Origin: an uncultured cyanobacterium
Lineage (GTDB): Bacteria > Cyanobacteriota > Cyanobacteriia > Cyanobacteriales > Nostocaceae
Length of the DNA: 64,000 nucleotides
NCBI GenBank assembly: GCA_903848645.1
Contig: CAINGU010000093.1
Location: 1 to 64,000, forward strand
Reading direction: 5' to 3'
Shown: piece by piece, positions 1 through 64,000 of the stretch
Layout of the letters: the number at the start of each line of letters is the position of its first letter
Numbering within the stretch: position 1 is the stretch's first letter
The notes under the pieces: generated by a model
Database searches by the model: none
The model's input: the letters and a program-made list of their open reading frames with translations, nothing else
Told to the model about the DNA's origin: nothing
Translations under genes and position numbers: made by a program

Positions 1-141
1 AGTATTTTGGATTTTGGATTGACTCCACCAAACAAGTGTAGAGCTTGAAAATTTTGGATTTTGGATTGACAATTTTTCCGTCGGAGAAGGACGGGGCTTG
101 TACCAAATTTTTTTAATCTAAAATCTAAAATTCCCGGTCAA

Positions 142-507
142 TTATTCAGTTTCTACTAAAACTGTAACTGCGGCTACAGCTATCAACATTTGATCATTTT
201 TATCGTTGAGAGCAGCAATTGCTAAACCATCAACTACCATTCCTCCTGATTCTAGGATGAGGGTTTTTTGACCAAAGGGAAGGACAGCTAATACTTCTGC
301 TTCCCTGACTTGTTCAGGGTAAGGAACTGCAACTTTTACTTCTACAATCATCTCATTGGGATCTTTTAACCCAGCTACTTCCATAATCCCAAGCAAGGCA
401 TTATGAGCAATGGCATTTCTCACTGCTCTTGCTGCTGCTACTGTCGGTTCTTGTCCATGTTGATCTACGCCCATTCCCATTTCGATAATAAAGCGTTTTA
501 GTGCCAT
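142..507 (-). CDS. Lin0512 family conserved protein
   Basis: ORF of 121 aa; MALKRFIIEMGMGVDQHGQ...ARAVRNAIAHNALLG pattern typical of the Lin0512 family. Confidence 0.8.
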   Translation of the reverse strand: MALKRFIIEMGMGVDQHGQEPTVAAARAVRNAIAHNALLGIMEVAGLKDPNEMIVEVKVAVPYPEQVREAEVLAVLPFGQKTLILESGGMVVDGLAIAALNDKNDQMLIAVAAVTVLVETE

Positions 508-821
508 AACTGTTTTTTGTCAATTTTATACTTTTTACTTTAGCGTTTTTATCCTCAAAAATTGTGCTATTTATGATTTAATACTGTTTTTTTCGCTACT
601 ATCTGCTGAGAGTCATTTTTAACTAGTGTCAGTTAAGAAAGTGTCACTCTCTACACTAGCCATTTGATTTTAAACAAGATATCCTGAGTAAATGCAAGGA
701 GTGATACCACTTCACTTTATATTTGTTACAAGTTCCCTCGCACTACTTATACTTCCAGTTATTTGAATTGCGGGTTTTAAATGTTACAAAAATAGTGAAT
801 TGGTAGAAAGTTATACGGGGA

Positions 822-856
822 AACGCTTGAGTATCTTTTAACTCAAGCGTTTTTTC
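822..856 (+). terminator. Intrinsic terminator with no annotated + strand gene upstream
   Basis: Perfect 11-bp stem AACGCTTGAGT (822-832) / ACTCAAGCGTT (841-851) followed by a T-tract. Confidence 0.8.
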
Positions 857-1100
857 ATGTATAAATTAATTTGACTGATTTGAATAATACCAATTTTATC
901 TAAGGCTGCACAGAATAACAATCATCCGTATTTATCTGCGTTTATCTGCGTTGAATTATTCTGGAAATCTGATTCTATGCAGTTTCATCTGAATTTAGTA
1001 TAAGTAGCATTGGTGTTAAAAATTGTCCTGATGACAAAGCAAAAATTTCTGCGGTGGCAAAACAGCATACACTTTTTGTGAATTAACCTCACAAAAGGAG

Positions 1101-1853
1101 TTGACTGTGACTAAGTTCTTATTCGTAACCGATTTAGATCATACCTTCGTCGGCGATGATCAGGGATTATTGGCATTGAGCGATCGCTTGCAAAGTCATC
1201 GTCAACAATATGGTACAAAGATAGTTTACTCTACAGGGCGATCGCCTTTTCTTTACCGCCAACTCCAACAGGAAAAAAATCTCTTCACACCAGATGCTCT
1301 CGTTGCCTCTGTGGGTACGGAAATTTACTTGGATGGCAGTGATAATTCTGACCCGGAATGGTCAAGTATCCTCTCTCAAGGCTGGGATAGTCAAAAAATC
1401 TTATCAATTACTGAGCAATTCCCGGAATTAGTGTTACAACCAGATACAGAACAACGTCCTTTTAAAGTCAGCTTTTTCCTGAAAGCAGAATTGTCGGGGA
1501 TCCTACCACAACTTGAGTCTGAGTTGCAAAAAACTCAACTAAATGTAAAGTTAATTTATAGTAGTGAAATTGACCTTGACATTTTACCCCATACCAGCGA
1601 TAAAGGTCAAGCAATGCAGTTTTTACGACAGAAGTGGAAATTTGCAGCCGAGCAGACTGTTGTTTGTGGCGATTCGGGTAATGATATTGCTTTATTCGCT
1701 GTCGGTAAGGAACGGGGAATCATTGTCGGGAATGCTCGTCCAGAGTTACTGCAATGGTATAAGCAGAATCCTGCGGACTACCGTTACCTGTCCCAAAACC
1801 GTTGTGCTGCTGGGATTATGGAAGGTTTAAAATATTTCGGGTTCTTAGAATGA
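1101..1853 (+). CDS. HAD-family sucrose-phosphate phosphatase-like protein
   Basis: [16 protein letters not shown]-terminus and [13 protein letters not shown] motif of the S6PP/HAD family. Confidence 0.8.
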
Positions 1854-2488
1854 TTAGCTATCTTAAAGGTATCGTCGCCGGTGTCCAAGCCATTACCCCT
1901 AATCGCGTCATTTTGACGTTAGAAGTTAATGGCACGGGTTACGATTTGCAAATTCCCCAACGTCTGGCCAATCAGTTAACATCAACTGGGGATGTGATCC
2001 AAATCTTTACCCATTACCAAATTCGAGAAGAAATACCCATGCTTTACGGTTTTTCTTCTCCTTCGGAACGGGATTTATTTCGCCATTTGCTCAGTGTTAG
2101 CGGTATTGGTGCTGCCTTAGCGATCGCGCTCTTGGATACAATGGAATTACCAGAGTTAGTCCAAGCTATTGTCGCTGCTAACATCCAAATGCTAATTCAA
2201 GCCCCTGGAGTGGGCAAGAAAACCGCTGAACGCATTTGTTTAGAACTAAAGAGCAAACTCATCGAATGGCGCAAATCAGCGGGCTTCTTCGTGGCTACAG
2301 GCGGACCTGCACCCGGAATTCTAGAAGAAGTGCAAATGACTTTGTTTGCTTTGGGATATACGGCACATGAAGTCAGTCACGCTTTGCACACAGTTAGCGA
2401 AAATATTGGTTTACCCAAAAATGCCTATGTGGAAGATTGGATTAGACAAGCGATCGCTTATCTTAGTAGTAGTGAAGTAGAGTGTTAA
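1850..2488 (+). CDS. ruvA: Holliday junction branch migration protein RuvA
   Basis: [13 protein letters not shown]...GTGYDLQIP...[13 protein letters not shown]...[24 protein letters not shown] overlap with upstream gene. The listed ORF start (1802) is upstream of the likely start. Confidence 0.95.
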
Positions 2489-2497
2489 TAATTCACC

Positions 2498-3703
2498 ATG
2501 AATAATAATCCTTATGCTTGGATAAATGAATCTCTTTCCACTATTCATCGGGCTGACTGGTATCGTTCCGTGCAAACGATTCACAGCCGACCCGGTGCAA
2601 CTGTGGTATTATCTGGGCAAGAGGTTATTAATTTTGCCAGTAATGATTACTTAGGACTAGCAGGAGATGAACGCTTACAAACAGCCGCCATTACTGCTAT
2701 TCAAGAATTTGGTACTGGTAGTACAGGTTCTAGGTTACTCAGTGGGCATCGAGAAATACATAGAGAATTAGAACAGGGAATCGCATCTACTAAGCAAACC
2801 GAAGACGCGTTAGTATTTAGTTCCGGTTATTTAGCAAATTTAGGGACAATTGCCGCCATAGTTGGCAAAAGAGACTTAATTTTATCCGATGAATATAACC
2901 ATTCCAGCTTAAAAAAGGGAGCGATTCTCAGCGGTGCAACTGTTATGGAATATCCGCACGGTGGTACTGCAGTACTGCAAGAAAAGTTACGGGAACACAG
3001 GAAAAATTTTCGCCGCTGCTTGATCATTACCGATAGCGTCTTCAGCATGGATGGTGATTTATGTCCATTACCCCAACTCCTCGATTTAGCTGAAGAATTT
3101 AGTAGTATGCTCCTCCTAGATGAAGCTCATGCTACGGGAGTCATGGGCAAAACTGGGGCTGGGTGTGTGGAACATTTCGGCTGTACAGGTAGGGAATTAA
3201 TTCAAATTGGCACATTAAGTAAAGCCTTGGCGAGTTTAGGCGGATATGTCGCCGCCAGCAGCCCTCTAATTGACTTTTTACGCAACCGCGCCCCCAGTTG
3301 GATTTATACCACTGCTCTTTCTCCCGCAGATACAGCAGCCGCTTTAGCTGCCATTAAAATAGTCCAAGAAGAACCCCAAAGGCGATCGCAACTCTGGCAA
3401 AATGTCAATTATTTAAAACAATTAATTCAAGATAATTTACCTAACTTAAAGTTATTACCGACAGAATCTCCGATATTATGTTTTCAATTACCTAGTGCTG
3501 CTGCCGCATTAACAGCAGGAAAGCATTTGCGAACATCAGGAATTTTTGCCCCAGCCATTCGTCCCCCCACAGTTAGCACCAGCCGCATAAGAATATCTGT
3601 GATGGCTACCCATGAGTTAGGACATATTAACAAGTTAGTAGAAGTGATCAAAACAATGAAAGAATTAGAGTCAGCAACAAGTTTTTTAGAAAACAAAGAT
3701 TAA
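2498..3703 (+). CDS. bioF: 8-amino-7-oxononanoate synthase (alpha-oxoamine synthase family)
   Basis: [57 protein letters not shown] motifs. Confidence 0.93.
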
Positions 3704-3707
3704 CAAG

Positions 3708-3980
3708 ATGTTACCTCATATCAAAGCATTGATTTCATTGATGGAAACTTTACCGTTAAATACTCAAAAACAAGTAGTAGAACATCTTCAGGAGTATATT
3801 CAGCAATTTATCAAAAATTTAGATGTCAATAACTTAGAATCAGCAATTGTTAATAATATTGAAGATAATCAACAGAAAGTTCTCCCAATAGATGATTATT
3901 CATCAGAACTTTCCCCAGAAGAATTGGAAATATTAAATAATTGCGTAGAATATCCTGTGTGGTCCCCCTTTGATTCATAA
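3708..3980 (+). CDS. Small hypothetical protein, possibly antitoxin-like
   Basis: 90-aa ORF 4 bp after bioF; C-terminus ...EYPVWSPFDS. Family is inferred only. Confidence 0.5.
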   Translation: MLPHIKALISLMETLPLNTQKQVVEHLQEYIQQFIKNLDVNNLESAIVNNIEDNQQKVLPIDDYSSELSPEELEILNNCVEYPVWSPFDS

Positions 3981-4008
3981 CACTTAATAAACTTCCTGAT
4001 ACCGCCCT

Positions 4009-4152
4009 TTCCTATTACAGCGTGCTTATGCCAGAGTGATAACAGAAAATGCTGTAATTCGTCGTTCTGTATCAGAATTAACTATAGGAGAAAATTTAGT
4101 GAATCAGTTGGCACAAGGTAAGGTAACAGTTAAAGTTATAGAAGTTACCTGA
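4009..4152 (+). pseudogene. xseA: C-terminal remnant of exodeoxyribonuclease VII large subunit
   Basis: Open frame translating to FLLQRAYARVITENAVIRRSVSELTIGENLVNQLAQGKVTVKVIEVT*, which resembles the XseA C-terminus; no start or body upstream. Confidence 0.65.
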
Positions 4153-4226
4153 AGCCTAAGTTATGAGAAAGTATATTTTCAGACTTCAGACTTCTATCCA
4201 GGATGCTCTACTGTACGATGTAAGCT

Positions 4227-5582
4227 ATGTCCTATCATGATTCTGCCTTATTACAAAAAATCTGTGTTCATATTTGTCAATCAATTATTGCTATTCAACA
4301 ACAGCACCCAGAATTATTGATTGCAAAATATCGAACTATTAACTGGCAAATATCTACAAATAAATCCGCTTTAAGTACAAAATTTAGAGATATACTCAGT
4401 CAAACCCAAACATGGGATCAATTATTACAAAAACTGAACTCATCTCTCAAAGCAGTTCTTATTCCCGCAGCTTTTGATTCACAAATAATATCAGATTTAA
4501 TTTCCTCTATTGGGCAGCTAAATCCAGAAAATCCTGATTTCAATACTACGTATTTCTCTCAACGACAATCTATTGGTATAGCTGTTCTACTTTTAGATGC
4601 AGAAAACCTCCAACTTAACACCAATACAGAAAAGTTTTTAACTACAAATTGTAATTGTCCTCTCCAAGTCAAAATTGCTTTTGCTAATTGGTCAAATCGG
4701 GGAAAATTGGATGTAGAATTACATGAACGTGGTTATGATTTAATTCATGTTCCCGCTGGTAGAGACAATGCTGATGGAAAAATGATTGCTGTAGGTTCTT
4801 CTATTCATGAACGCTATCCCAATGTTCAAGAAGTTTTTGTTTGTTCATCAGATAAGGTAATGACAAACTTATGTAATATTTTACAACAAAATGGCATATT
4901 AGTTTATCAAGTTAGTCAGCAAGGGGAAAATATCAAATTATTCAATAGTTCAACTAGTGAAACTCTCAATTATTCCCTGAAGCCTCTGCCAGAAATACCA
5001 TCTATAGAGCAGTTTATTGCCCAAATTAAGATTTTAATCAAATTACAACAAAAACAAACTGCAAGTTATTGGATTAAGCTTTCTATCCTTTCTAAACAAT
5101 TTAAAACCAAACATCAATTAACTATTAGTCAAATTATTGATCATCACTTTCCTGGGAAAAAAGTTAAAGACGTATTTATTAACTATCCATCTGAGTTTGT
5201 AGTCCATCAAATTGACGAAAAATCTGAATTGTATGTCACAATCTTTGAACAGCATCAACGCAACGTAGAAAAGAATCAGGAAAATTCACAACCCCAAACC
5301 ACGACATCAAAAGTATTATCTACTATTAATTCTCCCACAGATTTAGAGCAAGCTATCCATAATATATTGGCTGATTTAAGCAAAGTAGATCATCATAATT
5401 TTTTTGATGTTAGTATTTTGGGAAGTAAATTTTATCAGCAATATGGTAAACCAATAACTGAACAAATCAAACAATTAAAGATTGCTGGTAGTTTTGTTAA
5501 ATTTTTACATTCTTGCAAATCTCTGCAAGTTCAGCAAGTAGGTAAAAAATGGGAAGTGGGGATTAAAAAGTCGGAACTGTGA
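4227..5582 (+). CDS. NYN (PIN-like) domain protein with C-terminal OST-HTH/LOTUS-like repeats
   Basis: IGIAVLLLDAENLQLN...IAFANWSNRGKLDVELHERGYDLIHVPAGRDNADGKMIAVGSSI...VFVCSSDKVMTNLCNILQQNG (NYN-type); two LOTUS-like winged segments at about 280-330 and 385-445 aa. Confidence 0.8.
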   Translation: MSYHDSALLQKICVHICQSIIAIQQQHPELLIAKYRTINWQISTNKSALSTKFRDILSQTQTWDQLLQKLNSSLKAVLIPAAFDSQIISDLISSIGQLNPENPDFNTTYFSQRQSIGIAVLLLDAENLQLNTNTEKFLTTNCNCPLQVKIAFANWSNRGKLDVELHERGYDLIHVPAGRDNADGKMIAVGSSIHERYPNVQEVFVCSSDKVMTNLCNILQQNGILVYQVSQQGENIKLFNSSTSETLNYSLKPLPEIPSIEQFIAQIKILIKLQQKQTASYWIKLSILSKQFKTKHQLTISQIIDHHFPGKKVKDVFINYPSEFVVHQIDEKSELYVTIFEQHQRNVEKNQENSQPQTTTSKVLSTINSPTDLEQAIHNILADLSKVDHHNFFDVSILGSKFYQQYGKPITEQIKQLKIAGSFVKFLHSCKSLQVQQVGKKWEVGIKKSEL

Positions 5583-5819
5583 TTTGTGTGATTTATTTGA
5601 TTGTTAGCATTCAGCTTTCAGCCGTCAGCGTACAATCAATCTAGTTCTGATTTTTATATATGTCTGATTTGATTCTTTAACTACATTTTTCCTTCAGTAA
5701 TTACAGATTGTGACAGCGAGGGTGCGAAATGTGGGTTAAAGTCAAAAAATGAAAATAATTACGGTAAGCCGATAGATTTATAGTAGTATGGATTTAGAAA
5801 ATTACCTGATGTTGCCAAA

Positions 5820-6035
5820 ATGACTAATACAGCAACCCAAATAGCAATTCGTGCTTCTCACGTCAAAATCTCCAATCAAGATTTACAAAAACACAATATT
5901 CCCCACCAAATTTTTCGCTATCCTGCTGAACACGGCTTTTTCTATGATCATGGTGCTAGTTACAACGCCGAAGTTGCTGCTGATGCTTGGCTCAAAGTTA
6001 AAGAACTCTTTCAAAAACAACTTCATACAGCATAA
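5820..6035 (+). pseudogene. C-terminal remnant of dienelactone hydrolase family protein
   Basis: DLQKHNIPHQIFRYPAEHGFFYDHGASYNAEVAADAWLKVKELFQ matches the DLH C-terminus around the catalytic His; N-terminal two thirds absent. Confidence 0.75.
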
Positions 6036-6111
6036 TCTTTCTCTTTGCGCTTGGAGCATCTTTGCATGAAAGAACATCCGTAGTTTAAGATTTTTTACAC
6101 AGCAGCCAGCC

Positions 6112-8241
6112 ATGAAACTCCTGATTAAAATTGGTGTTTTAGCACATCGAGATCCACAGCATACCCTACAAAATTGGCAAAAAACAGCAGATTACCTTAC
6201 CGCAGAACTGCCTGAATATCACTTTGTCATTGTTCCTCTGAACTTCAAGCAGATTGGGGCAGCAGTGAAAGAGAATGCAGTGGAATTTGTGATTACGAGT
6301 CCGGGGATATATGTGGAATTTGAAGCTCTCTATGGAGTAAATCGCCTAGCGACTTTAAAGCACCTGCGGATGGGACGAGCTTATACCATGTTTGGTGGAG
6401 TAATTTTCTGTAAAGCCGATTGTGACAATATTCAGAGTCTTAGGGATTTACGGGGCAAAAACTTTGTTGCTGTTGCGGAAAATTCTTTTGGTGGTTGGCG
6501 TTCAGCATGGCGAGAAATTGTGGAAGCGGGTATTAATCCTTACCGAGATTTTCAAAGTCTGCAATTTACTAATAGTCATGATGCAGTGATATATGCTATT
6601 GACCAAGGTAAAGCAGATGCGGGAACTATTTCTACCAATGTATTAGAACAGATGGCTTTGGAGGGAAAAATTGACCTGAAAAATTTCAAAATCATCAATC
6701 AGCAGCCGCAGTATGAAGAAAAATTTCCCTTTGCTTTGAGTACCCGGTTATATCCAGAATGGCCTTTTGCTGTCACCGAACAAACCCCAAGTGAATTAGC
6801 AGAACAAGTAGCGATCGCTTTACTAAAATTACCTTCATATCATCCCGCAGCGATCGCCGCAGAATCCGAAGGGTGGACAATTCCCCTCAATTATCAATCA
6901 ATTCATGAATGCTTTCAAGTTTTACAGGTTCATCCTTATAAAGATTTTGGTAAAACAACTTCTAGCTTTGAACTGGCAGTTAAAGGATCAAATGATGGAC
7001 TGTGGGACTGGAATTTAGAAACAAATGAAGTCTTCTTTTCTACTCGTTGGCAAGAAATGTTAGGGTATGCAGAAACTGAGATCCCCAATCACTTTCAAGA
7101 ATGGAAACAGCGGTTACATCCAGATGATAGCGATCGCGTTTTAACAACTTTTCGGCAATACTTTGAAGGGCAACTTTCAACTTACGAACAGGAATATCGC
7201 TTACAACATCGCAACGGCAACTATCTCTGGGTACTTTGCCGAGGGACATTGTTGCGAGATGTTTGGAACAAACCATATCGGATGGCAGGTTCTCACACTG
7301 ATATTACCCGACGCAAACAAGCCGAGGAAGAATTACGACAATCTGAATTACAACTAAAAACCCAAACGCAGCATTTGCAACAGGCATTAAAAGAATTACA
7401 ACAAACGCAAATGCAATTGATTCATAGTGAAAAAATGTCTAGTTTAGGGCAATTAGTAGCGGGAATTGCTCATGAAATTAATAATCCAGTAAATTTTATT
7501 TATGGCAACCTTAACTATCTAGAGGAGTATGTTCAAGGTTTATTAAATATAGTTAAAACTTTCGAGCAATGCTATCCTCAACCTGTAAATGCAGTTCAGA
7601 TAGCAATGGAAAAATTTGAATTTGGCTTTGTCCGTACAGACTTACCAAGACTACTCAATTCTATCCGAATTGGCAGCGAACGAATTAGAGATATTGTGCA
7701 TTCTCTCCGAAATTTCTCGCGGTTGGATGAGGCAGAAATCAAACCAGTTGACATTCATGAAGGAATTGAAAATACATTATTAATTTTGCAGCATCGTTTA
7801 AAGTCCAAGTTTCATAAATCTACTATTATTATTAATAAAGAATATGGTAATCTACCAGTAGTATATTGTTCTCCGGGGCAACTAAATCAAGTATTTATGA
7901 ATATCTTGAGTAATGCCATAGATGCTTTAGAGGAAACTATTACTCATCAGCCAAATAATTTTATTCCTACCATTACTATTCGGACTAATATAATAGATAA
8001 TTGCTGGGTTTATATCTACATTGCGGACAATGGATTAGGCATAAAAGAAGATACAAAACTGCGAGTATTTGACCCATTCTTTACAACCAAGCCAGTTGGA
8101 CAGGGAACAGGACTAGGATTATCAATTAGCTATCAAATTATAGTGGAACGGCATAATGGTAAACTTGATTTTTTCTCAGAACCCGGACAGGGAACAGAAT
8201 TTCAGATTCAGCTTCCCCTTTGTCGAGAGTTGGTGATTTGA
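6112..8241 (+). CDS. Sensor histidine kinase: PhnD-like substrate-binding domain + PAS + HisKA/HATPase_c
   Basis: PhnD-like 1-260 aa; PAS/PAC (NDGLWDWNLETNEVFFS...DITRRKQAEEEL); H-box GQLVAGIAHEINNPVNFI; N/G boxes and GQGTGLGLSISYQI. Confidence 0.88.
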   Translation: MKLLIKIGVLAHRDPQHTLQNWQKTADYLTAELPEYHFVIVPLNFKQIGAAVKENAVEFVITSPGIYVEFEALYGVNRLATLKHLRMGRAYTMFGGVIFCKADCDNIQSLRDLRGKNFVAVAENSFGGWRSAWREIVEAGINPYRDFQSLQFTNSHDAVIYAIDQGKADAGTISTNVLEQMALEGKIDLKNFKIINQQPQYEEKFPFALSTRLYPEWPFAVTEQTPSELAEQVAIALLKLPSYHPAAIAAESEGWTIPLNYQSIHECFQVLQVHPYKDFGKTTSSFELAVKGSNDGLWDWNLETNEVFFSTRWQEMLGYAETEIPNHFQEWKQRLHPDDSDRVLTTFRQYFEGQLSTYEQEYRLQHRNGNYLWVLCRGTLLRDVWNKPYRMAGSHTDITRRKQAEEELRQSELQLKTQTQHLQQALKELQQTQMQLIHSEKMSSLGQLVAGIAHEINNPVNFIYGNLNYLEEYVQGLLNIVKTFEQCYPQPVNAVQIAMEKFEFGFVRTDLPRLLNSIRIGSERIRDIVHSLRNFSRLDEAEIKPVDIHEGIENTLLILQHRLKSKFHKSTIIINKEYGNLPVVYCSPGQLNQVFMNILSNAIDALEETITHQPNNFIPTITIRTNIIDNCWVYIYIADNGLGIKEDTKLRVFDPFFTTKPVGQGTGLGLSISYQIIVERHNGKLDFFSEPGQGTEFQIQLPLCRELVI

Positions 8242-8297
8242 ATCTGTGGCTGTTGTTTAAAACCAATTAAAAATTACAATATCTTCGCCATTTTTTT

Positions 8298-8363
8298 GTA
8301 GGTTGGGTTGAGCGAAGCAAAACCCAACGCATTTAGTAGGTTGAGGTAGGAAACCCAACCTAC
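8298..8363. repeat. Dispersed intergenic inverted repeat
   Basis: GTAGGTTGGGTT (8298-8309) ... AACCCAACCTAC (8352-8363), perfect 12-bp arms; resembles common cyanobacterial intergenic repeat. Confidence 0.8.
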
Positions 8364-8551
8364 GAATTAACGCTTTTTTCAATTTAGCGAAGGTATTAAA
8401 AATTAATCTCCATTTTGTTCTTACCAAAAAGATAGTACCAGTTCATTCCAGACTTTCATATCAATTAAAAATTTAATTTAGATGATTAAACCCAGAATAC
8501 CGAGATAGACTGTATGATAAATATAGTCTGTAAAGAAATGTAAATACTGTA

Positions 8552-9259
8552 ATGCTACAAGATAAAGTTATTGTCATTGTCGGTGCGACTGGTGGTATTG
8601 GTGCAACCTTAACTCGTCAATTAGCCCCCACAGGTGCGAGATTGGTACTTGCAGCTAGAGACGGGGAAAATTTAGCAGCATTAGCAAATGAGTTATCAGC
8701 AGATGTCTTGACAGTTCCCACAGATATTACTCAACCTCAACAGGTAGACGCATTAATCCAAACGACAATAGCCCAGTTTGGGCAAATTGATGTCTTAGTA
8801 AATGCAGCCGGAGCAGGTCTTCTCAAGGCTTACAACAACATCGAACCGGCAGATTTAGAAAAAATGCTAGATTTGAACTTAAAAGGCTGTTTCTACACCA
8901 CTCAAGCCGCAGCTAAAGAGATGCAAAAACGTAAATCTGGTCATATTTGTAATGTTGTCGGTATTCTTGGTAAACATTCAATGCCCATGGCTGCGGCTTA
9001 TTCTGCTTCTAAATTTGGCGTTGTGGGTTTTAGTAAATGTATAGCAGAAGAACTAAAACGCTTTGGTGTAAAAATTACGCTTTTTTACTTTGGGGGCATA
9101 GATTCCCCTTTTTGGGATAAGGTAAATTTAAAAGTAGATCGCAATAAGATGCTGAGTTGTGAAACTGCGGCAAATGCTATTTTTTATGCTTTATCCGCTG
9201 AACCCCAAGCTATACCCATGGAAATTAATATTCAACCTGAGAGTCATTTATTTTTCTAG
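8552..9259 (+). CDS. SDR family oxidoreductase
   Basis: VGATGGIGATLTRQ Rossmann motif; YSASK catalytic motif. Confidence 0.93.
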   Translation: MLQDKVIVIVGATGGIGATLTRQLAPTGARLVLAARDGENLAALANELSADVLTVPTDITQPQQVDALIQTTIAQFGQIDVLVNAAGAGLLKAYNNIEPADLEKMLDLNLKGCFYTTQAAAKEMQKRKSGHICNVVGILGKHSMPMAAAYSASKFGVVGFSKCIAEELKRFGVKITLFYFGGIDSPFWDKVNLKVDRNKMLSCETAANAIFYALSAEPQAIPMEINIQPESHLFF

Positions 9260-9306
9260 TATGTAACAGATAAAAGTGATAGTAAATACTGGATTTAAAA
9301 TAAATT

Positions 9307-10368
9307 ATGCTGCAAATTGATCACGTTCACTTCTATGTCGAAGATGCCCAAAGGTGGCGAGATTGGTTTGTATATTGTCTGGGTTTCCAAGCAGTAAATG
9401 ATGGCATTTTTCCAAGTCTTTCTCATCATCAAAAATCATTACATACTTGTACAGAAGTTGTGAAAAGTGGATCTGTCTACTTTTTACTTTCTTCTCCCAT
9501 TTTACCGACTAGCCCTGTGGCTGAATTTTTGCGTCAACATCCTCCTGGTGTGGCTGACATAGCTTTTGCTGTTGATGATATAGAAACGTTGATAGTAAGG
9601 GCTATAAGCAATGGGGCAAAAATTCTCCAACCTGTTGAAGATGCTGGATTTTGTAAGTATGCTAAAATTGCTGCTTGGGGTAGTTTAAATCATACATTAA
9701 TTACTAGAAAAAAAGCAAAAATAGAAGATAGGGAAAATATTTCCCATCATGCTATTACGGCCATTGATCATCTAGTTTTGAATGTAGGAGTTGGTGAGTT
9801 AGAAACTACTGTTAATTGGTATCAAAAAATCTTTGATTTTCAACCTCAACAAACTTTTAATATTAAAACTGATCGTTCGGGTTTGCATAGTCAGGTCATG
9901 ATTTCTCCCCATGGAAATATTCAATTACCAATTAATGAACCAGCTTCACCTAGTTCGCAAATTCAGGAGTTTCTAGAGGTGAATCGAGGTGCAGGTATTC
10001 AACATATTGCTTTATTGATACCTGATCTTGTAGATGCAATTGCTCGATTTCGGGCTGCTGGTTTATCCTTTCTTTCTGTTCCCCAAAATTACTATTCTCA
10101 GCTACAACAAAGATATAAATTTCCCCTCTCACCTCAAGAATTAAAAGCCATATCTCACCAGGAAATTCTCGTAGACTGGCATGAAGATGCTCCTTTAGGA
10201 CAGTTATTATTACAAATCTTCAGCCAACCAATTTTCTCCGAACCAACTTTTTTCTTTGAATTTATTGAACGTCGTTCTCTAGCTCAAGGTTTTGGGGAAG
10301 GTAATTTTATGGCTTTATTTCAAGCTATTGAAAACGAACAAATGAAACGCGGTTTTGTTAGCAGTTAG
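9307..10368 (+). CDS. hpd: 4-hydroxyphenylpyruvate dioxygenase
   Basis: Two VOC-type domains; GAGIQHIALLIPDLVDAI and FFEFIERR...GFGEGNFMALFQAIE C-terminal signature. Confidence 0.92.
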   Translation: MLQIDHVHFYVEDAQRWRDWFVYCLGFQAVNDGIFPSLSHHQKSLHTCTEVVKSGSVYFLLSSPILPTSPVAEFLRQHPPGVADIAFAVDDIETLIVRAISNGAKILQPVEDAGFCKYAKIAAWGSLNHTLITRKKAKIEDRENISHHAITAIDHLVLNVGVGELETTVNWYQKIFDFQPQQTFNIKTDRSGLHSQVMISPHGNIQLPINEPASPSSQIQEFLEVNRGAGIQHIALLIPDLVDAIARFRAAGLSFLSVPQNYYSQLQQRYKFPLSPQELKAISHQEILVDWHEDAPLGQLLLQIFSQPIFSEPTFFFEFIERRSLAQGFGEGNFMALFQAIENEQMKRGFVSS

Positions 10369-10419
10369 TAGATTTTGAATTGAATATTTAAAATTCAAAA
10401 TCTAAAATCTAAAATTTGG

Positions 10420-10893
10420 TCACTGAGAACGTTTAATATTACCTGATTTTACCCAGCCTTCTTTATCAGTATCAGCAATGCGAACTTTTTGCCATTTTTT
10501 ATCGGCGCTTTCTTCTAAAATAATTACTTTTTTATTACCCCCAACCCCACCTGTAGTAGGAGAATTTGTATCTGGTTCTCCTCTCAAACTTAGCCCTGCT
10601 GCCCAAGTAACAGTTCCTTCGTAAGCACCAGGTGGTAATGACTTGGGTGATTCTGTGGGAGTTGGAGTAGGGCTAGATGTGGGATTAGGAGTAGCTTGTT
10701 TTTTAGCTTGAGTTTTGGGACTGGGTTTAGGCTTTTTAGCTTGTTTAGAAGGATTATCATTAGGATACGTTGGCTTAGGAGGAGTTACAGCAGTACGATT
10801 GACAAAATAAAGCGCAACTGTCAAGCCAGTACCTAATAAAACTGCAAGGGCTAAAACAACACCAAGTATAAATTTAAGTAAGTTGGTAAACAT
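10420..10893 (-). CDS. SH3-domain (SH3b-type) containing protein with N-terminal TM segment
   Basis: MFTNLLKFILGVVLALAVLLGTGLTV TM; Pro/Lys/Thr-rich linker; GLSLRGEPDTNSPTTGGV...WQKVRIADTDKEGWVKSGNI. Listed ORF extends N-terminally through a heptamer repeat; start reassigned to 10893. Confidence 0.75.
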   Translation of the reverse strand: MFTNLLKFILGVVLALAVLLGTGLTVALYFVNRTAVTPPKPTYPNDNPSKQAKKPKPSPKTQAKKQATPNPTSSPTPTPTESPKSLPPGAYEGTVTWAAGLSLRGEPDTNSPTTGGVGGNKKVIILEESADKKWQKVRIADTDKEGWVKSGNIKRSQ

Positions 10894-10894
10894 A

Positions 10895-10954
10895 GGGAAC
10901 AGGGAACAGGGAACAGGGAACAGGGAATAGGGAATAGGGAACAGAGAATAGAGA
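10895..10954. repeat. Tandem heptamer repeat (GGGAACA/GGGAATA)n
   Basis: agggaacagggaacagggaacagggaacagggaatagggaataggg. Confidence 0.95.
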
Positions 10955-10990
10955 AGAAGCAAAAGTTTTTTAATTCTTAATTTTTAATTT

Positions 10991-12508
10991 TTAATTCTTC
11001 TCTTGACGTTGAATGCGATCGCTTAAAGGACTATATTTAGATGCTAGACGCGCCCTACCAGCGGCTGCCCATTCTTGGAGTTTTTGAATCTGCTCGACAG
11101 CAGTTCGCGCTAGGGGGATAATTTGACTAGCAGCTTCTAAAATATCATCAGTTGTAAAATCGCGGTTTTGACTAAAACCTATGTGCATGGCTTCAATTAA
11201 AGTTTGTTCAATTTCTGCACCGGAAAAATCGGGGGTTTCGTAAGCTAACCTCTCGATTTCATAGCTGTTCAAATTGTGGGGACGTAATCGGGATAAATGC
11301 ACATTAAAAATCGCTTTTCTTTCTTCTTGGCTAGGTAAACCGACAAAGAAAATTTCATCAAATCGCCCTTTTCTTAACATTTCCGGTGGTAGTGCTTGAA
11401 TATCATTAGCGGTAGCCACGACAAACACAGGAGAAGTTTTTTCCGCTAACCAATTAATAAAAGTCCCAAATACTCGACTAGTAGTTCCCGCATCACCTTT
11501 GCTACCTAAACCAGAAAAAGCCTTATCAATTTCATCAATCCAGAGTATACAGGGAGCGAGCGCTTCTGCTACTTGAATCATTTGCCGGGTGCGGGATTCC
11601 GACTCACCCACCAAACCCCCAAATAACCGCCCTACGTCTAAGCGTAACAGAGGTAAATGCCAATGGTGAGCGATCGCTTTTGCCGTTAAAGATTTACCAG
11701 TTCCCTGAATTCCCACCAACATTAACCCGCGAGGATGAGGTAAACCATATTGTCGCGCCCTTTCGCTAAAAGCACCACCGCGCCGAATTAACCAATCTTT
11801 TAAATTATCTAATCCACCAATATCAGTAATTTCCTCAGTGGCGGGGTAAAAATCAAGAATTTGGGTTTGGCGAATAGTTTGCCGCTTTTCTGCCAAAACT
11901 AAATCTACATCTTCCGGTTGTAATTGTCCATGAGTTGCGATTCCTCGCGCTAATACCCGGCGGATTCTTTCCATAGATAACCCCTGACAAGAACGCACCA
12001 AATCATCCAAAAACTTACCACCAGGGGGGTTTCCAGTTGCCTGTAATAACCGTTCTACCTCCATTTTGATTTCTGGGGCGTTAGGGAGGGGAAATTCAAC
12101 CACCGTCAGCACTTCCGTTAAATCATCAGGAATGGCGACGCGAGGGGATAATAAAACAATATTTTTCGGTTGTGACTTCAGCAGTCGGGCTAAATTCCGG
12201 AGTTTTCGAGAAATGGCCACATCATCCAAAAACCGATGATAATCCCGCAAAATCAACACCGCAGGGGCAGCAGCATTTAATTTTTCTATAAATTCTAAAG
12301 CCTGTAACGGGTTACGTTTACCAAACCCCACATCATTCGGACTGCCTTGATAACCGTCCACAAAATCCCAAGTATACACCGGACGATTACCTTGATTTAT
12401 CGCCTCTTCGCGAATCGCCGCTTCTACCCGTTCCTCCTCATAAGTGGGAATATAAATCAAAGGGTAACGGGCGCGGAGTAACAATTTAAACTCATCACGA
12501 AAATTCAT
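10991..12508 (-). CDS. AAA+ ATPase, Ycf46-like
   Basis: [24 protein letters not shown]-term; [20 protein letters not shown] Walker [13 protein letters not shown] Walker B; FVVATAND. Confidence 0.9.
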
Positions 12509-12796
12509 AAAATTAATAGTTCTTAAATTTAGAAATTCAGGATCTTAAAAAAACTCTAATTCATAATAACTCAAGTTGTCATTCATCTAGTTGAGGCTGG
12601 TAATGGATAATAGGTAATTGGTGATAAAATTCCTATTTTCAATGCCAAAACCGCTACTTTTGAAATTAAAGACAAAAGTTTGTGATTGATTTACTTTTTT
12701 GGCCGATTACTTTGTCCTGGTGTTACAGACTCGATTGCGACATTGATGGTATTTTATATTTGCACAAACTCTTTTATCCCCATCCTCATCCAAACT

Positions 12797-13435
12797 ATGA
12801 CACTCAATTTATATTTACTGCGACATGGCGAAACTACTTTTAGTCAAACTGGTAATTTTTGCGGTGAAACTAATGCAGAATTAACAAAAGAAGGAATGCA
12901 AATGGCATCCAGTTTTGCTGATGTGTATAAAAAATTAAACTGGTCAGCGGTTTATGCTAGTCCGATGAAGCGGGCAATTGCCACTGCAAAGCCATTTTGT
13001 GATGCTACTGGGATGGAGATGCAGGTGCGGGAAGGACTCAGAGAAGGTAGTTATGGACAATGGGAAACCAAGAGTAAATCCTTTGTTCAAGAGAATTACG
13101 CAGAAAACTATGTTAACTGGTTAACAGAACCCGCTTGGAATGCACCCATTGGTGGAGAAACTGCGGTAGATATTGCTAACCGTTCTATGCCTGTAATTGC
13201 GGAAATTCAAGAAAAACATCCCCAAGGTAATGTTTTAGTAGTTTCCCATAAAGCTACGATTCGGATTATGCTTTGCAGTTTACTGGGAATTGATTTGGGA
13301 CGCTATCGTTATCGGGTAAATATTTTGGTCGCTTCGGTAAGTATGGTTAAATTTGACGTTAATGGTCCTTTATTAGAAATACTAGGCGACCGTCATCATA
13401 TACCTGATCATATTCGCTCTCGTCCAGGAACTTAA
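12797..13435 (+). CDS. Histidine phosphatase (phosphoglycerate mutase-like) family protein
   Basis: LYLLRHGETTFS; YASPMKRAIATA; LVVSHKATIRIM. Start reassigned from 12686 to 12797. Confidence 0.9.
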   Translation: MTLNLYLLRHGETTFSQTGNFCGETNAELTKEGMQMASSFADVYKKLNWSAVYASPMKRAIATAKPFCDATGMEMQVREGLREGSYGQWETKSKSFVQENYAENYVNWLTEPAWNAPIGGETAVDIANRSMPVIAEIQEKHPQGNVLVVSHKATIRIMLCSLLGIDLGRYRYRVNILVASVSMVKFDVNGPLLEILGDRHHIPDHIRSRPGT

Positions 13436-14919
13436 AGTAATTTCTCTCCCTGGCGGTAAATTTCCTGAGCGTAGTCTGTCCAAGTACCTTGTCCCCAATA
13501 ACGAAAACAGCTAGTTTGTAATAAGAGATTATGTAATAGCAGTTGGCGGTATTGACTGTCTTGAGTCAGATTTACACTGGATTGATCAGATAATAAATTG
13601 TCGAATTTCTCATGAAATAAATTGCTCAATTTGTACATGGGAGATAAAACATTTTCGTATCCTTGCACCCAACTAATATGATTTGTCCATGATGCCCCAT
13701 CAATCTGAAAGTTGGGGTGATTTTTTTTCAATTCTTGAATAGCATTTTCTACAGCATCTGGTTGATAATTATCTTCTGGAATTTGCGCCCAGATTTGATG
13801 TTGTCCACTTGCTTGACAGGTAGGAAAGTCTTCGGGTTGACAACCTGCTGCTGCTAATAATTCTAAATATTCTGTACCGCAAACACCCACAACACCAGTT
13901 TTACCTCCTCCATTTTCCACCATATCCCCCCAAGCTCGTTGAAAACCACCGGGAAATTCATTCATCATTACACCACCATTTTCACCATCACCTATTTGAC
14001 TAACTATGGGAGGGACGACAACATCACCTAATTTTTGTTTAGATAAAGTTTTTGCTTCATAGTATGGCTGCATTTGGGCGACTAATTTAGTGTCTGAACC
14101 TTGGGTTTTTATCAATGCAGTAATACTAATTTCTTCTCCTTGGGAATTGCGAGCTATTAACTGATGTGGTAAATGTTTATAATTTAAAGGCTGACCATTA
14201 ATTGTTTCTACAGTATGTTCTTGCACTAATAACCAACGATAACCACATTCTTTCAAGGCTTTGATAAATGCAAATAAGGTATCTGGATGGTTTGGTAAGT
14301 GCATTTCTGGAGGAGAAAATCCTTTGACTCTTGCTAATGCTTCCCAGCCAAAAATTGCGGCAAAATAATGTTGCCAAGCCATAATGTGTAGTTTAATATC
14401 TGCTATGGGTGTGGAAGGGATGACAGCATGACTCCACATACTCCCCAACCATTCTACATAGGGTTGGTAGGTAGGATTGCAAGTGATGCGTTTAAGATTA
14501 TCTAGAATATCACTTCTGCCCATTTGTTGCAGTCCCCATAAAAGATTACCAGAATAATCCAACATCACACGGGGATTACAACCTTGTGCAACTAATTCAG
14601 GAATAAAATCTCCCATGCGACTATAACAATTAGCAAAAGGGGCAGCATTGTGGTTATCTCCTTCTTGCTGATGGGTAAACATATATTGTAAATTGCTGAT
14701 CAATGAACCATTATTTCCCGCTGGGATAGTGGGTTGGTGCATATGTAGAGCGATCGCAAATACTGCATTAATATCTGTTAATTTAAGATTACTATTTGGT
14801 AAAAAAATAGGTTCATCATGGTTAACTACAGTCAACACTTCTTTTTCCCAACCGCAGATATTTGGCAAATCATCAATAATTGCTGGTAAATTGGGGAGAT
14901 TATCTGGTAATTTAAACAT
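13432..14919 (-). CDS. Glycoside hydrolase family 57-like protein
   Basis: AIALHMHQPTIPAG; GFSPPEMHLP motif; GASWTNHISWVQGYENVLSPM. Confidence 0.85.
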   Translation of the reverse strand: MFKLPDNLPNLPAIIDDLPNICGWEKEVLTVVNHDEPIFLPNSNLKLTDINAVFAIALHMHQPTIPAGNNGSLISNLQYMFTHQQEGDNHNAAPFANCYSRMGDFIPELVAQGCNPRVMLDYSGNLLWGLQQMGRSDILDNLKRITCNPTYQPYVEWLGSMWSHAVIPSTPIADIKLHIMAWQHYFAAIFGWEALARVKGFSPPEMHLPNHPDTLFAFIKALKECGYRWLLVQEHTVETINGQPLNYKHLPHQLIARNSQGEEISITALIKTQGSDTKLVAQMQPYYEAKTLSKQKLGDVVVPPIVSQIGDGENGGVMMNEFPGGFQRAWGDMVENGGGKTGVVGVCGTEYLELLAAAGCQPEDFPTCQASGQHQIWAQIPEDNYQPDAVENAIQELKKNHPNFQIDGASWTNHISWVQGYENVLSPMYKLSNLFHEKFDNLLSDQSSVNLTQDSQYRQLLLHNLLLQTSCFRYWGQGTWTDYAQEIYRQGEKLL

Positions 14920-15136
14920 TTATATGCCTCAAAAATAATGTACAACGACGCAACCAAGCCAGTCTGGCTATTCTCATCGGTGGAGTTCTTCCTGATGTTC
15001 CCATATTTGTGTTCTACTTTCTGATAACATCCTGAATTATCATAATATTCCTTAATAAATTTTAATACTTATTGAGCTAATTTTATGCGACCATCTCATG
15101 GTACTATGGGAATAATGTTTGATTTCTAAAAATATA

Positions 15137-15197
15137 CGTAGGGTGTGTAAAGCCCTTGCGGGCATGGCTTCGCTTAGAGCGAAAACGTAACGCACCA
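15137..15197. repeat. Dispersed intergenic repeat (cgtagggtgtgtaaagccc...gtaacgcaccat)
   Basis: Imperfect palindromic ends and sequence resembling common cyanobacterial GTAGGGTGTGTTA...TAACGCACC elements. Confidence 0.6.
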
Positions 15198-15273
15198 TTG
15201 TCTTCAAACTTTTCAAATATCATTGATGATTCCTACATATTAATGTCTGAACAATATTTAATAGAATTAAACT

Positions 15274-16482
15274 ATGAATCTAATTAACGAGGGTGTGCAA
15301 AAAGGTCTAATTAAATTTGATGACGAGAAAAAATATATAACTTATCTTCATCAGAATAAACAAAGAAATTATACTAATCCTGAAGAAAGAGTACAAGCAG
15401 AAACTTTTTTAAAATTAATTTTGGTTTATGGTTATTCCCCTGAGAGAATATTACAATTTGTCTCCGTCACAATGGGATCAAGCACTAAAGAAGCTGATAT
15501 TATCGTTTATAATGATGATCAAAAAGAATCTCCCCATATATTAGTTGAATGTAAAAAACAAGAAGTTTCTGAATTAGAATTTAAACAAGCAATTGATCAG
15601 GCTTTTAGTTATGCTGTAGCCGAAGGTGCTAAATATGTTTGGGTAACTTCCGGGATTAAAGATGAATATTTTGAAGTCCCCATTGAAAGACCAAAAGCCC
15701 GTATTTCTATCCCTGATATTCCTCAATTTGGTGTTACTGAATTAGCTAAATATAAATATGCTAAATCTGGAGGAGAAGTTAATGGACAAAGGTTATTTGA
15801 ATTAGAAGTTGTTACAGAAGATGATTTAACCAGAAGATTTAAACAAGCACATAATGCTCTTTGGGGTGGTGGTGAATTAAATCCTTCAACTGCTTTTGAC
15901 GAATTAGATAAATTGATTTTTTGTAAGATTTGGGATGAAAAAAAGCCTCGCAAACAAGGTGAGCCTTATGATTTTCAAATATTTAAAGAAGACAAAGAAG
16001 AAAAAACTGATGAATATTTAATAGAACGAATTAAATCTCTTTATGATGAAGGTAGAAAAAAAGACCCAGAAGTTTTTAAAGATGATATTCGTTTAAGTCC
16101 TGAAAAATTGCGTACCGTTGTTGGTTATTTAGAAGGAATTAATTTAGGAGATACAGACTTAGACAGTAAAGGACGAGCATTTGAGACTTTTATGGGTTCG
16201 TTTTTTAGGGGAGATTTTGGACAATTCTTTACTCCTAGAAATATTGTTAAATTCATTGTTGATGTTTTACCCATAACCAATGATTCCTTAGTTTTAGATA
16301 CCTCCTGCGGTAGTGGTGGTTTCTTACTTCATGCTTTAGATAAAATCAGACAACAAGGTAAGGAATATTATCCAGAAAATTCTATTGAACATTATAAATA
16401 TTGGCATGATTTCGCAGAGAAAAATCTGTTTGGGATTGAAATTAATGAACGATTCAAAAGGAAAAACCATAAAATTATCTAA
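15274..16482 (+). pseudogene. Type I restriction-modification N-6 DNA methylase (HsdM with HSDR_N-like N-terminus), C-terminally truncated
   Basis: HILVECKKQEVS...GQFFTPRNIVKFIVDVLPI, motif I VLDTSCGSGGFLLHALDKI, ends at LFGIEINERFKRKNHKII*; no NPPF/NPPY motif IV. Confidence 0.85.
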
Positions 16483-17740
16483 AGTTTGTACAAAAATTAC
16501 AGATGGAACACATTTTACTCCAATTTATACTGACAAAGGTGTAATATTTTTAAGTGTGAAAAATGTAAGAAAAAATAGAGTATTTTTTGATGATACAAAA
16601 TTCATTTCTGAACAAGAACATAAAAAATTGGTCAAAAGATGTAATCCAATATCAGGGGACATTCTTTTAACAAAAGTCGGTAATACATATGGTTTAGCTG
16701 CTGTAATTCCAGATAACTCTCCAGAATTTAGTATATTTGTTAGTCTAGCTTTACTAAAAATTAATAAATCAAAAATTAATTCATATTTTGTTATGTATTT
16801 TCTAAATTCTCAATTTGGAAAAATACAAATGGATAGATTTATCAAAGGAATTGGACAACCTGATCTTCATCTTGAAGATATAGCTAATATTAAAATACCT
16901 TTATTATCTTTTGATGAGCAAGAAATTATTATTAATAAAATGGATAATGCTTATAATTCTAAAAAACAAAAAGAAGCAGAAGCACAAAGATTACTAGATA
17001 GTATTGATGATTATTTATTAAGAGAATTAGGGATTGAATTACCTCAACCATCACAGAATACTGTGAGTGATCGCATTTTTTACCGTAAATTAAGCGATAT
17101 TTCAGGAGGGAGATTTGATGCAGGAGTTCATCACAAAAAACTATCACTTCAAACTGAACTGCATCCTATGGTTCAATTTAAGAATCACGTATTAATTAAT
17201 CCATTAACAATATTTAGTCAATATAAATTAAGTAATGAAGTATCTTTTATTCCAATGGAAAATATTTCAGAAATTTTTGCAGAAGCTAATACATCTACAA
17301 TTAGAATTGTCAGCGAATCTAAAGGATATACTAAATTTTTAGAAGATGATCTTATTTGGGCAAAGATAACTCCTTGTATGGAAAATGGAAAATCTGCTGT
17401 TGTTACAGAACTAAAAAATAATATTGGCTTTGGATCAACAGAATATCATGTTTTCAGAGCGAAAATAGGTACTAATATTAGATATATTCATGCTTTATTA
17501 AGATTGAAAATTTTAAGAAATTATGCAACTTTATATTTTTCAGGGTCAGCAGGACACCAAAGAGTATCAGATCAATTTTTTAAAAGTTTATTAATTCCAT
17601 TACCCCCAATTGAAAAACAAAATGAAATAGCCGAACATATCACACAAATCAGAGAACAAGCCAAACAACTAAAAGAAGAAGCAAAAAGAGAATTAGAACA
17701 AGCAAAGATAGAAGTAGAAAAGATAATATTAGGAGAGTAG
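16445..17740 (+). CDS. hsdS: Type I restriction-modification specificity subunit HsdS
   Basis: MNDSKGKTIKLSKVCTKITDGTHFTP... two TRD halves with LPLLSFDEQEIIINKM and LPPIEKQNEIAEHI conserved regions; overlaps truncated HsdM. Start reassigned from 16385. Confidence 0.85.
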   Translation: MNDSKGKTIKLSKVCTKITDGTHFTPIYTDKGVIFLSVKNVRKNRVFFDDTKFISEQEHKKLVKRCNPISGDILLTKVGNTYGLAAVIPDNSPEFSIFVSLALLKINKSKINSYFVMYFLNSQFGKIQMDRFIKGIGQPDLHLEDIANIKIPLLSFDEQEIIINKMDNAYNSKKQKEAEAQRLLDSIDDYLLRELGIELPQPSQNTVSDRIFYRKLSDISGGRFDAGVHHKKLSLQTELHPMVQFKNHVLINPLTIFSQYKLSNEVSFIPMENISEIFAEANTSTIRIVSESKGYTKFLEDDLIWAKITPCMENGKSAVVTELKNNIGFGSTEYHVFRAKIGTNIRYIHALLRLKILRNYATLYFSGSAGHQRVSDQFFKSLLIPLPPIEKQNEIAEHITQIREQAKQLKEEAKRELEQAKIEVEKIILGE

Positions 17741-17904
17741 CTGTTCCATGATATAAGATAATTCGTGATAATATCCATATTTTAATCCTGTTCATCCTTT
17801 AATCCTGGACATCCTGATTCAGACAATTAAAAAAATTTCTTTCCCGTGATATAATTACAAAAACTTAAATCAATATTGTACTATTCCAACAATAAAAAAA
17901 CTCT

Positions 17905-19383
17905 ATGCTTACCCAAGAATCTCCCAAAACTCAAACCATAAATTGGAAACCCATAATCAAAAAATTTGTCGCTGTCCTCGGAGAAAAAGGCGTAGTCCAA
18001 CGCAAAGAAGAACTCCTTACCTATGAATGTGATGGTTTAACTAGCTATAAACAACGTCCCCCCGTCGCAGTATTACCCCGCAGCACAGAACAAGTATCAG
18101 AAATTGTCAAAATTTGCAATCAATTCTCAGTTCCTTTTATTGCTAGAGGTTCAGGAACAGGCTTATCAGGTGGTGCTTTACCATCGGAAGATTCCGTTTT
18201 AATTGTCACTTCTTTAATGCGACAAATCCTCAGCATTGACTTAGAAAATCAGCGGGCTGTAGTGCAACCGGGAGTCATTAATAGTTGGGTGACTCAAGCG
18301 GTTAGTGGTGCTGGTTTTTACTTTGCACCTGATCCTTCTAGTCAAATTATTTGTTCCATTGGTGGCAATATTGCCGAAAATTCTGGGGGAGTCCATTGTT
18401 TAAAATATGGTGTTACTACTAATCATGTTTTAGGTTTAAAACTTGTCCTTCCTGATGGTGAAATTGTTGATATTGGCGGACAAATTCCCGAAACTCCAGG
18501 TTATGATTTAACAGGTGTATTTGTGGGTTCAGAAGGAACATTAGGAATTGCCACAGAAATCACTTTAAAAATTCTCAAAAGTGCCGAATCAATTTGTGTC
18601 TTATTAGCAGATTTTACCAGTGTGGATGCTGCTGCTGCTACGGTTTCTGATATTATCAGCGCGGGAATTATTCCTGGTGGGATGGAAATGATGGATAATA
18701 TTAGTATTAATGCTGTAGAAGATGTTGTTGCTACTAATTGTTACCCCCGTGATGCTACAGCTATCTTATTAGTAGAAATTGATGGTTTAGAAGTAGAAGT
18801 TTCCGCCAATAAACAGCGAGTCACAGAAATTTGCCAAAAGAATGGGGCGCGAAATGTCACTAGTGCCAGTGACCCCGAAACTAGATTAAAATTATGGAAA
18901 GGGAGAAAAGCGGCTTTTGCGGCTGCGGGACATATTAGCCCTGATTATTATGTGCAAGATGGGGTAATTCCTCGAACTCAATTACCTTATGTTCTTCAAG
19001 AAATTGAAAGATTAAGTCATGAATATGGTTATCCCATTGCTAATGTTTTTCACGCTGGAGATGGGAATTTACATCCATTAATTTTATTTGATAATTCTGT
19101 ACATGGAGAATTGGAAAAAGTAGAAGAATTGGGAGGAGAAATTCTCAAACTTTGTGTAAGAGTAGGTGGTAGTATTTCCGGTGAACATGGTATTGGTGCT
19201 GATAAAAAATGCTATATGCCAGATATGTTTAGTGAAGCTGATTTAGAAACAATGCAATGGGTAAGACAGGTATTTAATCCCCAAGGTTTAGCAAATCCTG
19301 GGAAGATTTTCCCCACACCTCGCACTTGTGGAGAAGCTGCTAAAGTATCTATTCAACAATTCCCAGGTGTAGAAAGATTCTAA
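17905..19383 (+). CDS. glcD: FAD-linked oxidase, glycolate dehydrogenase GlcD subunit-like
   Basis: PFIARGSGTGLSGGALP; DPSSQIICSIGGNIAENSGGVHCLKYGVT; VFHAGDGNLHPL; GSISGEHGIGADK. Confidence 0.92.
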   Translation: MLTQESPKTQTINWKPIIKKFVAVLGEKGVVQRKEELLTYECDGLTSYKQRPPVAVLPRSTEQVSEIVKICNQFSVPFIARGSGTGLSGGALPSEDSVLIVTSLMRQILSIDLENQRAVVQPGVINSWVTQAVSGAGFYFAPDPSSQIICSIGGNIAENSGGVHCLKYGVTTNHVLGLKLVLPDGEIVDIGGQIPETPGYDLTGVFVGSEGTLGIATEITLKILKSAESICVLLADFTSVDAAAATVSDIISAGIIPGGMEMMDNISINAVEDVVATNCYPRDATAILLVEIDGLEVEVSANKQRVTEICQKNGARNVTSASDPETRLKLWKGRKAAFAAAGHISPDYYVQDGVIPRTQLPYVLQEIERLSHEYGYPIANVFHAGDGNLHPLILFDNSVHGELEKVEELGGEILKLCVRVGGSISGEHGIGADKKCYMPDMFSEADLETMQWVRQVFNPQGLANPGKIFPTPRTCGEAAKVSIQQFPGVERF

Positions 19384-19666
19384 AAGGATATTTTAAGGGT
19401 CTAATTTATTACTTGCTTTGGCGACTGTAAGTGACGACTACACAGGCAAAACCCGCTCAGGCGGGTGAAAAATATTTTTAACAAGCGGTAATATTAAATA
19501 CCTATATTCTTAAGTAAAGGCGCAGATATGATACATATAAAAAAGAATTATTAAAATTTGTAAAGTTTTGTGATAATCTTTGTTAAGAGATGAAAACTAT
19601 TTATTTATAGTTCCATCTTTTTACTTTGCCCGTTTAAAAAAAGTTTAGCGAGACTAGGTATCTACT

Positions 19667-20626
19667 ATGGCAATTACGATTGATTCCGCTCGGAGTATTT
19701 TTCCTAACACATTATCTGCTGATGCGGTTCCAGCAACAATCGCCAGATTTAATCAACTCAGTGCTGAAGATCAACTGGCATGGACTTGGTTCGCTTATCT
19801 TGAAATGGGTAAAACAATTACAGTCGCCGCTCCTGGCGCTGCTAGTATGCAGTTTGCAGAAGCAACCTTAAATCAAATTCGGCAAATGAGTTTTCCTGAG
19901 CAAACACAAGTTATGTGTGACTTAGCAAACCATTCTGATACACCGATTTGCCGTACTTATGCTGCTTGGTCTGCGAATATTAAGCTAGGATTTTGGTATC
20001 AACTTGGTATATGGATGGATCAAGCTATTGTTGCTCCAATTCCAGCCGGTTATCAGCTTTCTGCTAACGCCGAAGCAGTTTTACAAGCGGTTAGAGAATT
20101 GGATCAAGGTCAGCAAATTACGGTATTACGCAGTGCTGTAGTTGACATGGGGTTTGATCTGAGCAAATTGGGTGATTACAGCAGAGTGGCTGAACCTGTT
20201 GTTGTCCCCAAGGATATATCACAGCGAACTCAGGTTAAGATTGAAGGCATTACTAATACAACCGTATTAAGCTACATGAACAACTTGAACGCCAATGACT
20301 TTGGCACGCTGATTCAGTTGTTTGCTGCTGACGGTGCGTTGCAACCTCCTTTCCAAAAACCAATTGTGGGTAGAGATGCTGTATTTCGCTTTTTTAATGA
20401 AGAATGTCAGAATCTCAAGTTAATTCCAGAACGCGGAGTTTCCGAACCCGCTGAAGATGGTTATACTCAAGTAAAAGTAACTGGTAAAGTTCAAACTCCT
20501 TGGTTTGGTGCTGCGGTAGGCATGAATATGGCTTGGCGGTTTTTGATAAATCCTGAAGGCAAAATTTTCTTTGTCGCAATTGATTTATTAGCATCTCCTA
20601 AAGAACTTTTAAATTTGGTTCGCTAG
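19667..20626 (+). CDS. Orange carotenoid protein (OCP1-like)
   Basis: MAITIDSARSIFPNTLSADAVPATIARFNQLSAEDQLAWTWFAYLEMGKTITVAAPGAASMQFAE... plus NTF2-like C-terminal domain FQKPIVGRDAVFRFF...AWRFLINPEGKIFFVAIDLLASPKELLNL. Confidence 0.97.
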   Translation: MAITIDSARSIFPNTLSADAVPATIARFNQLSAEDQLAWTWFAYLEMGKTITVAAPGAASMQFAEATLNQIRQMSFPEQTQVMCDLANHSDTPICRTYAAWSANIKLGFWYQLGIWMDQAIVAPIPAGYQLSANAEAVLQAVRELDQGQQITVLRSAVVDMGFDLSKLGDYSRVAEPVVVPKDISQRTQVKIEGITNTTVLSYMNNLNANDFGTLIQLFAADGALQPPFQKPIVGRDAVFRFFNEECQNLKLIPERGVSEPAEDGYTQVKVTGKVQTPWFGAAVGMNMAWRFLINPEGKIFFVAIDLLASPKELLNLVR

Positions 20627-20659
20627 AGAAATATTCGGGTTAGATAAACAGTAATGCTG

Positions 20660-20686
20660 TAAGCGCTCTTCGGTAAAGGGCGCTTA
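20660..20686. promoter_or_regulatory. Stable hairpin in ocp-frp intergenic region
   Basis: TAAGCGCTCTT (20660-20670) loop CGGTA AAGGGCGCTTA (20676-20686), 11-bp stem with one G-U, then gtattttc. Confidence 0.75.
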
Positions 20687-20719
20687 GTATTTTCAAGTAG
20701 TTAGTAAAGGGTAATCCAG

Positions 20720-21040
20720 GTGACAGAGGTTGATTGGGCTGAAGTTGAGAAAAAGGTAGCTAAAGAGGCTTTTGATAGAGCATATCAGCGAGAAATTAAT
20801 GCTTTGCTCCAGGAAGTTCGGCAAAGAGCAAGTACAATTCTAGAGCTTCGTGATATGTGGCAATTGCACGATTTCCTAAGTGCTAGGAGACATGAAATAG
20901 ACGGCAAGTATGACTACAGATATTCAGTTCTTATCTTTGTTTTTGCTGGTTTGGTTAAGGAAGGTTGGTTGGATATTGATGAATTAGCAGGACTACAAAA
21001 AGATAAACTGACTAAGGTAGCCGCTCTTGCACGTATGTGA
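20720..21040 (+). CDS. frp: Fluorescence recovery protein (FRP)
   Basis: AFDRAYQREINALLQEV...MWQLHDFLSARRHEIDGKYDYRYSVLIFVFAGLVKEGWL...LARM; located directly downstream of OCP. Confidence 0.93.
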   Translation: MTEVDWAEVEKKVAKEAFDRAYQREINALLQEVRQRASTILELRDMWQLHDFLSARRHEIDGKYDYRYSVLIFVFAGLVKEGWLDIDELAGLQKDKLTKVAALARM

Positions 21041-21408
21041 TGATTTGAAGAAGGAAATTCACGAAAACTTCCTATAAGTTGGATTTCATTCTTCAATCTG
21101 CTAAAATAGGTCACAAAAATTTTGCAATGGTGATAATACTCTATAGCATTACCCGGTAGACATTGGGTAAAAATTACATCTGACTAATTTAAAAACTTCA
21201 TAGAGACATGATCTATCCAGGATTTTCTTACCTGTTACCTTGTCATAACGACAATTTTCCATGGCAACCTACGGATCATTTATAATTATTATAGGCGTAT
21301 AAATACTTTTTTACTATTTTATAAAAAAATTATATCTTTATCTAATCCCGATAATACAATTACATTTTGTAGTTATATGGATATTAGCAATCTAGACTTA
21401 TTTAACTA

Positions 21409-22650
21409 ATGAATTCTGTATTACGGCGGGTTTTTGTGTATTTTTTGTGTTTGGGATTTGTAATCAGTTTAACAATATTTCCAATTTCTGCAAATCCTGG
21501 TTATACTCAAAATTCAAATTCTCTGTCTGTAACTACAGAAATTCGTGGTGTTTGGCTGACTAATGTTGCTAGTGGTGTATTTTATATACCTTGGGGGATT
21601 GAAAGGGCTATAAATCAATTAGCAGCACTGAATTTTAATACTATTTATCCGGTAGTTTGGAATCGGGGATACACTTTTTATAAAAGTCCTTTAGCAAAAA
21701 AAGTGACAGGTTCAGATAGTCAACCTTTACTGGATTTAATCCATAGAAAAAATGATTTTTTAGCCAAGTTAGTAAAATTAGCTAGAAGTAAAAATTTAAC
21801 GGTAATTCCTTGGTTTGAATATGGGTTAATGACTCCTCCTGATTCTGCTTTAGCTAAACTACATCCAGATTGGTTAACTATTGGACAAAAGGGTGTAGAA
21901 TCTATCTCAGAAAATTTGCTAGAAGATATGATTAATGGGGTTTATAAGCAAGCTTGGTTAAATCCTTTACATCCTCAAGTTCAGAATTTTATCCAAGGTT
22001 TAATTTTAGAAGTTATCAAAAATTATAATGTAGATGGAATTCAAATTGATGATCATTTTGGAATGCCTGTACAATTTGGTTATGATGATTTTACTGTGCA
22101 ACTTTATCAAAAAGAACATCAAGGCAAAAAACCACCTATTGATCCTTTTAATCCAGAATGGATGCGCTGGAGGGCTGATAAAATTACTGCATTTATGGAC
22201 AGTGTTTCTAAGTCTGTAAAGGCAATTAAACCCTATGCAAAAATATCTCTTTCTCCCAATTCACAATATTTTGCTTATAAATATTATTTACAAGATTGGG
22301 AAAATTGGGTAAAACAAGATTTGATAGATGAGTTGATTTTACAAGTATATCGCAGTGAAAAAACCTCTTTTATGAGAGAAATATCCAAACCTGCGATAAA
22401 ATTAGCTAAGAGTAAAATTCCCGTAGCTATTGGCATCTCCACAGGAACTTTATTAAGACCTGTAGATATGAATAAAGTTAAGGAACAGATAGAAATAGTC
22501 CGTAATCAAGAACTTTCTGGTTTTTCTTTTTTCTATTGGGAAAGTTTATGGGGTTATATTACTCCTGAATCACCTTATCAACGTCGTCAGGCTTTTTTAA
22601 AGATGTTTAATACTCAAGCCCTTAGACCATTAAAATTAAAGAAGTTATGA
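21409..22650 (+). CDS. Family 10-like glycosyl hydrolase (GHL10/DUF187-type), secreted
   Basis: Signal peptide; TEIRGVWLTNVASGV...AINQLAALNFNTIYPVVWNRGYTFYKSP; DGIQIDDHFGMP. Confidence 0.88.
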   Translation: MNSVLRRVFVYFLCLGFVISLTIFPISANPGYTQNSNSLSVTTEIRGVWLTNVASGVFYIPWGIERAINQLAALNFNTIYPVVWNRGYTFYKSPLAKKVTGSDSQPLLDLIHRKNDFLAKLVKLARSKNLTVIPWFEYGLMTPPDSALAKLHPDWLTIGQKGVESISENLLEDMINGVYKQAWLNPLHPQVQNFIQGLILEVIKNYNVDGIQIDDHFGMPVQFGYDDFTVQLYQKEHQGKKPPIDPFNPEWMRWRADKITAFMDSVSKSVKAIKPYAKISLSPNSQYFAYKYYLQDWENWVKQDLIDELILQVYRSEKTSFMREISKPAIKLAKSKIPVAIGISTGTLLRPVDMNKVKEQIEIVRNQELSGFSFFYWESLWGYITPESPYQRRQAFLKMFNTQALRPLKLKKL

Positions 22651-23237
22651 TGCAATTATCACCTATTAAAACTAAATCTAGAACTATAAATTTTACATTT
22701 AAATGGGTTTTTGTGACTTTGATGGGGTTTTTATCTAGTTTATTAATGATTGAAATTAGTGAGAAACCAGATATGAGTTTTGTGGAAGCTGTCATTGGTA
22801 GTTTAACAATTGCTATTCCCCAAAGTTATCTCCTCAGAAAAACCATTTCTCCGGTAAAATGGGTATTATCTACTCTTTTACCCTGGGTAATGATTGCCGC
22901 AATTGGTGCTGGGGTTTTAGGTTGGACTGTGACTACGGCTAATTTTTTACCCATGCGACTTTTTGCTGGGATTATTGTTGGTGGTATTGGTGGTTTATTA
23001 ATTGGGATATCACAATGGTTATTAGCGATTCCTCCATCTTTTTCCTCAGCCTGGAAATGGGTATTTGTGAATATTACAAGTTGGATAATAGCTATACCCA
23101 TTGGTTCAACTATAGGCTTATTTTTGCACAGGATTGCTAATTTATTTTTAGGGGAAGTTGTGGGATTAGCTGTTACCTGGTTATTGGTGGCAATATTCAC
23201 AGGAATTTCTGCTGAGAGAATTATCAAAGATTTGTAA
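22647..23237 (+). CDS. Hypothetical integral membrane protein
   Basis: 196 aa with multiple hydrophobic segments; ATGA overlap with upstream gene. Confidence 0.7.
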   Translation: MMQLSPIKTKSRTINFTFKWVFVTLMGFLSSLLMIEISEKPDMSFVEAVIGSLTIAIPQSYLLRKTISPVKWVLSTLLPWVMIAAIGAGVLGWTVTTANFLPMRLFAGIIVGGIGGLLIGISQWLLAIPPSFSSAWKWVFVNITSWIIAIPIGSTIGLFLHRIANLFLGEVVGLAVTWLLVAIFTGISAERIIKDL

Positions 23238-23244
23238 TATAGAA

Positions 23245-23302
23245 AGAACTCAGGGCAATGCCCACCAAAACCCCCTACGGTGGGCATTGCCCACCCTACG
23301 TA
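23245..23302. repeat. Intergenic inverted repeat (gggcaatgcccacc...ggtgggcattgccc)
   Basis: GGGCAATGCCCACC and GGTGGGCATTGCCC arms visible. Confidence 0.8.
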
Positions 23303-23461
23303 CATTTCAAAAATCAAATATTAGTCCTATTGAAAGAACTCAGGAGGAAGGAAAAGGGGGATTTAAAAAGAAGTCAGAATAAATAAGACTTGCATTATCA
23401 TTGGTGATACTATGAAGTATATTTACAATTAGTTGATTCGATGGTTTTATAAGTATTCTTC

Positions 23462-23489
23462 CTCCTGACTCCTGACTCCTGACTCCTAA
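23462..23489. repeat. Tandem heptamer repeat (CTCCTGA)n
   Basis: ctcctgactcctgactcctgactcctaa immediately 5' of pgsA. Confidence 0.9.
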
Positions 23490-23492
23490 CTT

Positions 23493-24008
23493 ATGATGAC
23501 TCTACCTAACTGGATTACTTTTTCTCGACTGCTAGGAATACCTTTTTTACTTTACGGTTTATACAATCCCAGCAATGAAGCTAAATGGATATGTTTAACA
23601 ATATTTTTAATTGCGGCTTTAACTGATTGGTTAGATGGATATTTAGCCAGAAAACTGAACCAAATTAGCGAGTTAGGTAAATTTCTTGATCCTTTAGTAG
23701 ATAAATTATTGGTACTTGCACCATTATTAGTATTAGTAGAATTAGGCAAAATCCCAGCTTGGGCAGTGTTTATAATTTTAGCACGGGAATTAGCGATCGC
23801 AGGTTGGCGAGTTAATCAAACTACCATCACCGGGGCAAATATTTGGGGTAAGCTGAAAACAGTTAGTCAAATTATCGCCATATCTCTCCTAATTGCGCCG
23901 TTATCACCAATTTGGCAAACTCCTGTTTTAATTGCCTTTTGGCTATCTGTAATATTGACGATTATTTCTGGAATCATTTATCTAATCCCCCCAAAAATTA
24001 TTACCTAA
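23493..24008 (+). CDS. pgsA: CDP-diacylglycerol--glycerol-3-phosphate 3-phosphatidyltransferase
   Basis: LPNWITFSRLLGIPFLL; DWLDGYLARKLNQISELGKFLDPLVDK (CDP-alcohol phosphatidyltransferase motif). Confidence 0.92.
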   Translation: MMTLPNWITFSRLLGIPFLLYGLYNPSNEAKWICLTIFLIAALTDWLDGYLARKLNQISELGKFLDPLVDKLLVLAPLLVLVELGKIPAWAVFIILARELAIAGWRVNQTTITGANIWGKLKTVSQIIAISLLIAPLSPIWQTPVLIAFWLSVILTIISGIIYLIPPKIIT

Positions 24009-24060
24009 AAAATAAAAAATTTTAAATTGTTCCTTACATATTTAGGATTTGCTGATAGTG

Positions 24061-24103
24061 TAATCCCTGATTTATTGGAAAAGTCAGGGATTTATTTCTT
24101 GAT
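24061..24103. terminator. Intrinsic terminator-like hairpin between convergent pgsA and hisS
   Basis: AATCCCTGA ... TCAGGGATT followed by TATTTCTT. Confidence 0.75.
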
Positions 24104-24114
24104 TAAATTAATTT

Positions 24115-25509
24115 TTAATTATTTAAAATCCTCCGTTTAACTTCCGCTGCTAAATCGCTCAAAGCTACTTCTATTTGTTCACCACTTTGTAAATCTTTTA
24201 ATGATGATTTTTGTGCTGCTGCTTCTTCCGCACCAATAATTACACAAAACCTAATTCCCTGTTTATCAGCGGCTTGAAATTGTTTACCTAATTGCTTTTT
24301 ATCAAAGTTAGTCACAACATTAATTCCCACTTGTCTTAATTGTTGCGATACCTGTAAATAAACAGGCATTAAATCCTCTTGCATATTCACTACTACAACT
24401 TGGGTAGGTGTAGCAGGTAACGTATTCAAAATACCCGCTTTTAACAACCGACTAATTAAGCGAGTTAAACCAATAGAAATACCCACACCAGGCATTTTTT
24501 CACCAATAAACATTCCCACTAATTCTTCATATCTGCCACCAGAACAAATACTCCCTAAAGCTGCATGACCTAATAAAGTAGTTTCATAAACAGTGCCAGT
24601 ATAGTAATTTAAACCACGAGCAATAGATAAGTCAATACAGAAACGTTTATCAGCAACTCCTAAATTCCTAACTCCATTAATTACAGTTTCTAATTCACTA
24701 ACTCCTAAATTAAATTGTTCTGCTTCTGGTAAATTCTCAGCCAGGTGTTTAAGTTTATCTAAAACATCATCAATGCTACCATCAATTTTCACAAACTCAA
24801 TAATTTTCTCCGTTTGTTCTGAAGAAATACCTTCTTTTTCCAACTCTTGTTTAACTTTAGCTTCGCCAATTTTTTCCAAATTATCAATAATACTAATACA
24901 GGTTTTAATTTGGTTTTCAGCAACTCCTACTGACTGAAAAAAGCCTGTCAGAATTTTGCGGTTATTAATGCGAATGACAAAATCACCAATATTAATCGCT
25001 TCAAATATTTCCGTGATAATTGCAGGCATTTGAGCATCATAAAGTAAACTCAGTTTACCACGAGCAACGACATCAATATCACATTGGCGAAATTGTCGAA
25101 ATCGGCCATCTTTTGCCCTTTCCCCCCGAAATACCATGTCCATTTGATAACGAGCAAAAGGAAAAGTTAATTCATTTAAATGACGAGCAATATAAGCCGC
25201 AAAAGGAACAGTTTGATCAAACTTTAAAGCTCTTGCTTCTGAACCAGTTTCTCCAGATTTATCCTTTTCGGCTTGGCGATTTGGTGGTAAAATCGGCTCA
25301 ATACCATAGATAATATTGTCACCTTGATTACCTTTAGCTTGTAACACTTCTAACCGTTCTACTGCTGGGGTTTCAATGGGGGTAAAGCCATAACTTTCAA
25401 AAACTTTACGAATTATATCTAGTAAATATACTTCAAGACGCTTTTCACTAGGTAGAAATTCAGGAAAACCACTAGGAGTAGAAAAGTTTATTTTGTCAAT
25501 TTTAGTCAT
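24115..25509 (-). CDS. hisS: Histidine--tRNA ligase
   Basis: GFPEFLPSEKRLE; FRGERAKDGRFRQFRQCDIDV; RGLNYYTGTVYE; GGRYEELVGMF. Confidence 0.95.
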   Translation of the reverse strand: MTKIDKINFSTPSGFPEFLPSEKRLEVYLLDIIRKVFESYGFTPIETPAVERLEVLQAKGNQGDNIIYGIEPILPPNRQAEKDKSGETGSEARALKFDQTVPFAAYIARHLNELTFPFARYQMDMVFRGERAKDGRFRQFRQCDIDVVARGKLSLLYDAQMPAIITEIFEAINIGDFVIRINNRKILTGFFQSVGVAENQIKTCISIIDNLEKIGEAKVKQELEKEGISSEQTEKIIEFVKIDGSIDDVLDKLKHLAENLPEAEQFNLGVSELETVINGVRNLGVADKRFCIDLSIARGLNYYTGTVYETTLLGHAALGSICSGGRYEELVGMFIGEKMPGVGISIGLTRLISRLLKAGILNTLPATPTQVVVVNMQEDLMPVYLQVSQQLRQVGINVVTNFDKKQLGKQFQAADKQGIRFCVIIGAEEAAAQKSSLKDLQSGEQIEVALSDLAAEVKRRILNN

Positions 25510-25585
25510 GTTTTTACTTTAATAGAGGGGAAATTAACCACAGAATTTCTATTTTACCCTTTCTTCTTAAATTAGAGTAAGTTTA

Positions 25586-27007
25586 CTAATCTCCATTATT
25601 GAACCACCAAGAGTCTTTATTAGAGTTAGTTTTCATCAAAAATGCTTTTTTTCGTAAGAAGCGATTTAACCCTATTGTACCAATTCGTGAACTTCCTAGT
25701 CCAGAGAATTTAAAAGCATTTCTGTCTCCTTCGTTAATTAATGAACTTAATCCGGCATCATTAATACTAATCACACCAGCTTCTATTTTATCAGCAACTG
25801 CTATTGCTAGTTCTTCTGATTCGGCAAATACAGCAGCACTCAGTCCATAAATAGAATCGTTAGCTAAATCTATCGCTTCTTCTATATTAGCAAAAGACAT
25901 CACAGGCATAATTGGCCCAAATGTTTCTTCAGTCATTATCTTCATAGAATGATCAACTTCAGTGATAACTGTGGGACGACACCACCAACCTCCACCCAAT
26001 TCTTCTACTTTACCACCACAGTGAATTACTGCCCCTTTAGAAACAGCATCTTGCAAATGATCATTAATAATAGCAGCTTGTTTTTCCGAAATAATCGGAC
26101 CAATTTCGCCACTTTCAATAGTTGGGTATGCTAATTTTAATTGATGAGCTTTTGTAACTAATTGATGATAGAATACTTCAAATATAGATTCAGCAACATA
26201 AATTCTTTCAATCGCTGAACATGACTGTCCTGTATTAGCTACCGCAGCCCACAAAATTGCTGAAGTTGCTAAATCTAAATCTGCTGATTCTAAAACAATA
26301 GCTGGGTCTTTTCCTCCTAATTCCAAAAAAGCGGGAATAAAATTAATTGCCGCATTTTCAGCCACTAAACGCCCAGTTTCTACACTACCTGTAAAACAAA
26401 TTAAATCTACATCTTCAATTAAAGCTGCTCCTGTTTGTGCTGCTCCTTCCACAAAGTTTAAAACATCACGTAATTGGGGAATAGTATTGAGAGTTGTCAT
26501 TAAAGGAGCAACAAACCGGGGAGTTATTTCACTGGGTTTAACTATGACAGCGCAACCAGCTAATAAAGCTGGAATTGTATCAATTGTAGATAAGGACAAA
26601 GGAAAATTCCAAGGACTAATTACCCCAACGAGAGGATAAGGAACAGCAGTTTGTTGTAAAGCAATAAAAGGGACAGATGTATTTTTAGCTGTGCTTTGTA
26701 ATAATTGGGGAGCTAGATTACACCATTTATCAATACTAGCAATAAATGAATCTATCTCCATAATTGATGTTGATAATCTCCCTGTATCACTGACTAAAGC
26801 TTCTGTTAATAAATTTCGTTCTGATAATATAGCTTGCTTCCATTCTTTTAAAGCTGTAATTCTCTCCTCAATCCCTAATTTTTGCCAGATAATTTGTCCT
26901 CTTCGCAGACGGTGACATTGTTGGGAAAGTAATTTTGGTGGAGGAGGAACGATGACATAATCAAATTTACCTGTGCGGGGGTTGCGGACTTCTATTGGTT
27001 TACTCAT
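25586..27007 (-). CDS. NAD(P)-dependent aldehyde dehydrogenase family protein
   Basis: GVISPWNFPLSL; FTGSVETGR; LELGGKDPAIVLESADLD; GQSCSAIERIYV; EETFGPIMPVM. Confidence 0.93.
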   Translation of the reverse strand: MSKPIEVRNPRTGKFDYVIVPPPPKLLSQQCHRLRRGQIIWQKLGIEERITALKEWKQAILSERNLLTEALVSDTGRLSTSIMEIDSFIASIDKWCNLAPQLLQSTAKNTSVPFIALQQTAVPYPLVGVISPWNFPLSLSTIDTIPALLAGCAVIVKPSEITPRFVAPLMTTLNTIPQLRDVLNFVEGAAQTGAALIEDVDLICFTGSVETGRLVAENAAINFIPAFLELGGKDPAIVLESADLDLATSAILWAAVANTGQSCSAIERIYVAESIFEVFYHQLVTKAHQLKLAYPTIESGEIGPIISEKQAAIINDHLQDAVSKGAVIHCGGKVEELGGGWWCRPTVITEVDHSMKIMTEETFGPIMPVMSFANIEEAIDLANDSIYGLSAAVFAESEELAIAVADKIEAGVISINDAGLSSLINEGDRNAFKFSGLGSSRIGTIGLNRFLRKKAFLMKTNSNKDSWWFNNGD

Positions 27008-27069
27008 TTGTGATTAATTTAAATGTGAACTTAAAAATATTTAATTTTATTTCGCGCAAAGGAGGAAAT

Positions 27070-27092
27070 ACAATAAATACCGTATTTATTGT
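27070..27092. promoter_or_regulatory. Perfect palindrome in divergent intergenic region (candidate operator)
   Basis: ACAATAAATAC-C-GTATTTATTGT, 11-bp arms around one base. Confidence 0.6.
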
Positions 27093-27124
27093 ATTCTCAA
27101 AATAGTCCATTTATAGTGATTTGT

Positions 27125-27988
27125 ATGTCTGCTGCTCAAAAACTGCGCGAATTACTTGCACGTCCTGAAATTATCGTTATTCCTGGTGTTTATGACTGTT
27201 TGAGTGCAAAATTGGTAGAAAAGGCGGGTTTTGATGTTGCTGCTACCAGTGGTTTTGGGATTGCTGCTTCTACTTTGGGTTTACCTGACTATGGTTTTCT
27301 CACAGCTACGGAAAATTTATCCACTGTCGGGCGGATTGCCCAGTCAATTAATATACCTTTAATTGCTGATTGTGATACGGGTTACGGTAATGCTTTAAAT
27401 GTGATGCGGACTGTGAAAGATGCGGTGCAGTTGGGTTTAGCTGGGATAATTTTAGAAGACCAAGAATGGCCGAAGAAATGCGGACATTTTGCAGGTAAAC
27501 GGGTAATTTCTATGACTGAACACGCGGGAAAAATCCGGGCTGCGGTGGAAGCGCGTGGTGATAGTGGTTTGGTCATTATAGCCCGAACTGATGCCCGTGC
27601 GCCTTTGGGGTTGGAGGAAGCCATTGCACGTGGTCAATCATACATCAATGCTGGTGCAGATGTCTTGTTTGTGGAAGCTCCCCAATCTGTGAAAGAGTTG
27701 GAAATTATAGCTGCTGCTTTTCCTAATGTGCCATTGGTAGCAAATATTGTTGAAGGTGGGAAAACTCCGGCTATTTCTCCTATTGAATTGCAGAATTTGG
27801 GGTTTAAAATTGTCTTTTTTCCTCTGACTGCACTTATGGCTGTAACTGAGGTAATGAGTGGTTGTTTTCGTCATTTGAAAGCAGAGGGAAGAACTGATAA
27901 TTTATCTGGTTTGATGAATTTTCAGGATTTTCAAGAACTTATGGGTGTTCCCAAATATTTAGCTGTGGAAAAGGAGTATAAGGAATGA
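27125..27988 (+). CDS. Isocitrate lyase/phosphoenolpyruvate mutase (ICL/PEPM) family protein
   Basis: VIPGVYDCLSAKLVEKAGFDVAATSGFG; PLIADCDTGYGNALNV; GIILEDQEWPKKCGHF; GADVLFVEAP. Confidence 0.92.
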   Translation: MSAAQKLRELLARPEIIVIPGVYDCLSAKLVEKAGFDVAATSGFGIAASTLGLPDYGFLTATENLSTVGRIAQSINIPLIADCDTGYGNALNVMRTVKDAVQLGLAGIILEDQEWPKKCGHFAGKRVISMTEHAGKIRAAVEARGDSGLVIIARTDARAPLGLEEAIARGQSYINAGADVLFVEAPQSVKELEIIAAAFPNVPLVANIVEGGKTPAISPIELQNLGFKIVFFPLTALMAVTEVMSGCFRHLKAEGRTDNLSGLMNFQDFQELMGVPKYLAVEKEYKE

Positions 27989-28047
27989 ATTATTCATTAC
28001 TTCTATGGTTGAAAGTTGATGAATAATGAATTATATTAAAAATAATG

Positions 28048-28060
28048 CAATATAATATTG
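28048..28060. promoter_or_regulatory. Candidate operator upstream of ParD/ParE-type module
   Basis: Perfect palindrome CAATAT-A-ATATTG nested in a longer imperfect AATAAT...ATTATT repeat, 21 bp before the antitoxin ATG. Confidence 0.5.
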
Positions 28061-28080
28061 TGTATTATTGAGGTAATTTC

Positions 28081-28347
28081 ATGAGTACCACGAGTTTTCG
28101 ACTTGATGATGACTTACAAGAGAAACTTGACAATACTGCTAACCGAATTAAGCGTTCTAAAGGTTGGATAATTAATGATGCTCTCCGTCGGTATATTGAG
28201 CAGGAAGAACTTAAACAAAGGATGTTTGAAGAGACTCAAGAAGCGATCGCTGATATTGAAGCCGGTCGTGTAGTATCAGGAGAAGAGGTGATGAAATGGC
28301 TGGAGACTTGGGGAACTGCTGCGGAAACTAAGGCTCCTTTGCTATGA
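28081..28347 (+). CDS. RHH (CopG/ParD-like) antitoxin
   Basis: TTSFRLDDDLQEKLDNTANRIKRSKGWIINDALRRYIEQ ribbon-helix-helix pattern; ATGA overlap with toxin gene. Confidence 0.88.
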   Translation: MSTTSFRLDDDLQEKLDNTANRIKRSKGWIINDALRRYIEQEELKQRMFEETQEAIADIEAGRVVSGEEVMKWLETWGTAAETKAPLL

Positions 28348-28622
28348 AATTGGAGTTTTCGGAAAGTGCAATTCAAGATTTGATTCGGCTACGGGAGTTT
28401 ATCGCGGTTCATAACCCAAAAGCATCAGAACGTATCTCTCTGCGGCTACGACAGGCTATGGGAAAACTTGTACTATATCCTGATATAGGGCGTTCTGTAC
28501 TGGAGTTTGAAAATGTCCGTGAACTTGTAGCTGGTGATTATGTTGTGCGATATTTACGCCTTGAGGATGTGATTTTTATATTAAGAATATGGCACGGGAA
28601 GGAATTTCGTGATTTTGGGTAA
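28344..28622 (+). CDS. RelE/ParE family toxin
   Basis: MKLEFSESAIQDLIRLREFI...ERISLRLRQAMGKLVLYPDIGR...YVVRYLRLEDVIFILRIWHGKEFRDFG. Confidence 0.88.
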   Translation: MKLEFSESAIQDLIRLREFIAVHNPKASERISLRLRQAMGKLVLYPDIGRSVLEFENVRELVAGDYVVRYLRLEDVIFILRIWHGKEFRDFG

Positions 28623-28859
28623 GTGGGGAAATGGTGAGAGCGATCCTATTTTTCACCCAAAATCCAAATTATATTGTCCAATACACAGTGAGAATTTAGG
28701 TGCTAAATTAACTCTGTCTGTTCACGTTATCCCTTTATTTGAAACAGTATGTCAGCTTACCATATAGATTAACCATCTTGCCATCGGTAGTTTATTTCTC
28801 ATCAGTAAAATCTTCGCCATCAAGTATAGTTGACCTACAGTGCGATATCATCTAAATAT

Positions 28860-28911
28860 TAAGCTTCCGGTTCAATTCCTAAAGCACGTAATTGTGCGGA
28901 CAAGCGATTTA
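28860..28911 (-). pseudogene. C-terminal fragment of a Uma2-family gene
   Basis: Reverse complement translates to VNRLSAQLRALGIEPEA*, near identical to ANRLTAQLRALGIEPEA* at the end of the Uma2 gene 29598-30320. Confidence 0.75.
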
Positions 28912-28999
28912 CTGTGAGGATAAGGTGCTATTCCTCTTTTTCCTCAATTAAGTTATAATCTATTTAAAGAAAGTCAATTAAATCAAGAGAACCTAAATT

Positions 29000-29221
29000 A
29001 TGGTGACATTAGAAGAGGCAATTTTAACTGTTAATCAACTTCCTTTTGAGCAAAGAGAAATGTTATTAGAAATTATTAAAAATCAAATGATTGAATCTCG
29101 TCGTGAAGAAATTGCTGAAGATGCAAAAAAAGCGATTTTAGCCTTTCACCAAGGAGAGTTAAAACCTCAATCTATGGAGAGTATTATTGTTGAATTACAG
29201 GCAAGTTTAACAGAAGATTAA
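29000..29221 (+). CDS. Putative antitoxin of RelE/YafQ-type module
   Basis: 73-aa ORF MVTLEEAILTVNQLPFEQREMLLEIIKNQ; TAATG overlap with toxin ORF. Confidence 0.75.
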   Translation: MVTLEEAILTVNQLPFEQREMLLEIIKNQMIESRREEIAEDAKKAILAFHQGELKPQSMESIIVELQASLTED

Positions 29222-29505
29222 TGAGAGAATTAGTTTTAACACCTAAATTTAAACGAGCATTTCGTAAATTTGTCAAGCGCGATCCTCAACTTGAGACAAA
29301 AATTATTCAAACATTAGAACTAATGCAAGAAGATGTTTTTACTGCTCAATTAAGCACTCATTCATTGCAAGGAAAATTATTAGGACTAAAAGCTTGTTCT
29401 TGTGGTTATGACTGTCGAATTTTGTTTACTTTAGAAATTGATGAAAATAATACAGAAGAAGTGATTGTTTTACTTGATATTGGCAATCATGATGAAGTTT
29501 ATTAG
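29221..29505 (+). CDS. RelE/YafQ-type mRNA interferase toxin
   Basis: LTPKFKRAFRKFVKRDPQLETKIIQTLELMQEDVF...LQGKLLGLKACSCGYDCRILF...IVLLDIGNHDEVY. Confidence 0.85.
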   Translation: MRELVLTPKFKRAFRKFVKRDPQLETKIIQTLELMQEDVFTAQLSTHSLQGKLLGLKACSCGYDCRILFTLEIDENNTEEVIVLLDIGNHDEVY

Positions 29506-29597
29506 TCTGAGAGCTTGTTTGGTAGTGAAAGGGTGATCGATCATCTATCTCTACTCCCGTTAAATCGAAAATCGTCACCATGACATTTAATTTAATA

Positions 29598-30320
29598 TTA
29601 CGCTTCCGGTTCAATTCCCAAAGCCCGTAATTGTGCAGTTAAGCGATTTGCTCTTTCCTCACCAGTTAATAACAAATTACCTTGCAAATCCCACCACCGC
29701 AACCAGGGTAATTCCATATTTTGATATTCTCCCTGCCATAAACCTAACTCCACACCCATAGCTGTAATTGAATAATGTCCCCGTTCATTTGCTGGTAATA
29801 ACTGATATTGTCCACCCATTAATTCATAAACTTCTATACTGGCTTTATTCACTTCATAAATGCCATAAAACGCAGGTTTAATAACCTGTTCATAAATCCA
29901 GAATTTACCTTTCCAAGGAGTTTTGTCTCTTTCTTCACTACCATTTCCAGAAACAAATTCTAACACAATTAATGGCGAAATATATTCTTGCCAAAGGACA
30001 TAAGAACGTCGGATTTTACCATCTAGTAAAGGTGGGACATTGGGTATATAAAACCAGTCTGGAGCTAGTGCGCCAATTTCTGGTGGCTCGCTAATGCGCC
30101 AATAAATAGCACTATTTTGACCTATGATATATTGCTGGTCTGAATGACGTTTGTGTAATACAGGCTTGATAGAATCGGTTAGTAAAATACCTTGAGGATG
30201 TGCCTGGAAATTTTTTACAAAAGTACCGTTAGAGTCTGGTAGTTGGGTATGATCTGGAAGAGAGGTTTCTGGGTAAGGGCGTAAGTCTGGATCTTCCTGG
30301 ACATCAGTTGTAAAAGTCAT
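29598..30320 (-). CDS. Uma2 family (DUF820) endonuclease-fold protein
   Basis: PLIVLEFVSGNGSEERDKTPWKGKFWIYEQVI...GIYEVNKASIEVYELMGGQYQLLPANERGHYSI. Confidence 0.88.
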   Translation of the reverse strand: MTFTTDVQEDPDLRPYPETSLPDHTQLPDSNGTFVKNFQAHPQGILLTDSIKPVLHKRHSDQQYIIGQNSAIYWRISEPPEIGALAPDWFYIPNVPPLLDGKIRRSYVLWQEYISPLIVLEFVSGNGSEERDKTPWKGKFWIYEQVIKPAFYGIYEVNKASIEVYELMGGQYQLLPANERGHYSITAMGVELGLWQGEYQNMELPWLRWWDLQGNLLLTGEERANRLTAQLRALGIEPEA

Positions 30321-30421
30321 ATATCCTCCTGCTGGTGTGAGGTTTATTCTAGTTTAGCAAAATTAGCAATATATGGCGAAAAAAGCGATCGCACCTAACT
30401 GAATACGATCGCTTTTTATTC

Positions 30422-31336
30422 TTAACTAACCTTCCCCACTCCTGCTAAATCCAAAATCGGTGCAATCAAATCTTCTCTTTTTACCGCCATAATATGCACA
30501 CCCTGACACAATCCCCGCGCAATTTGCACTTGTTCGGCGGCAATTTTCATGCCTTCTTCTAGGGGATGTTTCGCTTTTGCTAATCTCTCAATAATGTGTT
30601 CAGGAATATTCACACCGGGAACAGCCTTATTAATAAACTGGGCATTTTTTGCCGATTTCAATAGAAAAATTCCTGCTAAAATTGGTTTTTTGTAACCGAC
30701 AGCGATTTGATTCATGAACTTTTCTAGTATGTCAAAATCAGTAATTAATTGACTTTGAAAAAATTGCGCCCCGGCGGCTATTTTCTTTTCAAACCGACTT
30801 TGCAAACCTGACCAACTTTTAGATTGAGGATCTACTGCTGCACCTGCAAATAAATCTAATGCGCCATCAGTGAGGGGTTTCTCATTAAAATCAAAGCCCT
30901 GATTCATGTTTCTAATTAACTGCAATAACCGCACAGCTTCCAAATCAAAAACAGCTTTTGCTTGAGGATGATCACCTGCTTTTACAGGGTCGCCAGTTAA
31001 AGCTAAAATGTTGCGGATACCCAAAGCATGAGCGCCCATTAAATCTGCTTGTAATCCAATTCTATTGCGATCGCGGCAAGCAAACTGACAAATCGGCTCA
31101 ATGCCATTTTGCAATAAAATCACCGAGGCTACTAACGAAGACATTCGCATTACGGCACGGCTACCATCAGTAATATTGACAGCATGAACCCTTCCCTTAA
31201 GAGTCGCCGCCATTTCGATGGTATGGGTAGGATCTCCGCCTTTGGGAGGTGCAACTTCAGCGGTAATTAAAAAGTCACCTGCAAGGGCGGATTTACGGAA
31301 GTTATTAAAAGCACTAAAGCTCTGGGTATCCGGCAT
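30422..31336 (-). CDS. metF: Methylenetetrahydrofolate reductase
   Basis: GDFLITAEVAPPKGGDPTHTIEMAATLKGRVHAVNITDGSRA; LALTGDPVKAGDHPQAKAVFDLEAVRLL; FFQSQLITDFDILEKF. Confidence 0.85.
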   Translation of the reverse strand: MPDTQSFSAFNNFRKSALAGDFLITAEVAPPKGGDPTHTIEMAATLKGRVHAVNITDGSRAVMRMSSLVASVILLQNGIEPICQFACRDRNRIGLQADLMGAHALGIRNILALTGDPVKAGDHPQAKAVFDLEAVRLLQLIRNMNQGFDFNEKPLTDGALDLFAGAAVDPQSKSWSGLQSRFEKKIAAGAQFFQSQLITDFDILEKFMNQIAVGYKKPILAGIFLLKSAKNAQFINKAVPGVNIPEHIIERLAKAKHPLEEGMKIAAEQVQIARGLCQGVHIMAVKREDLIAPILDLAGVGKVS

Positions 31337-31395
31337 AATATGATCAGTTCGGTTTTCTAATAGGGTAAAACAAATTACACCTAAAAGCCTAAACC

Positions 31396-32403
31396 TTAAA
31401 GAGGAACAGTGAAACCCAAAGCAGCTTTCACATCTGCTAGAGTTTGATTAGCGATCGCTCTGGCTTTCTCCCCACCATCCCGTAATACTGACTCTAAATA
31501 ACCTTTATCCGCCATTACCTCCTGATATTTGTCCTGAATTGGCTTTAAAGCATGAATCGCTGTTTCTGTCAATAAAGGTTTGAACTGTCCCCAACCCATA
31601 TCTGCACATTCAACCGCTACCTCTGCTTTGGTTTTTCCAGCCAGTAGGGTATACAGAGTTAATAAATTATGACATTCTGGGCGTTCTGGATCATCGAAGG
31701 TTAAACCCCGCACCAAATCAGTTTTACAGCGTTTAATCTTCTTTGTAATCTCCTCTGGTGAGTCTAAAATATTAATGCGGCTTAATTCTGAAGGATCTGA
31801 TTTTGACATTTTCCTAGTTCCATCTGTCAAACTCATCACCCTTGCACCTTCCTTTCTAATTAAAGGATCTGGTAACTTTAATACAGGTGCTTTTTTGGCA
31901 AATTGGTGATTAAACCTATTGACAATATCCCTTGTCAGTTCCAAATGTTGCTTTTGATCTTCACCTACTGGCACTTTATCAGCTTGATACAGCAGAATAT
32001 CCGCAGACATTAGCACGGGATAATCTAACAAGCCAACACCGACATTTTCACCCTGTTTAACGGCTTTTTCCTTAAACTGGATCATATCTTGCAACCAGTT
32101 GAGGGGGGTAATGCAATTTAGTAACCAAGTGAGTTCACTGTGTGCGGAAACGTGGGACTGAACAAAGATATGAGAATGTTGTAAATCAATGCCACAGGCT
32201 AAATATAAAGCAGCAATCTTGTAAGTATCAGCCGCTAAAGTGGCGGGATTATGCGGTACAGTGATGGCGTGTAAATCTACCACACAAAAGAAATTTTCAT
32301 ACTGGTCTTGAATGTCTACCCAGTTGCGAATCGCACCTAAATAGTTACCTAAGTGTAAGTTACCAGTTGGTTGAACTCCCGACAAAACGCGCTGCTTACC
32401 CAT
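31396..32403 (-). CDS. trpS: Tryptophan--tRNA ligase
   Basis: RVLSGVQPTGNLHLGNYLGAIRNW; MSADILLYQADKVPVGEDQKQHLELTRDI; KMSKSDPSELSRI. Start reassigned from 32454. Confidence 0.96.
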   Translation of the reverse strand: MGKQRVLSGVQPTGNLHLGNYLGAIRNWVDIQDQYENFFCVVDLHAITVPHNPATLAADTYKIAALYLACGIDLQHSHIFVQSHVSAHSELTWLLNCITPLNWLQDMIQFKEKAVKQGENVGVGLLDYPVLMSADILLYQADKVPVGEDQKQHLELTRDIVNRFNHQFAKKAPVLKLPDPLIRKEGARVMSLTDGTRKMSKSDPSELSRINILDSPEEITKKIKRCKTDLVRGLTFDDPERPECHNLLTLYTLLAGKTKAEVAVECADMGWGQFKPLLTETAIHALKPIQDKYQEVMADKGYLESVLRDGGEKARAIANQTLADVKAALGFTVPL

Positions 32404-32579
32404 AATTATCAGTGTAACGAGAACTTGCTCAATTTTATAGACCCTAACCGTCAAGTCAAACCCCTGAAAACCGTCCTAAGTAGATAGGAGAGGTTTATTA
32501 GAAAATATGATCAACAACATTTTCTCATCATCTTCTACAATTAATAATAGGTGTATTAACAACTTGGATATTATTAGTT

Positions 32580-32828
32580 ATGCCCCCAGTTAACATTGAT
32601 GTAAATCAATCCAATATCAGTATTAAAGAGTTGTTATCTCTAGTGCTTGCAGGTAAAGAAATTGTTTTAACTGATGGTAGCATCCCCCAAGCACGTTTGA
32701 TATCAATGTCTTCCGAAAAAATTTCAAGTTCTCAATCTCGCACAGCCGGATTACATTCTGGAGCTATTTGGACAAGTGAAGATTTTGATGAGCCACTACC
32801 TGAAGATTTCTGGACAGGAAATCTATGA
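32580..32828 (+). CDS. Prevent-host-death/Phd-like antitoxin
   Basis: ISIKELLSLVLAGKEIVLTDGSIPQARLISMS...GLHSGAIWTSEDFDEPLPEDFWTGNL; overlaps PIN toxin. Confidence 0.85.
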   Translation: MPPVNIDVNQSNISIKELLSLVLAGKEIVLTDGSIPQARLISMSSEKISSSQSRTAGLHSGAIWTSEDFDEPLPEDFWTGNL

Positions 32829-33211
32829 ATTTACTTTTAGATACTCATACCTTCATTTGGTGGGATAGCGAACCTGGGAAACTTTCACAACAGGCTTTGA
32901 TACTGTGCGAAAATCCTACGAATACTCTCTTGCTAAGTATGGTGAGTATTTGGGAAATGCAAATTAAGATTCAATTAGGTAAATTAACTCTGAATCTGCC
33001 GTTATTAGAGATAATTCAACATCAGCAACAAAAAAATAATTTGAAAATTCTTCCGATTAGCATCACTCATATTTTAGCATTAGAGAATTTATCTAATCAT
33101 CACAAAGATCCTTTTGATCGCTTATTAATTGCTCAAAGTAATATTGAAGATGCTGTGTTAGTTAGTTGTGATCCTATGATTGCTAAATATCAAGTTAAGC
33201 TAGTTTGGTAA
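32825..33211 (+). CDS. PIN-domain (VapC-like) toxin
   Basis: MNLLLDTHTFIWW...LLSMVSIWEMQIKIQLGKL...HHKDPFDRLLIAQS. Confidence 0.9.
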   Translation: MNLLLDTHTFIWWDSEPGKLSQQALILCENPTNTLLLSMVSIWEMQIKIQLGKLTLNLPLLEIIQHQQQKNNLKILPISITHILALENLSNHHKDPFDRLLIAQSNIEDAVLVSCDPMIAKYQVKLVW

Positions 33212-33422
33212 GCAGTTTAATTTGAGTTTCGATAGCAAAATTAATAATACCAATTATACTGAGTACATGGCTATTAAAGCACCTCTCTGTTACTCTGTTT
33301 TGTTGCTTAAAGATAAAACTAAAATAATCTGTACCTCCAGAGAGATAAAAACCAACTGATCTAGCTTTTATAGTTCAAATTAAATAGGTTTTGATCAAAA
33401 ACAACTCAGGGAAATATACTTA

Positions 33423-35000
33423 ATGAAAGCTTTATTAATCTGGCCGATAATGCCTAATTCTTTTTGGTCTTATCAGGAAACCATTGATTTAGCTGGTTTA
33501 CGTGCTACCAATCCCCCATTAGGTTTAATCACGGTTGCAGCGATGTTACCCAGTGATTGGGAATTCAGATTGAGCGATCGCAATGTCCGTCTAGAAACAG
33601 ATGCAGATTGGGAATGGTGCGATATAGTCATCATCTCTGCAATGATTATCCAAAAACAGGATTTTGGGGACTTAATTAGAAAAGGCAAAACGTTAGGTAA
33701 AAAAGTCGCGGTAGGTGGACCATTTGCCACATCTGTACCAGAATTTGTTTTAGAAGCAGGAGCAGATTATTTAATTTTAGACGAAGGGGAAATCACTCTT
33801 CCCATGTTTGTAGAGGCTTTAGAAAAGGGAGAAGAAAAGGGGATTTTTCGTGCTACAGAAAAACCAGATGTCACCACAACTCCCTTACCCCGGTTTGATT
33901 TATTAGATTTCAATGCTTATATCGCAATGACGGTGCAATTTTCCCGTGGTTGTCCATTCCAATGTGAATTTTGCGATATTATTACCCTTTTTGGTCGCAA
34001 GCCTCGCACGAAAACACCTGAACAAATTCTGGCAGAATTAGATGCTTTATATAAGATGGGTTGGTGGCGTTATGTGTTTATTGTTGATGATAACTTTATT
34101 GGCAATAAACGCAATGCTAAAGTCTTTTTAAGGGCATTAATTCCCTGGATGGAAGAACGTAATTATCCTTTTGCTTTATTAACAGAAGCTTCTTTGAATT
34201 TAGCTGAAGATGATGAATTACTAGAATTGATGGTGAAAGCTGGTTTTGTCCAGGTATTTATGGGAATTGAAACTCCTGATGTAGATAGTTTAGTCGGAAT
34301 TAATAAACCACAAAATACTCGCAGTTCCTTAGTTGAATCTTGCAATAAAATTACCAAGGCTGGATTGCAAATTATGTCCGGTTTTATCTTAGGATTTGAT
34401 GGTGAAAAACCAGGTGCAGGTAAACGAATTCAAGAGTTTGTAGAAGCTACCTGTATTCCCCAAGCTCATCTTAACTTATTGCAAGCATTACCGAATACAG
34501 CTATGTGGACTCGTTTGCAAAAAGAAGGACGATTAAGGGATGGTTTAGGTGAATTTATGGGTTCTCAAAAAGCCTTGATGAATTTTGTTCCCACTCGGCC
34601 AATGTCGGAAATTGCGAAGGAGTTTATTGATGCTTTTTGGAATTTATATGAACCTATGCCATACCTAAAACGGACTTTTAAACATTTTATGATGATGGAA
34701 GGTTGGCGAGCTAAATATCAACGGACTTTAACAAAACCAGAGTTCCAATTTTTAATGTCTATTTGTTGGCGACAGGGATTTTTACGTTCTACAAGGTTTG
34801 TTTTTTGGCAACAATTAATAACAATGGTAAGGCAGAAACCCAATCTATTATATGATTATTTAATTGCGTTGGGTGTGGGTGAACATTTTTTCAAGTTCCG
34901 TCATGAGGTAAGAGCAGAAATAGAATCAGAATTAGCAGAATTTCAGCAGCATGAACGGGAGCAGGAAGCAATCAATTTACAGTTAGAAACTGTGATTTAA
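33423..35000 (+). CDS. B12-binding domain radical SAM protein (DUF4070-type, HpnP-like)
   Basis: N-terminal B12-binding-like region; FSRGCPFQCEFCDIITLFGRKPRTKTPEQILAELD radical SAM CxxxCxxC motif; DUF4070-type C-terminus. Confidence 0.9.
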   Translation: MKALLIWPIMPNSFWSYQETIDLAGLRATNPPLGLITVAAMLPSDWEFRLSDRNVRLETDADWEWCDIVIISAMIIQKQDFGDLIRKGKTLGKKVAVGGPFATSVPEFVLEAGADYLILDEGEITLPMFVEALEKGEEKGIFRATEKPDVTTTPLPRFDLLDFNAYIAMTVQFSRGCPFQCEFCDIITLFGRKPRTKTPEQILAELDALYKMGWWRYVFIVDDNFIGNKRNAKVFLRALIPWMEERNYPFALLTEASLNLAEDDELLELMVKAGFVQVFMGIETPDVDSLVGINKPQNTRSSLVESCNKITKAGLQIMSGFILGFDGEKPGAGKRIQEFVEATCIPQAHLNLLQALPNTAMWTRLQKEGRLRDGLGEFMGSQKALMNFVPTRPMSEIAKEFIDAFWNLYEPMPYLKRTFKHFMMMEGWRAKYQRTLTKPEFQFLMSICWRQGFLRSTRFVFWQQLITMVRQKPNLLYDYLIALGVGEHFFKFRHEVRAEIESELAEFQQHEREQEAINLQLETVI

Positions 35001-35065
35001 GTAGTTCAATTTAAAATATTTAATACCCAGATCCTTGACTGTTCAGAGAAGTCGGGGATCTATTT

Positions 35066-35470
35066 CTATTCCTGTAACCAATTCTCTAAACTTAATCCTT
35101 CAACTGTCAATAAATCACTATCATTAGAAACTAGAATGAAATCTTTAACAATAGCAGTAGCAGCAATTAAAATATCTTCTGTTTGGATTGGTAATCTTCT
35201 TAATCTGAGATTTTCATGAATTTCTGCTGCTTTTTCCACAATTGCTAAATCATCCAAGAAAATGATTTGATAATCCTTACAGAAATTATCAAATCTTTCT
35301 AATTGTTTAATTGCGTTGACTGCAAATAAACCTCTTTTAACTTCAAAGTAAGTAACGCAACTGATACTTAATAATCCTTCTTGAGATTGAAATTCTTTTA
35401 ATCTTTGCTTAATTTTGGGATTATTTTTCAGTTCTAAGGAGACAATATTGGTATCTAATAAATATGTCAT
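35066..35470 (-). CDS. PIN-domain (VapC-like) toxin
   Basis: MTYLLDTNIVSLELKNNPKIKQRL...EDILIAATAIVKDFILVSNDSDLLTVEGLSLENW. Confidence 0.9.
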   Translation of the reverse strand: MTYLLDTNIVSLELKNNPKIKQRLKEFQSQEGLLSISCVTYFEVKRGLFAVNAIKQLERFDNFCKDYQIIFLDDLAIVEKAAEIHENLRLRRLPIQTEDILIAATAIVKDFILVSNDSDLLTVEGLSLENWLQE

Positions 35471-35475
35471 GTTTT

Positions 35476-35772
35476 TTATTTCCGTTTAATCATTTCATCA
35501 AAAATTGCTATTTGTTCGGGAGTTAATTCATTTAAAGTTCCTGCTACTGCTTCTGTCACCATAATCCCGCTACAACGTGTTTTTAAGTCCTGATCTTTCA
35601 TACTATTAAACTCATCAATAGGTAAGTTTTGCTGAAATAGATTACATAACTCTTGAATCATTTCCTCTGCGTTAAGTTCTTCCTTAAATAAAGGACGTTC
35701 TTCCATCAAAATATTCACAATTCTCTCGATTCTTGTTTTCATTGATTCTTGTTGAAGTTCTGTTGATAACAT
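35476..35772 (-). CDS. Putative antitoxin partner of adjacent PIN toxin
   Basis: ORF MLSTELQQESMKTRIERIVNILMEERPLF...; 5 bp from the PIN gene; likely start 35772 rather than 35829. Confidence 0.6.
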   Translation of the reverse strand: MLSTELQQESMKTRIERIVNILMEERPLFKEELNAEEMIQELCNLFQQNLPIDEFNSMKDQDLKTRCSGIMVTEAVAGTLNELTPEQIAIFDEMIKRK

Positions 35773-35978
35773 AATATTTCCTCCGTGAGAAATGTAAATG
35801 ATATTCATGAATGTTATACATTGTAGCATTTTTTAGTTTTGTGATGTCTGTTTATTACTCCAGTGTTAATTTATAAGTAATAAATTGTGTCAGATTTTGA
35901 AGTTAATTGTTTAAGTATTAAATTTTACATTTTTCAATTAATTAAAAAATTATTTGATATTCCTAGACACACTTAAAG

Positions 35979-38120
35979 ATGCGTGTTATATTTATAATCG
36001 TATCTATTTTAGATTGTGTTATCAAAGGATGCAAAGATATTATGGAGTGGTTATTTGGGGGCGTTGCTAAAAAATTTGACAGTGCAACCAAAGAGGTTGT
36101 CAAAGAAGGTAGCCATAATATAAACCGTCGGATGTTTTTAAATCTGATGGCTTCGGGTGCTATGGTTTATCTGGCTAAAGATTTGATATATCCAGAAATT
36201 GCTAGTGCTAATGGTGAGAGTATCAATGAAAAATATCACGTCTTTATACCTTATGAAATTGCTAAAAGAGGTGGTATTCAAGAAGTTGCTTTGAGGTCTG
36301 GAAATATTTGTCAGGTAAAAATCCCTGCTAGAATTATAGAAAATTATGAGATTTCTGTTTCTAAAGTTGGTATTCAAGGTAATGATGTTACTTTGATTTT
36401 GCATACATTATACGATTCGCAAATTAGAATTGCTGACAAAATTTATCAAGAAATTGATCAAACTGATTTTATTCGTAAAGATGCGACAAAAACAAAAGCT
36501 AAACAGACTTATGAATTACTTGAAGATGGTGAGTATATAGAAGATATTGCTTCTCTTGATTTATTGCAATATCTTATAGCTTCATCGAAATTAGATGAAC
36601 TAATTAAACTAAGATATGACATAGCTTATCAAAATTGCTTGTTAACTATTATGGAACAAGCAATAGAATCCGCTTTAGCTAAATCGCAGCTTTCTCAAGA
36701 GAAAAAGAAGCAAATTAGAAGTGCATATCAATACGTTCGTGCTTCAGAACCAGTTCCAGATTTTGGCTATCTCAAAGAATTAGATGCTATTATTGTTGGT
36801 TCAAATATGCCCGTAGGAATCAAGCGTGCTTATTCACTCGCTAGTGCTAAATCTAGAGCTTTAACTGTAGACAGAATCATTGTTAATTTAATTACTGATC
36901 CTCAACAACTAAAACCTGAAAATCAAGAAACATACCTAAAAATATATGAAGAAATTAGAGATGGTAAGGAAGTATCTGATCTAGAAACTTTGCCATTACT
37001 AAATTCATTCATTCTCAACTCTAAAATTCTAAATAGTTGCAAGTTAGTTTATTTAATGGCGCAAAATCGCTTTTTTGAAAATACGGAAATTATTGATATC
37101 ATAGCGAAGAATCAGTTAGTTGACGAGACTTCAGAATTAAAGAAAGAAGATTGGGGAAAAATTATCAAGGTAGCTCGTCAAGTAGGCAATCAAGGAGGAG
37201 CTATTCTGCCTACAATAACAGGTACTCTCACTACTTTGGGAGCAGAAACTGCAACAGGTGTAGCTATTAGTAGCTTAAGTGGAGGGGCGGCTACTACAGC
37301 AAGTTTAGCCTATTTAGGGGGTGGTTCTGTAGCTGCTGGTGGATTAGGTATGCTAGGTGGTTTAGCAGTAGTCACAGGTGGAGCAGCTTTAATTGGAGCA
37401 GCAGGACTAGTATCTGTTGCGCTTGTTTCTGAAATGGACGGAGAAGACCTCCAAAATTTAGGAATTGCAGCAGTAACAGGAACTTTAGCGGGTGCTGGTG
37501 CTGTTTTCATTGCTTGGACTGGTGCTTCTGCTTTGGGTGTAGCAGGTACATTATCAGGAGCAGCCGCTATTACCTCTATTATCTCAACATTAGGTGGAAT
37601 GAGCGTTATTACTGGAGGAGCATCTTTAATAGCATTTGGTGCTGGTTTTGTTGTTTGGTCTTTTCTGAAAGGAAAAAAAGGTCGAGACTCAAATATACTA
37701 CATCAGTTTGAGTCTCGATTGTACGCTTTAACGGAAATGCCAACATCTCCTCAGTTAGTAAGATTTATTGATTTTCTCAATGACAAGTTGCCTGAAAAAT
37801 TTAATACTGAAGAAGTATTTATTGCACCGAATATTCCTTTAGATAAATTTACAAATGCTTTATCTGATTATGCAATTGTTAATGCAGGTGAGCAGATATT
37901 AGCTTTAATAGATACGAGTTCTTGGAATGATGCAAAAGAAGGCATTTTATTAACTACTAATAGAGTTATTTGGAAACGTGGATGGTCAAGTCCTAATTTT
38001 ATTAATTATGTTGATGTAACCGATGAAAAGAAGGAAATTCCAGAACTTTCTCATATTCGGGATAGTGTTAAATTTTATCTACTATTACAAGAAATAGGAG
38101 AAAAATACAGTTCTATTTAA
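35979..38120 (+). CDS. Hypothetical membrane protein: Tat-like leader, DnaJ-CTD-like segment, Gly-rich hydrophobic hairpins, PH/GRAM-like C-terminus
   Basis: 713-aa ORF; NINRRMFLNLMASGAMVYLA...EIASANG; YHVFIPYEIAKRGGIQEVALRSGNICQVKIPARIIENYEISVSKVGIQGNDVTLIL; SLAYLGGGSVAAGGLGMLGGLAVVTGGAALIGAAGLVS; GEQILALIDTSSWNDAKEGILLTTNRVIWKR. Confidence 0.75.
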   Translation: MRVIFIIVSILDCVIKGCKDIMEWLFGGVAKKFDSATKEVVKEGSHNINRRMFLNLMASGAMVYLAKDLIYPEIASANGESINEKYHVFIPYEIAKRGGIQEVALRSGNICQVKIPARIIENYEISVSKVGIQGNDVTLILHTLYDSQIRIADKIYQEIDQTDFIRKDATKTKAKQTYELLEDGEYIEDIASLDLLQYLIASSKLDELIKLRYDIAYQNCLLTIMEQAIESALAKSQLSQEKKKQIRSAYQYVRASEPVPDFGYLKELDAIIVGSNMPVGIKRAYSLASAKSRALTVDRIIVNLITDPQQLKPENQETYLKIYEEIRDGKEVSDLETLPLLNSFILNSKILNSCKLVYLMAQNRFFENTEIIDIIAKNQLVDETSELKKEDWGKIIKVARQVGNQGGAILPTITGTLTTLGAETATGVAISSLSGGAATTASLAYLGGGSVAAGGLGMLGGLAVVTGGAALIGAAGLVSVALVSEMDGEDLQNLGIAAVTGTLAGAGAVFIAWTGASALGVAGTLSGAAAITSIISTLGGMSVITGGASLIAFGAGFVVWSFLKGKKGRDSNILHQFESRLYALTEMPTSPQLVRFIDFLNDKLPEKFNTEEVFIAPNIPLDKFTNALSDYAIVNAGEQILALIDTSSWNDAKEGILLTTNRVIWKRGWSSPNFINYVDVTDEKKEIPELSHIRDSVKFYLLLQEIGEKYSSI

Positions 38121-38146
38121 AAGTGGAAGGATTCTCATTTTTTTAA

Positions 38147-38192
38147 CTTAACTCGTTCCTTTATTCTATCTAGAGAATAGGAACGAGTTAAG
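38147..38192. terminator. Long inverted repeat, terminator-like, downstream of 713-aa ORF
   Basis: CTTAACTCGTTCCT (38147-38160) / AGGAACGAGTTAAG (38179-38192), with a further inner ATTCT...AGAAT pairing. Confidence 0.7.
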
Positions 38193-38268
38193 CTGATTTG
38201 GATGTTGATTTAAAAAACTCTGCTATAATATAATAACTATATCAAAATCAAATAAAAACAACTAACTC

Positions 38269-38346
38269 ATGAAAAAAATAGAAATCGAACTTGATCAAGA
38301 AACCTATGACAAAATAGAAATAATAGAGATTCATAAACAATGGTAA
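38269..38346 (+). CDS. Short ORF, possible remnant of small regulatory/antitoxin protein
   Basis: ATG to TAA, MKKIEIELDQETYDKIEIIEIHKQW*. Confidence 0.3.
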   Translation: MKKIEIELDQETYDKIEIIEIHKQW

Positions 38347-38379
38347 ATAATAATGTATCAAAAAAGGAGAATTGACACT

Positions 38380-38616
38380 ATGTTAAAAAATACCTATCAA
38401 CTTCCTTTGACATTTGATCAAATTCTTAGCTTAGTTAAACAACTGTCTAATTCTGAAAAATTGTTACTTAGTGAAGAGTTGGAAAAAGAAACATTGAATA
38501 ATAAATTAACAGAGTTACTAGAAATATTTCAAACTGATGAATTGTCATTAGAGGAAATTACTGAAGAAGTTGAAATTGTCCGTTCTCAAATTTATGACAT
38601 AAAACAACCAAATTAG
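38380..38616 (+). CDS. Hypothetical small acidic protein, antitoxin-like, no toxin partner
   Basis: MLKNTYQLPLTFDQILSLVKQLSNSEKLLLSEELEKETLNNKLTELLEIF... Confidence 0.5.
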   Translation: MLKNTYQLPLTFDQILSLVKQLSNSEKLLLSEELEKETLNNKLTELLEIFQTDELSLEEITEEVEIVRSQIYDIKQPN

Positions 38617-38649
38617 ATGCTAATTATTACTATTTAATTTTCAACATAA

Positions 38650-38775
38650 CCCGCCCAGAACTTAAGTTCTGGGCTAATAAATAAAGTCCGTTAAAACGGA
38701 CTATAAAATCTTATTTAGTCGTCTTTAGACGACTTTTGCTATTAGCCTCAGAATTCATTCTGAGGCGGGCTATCA
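38650..38775. repeat. Multi-hairpin palindromic element (4 consecutive palindromes)
   Basis: CCCAGAACTTAAGTTCTGGG; AGTCCGTTAAAACGGACT; AGTCGTCTTTAGACGACT; GCCTCAGAATTCATTCTGAGGC. Confidence 0.9.
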
Positions 38776-38776
38776 A

Positions 38777-41700
38777 TTACCTATTCGCCAAATATTGATA
38801 CATTTCCCATCTTGCATTAACTTCCATTTGCGCTTGTTCTAGCAACAACTTGGCAACCTCCGGTTTACTCTTCGTCAACATCTTAAATCGGTTCTCTTGA
38901 TACATTGACTTTTCCACCGATTCAGAAGGCGCTTTCATATCCAATTGTAAGGGATTTTTACCCTGTGATTGTAATGCCGGATTATAGCGATATAACAACC
39001 ATCTTCCTGAGTCTACTAGAGCCTTTTGCTGATGTAAACCTTTAGTCATATCAATCCCGTGAGCAATACAATGACTGTAAGCAATTATGATTGATGGACC
39101 ATCAAAAGCTTCCGCTTCTAAAAATGCTTTGAGTGTATGTTCATCCTTCGCACCTAACGCCACACTCGCCACATAAACATTACCATAAGTCATCGCCATT
39201 AAACCCAAATCTTTCTTGGGTGCAGGTTTTCCACCGGTCGCATATTTAGCAACTGCGGCTTTGGGAGTAGCTTTAGAAGATTGTCCTCCAGTGTTAGAAT
39301 AAACTTCTGTATCCATGACCAAAATATTCACATTTCGTCCTGTGGAAATCACATGATCAATTCCACCAAAATCTATATCATACGCCCAACCATCACCCCC
39401 AACTATCCACACACTTTTCTTGACTAAATAATCAGCGAGGGATTTTAGATTTTGGATTTTGGATTTTAGATTTGCGTCTTTTGTAGTTTCTGCAATCTCA
39501 TCTAATTTATGTTTGAGAATAACAATTCTTTCCCGTTGGTCCCAAATATCAGCTTCAGTTTTTTGTTCAGCTTTGAGAATTGCATTAACTAAATTATCGC
39601 CAATTTCACTACTTAATTGTGACAATAATTCCGCTGCAAATTCCGCTTGTTTGTCTATAGATAAACGATAACCAAAACCGAATTCGGCGTTATCTTCAAA
39701 TAAACTATTGGACCATGCGGGACCTCTTCCCTCTGCGTTTTGACTCCAAGGAGTTGTGGGGAGATTTCCCCCGTAAATGGAAGAACAACCGGTGGCGTTG
39801 GCAACGAGTGAGCGATCGCCAAATAATTGTGTTAATAATTTAAGGTAGGGTGTTTCTCCACAACCAGCACAAGCACCAGAAAATTCAAACAATGGTTCTT
39901 GCAATTGTTGTTGCCGAATTTGGTTTACTTTCAAAGTTTTCCGGTCAGGATTTGGTAAACTCAAAAAGAAATTCCAATTTTCCCGTTCCTGTTCCCGCAA
40001 TGGTAACTGCGGACTCATATTAATCGCCTTCAGGGTGGGTTCTGCCTTGTTTTTGGCAGGACAGACACTCACGCAAATTTCGCAGCCTGTACAGTCTTCT
40101 GGGGCTACCTGAATGGTAAATTTCTGGTTAGCAAAGCTCTTATCTTTGGCGTTAGTGGATTTAAAAGATATGGGTGCGTTGACTAATTCACTGGGTTGAT
40201 AAGCTTTCGCACGAATAGCAGCGTGAGGACAAACCATCACACATTTACCGCATTGAACGCAGACATCAGCCTCCCAAACGGGGATTTCTTCCGCAACGTT
40301 GCGTTTTTCCCATTTTGCAGTTCCACTAGGAAAAGTTCCGTCAGCAGGTAAAGCACTGACAGGTAAATCATCACCTTCCCATACCATAATTTTTTCAAGC
40401 ACATTCTCGATAAATTTGGGTTTGGTAATTGATAATTGCTGTTCTTCCCTATTACCAATGACCAATGACCTATTACCAACTTCATGGAGATTTTCTAGGG
40501 TGTTGTCTACCGCTTTTAAATTCATGCTGACAACTTCCGTGCCTTTTTTACCATAGGTTTTTTCTATGGCTTGTTTGATTTTAGCAATTGCTTCTTTTTC
40601 TGGTAAAACTCCTGCTAAAGCAAAGAAACACACCTGCATGATAGTGTTAATTCTATGTCCCATGCCACTATTTTTTGCTACTTGACTAGCGTTAATAGTG
40701 TAAACTTTCAGGTTTTTGTCAATAATTTGCTGTTGAACTTTTGGGGGTAGATTTTCCCAAACATGATCAGCATCATAAGGACTATTTAACAGCAAAGTTG
40801 CCCCCGGTGCAGCAGCTTTTAAAATATCAATGCTTTCAATAAATCCCCAATGGTGACAACCGATAAAATTAGCTTTGTCTATGAGGTAAGTTGAGCGAAT
40901 TTTTCCAGCACCAAAACGCAGGTGAGAAACTGTCATTGAACCGGATTTTTTAGAATCATAAACAAAGTAACCTTGGGCGTTATTTTCTGTGCCTTCACCG
41001 ATGATTTTGATCGAGTTCTTATTTGCACCAACTGTACCATCTGAACCTAAACCATAGAACATTGCGCGAACTACATGATCTGGTTCTGTAGAGAAATTCT
41101 GGTCAAAATTCAAAGAGGTGAAAGTGACATCATCATTAATCCCAATTGTGAAATGATTCTTGGGTTTAATTTGACTGAGATTATCAAATATACTCTTCAC
41201 CATAGCGGGAGTAAATTCTTTAGAAGAAAGCCCATATCTTCCCCCGACAATTTTTGGAAATGTAGTTTTTTTCCAGCCTTCATAAATTGCTGTCACCACA
41301 TCTAAATATAATGGTTCTCCTGCGCTTCCGGCTTCTTTGGTTCTATCAAGAACGGCAATAGATTTGACACTATTAGGTAATGCTTCTATAAATCTAGCCA
41401 CATCAAAAGGACGGAAAAGCCGCACTTTGATAACTCCGACTTTTTCCCCTTGATTGTTGAGATAATCCACTGTTTCATGGACAGTTTCACAACCAGAACC
41501 CATAATCACAATTACTCGTTCTGCGTTAGGTGCGCCATGATATTCATAAAGTTTGTAATATCTGCCTGTGCGTTCTCCAAATTTGTCCATTGTTTTTTGG
41601 ACAATATCAGCACAAACATTATAATAAGGATTTGCACCTTCACGAGATTGAAAATAAACATCAGGATTTTGTGCCGTTCCTCTTAATACTGGTTTATCTG

Positions 41701-42328
41701 GAGTTAAGCAGCGTTGACGATGTGCTAATATTGATTCAAAAGGAATAAGTTCCTGTAAATCTTCATCAGATAATAACTCAACTTTCTGCACTTCATGGGA
41801 AGTTCTAAACCCATCAAAAAAGTGCATAAATGGCACTCTTGCTGCTAAAGTTGCTGCATGAGAAATCAGTGCAAAATCATGACTTTCCTGGACAGAAGCT
41901 GAACACAAAAAAGCGAAGCCAGTCGCCCTTGCAGCCATGACATCACTATGATCACCGAAAATAGATAAGGCGTGGGTAGCTAAAGAACGGGCGGAAACAT
42001 GAATGACAAAACTGGTTAATTCTCCGGCAATTTTGTACAAGTTAGGAATCATTAATAATAATCCCTGGGAAGCGGTGAAAGTTGTACTTAATGCCCCTGT
42101 TTGTAATGCCCCATGGACAGCAGCAGCAGCCCCTCCTTCGCTTTGCATTTGGGTGACACTGGGAACAGTTCCCCAAAGATTTGGTTTATTTTCTGACATC
42201 CAAGCATCAGCCCATTCACCCATATTTGAAGATGGGGTGATCGGATAAATAGCGATAACTTCGTTTAATTTGTAAGCTACACGCGCAACGGCTTCGTTAC
42301 CATCTATTGTGGCATAAGATTTGGTCAT
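38777..42328 (-). CDS. nifJ: Pyruvate:ferredoxin (flavodoxin) oxidoreductase
   Basis: 1183 aa; [32 protein letters not shown] and [15 protein letters not shown] Fe-S motifs; [35 protein letters not shown] TPP motif. Confidence 0.97.
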   Translation of the reverse strand: [1183 protein letters not shown]

Positions 42329-42654
42329 GATTTTCCTTTTTGTGTCTTTTGTGGTTGTTTAAACTGTATGCAGAGAAACCAAAAAGATAAGCATTGAAAA
42401 TATCTAAGCTTAGGAACTTAATTTGTAATATTTATGACAGTTTTATGAATTATTAATTATTTAGACTTCTAGCCAATCTTTAAAATTTTACCTTCTTGTT
42501 AATTTCCCATCTATCTAATATTAATCATGTACTCAAGATTGCTCATCTTTAATTAATCAGGGTTTGAAGATTTTTTCCCTGGTTGTTAGGGTAGAGGTAC
42601 GGGAGTTTTTTTTATTTCTTAGAGGTTGTTTAAAAAGTATTATATGAAACCCAT

Positions 42655-42800
42655 AATCTCCAAAAACCTAACCCCCCTTCCCTACCTCTCCCTAACCCTC
42701 TCCTAAGAGGAGAGGGAAGCGGAAAAACTTTTGTTAGCTGGAATGGGGGTTTTAAAGCCTCTCCCCTGGCAGGGGAGAGGTTTACCAGAGGGGTCTGTTT
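42655..42800. repeat. Dispersed repeat (CCCTCTCC...GGAGAGGG / CTCTCCCC...GGGGAGAG)
   Basis: aaccccccttccctacctctccctaaccctctcctaagaggagaggg...gcctctcccctggcaggggagaggttt, multiple inverted repeats. Confidence 0.8.
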
Positions 42801-43058
42801 ACACATTAAAAACTTTTCAAACATCCTCTTAGTTTAAAGCAGTATAAATACAGCCGATTACAGGTAAAACTCTTGTGAGGTGGGCATCTTGCCCGCTACC
42901 GTCTACCGCACCATGATAAAATTTGTATAAAATATGCTCTCGTCTCTTATCTCACCCTTTCCGACCGGCAAAGGAAAAAAATTCATAGAAATTTAACAAT
43001 GTGTACCAACAATTTGGTAACTTAGTACATAGTTCGCAACAATTAGGGAAAAATTACG

Positions 43059-44246
43059 TTGAGTTACCATCCAGATGCTATTGCCCCCCACGGTGGAGAG
43101 TTAATTAACCGGGTTGCTTCCTCAGCACAAAGAGAACTATTTCTCTCCAAAGCTGACTTTTTACCGCGTGTGGAACTTGATGAGCGAGCAGTTTCTGATT
43201 TAGAAATGATTGCCATTGGTGGTTTTAGTCCTCTCAAAGGTTTCATGAACCAAGCAGACTACAACCGAGTCGTCACAGAAATGCGGTTAGCTAACGGTAT
43301 TGTCTGGTCAATTCCCATTACACTGTCTGTAACTGAAGAAGTAGCAGCCCCTCTACAAGAAGGCAGTTTGCTGCGTCTGGATAACCCCAGAGGCGAGTTT
43401 ATTGGGGTATTGGAACTGAGTGAAAAGTATACCTACGACAAACAACGAGAAGCCATCAATGTTTATCGTACCGATGAGGCTAAACATCCTGGGGTGCAGG
43501 TAGTATATAACCAAGGTTCTATTAACTTGGCTGGTGATATCTGGTTATTACAACGCGATTCTCATCCCCATTTTCCCAGCTATCAAATTGACCCTGCGGC
43601 CTCACGGGAAATGTTTCGAGAAAAAGGCTGGAAAACGATTGTTGGTTTCCAAACCCGCAATCCTATCCACCGCGCCCATGAATATATTCAAAAGTGCGCG
43701 TTAGAAACCGTAGATGGTCTATTTTTGCACCCATTGGTAGGGGCAACTAAAGAAGATGACATCGCCGCGGATGTGCGGATGCGTTGTTATGAAATTTTAA
43801 TAGAACACTATTACCCCCTAGACAGAGTAATTTTGGCCATTAACCCGGCAGCCATGCGTTATGCAGGGCCTAGAGAAGCAATTTTTCATGCTTTAGTTAG
43901 AAAAAATTACGGGTGTACACATTTTATTGTCGGACGTGATCATGCTGGTGTAGGTGACTATTACGGCACTTATGACGCTCAGTATATCTTCGATGAATTC
44001 GCTCCTGAAGAATTGGGGATTGTACCAATGAAGTTTGAACACGCCTTCTATTGTAAGCGCACCAAACAAATGGCGACAACCAAAACCAGTCCTAGTAAAC
44101 CAGAGGAACGGGTTCACTTGTCGGGAACAAAGGTGAGAGAAATGTTACGTCGGGGTGAGTTACCACCACCAGAATTTTCTCGTCCAGAAGTAGCGGCTGA
44201 GTTAACGCGGGCTATGCGGATTTCACCTGTATTAGTTGAGATTTAG
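43059..44246 (+). CDS. sat: Sulfate adenylyltransferase (ATP sulfurylase)
   Basis: [69 protein letters not shown] start. Confidence 0.95.
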
Positions 44247-44319
44247 ATTAAAAAAACTTTACTCTACAGACTTCACCCTTTAAGCTATTAACTAATGGGC
44301 TGGGGTCTGATAGTTAATT

Positions 44320-46449
44320 ATGAAACGGCGTAAGTTTTTACAACGGATTAGCGGCTTATTAGCAGCATTGGGGTTAGCTGAAACTCAGTGGTTAAGTTTG
44401 GGAAATCGCTATTACCAAGCTTTAGCACAACCTAACTCGCGTAAGTTGGCATTGTTGATAGGGATTAATCAATATCCACAAAGTCCCACTCTTGCTGGTT
44501 GTGTCAATGATGTGGAATTACAAACAGAACTGTTAATTAATCGTTTTGGCTTTGCAGCATCAGATATTCTGACTTTAACTGAAGAACAAGCCAGTCGAAA
44601 ATTTATTGAAAATGCTTTTTTAGATCACTTGGGTAAGCAAGCTAAACCTGGAGATGTGGTGATTTTCCATTTTTCCGGCTATGGTACTCGCGTTAATTTG
44701 GGAACGGGAATATTACAAAATGCCATAGTTCCTGTTGATGAAAATAACTTACCAGGAACAAAATCTAGAAACTATTTATTAGCAGAAACTCTGTTACTCT
44801 TATTGCGATCGCTCTCTACGAATCAAGTCACAGCAGTATTAGATACCAGTTACTATTATCCTAGTGAATCAAAACCTACAGGTTTGCGAATTCGCACCCG
44901 TCCAGAATTATCATTAGCAAATTTACAAATAGAAGAATTAGAGTTTCTATCACAACTGAAAACTCAGAAATCACTTACTAACAATCCTCTGATTATTAAT
45001 GCTACCTCACAACTAAATCAGCAAGCAGGAGAATTTCTTTTCTCTAATTGGAGTGCGGGATTATTAACTTATGCTTTAACTCAATATTTGTGGGAAACTA
45101 CCCCAGCCACAACCATCCCAGTTTTCCTTTCTAGTGTTGCTACTTCAATGTATCAGCTAGGTGGAAAACAACAACCAAGTTTATTCAGTGAAGCCAAAAA
45201 ATCTCCAAATGCTTTAATCATTGATTACTTCCCTCTTGATAATTTAAAAAGTATTGGCGTAGTTAAAGCCATCGAAGAAGATGGGAAAACAGTCAAGTTA
45301 TGGTTAGGAGGATTACCTCCCCAAGTTCTCACAAATTATGGCGTAAATTCTCACTTAACTTTAGATACCGGAACAGAGTTATTGATTAAATCACGGAATG
45401 GGTTAATAGCTAAAGCCCAATTTACCAATAAAGAAATTACTAACTTACCCCAAGTTGGGCAAATAGTCCAAGAATCTATCCGTGTATTACCTCGGAATAT
45501 TCATATTAATGTGGCTTTAGATCAAGGTTTGGAAAGAATTGAACGGGTAGATGCTACTAGTGTTTTTTCCGGTATTAGTCGCATTGCTAATATTGCCAGC
45601 ATAGAAGAAACCGCTGATTATGTGTTTGGTAAAGTTGCCCAAGTACCCAGCCGTTATGGTCTTTTTTCCCTGGGTGGTGAACTAATTATTAACACTATTG
45701 GGGAAGTTGGGGAAGCCTTGAAGGTGGCTGTACAGCGATTGACACCAAAATTCTCCACTTTGTTAGCATCAAAGTTGTGGCAGTTGACAGAAAATCAAGG
45801 TTCTTCACGTTTACCTGTGAGGGCAACTTTAGAGATTGTTAACAACATTTTACCCCGTGTCTTTATGGTGAAGGACACTTTGAGAACTGACAGTAAAGAT
45901 AACATTTTTCAGACACCTAGCTATGAAGAAATAGCGATGCCGACAATTCCCGTTGGTAGTCGCTGGCAGTATAAAATCGAAAATTTGAGCGATCGCCCGA
46001 TATACTTAATATTAGTGGGTTTAAATAATTCTCAAAATGCCTTCGCTTTTTATCCTTGGGAAGTTTTTTATAAGACAGATATTCCTCCTAGCAAACCCCC
46101 ATTGAGAGAAATCCTAATTCCTCCCGGTAAAACTCTCAAAATTCCAGACAATCAACCTATAGACGGCTGGTTAATTCCCACAGGTTATACTTTTTGTGAA
46201 CACCAAATTACGCTGAGTACAGCACCGTTTACAGAAACTCTCACAGCATTAGCTATCGCTAAATATCCTACCACGGATCAACAAGCTATTGCTCCCATAG
46301 TCAACCCTTTAGAAGTTGCCCAAGCCTTATTACAAGACTTACATAACGCCAGTCAAGTCAAAACTGATATTAATGTTAATCCGACTGATACCTATGTTTT
46401 GGATGTTAATAATTGGGCAAGTTTGAACTTTAGTTTTCAGGTTGTTTAG
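44320..46449 (+). CDS. Caspase-fold (peptidase C14/orthocaspase-like) protein, apparently catalytically inactive
   Basis: Tat-like leader MKRRKFLQRISGLLAALGLAETQW; KLALLIGINQYPQSPTLAGCVNDVE; VIFHFSGYGTRV (H to Y); VTAVLDTSYYYP (C to S). Confidence 0.85.
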   Translation: MKRRKFLQRISGLLAALGLAETQWLSLGNRYYQALAQPNSRKLALLIGINQYPQSPTLAGCVNDVELQTELLINRFGFAASDILTLTEEQASRKFIENAFLDHLGKQAKPGDVVIFHFSGYGTRVNLGTGILQNAIVPVDENNLPGTKSRNYLLAETLLLLLRSLSTNQVTAVLDTSYYYPSESKPTGLRIRTRPELSLANLQIEELEFLSQLKTQKSLTNNPLIINATSQLNQQAGEFLFSNWSAGLLTYALTQYLWETTPATTIPVFLSSVATSMYQLGGKQQPSLFSEAKKSPNALIIDYFPLDNLKSIGVVKAIEEDGKTVKLWLGGLPPQVLTNYGVNSHLTLDTGTELLIKSRNGLIAKAQFTNKEITNLPQVGQIVQESIRVLPRNIHINVALDQGLERIERVDATSVFSGISRIANIASIEETADYVFGKVAQVPSRYGLFSLGGELIINTIGEVGEALKVAVQRLTPKFSTLLASKLWQLTENQGSSRLPVRATLEIVNNILPRVFMVKDTLRTDSKDNIFQTPSYEEIAMPTIPVGSRWQYKIENLSDRPIYLILVGLNNSQNAFAFYPWEVFYKTDIPPSKPPLREILIPPGKTLKIPDNQPIDGWLIPTGYTFCEHQITLSTAPFTETLTALAIAKYPTTDQQAIAPIVNPLEVAQALLQDLHNASQVKTDINVNPTDTYVLDVNNWASLNFSFQVV

Positions 46450-46537
46450 AGAGTCACCGAGTCAGGATGTAGGGGCGCAGGGACTGCTCCCATGCGCCCA
46501 TTCAGGATTCATACCCTACGCTATCAGCAAGCCCTAT

Positions 46538-46900
46538 TTAAAATACTGTATTTTTACTATGAAAAGCTTTCAAACTTTCAGCTTGCTGTTGTATGCGTTC
46601 ACTAATCCGCTCACACACTAATTCACAAAGCTCAAAAATAATCGGGTCTGCAATCTCATAATAGGCACTCGTCCCTTTCGGTTGACGAAATAAAATCCCC
46701 GCTTGAGTTAAAACTTTCAAATGCTTAGACAGATTGGCCTGTCCCAACCCAGTCGCTTCCCCAAGCTCCATTACATTCATCGCACCTGACTTGAGACAGG
46801 TTAAAATCTGTAAGCGACTTCCTTCCGATAGCACCTTGAAATAGTCAGCCACCGCTGCAATAATAGCTGGATCAGTTGTAGAGGGCTTTGTTTTTGGCAT
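46538..46900 (-). CDS. ArsR-family winged-helix transcriptional regulator
   Basis: YFKVLSEGSRLQILTCLKSGAMNVMELGEATGLGQANLSKHLKVLTQAGILFRQPKGTSAYYEI. Confidence 0.9.
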   Translation of the reverse strand: MPKTKPSTTDPAIIAAVADYFKVLSEGSRLQILTCLKSGAMNVMELGEATGLGQANLSKHLKVLTQAGILFRQPKGTSAYYEIADPIIFELCELVCERISERIQQQAESLKAFHSKNTVF

Positions 46901-47095
46901 TATGGCAACTCAATCATCAGCACAACAATTCATCACTATTTAGGATTATAACTAAATATCAATTATTATATCAATAAACGGATGAATCACTTGCATGATG
47001 CGTAAGTTATCAAGAAAATGCTAAAATTACTCTAAAGTTATTTAGTTAATTAACGAATAATTTTACCTTCTGCTTAATCAATAACAAATTTATTT

Positions 47096-47809
47096 ATGAA
47101 TGTAGATGAAATTATCAAACGCTATGCTGCTGGAGAAAGAAATTTTCAGCGAATTAACCTCCAAGACGCAGAACTAACCAACGCAAATTTAGAAGGTGTA
47201 GATTTTAGCTATGCTGATTTACGTCAGACAAGATTGGGTAAAACTAATTTTAGCCATGCTTGTTTAAGAGAAGCAAATTTAAGTGAAGCGATTCTTTGGG
47301 GCATAGATTTAAGTTCAGCCGATTTATATCGCGCAATTCTACGAGAAGCAGATTTAACAGGGGCAAATTTAGTTAATACCAAACTAGATCAAGTTAACTT
47401 AATCAAAGCTAGTTTATGTGGTGTGAATTTGCATGGTGCAAAACTTTCTGATTCCCTGTTAATTAAAGCAGATTTACGTCCTAGTTCCAACCAACGCACA
47501 GATTTAGGATATGCAGATTTGAGTGGAGCAGATTTAAGTTATGCTGACCTCCGAGCCGCTATTTTACATCATGCTAATTTAGATAATGCCAAATTATGTC
47601 GAGCTAATTTAGGTCAGATTTTGCAATGGGGAGATTTAACAACAGACTTAACAGGAGCTAGTTTAAAAAATGCAGATTTAAGTTATGCAAATCTCGCTCA
47701 AGTCATCTTCAGAAATGCCAATTTACAAGGAGCAGATTTAACCGGAGCAATTCTTACAGATGCAAATTTTGAAGGAGCAATTATGCCAGATGGAATAATA
47801 TTTAGTTAA
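47096..47809 (+). CDS. Pentapeptide repeat protein
   Basis: Tandem A(D/N)Lxx repeats: ANLEGVDFSYADLRQTRLGKTNFSHACLREANLSEA... Confidence 0.95.
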   Translation: MNVDEIIKRYAAGERNFQRINLQDAELTNANLEGVDFSYADLRQTRLGKTNFSHACLREANLSEAILWGIDLSSADLYRAILREADLTGANLVNTKLDQVNLIKASLCGVNLHGAKLSDSLLIKADLRPSSNQRTDLGYADLSGADLSYADLRAAILHHANLDNAKLCRANLGQILQWGDLTTDLTGASLKNADLSYANLAQVIFRNANLQGADLTGAILTDANFEGAIMPDGIIFS

Positions 47810-47863
47810 TTGTCCTATCCATCACCAGCTATACTAAGATTTAATCCCTTATTTGTGTTTTCT

Positions 47864-48628
47864 ATGGTTGTAAGTGCTTCGACCACCAAAATCACTTGGG
47901 AACTCTTACCCGAAGACTTCGTTTTAGACGATGAACCTGTGGATAATGTCAATCAACCCAGTCTAGCAGCAGCACTCACGGAAAGCCTAGAACTCGCTGG
48001 CAAGCTTCCAGAAACTGCCCTTGCTACCACTAATTACGGCATCTGCGCCACAGTAAATGGTAAATTTGTCATCAAAGCCCCTGACTGGGCTTACGTGCCG
48101 CAAATTACAGTGCCTAGAGAACAAATTCAACGCAGTTACACCCCCCATAAACAGGGAAAAATTCCTGCGGTGGTAATGGAATTTCTTTCCGATACAGATG
48201 GTAGTGAATATTCTAATAAACATACCTATCCCCCAGGAAAATGGTTTTATTATGAACAAGTTTTACAAGTTCCTAACTACATCATTTTTCAACCAGATAT
48301 CGGTGAATTAGAAATATATTACTTGCATGAAAATGGACACTATAAATTGCGTTCTCCAGATGAAAATAACCGTTACTGGTTAAGTGAAATGGAATTATTT
48401 ATTGGTGTTTGGCAAGGAAAACGCGAAAACCGTCAAGGTTACTGGTTACGCTGGTGGAATCAAGATGGTAATTTGCTACTTTGGGGTTCTGAGTTAGTAC
48501 AGCAAGAACGACTTGCTAAGGAAACTGCTCAACAACAAGTTAATCAAGAACGACTTGCAAAAGAAACTGCCTTAAAACGCTTGGAAGAGTTAGAGAAACG
48601 CCTTCGAGATGCTGGCATTTCTGACTAA
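47864..48628 (+). CDS. Uma2 family (DUF820) endonuclease-fold protein with C-terminal coiled coil
   Basis: VVMEFLSDTDGSEYSNKHTYPPGKWFYYEQVL...YIIFQPDIGELEIYYLHENGHYKL; QERLAKETAQQQVNQERLAKETALKRLEELEKRL. Start reassigned from 47810. Confidence 0.85.
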   Translation: MVVSASTTKITWELLPEDFVLDDEPVDNVNQPSLAAALTESLELAGKLPETALATTNYGICATVNGKFVIKAPDWAYVPQITVPREQIQRSYTPHKQGKIPAVVMEFLSDTDGSEYSNKHTYPPGKWFYYEQVLQVPNYIIFQPDIGELEIYYLHENGHYKLRSPDENNRYWLSEMELFIGVWQGKRENRQGYWLRWWNQDGNLLLWGSELVQQERLAKETAQQQVNQERLAKETALKRLEELEKRLRDAGISD

Positions 48629-48675
48629 CTTCTATAGAGATCCTCTACTTCTTAAAAAGTTGGGGGTCTTTCATT

Positions 48676-49752
48676 TTAACGGACAGTTCCCCGCAAATTC
48701 TCAGTATCAATAGGTTTAATTAAATAAACCAACAATAAATTCCCAACAATGCCCATAAATAAAGGAATTTTCCGCAGCAATTTTACTAATTTAGATTGAG
48801 AACTGCGGTCAATTTCTGATATTTTTAAATTGTAATCTGAGCATTTTTGTAACCGGGGGAAAAACTGCGGATGTTCAGTATTTAACATGACTGGAAAAGC
48901 CCTTCCAGCAGTTTCATTAGTGTTACGAACGACATCTTGATCAAATTGCGTTGGTTCAAGTCCTAATAAATAATAAAAACTACCTCTTTCATGAACCGTC
49001 AAAGTGTGAGTAGCAAATACTGATAATAGGAAAAAACGACTCCATAAGCGTGATTGCCAATTATTCCAGAGTTTGGGTTGCGATCGCAATAAAGCCTTAA
49101 AAATATCTCCATGTCGGTTTTCATCTTGACACCAACTTTCAAATTTACGGAAGATAGGATAAAACTGATGTTCTGGATGTTTTTGCAAATGATGAAAGAT
49201 AATAATATAACGCCAATAACCTATTTTTTCTGATAAATAAACACTGTAAAGCACCCACTCCAGCGGGAAAAATGTATAGGTGCGGGTTTTGGTAACTTCA
49301 CCCAAATCTAAAGAAAGTTTAAAATCACCCATAGCTTTATTTAAAAAGCCCGCATGACGCGCTTCATCACGCGCCATTAATTGAAATATTTCTGCTAATA
49401 AAGGATTCTTTGCTTTTACCTTTCGTGATAATTCCTTAAATAACAAAAATCCCGAAAACTCGGAAATGCAAGAACGTTCCAAATATTCAATAAAAGCTCG
49501 TCTTGCTTCCCCGTCAATATGCTCCCAAGATTGCTCAAATTCCTCATCTCTGACAAAATGATGACGGTTATAATCAGCCCGCATTTCCGTTAACAGGGCT
49601 TGTAACTGCGCTTCTTGGCTGGAAAGGTCTAAATTAGCTGCTGTTTCAAAGTCTGTGGTGTAAAACCGAGGAGTCAGGGCTGTTTCTTGACTTGGCTGCT
49701 TAATTCCTAGTTTAGGGGCTTTGATAGTTGATGGGGATACGCTCTGAACCAT
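48676..49752 (-). CDS. acsF: Magnesium-protoporphyrin IX monomethyl ester (oxidative) cyclase
   Basis: LTPRFYTTDFETAANLDLSSQEAQLQALLTEMRADYNRHHFVRDEEFE; diiron E/ExxH motifs (LMARDEARHAGFLNKAM, WCQDENRHGDIFKALL). Confidence 0.95.
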   Translation of the reverse strand: MVQSVSPSTIKAPKLGIKQPSQETALTPRFYTTDFETAANLDLSSQEAQLQALLTEMRADYNRHHFVRDEEFEQSWEHIDGEARRAFIEYLERSCISEFSGFLLFKELSRKVKAKNPLLAEIFQLMARDEARHAGFLNKAMGDFKLSLDLGEVTKTRTYTFFPLEWVLYSVYLSEKIGYWRYIIIFHHLQKHPEHQFYPIFRKFESWCQDENRHGDIFKALLRSQPKLWNNWQSRLWSRFFLLSVFATHTLTVHERGSFYYLLGLEPTQFDQDVVRNTNETAGRAFPVMLNTEHPQFFPRLQKCSDYNLKISEIDRSSQSKLVKLLRKIPLFMGIVGNLLLVYLIKPIDTENLRGTVR

Positions 49753-49948
49753 GATGCCTCTCTCGATTAGCTAAATACTTAGATAACTAACAAGTTATAT
49801 TAGCTTTGTGCATTTGGCTAGTCTTTGATTGGAAAGTTTTGTTAAGCTAGTCTGGATTTATTAAGTTTTTTAACAAAATATAGTTTTCCAGCTTAATAAC
49901 TATAGAGTTATTAATCAGTAATATATTTTTCCTTAACGGTCTTCAACT

Positions 49949-50998
49949 ATGACACGGAATCAAAGCGTATTAGTTACACCTTCTGCAACCAATAACAGTA
50001 TACCTAGAGATTCACGCCAACGAGCAAAAGAGTTTGTGTTGGCTTTGCAGGATGAAATTTGTAATGGCTTAGAAGCACTTGATGGAAAAGCCAAATTTCA
50101 TCAAGATATATGGCAACGTGCAGAAGGTGGAGAAGGACGAACTCGCGTCATTCGAGAAGGAAGAGTATTTGAACAAGGTGGAGTCAACTTTTCCGAAGTT
50201 TGGGGAGATACATTACCTCCTGCTATTTTAACACAACGTCCAGAAGCAGCAGGACATGGATTTTATGCCACTGGTACTTCAATGGTACTACATCCTCGGA
50301 ATCCTTACGTACCAACAGTACATCTTAATTACCGTTATTTTGAAGCAGGTCCAATTTGGTGGTTTGGTGGTGGTGCTGATTTAACACCCTATTATGCTTT
50401 TACTGAAGATGCGGTTCATTTTCATCAAACTTTGAAAAATGCTTGTGATCAACATCATCCAGAATATTATCCCACATATAAACGTTGGTGTGATGAATAC
50501 TTTTATTTACGCCATCGTCAAGAACAACGGGGCATAGGTGGGATTTTCTTTGATTATCAAGATGCTCATGGTAACTTGTATGCAGGTTCAGAACCTGATA
50601 GTCCTGCGGCTATTTACAGTCAAAAAGTAGGGAGAATAAATCATAGTTGGGAAGATGTATTTGCTATGGTGCAATCTTGCGGCAAAGCATTTCTACCTGC
50701 TTATGCTCCTATTGTAGAAAGAAGACAAGATACAGAATATAGCGATCGCCAGCGTCAGTTCCAATTATACCGCAGAGGTCGTTACGTTGAGTTTAATCTG
50801 GTATATGACAGAGGTACAATATTTGGTTTACAAACCAATGGTAGAGCAGAATCTATTCTCATGTCCTTACCACCTCTAACCCGCTGGGAATATGGTTATC
50901 AACCAGAACCAGGAAGCCCCGAAGCGCAACTTACTAAAGTTTTTCTCCAACCCCAAGATTGGGTAAATGCTTCTATAAATGCAGAATACAACATTTAG
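49949..50998 (+). CDS. hemF: Oxygen-dependent coproporphyrinogen III oxidase
   Basis: [82 protein letters not shown]. Confidence 0.97.
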
Positions 50999-51039
50999 CG
51001 GTGTTGATTACCTACAGAATAGAATTCTGTGGCTATATA

Positions 51040-51125
51040 AACAAAGTCCACCTGCGTGGACTAACAAAAATTTAACCCACGCAGGTGGGTTTTGCCTGTG
51101 TAGACGCGATTTATAATCGCCGAAA
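51040..51125. repeat. Dispersed hairpin repeat copy A, left of desaturase gene
   Basis: agtccacctgcgtggact...acccacgcaggtgggttttgcctgtgtagacgcgatttataatcgccgaa. Confidence 0.8.
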
Positions 51126-51159
51126 AATCTCTAAAAATTTTTCTGGTTAAGGAATACTT

Positions 51160-52011
51160 GTGACTAATTCAATATTAAATTTGCCAGAGAAACCCAAACC
51201 TCTGCGTCTTGATTGGGTATCGGTGGCATTTTTCGCCACTATTCATATACTAGCATTGCTGTCTTTTTGGTGTTTTTCCTGGGGTGCATTAGGTGTAACG
51301 GTGTTTCTGCACTGGTTATTTGGGAGTATCGGAGTTTGTTTAGGTTATCATCGGTTATTGAGCCATCGTAGTTTTAAAGTACCAAAATTATTGGAATATG
51401 CGATCGCTATTTTAGGAGCATTATCCATCCAAGGCGGACCCATCTTTTGGGTAGCTGGACATCGCTTACATCATGCCCACACAGAAGATGAAGAGAAAGA
51501 TCCCTATTCAGCGCGGCGGGGTTTTTGGTGGAGTCATATGTTATGGATATTTTATCCGCGTTCTGAGTTTTTTGATTATGATTTATACCAGCGATTTGCC
51601 CCCGACTTAGCGCGAGACCCTTTTTATGTGTGGCTAAATCGGTACTTTCTCCTCTTGCAAATTCCTCTGGCATTGTGTTTATATGCCCTGGGAGGATGGT
51701 CATTTATCATTTATGGTGTGTTTTTGAGGTCTGTGATTCTTTGGCATACCACATGGTTCATTAACTCAGTCACGCATATTTGGGGATACCGCACCTTTGA
51801 CAGTGATGATAATTCCTGTAATCTTTGGTGGGCGGCGATTCTCACCTATGGAGAAGGGTGGCATAATAATCATCATGCTTATCCTCACGTTGCTAAGTGT
51901 GGCTGGCGCTGGTGGGAAATAGATATGACTTGGTGGGCGATTACGTTATTGAAAACCGTTGGTTTAGCAAAGAATGTTAATTTACCACCGGAGCAAGCGA
52001 TGAAAGTTTGA
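51160..52011 (+). CDS. Fatty acid desaturase (delta-9 acyl-lipid/acyl-CoA desaturase, DesC-like)
   Basis: HRLLSHRSF, HRLHHAHTEDEEKDPYSARRGFWWSHMLW, EGWHNNHHAYPH histidine boxes. Confidence 0.92.
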   Translation: MTNSILNLPEKPKPLRLDWVSVAFFATIHILALLSFWCFSWGALGVTVFLHWLFGSIGVCLGYHRLLSHRSFKVPKLLEYAIAILGALSIQGGPIFWVAGHRLHHAHTEDEEKDPYSARRGFWWSHMLWIFYPRSEFFDYDLYQRFAPDLARDPFYVWLNRYFLLLQIPLALCLYALGGWSFIIYGVFLRSVILWHTTWFINSVTHIWGYRTFDSDDNSCNLWWAAILTYGEGWHNNHHAYPHVAKCGWRWWEIDMTWWAITLLKTVGLAKNVNLPPEQAMKV

Positions 52012-52044
52012 ATTGATACTAGCCTGAGAAATCACAACACTTTC

Positions 52045-52130
52045 CAAAAAAGCCACCTGCTGATGTGAGATTTTTATGAGTCCACGCAGGTGGACTTTGT
52101 TTGTGTAGATGCGATTTGTAATCGCCGAAT
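52045..52130. repeat. Dispersed hairpin repeat copy B, right of desaturase gene
   Basis: gccacctgctgatgtgag...gtccacgcaggtggactttgtttgtgtagatgcgatttgtaatcgccgaa; same orientation as copy A. Confidence 0.8.
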
Positions 52131-52137
52131 ACTTTAT

Positions 52138-53010
52138 TTACAAATACTTCTCTAACAACAAAGCCAACTTCTCCTTAGTCGCTGCTGGTGCTTTCTCCAA
52201 ATTCGTCAAAATCGCATACTTCAAAGCCGAATGAGCCTCACTAGAGGGGGGATTTGCACTCAACCGCTGCACAGTTTCTTGAATTACCTTTTGAGCATTT
52301 ACCGCATTTTTGTGTAAATTCCCAATCACCATTTCCACCGTCACACTATCATGATCAGGATGCCAGCAATCATAATCCGTCACCAGCGCCAAGGTTGCAT
52401 AAGCAATTTCCGCTTCCCTGGCTAACTTCGCTTCCGGTACATTTGTCATCCCAATCACCGTTGCATCCCAACTCCGATAGAGATTAGACTCAGCTTTAGT
52501 GGAAAATGCGGGTCCCTCCATACATACGTAAGTTCCCCCATTATGTAACGTCACATCTGGTAAACTTAAAGAAGCGATCGCCTCAGCTAAAACCCCAGCT
52601 AAATTCTGACAAATCGGCTCACCAAAAGCAATATGCGCCACAATTCCCTCACCAAAGAAGGTAGAAATGCGATTCTTGGTTCTGTCAATAAACTGATCGG
52701 GAATTACCATATCCAGGGGTTTAGCTTCAGCCTTCAAAGAACCCACAGCACTAGCAGAGATTAAGTATTCTACCCCCAATTGCTTCATAGCGTAAATATT
52801 AGCCCGAAATGGCAATTCAGAAGGTAATAACGTATGATTACGACCATGACGCGCTAAAAACGCCACTCTTGTTGCTTCCAAAGTTCCGAGAATAATCGCA
52901 TCTGACGGTGAACCAAAAGGTGTAGAAATTTCTATTTCCTCCACATCTTTAAGTGCTTCCATCTTATATAACCCACTCCCACCAATGATTCCAATCTTAG
53001 CTACAGTCAT
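52138..53010 (-). CDS. mtnP: S-methyl-5'-thioadenosine phosphorylase
   Basis: [89 protein letters not shown]. Start reassigned from 53019. Confidence 0.94.
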
Positions 53011-53196
53011 AATTATCAACCTTGTGATGAATTGGTCTAACAGGTAATTTTACTGGAAATCCGCTTAATTTAAAATGCACAAAACATATAAATACTGATT
53101 TTTCATAATTCCGTAGAGATACGAGTACAAAAAATATCTAAATTAATATACCTTAGTTTTATAGGTAATAAAAAATAAATTTTTTTGGTGAAGAAT

Positions 53197-53400
53197 ATGC
53201 GGAATCATAATAACTCTGGTCAAATGCTATTAGAAACAGTATTGGAGCGCATATTTTCAATTCGCAGAATTACACGACAAGATCAGCATCTACTCATGTC
53301 TACTCTCCTATCAAAAGAAGGATTAGATGAAAATGAACGCACACAAATCACCCGTGTATTTGACGGTTTACGCAGTGGATTTATTAAAGTAATAGATTAA
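53197..53400 (+). CDS. Conserved hypothetical small protein
   Basis: MRNHNNSGQMLLETVLERIFSIRRITRQDQHLLMSTLLSKEGLDENERTQITRVFDGLRSGFIKVID; probably starts at 53197. Confidence 0.65.
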   Translation: MRNHNNSGQMLLETVLERIFSIRRITRQDQHLLMSTLLSKEGLDENERTQITRVFDGLRSGFIKVID

Positions 53401-53506
53401 CTTTTATTGCTGAATAAATGAACAGAAATATATACAGCTATTTTCAATAATGTGGATAAAAGATCCCCAATTTTTCTGAAATTATAAAAGTTTAGGGATC
53501 TTTAAT

Positions 53507-55795
53507 TTATTTCAGATAAATCAATAAATTCAATCCGGGAATCGTCCGCGAGAGAGTCCAACCAGCTAAAATAATATAAAGTAAACCTAAACTCCATTGA
53601 TACCAAGCCAAAGTAGAGATAATTCCTGGTAAATGTTCATCTCGCAAACGAATATCATTAAATCCTAATCGCACCAAATTATTTAAACTAAAATCATAAT
53701 AATTCAGCCAATTCCAGCGTCTATCCCATAATAGCGGCATATATCTTTCCCGAAAACTGGGATTTCTGGGAATAACTGGTAATCTCCCAATTAATAATCT
53801 TAACTGCCTTAATGTCCCATCTTCTGTAAGATAAGATATATCCATTAAATCATGATAACGTCCTTGTTGATAAAGTCGCCATAATAAAATTCCAGGTATG
53901 GGAAAAATAATCATTAATAAACATAATAAAGTTAACCAAGGACTCCCAGAATTCCGAAAAATTGCTAATAAACTACCAGATATTAAACAGATAAAACTAA
54001 ATAATATCCAAACAGTTTCATAATATCGAGGAACAATCGGCACAGGACACAAACGACGATAGCGATCAACTAACCAAAATAATACACCAAAACAGGAAAT
54101 AAGTACACCACCCACGCCAAATACTAACCAAAAATTTGTACCATAACCACTTAATAATAATAATAAACTTAATAACAACCAACTTAAAGATTTAACTACC
54201 CACCTACTTAAAACCATTGGTTCAGTTGCAATCATTCTATCACTTAACTTATTATATATTTCTAAATCCACATCTGGTAAAGCCAATAATTCCCTGACAT
54301 TCCGAAAATATTTGATTTGACGACTTTGGCTAATTTCAGTCGCTTGAATTTCCGAAAAACCCAAATTCATCAACCTATTAATAGAAGCAGTATTAATATT
54401 AATAGCTACTAACTGATTACTCAATTCAATTAACTTTAAACGTTGTTTTGTATATTCCAACTGATTTGCGTCACTAACCTGTTGCTGAAGCCGGAAATTT
54501 TGACTTAAATTCCGCAAAATATTTTGATTACCTTGTAATGTGGGTACAATCAACTTTTTGCCAATTTCCCCCACATTACCTAAAATTTTTGCTTGGTTAG
54601 AATTAAATACCAACCCAGGAACATTTAAAAATGCTATTTCTGCAAACTTAACATCACTAAAATCAGCTTGATTAAGAATACTTGCACCCTGCAAATCCAC
54701 CAATTGATTAAACTCAGATTCTCTAAAAATAAGTGCTTGTTTAAAAACAGTATCTTTCAGAAATACAGATTGATGAAAATTAACCTTATTAAAATTCACC
54801 TGATTATTAAAAATTACACTAGAAAAATCAGAATTTCCTTGCCAAAAACTATTATTAAACTTCACCAATTGCTGAAATTTTCCTTGAGTAAATTTTGCAT
54901 CATTACAAAATACATCACCTTGAAAATTAGCAGAATCTAGAAATTTTATATCTTGAAAATTAGCCTTTTCAAAAAAAATACTTCCTTGAAAACTACTAGG
55001 TGCGTGAAAAACAGCACCACTAAAACTCACATTTCGACCAAATCTAGATTCGTCCCAATTAGTAGGTTTTAAAAAATTTGCTCCTTGAGCATTTACAGAT
55101 TGAAGAAAGAACGTATTCGGGAATTTTACCTCCCCATTAAAACGGCTTTCTACCATGATTAAAGCCCCACGAAATACAGCAATACTGCTAGAATTATTTG
55201 ATTGATTATTCAACAAAAATTTACAATCTTTAGCATTAGGAAAAGCTGTTGCTAAAGATTGCAAACATACAGAACGGAGATTTTCTAACTGTTCCTGTTC
55301 AAGAGGTGTAAAAATTTGAGCTATACCTTGAGCATAAAGAGGAGTTCTTAAACCTAAATCACTCCCATAAAAATCACCTTCAATTACAGAATTACTCAAA
55401 TCTAACCCCAAAGCCTTCGCACCAGTTTTTTGTAGTTCTTTTCTGAGTAATTGATAAAAATTATCCCGAAAAATAGCATTTTCAGTCCGTAAATCAATCA
55501 CCATTTTTCTTAAATCTACCGTTAAATTACCATCTCGTAAAATAGGTGATTTAACTCGTTCTTGTAACAATTCCCAAGTTAAATTTATGGGTTGATTTTG
55601 TACTGCAAAACTAGGAACAGGAAATAAAAATATAGCAAATATGCAAATAAACAATACCAATAGGAGTTTAGATATTAGGCTTTTTCCCAACTTTGCATAA
55701 AAGAAATTTATTTGTTTAATCGTGTTTTTTATGTGCCAAAGTTGAGTAAATCCCCATCTTTGTAAATATCTCAATTGATAAAATAATCTCAACAA
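53507..55795 (-). CDS. Membrane protein with pentapeptide-like repeats and helix-hairpin-helix-like segment
   Basis: Degenerate F/NFxx repeats (VNAQGANFLKPTNWDESRFGRNVSFSGAVF...); INTASINRLMNLGFSEIQATEISQSRQIKYFRNVRELLALPDV; several C-terminal TM segments. Confidence 0.8.
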   Translation of the reverse strand: MLRLFYQLRYLQRWGFTQLWHIKNTIKQINFFYAKLGKSLISKLLLVLFICIFAIFLFPVPSFAVQNQPINLTWELLQERVKSPILRDGNLTVDLRKMVIDLRTENAIFRDNFYQLLRKELQKTGAKALGLDLSNSVIEGDFYGSDLGLRTPLYAQGIAQIFTPLEQEQLENLRSVCLQSLATAFPNAKDCKFLLNNQSNNSSSIAVFRGALIMVESRFNGEVKFPNTFFLQSVNAQGANFLKPTNWDESRFGRNVSFSGAVFHAPSSFQGSIFFEKANFQDIKFLDSANFQGDVFCNDAKFTQGKFQQLVKFNNSFWQGNSDFSSVIFNNQVNFNKVNFHQSVFLKDTVFKQALIFRESEFNQLVDLQGASILNQADFSDVKFAEIAFLNVPGLVFNSNQAKILGNVGEIGKKLIVPTLQGNQNILRNLSQNFRLQQQVSDANQLEYTKQRLKLIELSNQLVAININTASINRLMNLGFSEIQATEISQSRQIKYFRNVRELLALPDVDLEIYNKLSDRMIATEPMVLSRWVVKSLSWLLLSLLLLLSGYGTNFWLVFGVGGVLISCFGVLFWLVDRYRRLCPVPIVPRYYETVWILFSFICLISGSLLAIFRNSGSPWLTLLCLLMIIFPIPGILLWRLYQQGRYHDLMDISYLTEDGTLRQLRLLIGRLPVIPRNPSFRERYMPLLWDRRWNWLNYYDFSLNNLVRLGFNDIRLRDEHLPGIISTLAWYQWSLGLLYIILAGWTLSRTIPGLNLLIYLK

Positions 55796-55811
55796 ATTCC
55801 CTACTTAATTA

Positions 55812-56804
55812 TTAATTCAATAAAACAACCTTACCCAGCACAGAACCAGTTTCAACTAAAGCGTGTGCTTTTGCTGCTTCTGCTAACGTAAACGTTTGGC
55901 TAACTTCAATTTTTAACTTACCTTCATCTATCCAAGTAGCACACTGTTGCAGAATTTCCCCATGATGTATTAATGCTTCTATATTTCCTAACAACATTGG
56001 TGTGAGCATTAATTCTAAACCAATGCGGAGATTTCTATTTCTAGCAACTTTCCAAACAGTATTAGCTTTCGGTTCAAGGATAGTCACAATATCCCCATAA
56101 ACTCGCACAGCGGGAAAAGATTTTTCAAAAGTATCACCACCAACAGTATCAAAAACTAAATCTACACCTTCACCATTAGTCCAGTCTAATACAGAGGTGA
56201 CAAAATCAGTTTCTTGATAAAAAATTACTTTATCCGCACCCAGTTTAGTCACAAAATTAGCCTTTTCTGGAGAACTAACCGTAGTTGCTACCTCCGCACC
56301 TTTAAGTTTAGCTAATTGAATAGCGACATGACCAACACCACCAGCACCAGCATGAATTAATACCTTTTCTCCTGGTTCAAGTCTTCCCCGTTCATATAAA
56401 GCTTCCCACGCAGTGATTAAAACTAAAGGTGCTGCGGCTGCTTCCGCAAAAGAAACTGATTTGGGTTTAAAGGCCACAAATCTTTCATCAACAGTGATAT
56501 ATTCAGCATAGTTTCCTGGTTCTGCACCTAAACCACCATAGCAAAAATATACTTCATCACCAACGCCAAACTTTTGCACATCAGTACCCACAGCCTCTAC
56601 TATACCCGCACCATCACATCCTAAAATCGCCGGCATTTGTTCAGGGTAAAATGTCCCCCGTTGCCTTAATTTAGTATCAATAGGATTAACACCAGCCGCT
56701 AATATCCTAATTAAAACTTCTTTGTGTGTTGCTATGGGTTTGCTCACTTCTTGTAACTCTAAAACTTCCGGCTTACCCGCTACTGTCATTAATATCGCTT
56801 TCAT
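55812..56804 (-). CDS. Zinc-type alcohol dehydrogenase/quinone oxidoreductase (MDR superfamily)
   Basis: MKAILMTVAGKPEVLELQEVSKP; GCDGAGIVEAVG; VLIHAGAGGVGHVAIQLAKLKGA. Start reassigned from 56819. Confidence 0.9.
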   Translation of the reverse strand: MKAILMTVAGKPEVLELQEVSKPIATHKEVLIRILAAGVNPIDTKLRQRGTFYPEQMPAILGCDGAGIVEAVGTDVQKFGVGDEVYFCYGGLGAEPGNYAEYITVDERFVAFKPKSVSFAEAAAAPLVLITAWEALYERGRLEPGEKVLIHAGAGGVGHVAIQLAKLKGAEVATTVSSPEKANFVTKLGADKVIFYQETDFVTSVLDWTNGEGVDLVFDTVGGDTFEKSFPAVRVYGDIVTILEPKANTVWKVARNRNLRIGLELMLTPMLLGNIEALIHHGEILQQCATWIDEGKLKIEVSQTFTLAEAAKAHALVETGSVLGKVVLLN

Positions 56805-56867
56805 GGTTTTTTCCCTCAATATATTTCTTTAAATAAAGTAAGTTGGCGTTGAAAATTGTCGTTATGA

Positions 56868-56893
56868 CAAGGGAACAGGGAACAGGGAAGAGG
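56868..56893. repeat. Tandem heptamer repeat (GGGAACA)n, short
   Basis: gggaacagggaacagggaagagg. Confidence 0.8.
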
Positions 56894-57209
56894 TTTTGGG
56901 AGATTTTACTTTTCTTTACACAGTTTGGTTTTATGATGTTGACCTACTAAAACTAAAAACTACAAAACATGAACAACCTTCAATAATCAGGATAGCGACT
57001 CCGTTTTGTTTACAAAAGTTTACGATCTCTACTTTAACTACAGTCACAAGGTAGGGAATAGGGATTTTCCCAATGACCAATTACCAATTACCAATGACCG
57101 ATTTTTTAGAGTCAGTCATGACTAACCAAAGAAATACGCTACACTCATCTTAGGGGCGAACTAATACAGTTCGTCACAAGACTTCTTGGAAGATATCCCT
57201 ATCGCAGGA

Positions 57210-57234
57210 AGTGGGTTTAAGCCCACTTTTTTTA
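57210..57234 (+). terminator. Intrinsic-terminator-like hairpin directly upstream of rimP start
   Basis: GTGGGTTTAAGCCCAC followed by TTTTTTTATT, about 15-20 nt before the likely rimP ATG (57247). Confidence 0.7.
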
Positions 57235-57246
57235 TTGAATTCTCCC

Positions 57247-57708
57247 ATGACTCATCCTTTAATACCACAAATTATTGATTTGGCGACACCAGTAGCAGCA
57301 GAACTAGGATTGGAAGTGGTTAGTATAGTTTTTCATACCAACCAAAATCCCCCAGTCTTGCGGGTAGACATCTTTAATCCTCTACAGGACATTGGACTGG
57401 ATGATTGTGAAAGGATGAGCCGTGCCTTAGAAGCCTCATTAGATGCGGGAGAGATCATTCCAGATGCTTATGTATTGGAAGTATCTAGTCCTGGTATTTC
57501 GCGGCAACTGGTAACAGACAGGGAGTTTATTTCCTTCAAAGGATTTCCTGTAATTATTTCCACTTCCCCACCTTACGAACAACAGCAAGAGTGGATAGGT
57601 CTATTGATTCGTCGAGACCAAACAACAGTTTACCTTAATCAAAAAGGTCGTGTAGTGAAAATTCCCCGTGACCTCATTACCAGAGTACAAATGGATGAGG
57701 GTCGCTAA
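57247..57708 (+). CDS. rimP: Ribosome maturation factor RimP
   Basis: [67 protein letters not shown]. Start reassigned from 57211. Confidence 0.94.
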
Positions 57709-57847
57709 TCAATTTTAGATTTTAGACTTTGGATTAGGGACTGGTAACTGGTAATTGGTAAGGAGTAATTGGTTGTGGAAAAACAATTACTTCTGATCAG
57801 TTATCTAATTGTGCTGAATGCTTACATAAAATTTTAGGAGACTGCGT

Positions 57848-59125
57848 ATGTCAATGGTGACTTTATCTGGATTAAAAAACCTCATCGAAAGTATCAGCCT
57901 AGAACGAAATTTACCCCGTTTAGCCGTCCAGGCAGCTATTAGAGAAGCCTTAATTAAGGGTTACGAACGTTATCGTCGCGCCCAAAATTTAGAACGCAGA
58001 CAATTTGATGAAGAGTATTTTAATAATTTTGAAGTAGAACTAGATATTGAAGGCGAAGGATTTCGGGTTCTTTCCACCAAAACCATTGTCGAAGCAGTTA
58101 GTAATACCGATCATCAAATTTCCTTAGATGAAGTCCAGCAAGTAGCCCCAGAAGCCCAATTGGGAGATTCTGTAGTCTTGGATGTCACCCCAGATCAAGG
58201 AGAATTTGGGCGCATGGCAGCCATGCAAACTAAGCAAGTATTGGCGCAAAAACTGCGAGATCAACAACGCCAAATGGTGCAAGAAGAGTTTCAAGACTTA
58301 GAAGGCACGGTTTTACAAGCCAGAGTATTGCGATTTGAACGCCAATCTGTAGTTTTGGCAGTTAGTAGCGGATTTGGACAACCAGAAGTAGAAGCAGAAT
58401 TACCCAAGCGAGAACAGCTACCTAACGATAACTATCGAGCTAATGCAACTTTTAAGGTATATTTGAAAAAAGTTTCCCAAGGGCAGCAACGCGGTCCACA
58501 ATTGATGGTATCTCGTGCTGATGCCGGTTTGGTAGTTTATCTATTCGCCAACGAAGTCCCAGAAATTGAAGATGAGGTAGTGCGAATTGTGGCTGTAGCG
58601 CGAGAAGCCAATCCCCCATCTCGTTATGTTGGACCCCGAACCAAAATCGCCGTTGATACCCTAGATAGAGACGTAGACCCCGTTGGCGCTTGTATTGGTG
58701 CGAGGGGATCACGAATCCAAGTGGTAGTTAATGAATTACGCGGTGAAAAAATTGATGTGATTCGCTGGTCCCCAGATCCAGCCACCTATATTGCCAATGC
58801 TTTGAGTCCAGCCCGGGTGGATGAAGTCAGGCTCATGGACCCAGAAAGTCGCCAAACCCACGTTTTAGTCGCTGAAGATCAACTTAGTTTAGCCATTGGT
58901 AAAGAAGGGCAAAATGTGCGGTTAGCAGCCCGTCTCACCGGTTGGAAAATTGATATTAAAGATCAAGCTAAATATGACGAGGAAGCCGAAAATACTAAAT
59001 TTGCAGCGGTAAGGGCGCAATATCAATCACAAAACGACAAAGATGACAGATCGGAACGAGAAAATGAAATCCAAGAACAATTAGAATTAGATGAAGATAG
59101 TTTTGATAATAGTGAGGAAGATTAA
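57848..59125 (+). CDS. nusA: Transcription termination/antitermination factor NusA
   Basis: S1/KH architecture; DPVGACIGARGSRIQVVVNELRGEKIDVIRWSPDPATYIANALSPA; AIGKEGQNVRLAARLTGWKIDI. Confidence 0.96.
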   Translation: MSMVTLSGLKNLIESISLERNLPRLAVQAAIREALIKGYERYRRAQNLERRQFDEEYFNNFEVELDIEGEGFRVLSTKTIVEAVSNTDHQISLDEVQQVAPEAQLGDSVVLDVTPDQGEFGRMAAMQTKQVLAQKLRDQQRQMVQEEFQDLEGTVLQARVLRFERQSVVLAVSSGFGQPEVEAELPKREQLPNDNYRANATFKVYLKKVSQGQQRGPQLMVSRADAGLVVYLFANEVPEIEDEVVRIVAVAREANPPSRYVGPRTKIAVDTLDRDVDPVGACIGARGSRIQVVVNELRGEKIDVIRWSPDPATYIANALSPARVDEVRLMDPESRQTHVLVAEDQLSLAIGKEGQNVRLAARLTGWKIDIKDQAKYDEEAENTKFAAVRAQYQSQNDKDDRSERENEIQEQLELDEDSFDNSEED

Positions 59126-59223
59126 TTCCCAGAGTTGTCGAAACTAATTTTAGCAGGCAAGAGGCAAAAGGCATGGGGCAAGCAGGTTTCATGAACGGAT
59201 TAATAGCCTAGTACCGCAGGGCG

Positions 59224-59256
59224 GAAGTCAAAAGTCAAAAGTCAAAAGTCAAAAGT
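59224..59256. repeat. Tandem heptamer repeat (AGTCAAA)n
   Basis: aagtcaaaagtcaaaagtcaaaagtcaaaagt. Confidence 0.95.
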
Positions 59257-59360
59257 AATATACAGTAGGCTTTTTAGCGATTGAAAATGGTTTCTTTATT
59301 TACGCCGTGCTGTACTAGTTTCTTATAACTAGGTAAAACTTGGACTAAATACAACTTTAT

Positions 59361-59417
59361 CTCCCTTGTTCCCTGTTCCCCGTTCCCTGTTCCCTGTTCC
59401 CTGTTCCCTGTTCCCTG
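59361..59417. repeat. Tandem heptamer repeat (TTCCCTG)n
   Basis: tccctgttccccgttccctgttccctgttccctgttccctgttccctg. Confidence 0.95.
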
Positions 59418-59491
59418 ATAAAGACAACAGGTAATCAAAAATACATTATTTAACATCCAAAAGATATCTGATTTAATCTGGCAAAAGACTG

Positions 59492-59761
59492 ATGAAACCG
59501 AACTATCGGCGTTGTATTAGTTGTCGTCAAGTAAACTTGAAACAAGAGTTTTGGCGGATTGTCCGCGTCTTTCCATCTGGAAAGGTACAATTAGATCAGG
59601 GCATGGGGCGTTCTGCCTACATTTGTCCCCAAGAGAGTTGCCTGCAAGCAGCTCAGAAAAAAAATAGACTAGGGAGATCGCTCCATGGGGCAGTGCCAGA
59701 TACAGTGTATCAAACATTGTGGCAACGTCTAAATCACAGCGATCGCCAAGATCGTATTTAA
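59492..59761 (+). CDS. ylxR: YlxR family (DUF448) RNA-binding protein
   Basis: NYRRCISCRQVNLKQEFWRIVRV...GRSAYICPQESCLQAAQKKNRLGRSLHG; between nusA and infB. Confidence 0.93.
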   Translation: MKPNYRRCISCRQVNLKQEFWRIVRVFPSGKVQLDQGMGRSAYICPQESCLQAAQKKNRLGRSLHGAVPDTVYQTLWQRLNHSDRQDRI

Positions 59762-60199
59762 TGGTAACAACTAAAATTGCGATAATCTTTAAAGAGATTA
59801 TGACAAAACCCGAATTATTCGCGCTCTGATCATAACCTTTAGTATCGCTCAAGTTAGTGCCAAAATAGTAAATGGATGTAAACAGCTTTCTCGATCTCCC
59901 TTTTTTGGAGAGACTCAAGGAATTACTTCCAAGAAGTTTTTCTTGATTGTGTTGTGAAAGACTCACAAATCAGCAAAACCAAAAATCAACCATGGCAACC
60001 TGGTAGCGCTAAAGCGCAATTGGGCATTAACCATCATTTCTGGTGGAGATGCCAGCCTTAAACCGAAACATCTCTCTTTCCTAACTGGAGGCACCGGCAA
60101 TATCACCAAGGGCAACCGAAAAAACAGTGATCAAAGGGTGGAGATGTCACAAACCAGGCAACCATCCGTTAAAACTGTAAATTAAAGGGGAAAGAGTGG

Positions 60200-63100
60200 A
60201 TGAACAACGGCAAAGTTAGAATCTATGACTTATCAAAGGAATTGAATTTGGATAATAAAGAGCTATTAGCAATTTGCGACCAGCTCGATATTGCGGTCAA
60301 AAGCCATAGTAGTACAATTTCAGAATCAGAAGCTGAACAAATTCGTACCGCAGCCGAAAAGGTTGCTGCCACGAATTTAGCCGCCAAAAAGGAACAAGGT
60401 ACAAACGGCCATAGACCAAATTCATCCGCAAACGGCGCTCAGAACCGACAAGGAAGCGCTAATCACAAACAGCAAATTCTGGAAATTCGCAAACCGAAAA
60501 TATTGAGAAACACTACTACCAACTCACAAGATGCCTCAGTTGCTACTGCTGCGACTGACGATAATCATCCTTTACCACCAAAGCCTTTCGCTACACCAGT
60601 CTCACCCATGAAGCCGACGGCACCAACTCGACCAGTACCCCGGAATCAATCTGAGACTCCGCAGAAGCCTAATCTTAACCAGCCGGAACAGGTATCTCAT
60701 CCTCAACCGGTAGCGGAGAAGCCAACAGCGGAAAAATCAGAAAAAATATCTACGCCCAGACCCAAGCCTGAAAAACCTCAAAAAGCCCAATTAGTTTCTC
60801 CTCCTGCCAGAGTAGATGGGACAAAACCCCCAGAAACACAAGCTGTAGGAACATCGGAAAAACCACTTCTCAAACGCGATCGCCCACAGCGCGTCGAAGA
60901 AGATTCGCAACCAGTGCGAGGTAAAGTCAGTAAACCCTCAACAGACCAAGGTTCACCATCTGCACCACCCAAACCCAGTCGAGCTAATCCTTCAGCCCCG
61001 ACAAGACCAGAACAGCGCAGTGGTAGACCATCCGGTGGCGGAGATATCCAACGTCCTCGGCCTGCACGTCCCGGTGAAGCAGTGGCTATGCCCATTGCCA
61101 CTCCACCTAGACATAATGCAGGTGGAGCGAAAAAAGAAGCATTGGATGAAACACCAGTAGCACCCGATCTTCTCGATTTAAAACGCCCAACCCCCCCTCG
61201 TCTGAACAAAGGTGGGAAAAAATGGCAAGAAGAAGAAATCATTGACGAAATCAAAGAAAAGGCTAAGGTTGGACCCAAGGGCAAACGGGTCAAACCAATT
61301 GTCGAAGATGATTTAGATGAAGATGATTTACTCGATGAAGATGGTCTAGAAATTTCCACAGCCGTCCAAGTTAGTCTCTCTATTGCCCGTCCTCCCAAAC
61401 CTAAAGGGACTCGTTCCGGTGCGCCAACCGTAGCGGTTGTGGCTGCTCCCACCACCAGAGGCAAAAAATCTAGTTCTTCCCGTGATCACAATCGTCGTCA
61501 AGAAAATAATGTAGAGCAAAAACCAGATCGTCCAGCCACACTAGCTGTCACAGGTCCCCTAACAGTCCAAGAGTTGGCTGAGTCCCTAGTAATTGCTGAT
61601 ACAGAGATTGTCAAAATCCTGTTTATGAAGGGCATGGCCGTCAGCATCACCCAAAATCTGGATATTCCGACCATTACTTTAGTAGCCAAAGAACTAGAAG
61701 TAGAAGTCGAAATCGTCGAACGGGAAGCTGAAGCTCGGAAAGTCACAGAAATGATCGACGTGGCTGACTTAGATCACCTGATTCGTCGTCCCCCAGTTGT
61801 CACCATCATGGGTCACGTAGACCACGGTAAAACCACTCTCCTCGACTCGATTCGCAAAACCAAAGTTGCGTCTGGAGAAGCCGGCGGTATTACCCAGCAT
61901 ATCGGCGCATATCATGTTGATATCGTCCATGAAGGCAAACCACAGCAGATTGTTTTCCTCGATACTCCTGGTCACGAAGCTTTTACAGCGATGCGTGCTA
62001 GAGGAGCTAGGGTGACAGATATTGCCGTGCTAGTCGTAGCTGCTGATGACGGTGTTCGTCCCCAAACCATCGAAGCTATTAGCCACGCTAAGGCCGCAGA
62101 TGTTCCCATTGTTGTTGCTATCAACAAGATTGATAAAGAAGGCGCACAGCCAGAACGGGTTAAACAGGAACTCACCAATTACGGTCTCACCGCTGAAGAT
62201 TGGGGTGGTGAAACCATCATGGTTCCCGTCAGTGCCATTAAGGGCGAAAATCTCGATACCCTCCTAGAAATGATTATGTTGGTGTCGGAAGTAGCCGAAC
62301 TATCCGCTAATCCAGATCGGGTCGCCAAAGGAACAGTCATTGAGGCTCATTTGGATAAAGCGAAGGGTGCAGTTGCTACCTTGCTGATTCAAAACGGTAC
62401 TCTCCACGTTGGAGATATGCTGGTCGCTGGTTCAGCCTTCGGTAAAGTCCGCGCGATGGTGAATGATCGAGGCAAGCGTGTAGATGTCGCTAGTCCATCC
62501 TTTGCTGTGGAAGTATTGGGTTTAAGTGATGTCCCTGCTGCTGGTGATGATTTCGAGGTCTTTGAAAACGAAAAAGAAGCTCGTGCATTAGCAAGCGATC
62601 GCGCCGACAAACAACGTCAGTCTCGTTTGTTGCAAGGTCGTGTTACCCTCACAACCCTGTCAGCACAAGCACAAGAAGGCGAGTTGAAAGAACTCAACTT
62701 GATCCTCAAGGGCGACGTGCAAGGTTCTGTGGAAGCTATTATCGGCTCTCTGCGCCAAATTCCGCAAAACGAAGTCCAAATTCGGATGCTCTTGGCTACG
62801 GCTGGAGAAATCACCGAAACAGACATCGACTTGGCTGCGGCTAGTAACGCTGTTATCATTGGTTTCAACACTACCTATGCCAGTGGCGCTAGACAAGCTG
62901 CGGATGAAGCAGGTATAGATGTCCGGGAATATAACATCATCTACAAACTCTTGGAAGATATCCAAGGTGCTTTGGAAGGTTTACTCGAACCAGAGTTGGT
63001 GGAAGAACCCTTGGGACAAACAGAAGTCCGTGCTGTCTTCCCAGTTGGCCGTGGCGCAGTTGCCGGTTGTTATGTGCAATCTGGTAAGCTCGTTCGTAAC

Positions 63101-63307
63101 TGCAAAGTGCGCGTGCGTCGCCATAACAAGGTGGTTTACGAAGGTGTTCTCGATTCCCTTAAACGTATGAAAGAAGATGCCCGCGAAGTCAACTCAGGTT
63201 ATGAATGTGGTATCGGCATTGATAAGTTCCATGACTGGGTGGAAAATGACATCATTGAATCCTACCAATTGGTAACTAAGCGTCGGACTCTGACTATGAC
63301 TAAGTAG
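60200..63307 (+). CDS. infB: Translation initiation factor IF-2
   Basis: [58 protein letters not shown]; long Pro/Lys/Arg-rich N-terminal extension. Confidence 0.97.
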
Positions 63308-63326
63308 TGACGTGCATCCAGCGTTG

Positions 63327-63397
63327 AGTGCTGAGTTGATGAGTGTTGAATTGAGACTGTTTCGAGTTCAACACTCAAATAATGTAAACTCAGCACT
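63327..63397. repeat. Nested inverted repeat downstream of infB (terminator-like)
   Basis: AGTGCTGAGTT (63327-63337) + GAGTGTTGAA (63341-63350) versus TTCAACACTC (63367-63376) + AACTCAGCACT (63387-63397). Confidence 0.85.
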
Positions 63398-63412
63398 CCG
63401 TCCGATAGAGTC

Positions 63413-63441
63413 GAGGAGTCAGGAGTCAGGAGTCAGGAGTT
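63413..63441. repeat. Tandem heptamer repeat (GGAGTCA)n
   Basis: gaggagtcaggagtcaggagtcaggagtt. Confidence 0.95.
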
Positions 63442-63836
63442 AATGAACCAAGTTCGCGTAGCATCTCGGAGAGATAGAACACGAAGGAAGAAGGAAGAAT
63501 AAATAAAATCCTATTTTAGTCGGAGTTTCATTATCCATTGATGTCTTAACCCGCTGGGTTGCTATAAATTTAAAAAAAATTCTCTGTTTAATTAAAAACA
63601 AGTTGTTTTAGAAATTTCTCGCAGAAAATTCCGCATTTAGTAATGAATGAGACAGAATTTTCCGGTATAAAACCATTATCTTGAGAAAAGATTAAACAAA
63701 AATTTTCAATTTTAGGTTTGGGTGACTAGATTTACGTCTTACCCCTTGAGTGTGAAATAAATTATCAATCTAAAATTCTAAATCCCAAATCCCAAATTGT
63801 CTAACTCTGGAAGTGAAAAATAAGGAATGAGGAATT

Positions 63837-64000
63837 ATGGCTCAATTTCCAACTTCTAGCGATTACGCGCATAGTACCGACCACAAAGGCTATGTCAGCG
63901 GTGAGCGTAGAAATCACCAATTATCTGCTAATACTCAATTTTGGCATAACCTGAAATATGTAATCTCTGCTAGTTCCGGTTTTCAAAGATGGCAACTAGA
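63837..64000 (+). CDS. Hypothetical protein, 5' part only (runs off window)
   Basis: Open frame MAQFPTSSDYAHSTDHKGYVSGERRNHQLSANTQFWHNLKYVISASSGFQRWQL... Confidence 0.5.
   Translation, partial: MAQFPTSSDYAHSTDHKGYVSGERRNHQLSANTQFWHNLKYVISASSGFQRWQL

Follow-up and report, generated by a model that had tools for sequence, protein, structure and literature searches.

A cyanobacterial protein family joining a putative twin-arginine leader and an Hsp40-type domain to modules of anti-phage proteins

Analysis of a 64,000-nt stretch of DNA from an uncultured cyanobacterium of the Nostocaceae (hereafter the window) led to a gene whose product, judged by its sequence, belongs to an unnamed family in which the combination of domains is new, and to no known system. 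The protein carries a Tat-type leader, a DnaJ/Hsp40 CTD-I-like domain, three tandem helical repeats, a Gly/Ala-rich hydrophobic hairpin region and a C-terminal domain with homology to the BnzA N-terminus (Table 1), and this module order was absent from all libraries searched. From these features we infer, tentatively and with a probability of roughly 0.4, a single-gene, envelope-targeted and membrane-embedded conflict or stress protein with an Hsp40-type sensor. Pfam and NCBIfam contained no whole-protein family covering it, in agreement with the sequence-only reading, which had left the protein unassigned and had described a single-gene layout that is borne out here. A literature search retrieved nothing on the family. 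The genome of the window has one full copy of the gene.

Table 1. Features of the gene and its surroundings (positions in the window)
Feature	Position	Strand	Basis
Protein-coding ORF (713 codons as first listed)	35979-38120	+	ORF list of the window
Promoter-like element TAGACA-17-TATATT, extended TG	35964..35992	+	consensus scan only
Shine-Dalgarno-like AAAGGA ahead of ATG 36042	36024..36029	+	sequence
N-terminal helix MEWLFGGVAKKFDSATKEVVKEG	36042..36116	+	blastp and blastn matches to L036-L042, L049, L050
Tat-type leader NINRRMFLNLMASGAMVYLAKDLIYPEIASA	36117..36209	+	RR/AxA conservation; predicted cleavage after A77
DnaJ/Hsp40 CTD-I-like domain, residues 84-146	36228..36416	+	hhalign to cyanobacterial type-B DnaJ
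Three tandem ~54-aa helical repeats, residues 166-222, 238-302, 312-365	36474..37073	+	repeat-to-repeat hhalign
Gly/Ala-rich hydrophobic hairpin region, residues 405-565	37191..37673	+	alignments, hydropathy, PDC-M09A match
Near-invariant block LGGGSVAAGGLGMLGGL	37314-37364	+	family alignments
C-terminal domain homologous to BnzA N-terminal domain, residues 598-684	37770..38030	+	PADLOC BnzA match
Strong RNA hairpin 3' of the stop codon	38143-38196 (about)	+	folding vs shuffles
VapBC-like pair: PIN toxin 35066-35470, antitoxin-like 35476-35829	35066..35829	-	sequence motif; divergent from the gene
Further TA-like pairs	28081-28622 and 32580-33211		identified by eye

All segments quoted in the sequence-only reading were found in this ORF (the RRMFL leader, YHVFIPYEIAKRGG...HTLYD, the Gly/Ala-rich stretch and the GEQILALIDTSSWNDAKEGILLTTNRVIWKR tail), and they exceed chance as judged from RR conservation, the CTD controls and the conservation of the hairpin region. 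The start was revised. Translation probably begins at the ATG at 36042 rather than at 35979, giving a product of 692 aa, because the 5' DNA matches coiled-coil genes, an AAAGG(A/G) is kept, indels upstream are irregular and the ATG listed first falls within a promoter-like element. Specifically, blastn matched positions 35949-36115 to the 5' ends of an unrelated family of ~300-aa coiled-coil genes (roughly 68-76% DNA identity), and alignment showed that AAAGG(A/G) ahead of ATG 36042 is kept both in family genes and in these donor genes, while the upstream indels vary irregularly in length. Likeness to the Tat-leader homologs L009 and L010 starts at the RR codons (~36123); both begin at the Tat leader and lack the helix MEWLFGGVAKKFDSATKEVVKEG. 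The promoter, the ribosome-binding site and ~25 codons in front of the leader appear, on sequence comparison, to have been captured from an unrelated coiled-coil gene, and the 5' fusion is common to the window gene, L001 and L002. Most of the donor loci (L036-L042, L049, L050) have a second conserved gene 3' of the donor.

At the other end, the strong hairpin said to bound the gene was confirmed: the 83-nt stretch folds at -28.1 kcal/mol (z = -4.77) and none of 200 shuffles did as well; the terminator scan did not score it as a canonical terminator. The gene had also been placed next to several TA modules. Several TA-like pairs do lie in the window, but the family at large does not keep them as partners; counterparts of the VapBC-like pair are present in L001 and L003. 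At ~38270-38345 there is a short antitoxin-like remnant (MKKIEIELDQETYDKIE...) with an early end, which has intact relatives in L064 and L067. Two ORFs resembling type I restriction components occupy 15274-17740, ~18 kb from the gene, with a specificity-subunit-like ORF at 16385-17740.

The internal RR-x-F-hydrophobic leader described earlier has Tat-type features. An RR-x-(F/L/A..) leader is present in 34 full-length members, a count that is not unbiased alone, the pattern search having demanded RR; 31 of these leaders also show an AxA no more than ~45 residues further on. By inspection, no such leader is seen in the members that lack RR, and the leaders found keep RR and never another basic pair. 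The partial member L107 has one more RR leader, with a lipobox-like TSC in place of AxA. In the maximum-likelihood tree the 35 RR-leader rows form one clade (support 99/96), with the rows outside it lacking the leader. These features suggest that the window protein may be exported by the Tat route. Alternatively, the leader could do no more than target or anchor the N-terminus to the membrane as a helix, leaving the protein to work at the cytoplasmic face like its leaderless relatives. Several relatives lack any leader, others have amphipathic N-terminal helices instead, and the window copy has its extra helix ahead of RR, all of which would fit an anchor; against the invariable RR, the frequent AxA and the TSC of L107, we consider it improbable.

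The segment following the leader, compared previously with the DnaJ/Hsp40 C-terminal substrate-binding domain, held up as a case of sequence homology. Hhalign of residues 80-152 from 55 members against five cyanobacterial type-B DnaJ rows gave a probability of 95.1% (E = 3.1e-8) on the CTD-I strands, and the controls (the other three modules and a reversed target) reached at most 1.3%; one alignment row (L203) was the wrong ORF, which should weaken and not create the match. The best NCBIfam match of the window protein was also DnaJ, sub-threshold, over residues 90-160. Pfam and NCBIfam scans found no J domain (HPD motif), and there is therefore no evident Hsp70 coupling. The CTD may bind peptides. 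A chaperone CTD would also suit a housekeeping-type envelope or thylakoid protein-quality factor, namely a Tat-exported, membrane-anchored holdase whose Hsp40 CTD would act on misfolded lumenal or periplasmic proteins, with no phage role and with the Bunzi/M09 modules merely shared. This is a possible explanation and a close competitor of the conflict or stress protein: in its favour, an Hsp70-TPR protein carries the C-terminal domain too and the G337 homolog has a DnaK-like gene nearby, whereas the missing J domain speaks against it.

The helical repeats are mutually homologous (hhalign E = 4e-15, 7e-11 and 4e-15, with unrelated control segments at 0.02 or worse) and the module is confined to this protein family among the 194 genomes sampled. 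A PDB sequence search with it gave no match, and at the sequence level it is a new tandem helical repeat. The best Pfam match, HTH_40 (E = 0.005), fell on the first helical repeat below the cut-off and was rejected. Further on, the Gly/Ala-rich hydrophobic hairpins of the sequence-only reading were upheld by the alignments, in which they are the most conserved part of the protein, and by three hydropathy peaks (residues 454-486, 494-514 and 541-561); they may insert into a membrane. The hairpin block matches the PADLOC defence candidate PDC-M09A (E = 2.1e-8), and the hairpin-region profile scored 33.4 bits against an M09A-like protein of the same genome, with 1000 shuffles giving at most 7.5. 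The match comprises the hairpin block only, and no full-length PDC-M09A family match was found. In the genome of the window, G000:C83 ~125001-125228 (L005) encodes an M09A-like protein with a BnzB-like gene immediately behind it (PADLOC BnzB, E = 1.2e-61); the two may form a Bunzi/M09 two-gene system.

Concerning the C-terminus, residues 598-682 matched PADLOC BnzA with E = 1.2e-13, covering positions 6-89 of the 544 of the profile, and BnzA-N matches in the family range from E = 1e-9 to 1e-16 (1.2e-16 in one other member). The match did not extend over the whole of BnzA with its central TerB part, nor was a BnzB-like neighbour seen by eye around the window gene or in the surveyed homolog contexts. 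A PH/GRAM-like fold had been proposed here, and it is not established: there was no Pfam PH match among 11 members and no PDB sequence match, and the sequence points to BnzA. The proposed structural comparison was made with AlphaFold models built from an input of three sequences only, which reached a pLDDT of 43 for the 666-aa form and 45 for the C-terminal 134 aa; Foldseek with the low-confidence model found no match at E <= 0.001. We make no fold claim because the model is poor and Foldseek gave no match; PDB sequence searches also found nothing. The same C-terminal domain ends the Hsp70-TPR protein L232:22-1929 (hhalign 95.9%), which ties the domain to both Hsp70 and Hsp40 parts. The N-terminus of the leaderless L106 and the BnzA-like protein L183:1051-2388 share an amphipathic Ala/Lys-rich repeat of low complexity (E = 4e-10).

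Family searches, in overlapping samples, took in as many as 1887 genome slots from this phylum and recovered ~55 full or nearly full members, which occur sporadically in Nostocaceae, in further families of its order and in three more families within the class. The distribution is patchy, mostly single-gene and spread over several cyanobacterial orders, with 13 of 386 phylum-sample genomes matching at E <= 1e-20, and no relatives were found in plasmid, phage and viral collections. Degenerate copies are common, with stubs or chimeras at L003, L030/L050, L043, L060, L062, L067, L068, L174, L175 and L179. Two family fragments (L062:5915-6988 and L043:2048-2812) are joined to a histidine-kinase end, apparently via recombination with a neighbouring kinase gene. 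Stubs and chimeras in so many genomes might be read as the traces of an accessory gene that is selfish or in decay, lacks a stable function and is kept up by transfer. We hold this to be very unlikely: the window copy as a whole evolves under purifying selection, with dN/dS against its two nearest homologs of ~0.25 (0.057/0.226) and ~0.35 (0.170/0.480) and the clearest signal in the repeat and hairpin modules, and near-invariant blocks are kept across orders. These ratios also agree with a conflict or stress protein. The very patchy distribution and the many decayed remnants weigh against a protein-quality factor, while a chromosomal position that is mostly stable and inheritance that is vertical within genera argue for one. 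Synonymous divergence between the window gene and L002 rises from 0.10-0.18 in the leader and CTD to 0.78 in the C-terminal domain, a contrast suggestive of intragenic recombination.

Genomic neighbourhoods gave a divided picture. Three members (L104, L105 and L107) form a 100/100 clade and all lie in defence or mobile loci. L105 (G334) lies in DISARM, on one strand, in the order DrmD, DrmMI, RNase III-like gene, family gene, UvrD-like gene, DrmA, DrmB and DrmC; L107 (G495) follows DrmMI and an RNase III-like gene in a DISARM-type locus. L104 (G251) is cargo of a type V-K CAST: after tnsB and tnsC, the gene comes directly behind tniQ and is itself followed by hsdM and other type I restriction genes; Cas12k lies ~10 kb beyond. 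Tn7-like transposons are described as carriers of defence cargo (PMC8649781). Elsewhere, single members adjoin TIR-WD40 (L172) or LeoA/LeoBC dynamins (L056). The window copy itself is not inside drm operons, unlike the homologs L105 and L107. When roughly 30 distinct contexts were tallied by eye, about 25 proved to consist of ordinary chromosomal or housekeeping genes, and a search of the homolog contexts for a constant operon partner found none family-wide, only subgroups having one. Of the defence-island link looked for from the outset, the DISARM/CAST clade and the shared modules stand, but most homologs lie outside defence islands; a general enrichment was dropped because only one clade and a few cases show it. 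We treat the defence label as a supported lead and not as a result.

The evidence for a conflict or stress protein thus comprises the RR leader kept in one clade, the controlled CTD-I homology, two modules common to anti-phage proteins (BnzA-N and PDC-M09A) and the clade lying wholly in DISARM/CAST loci, which also counts against a protein-quality factor. Opposed to it are the prevailing housekeeping contexts, a synteny that is stable within genera, unlike that of typical defence genes, the rarity of Tat export among phage-defence effectors, the lack of relatives in phage, plasmid and viral collections and the lack of a usable structure model. A stronger version, which we find doubtful, would make the family a new exported anti-phage class: a Tat-delivered, membrane-embedded effector with an Hsp40 substrate-binding trigger that senses phage-perturbed envelope proteins outside the cytoplasm, accessory in DISARM and V-K CAST.

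For the envelope-targeted conflict or stress protein that we prefer, we infer the ligand, trigger and outcome, and any role in phage conflict or envelope stress, as follows. The twin-arginine leader would bring the folded protein to the plasma or thylakoid membrane, or anchor it there, and the Gly/Ala-rich hairpins would sit in the bilayer. The Hsp40 CTD-I domain could then hold exposed hydrophobic or misfolded segments, which may derive from phage-damaged or stress-damaged envelope proteins, with the triple helical repeat and the BnzA-type C-terminal domain serving as scaffold and regulator. This conserved family joins chaperone parts (the Hsp40 CTD and, in a relative with the same C-terminal domain, Hsp70) to anti-phage modules whose mechanisms we did not find described.

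Among known systems, Bunzi BnzA (PADLOC PDLC03833) shares with the window protein the C-terminal domain, homologous to BnzA residues ~6-89, and one cyanobacterial BnzA-like protein likewise has a Gly/Ala-rich hairpin region. Unlike BnzA, the window protein has no TerB region, its domain order is reversed, no BnzB lies alongside, its hairpins show no alignment to those of the BnzA-like cyanobacterial protein that was compared, and it adds the Tat leader, the DnaJ CTD and the triple repeats. With PDC-M09A it has in common the Gly/Ala-rich block LGGGxxAAGGLGMxGG (E = 2e-8); the same-genome M09A-like protein, in contrast, is ~270-300 aa long, has a coiled coil and is paired with a BnzB-like gene, whereas the window protein has four further modules. 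Type B DnaJ/Hsp40 proteins resemble it, by sequence homology, in one CTD-I-like beta domain, but the window protein is without a J domain, zinc-binding domain, second CTD or dimerisation region. Finally, like Tat-exported proteins it bears an RRxF(L) motif, a short hydrophobic stretch and an AxA site, and it differs from them in the multiple hydrophobic hairpins of its mature part and in the extra N-terminal helix that the window copy carries ahead of RR.
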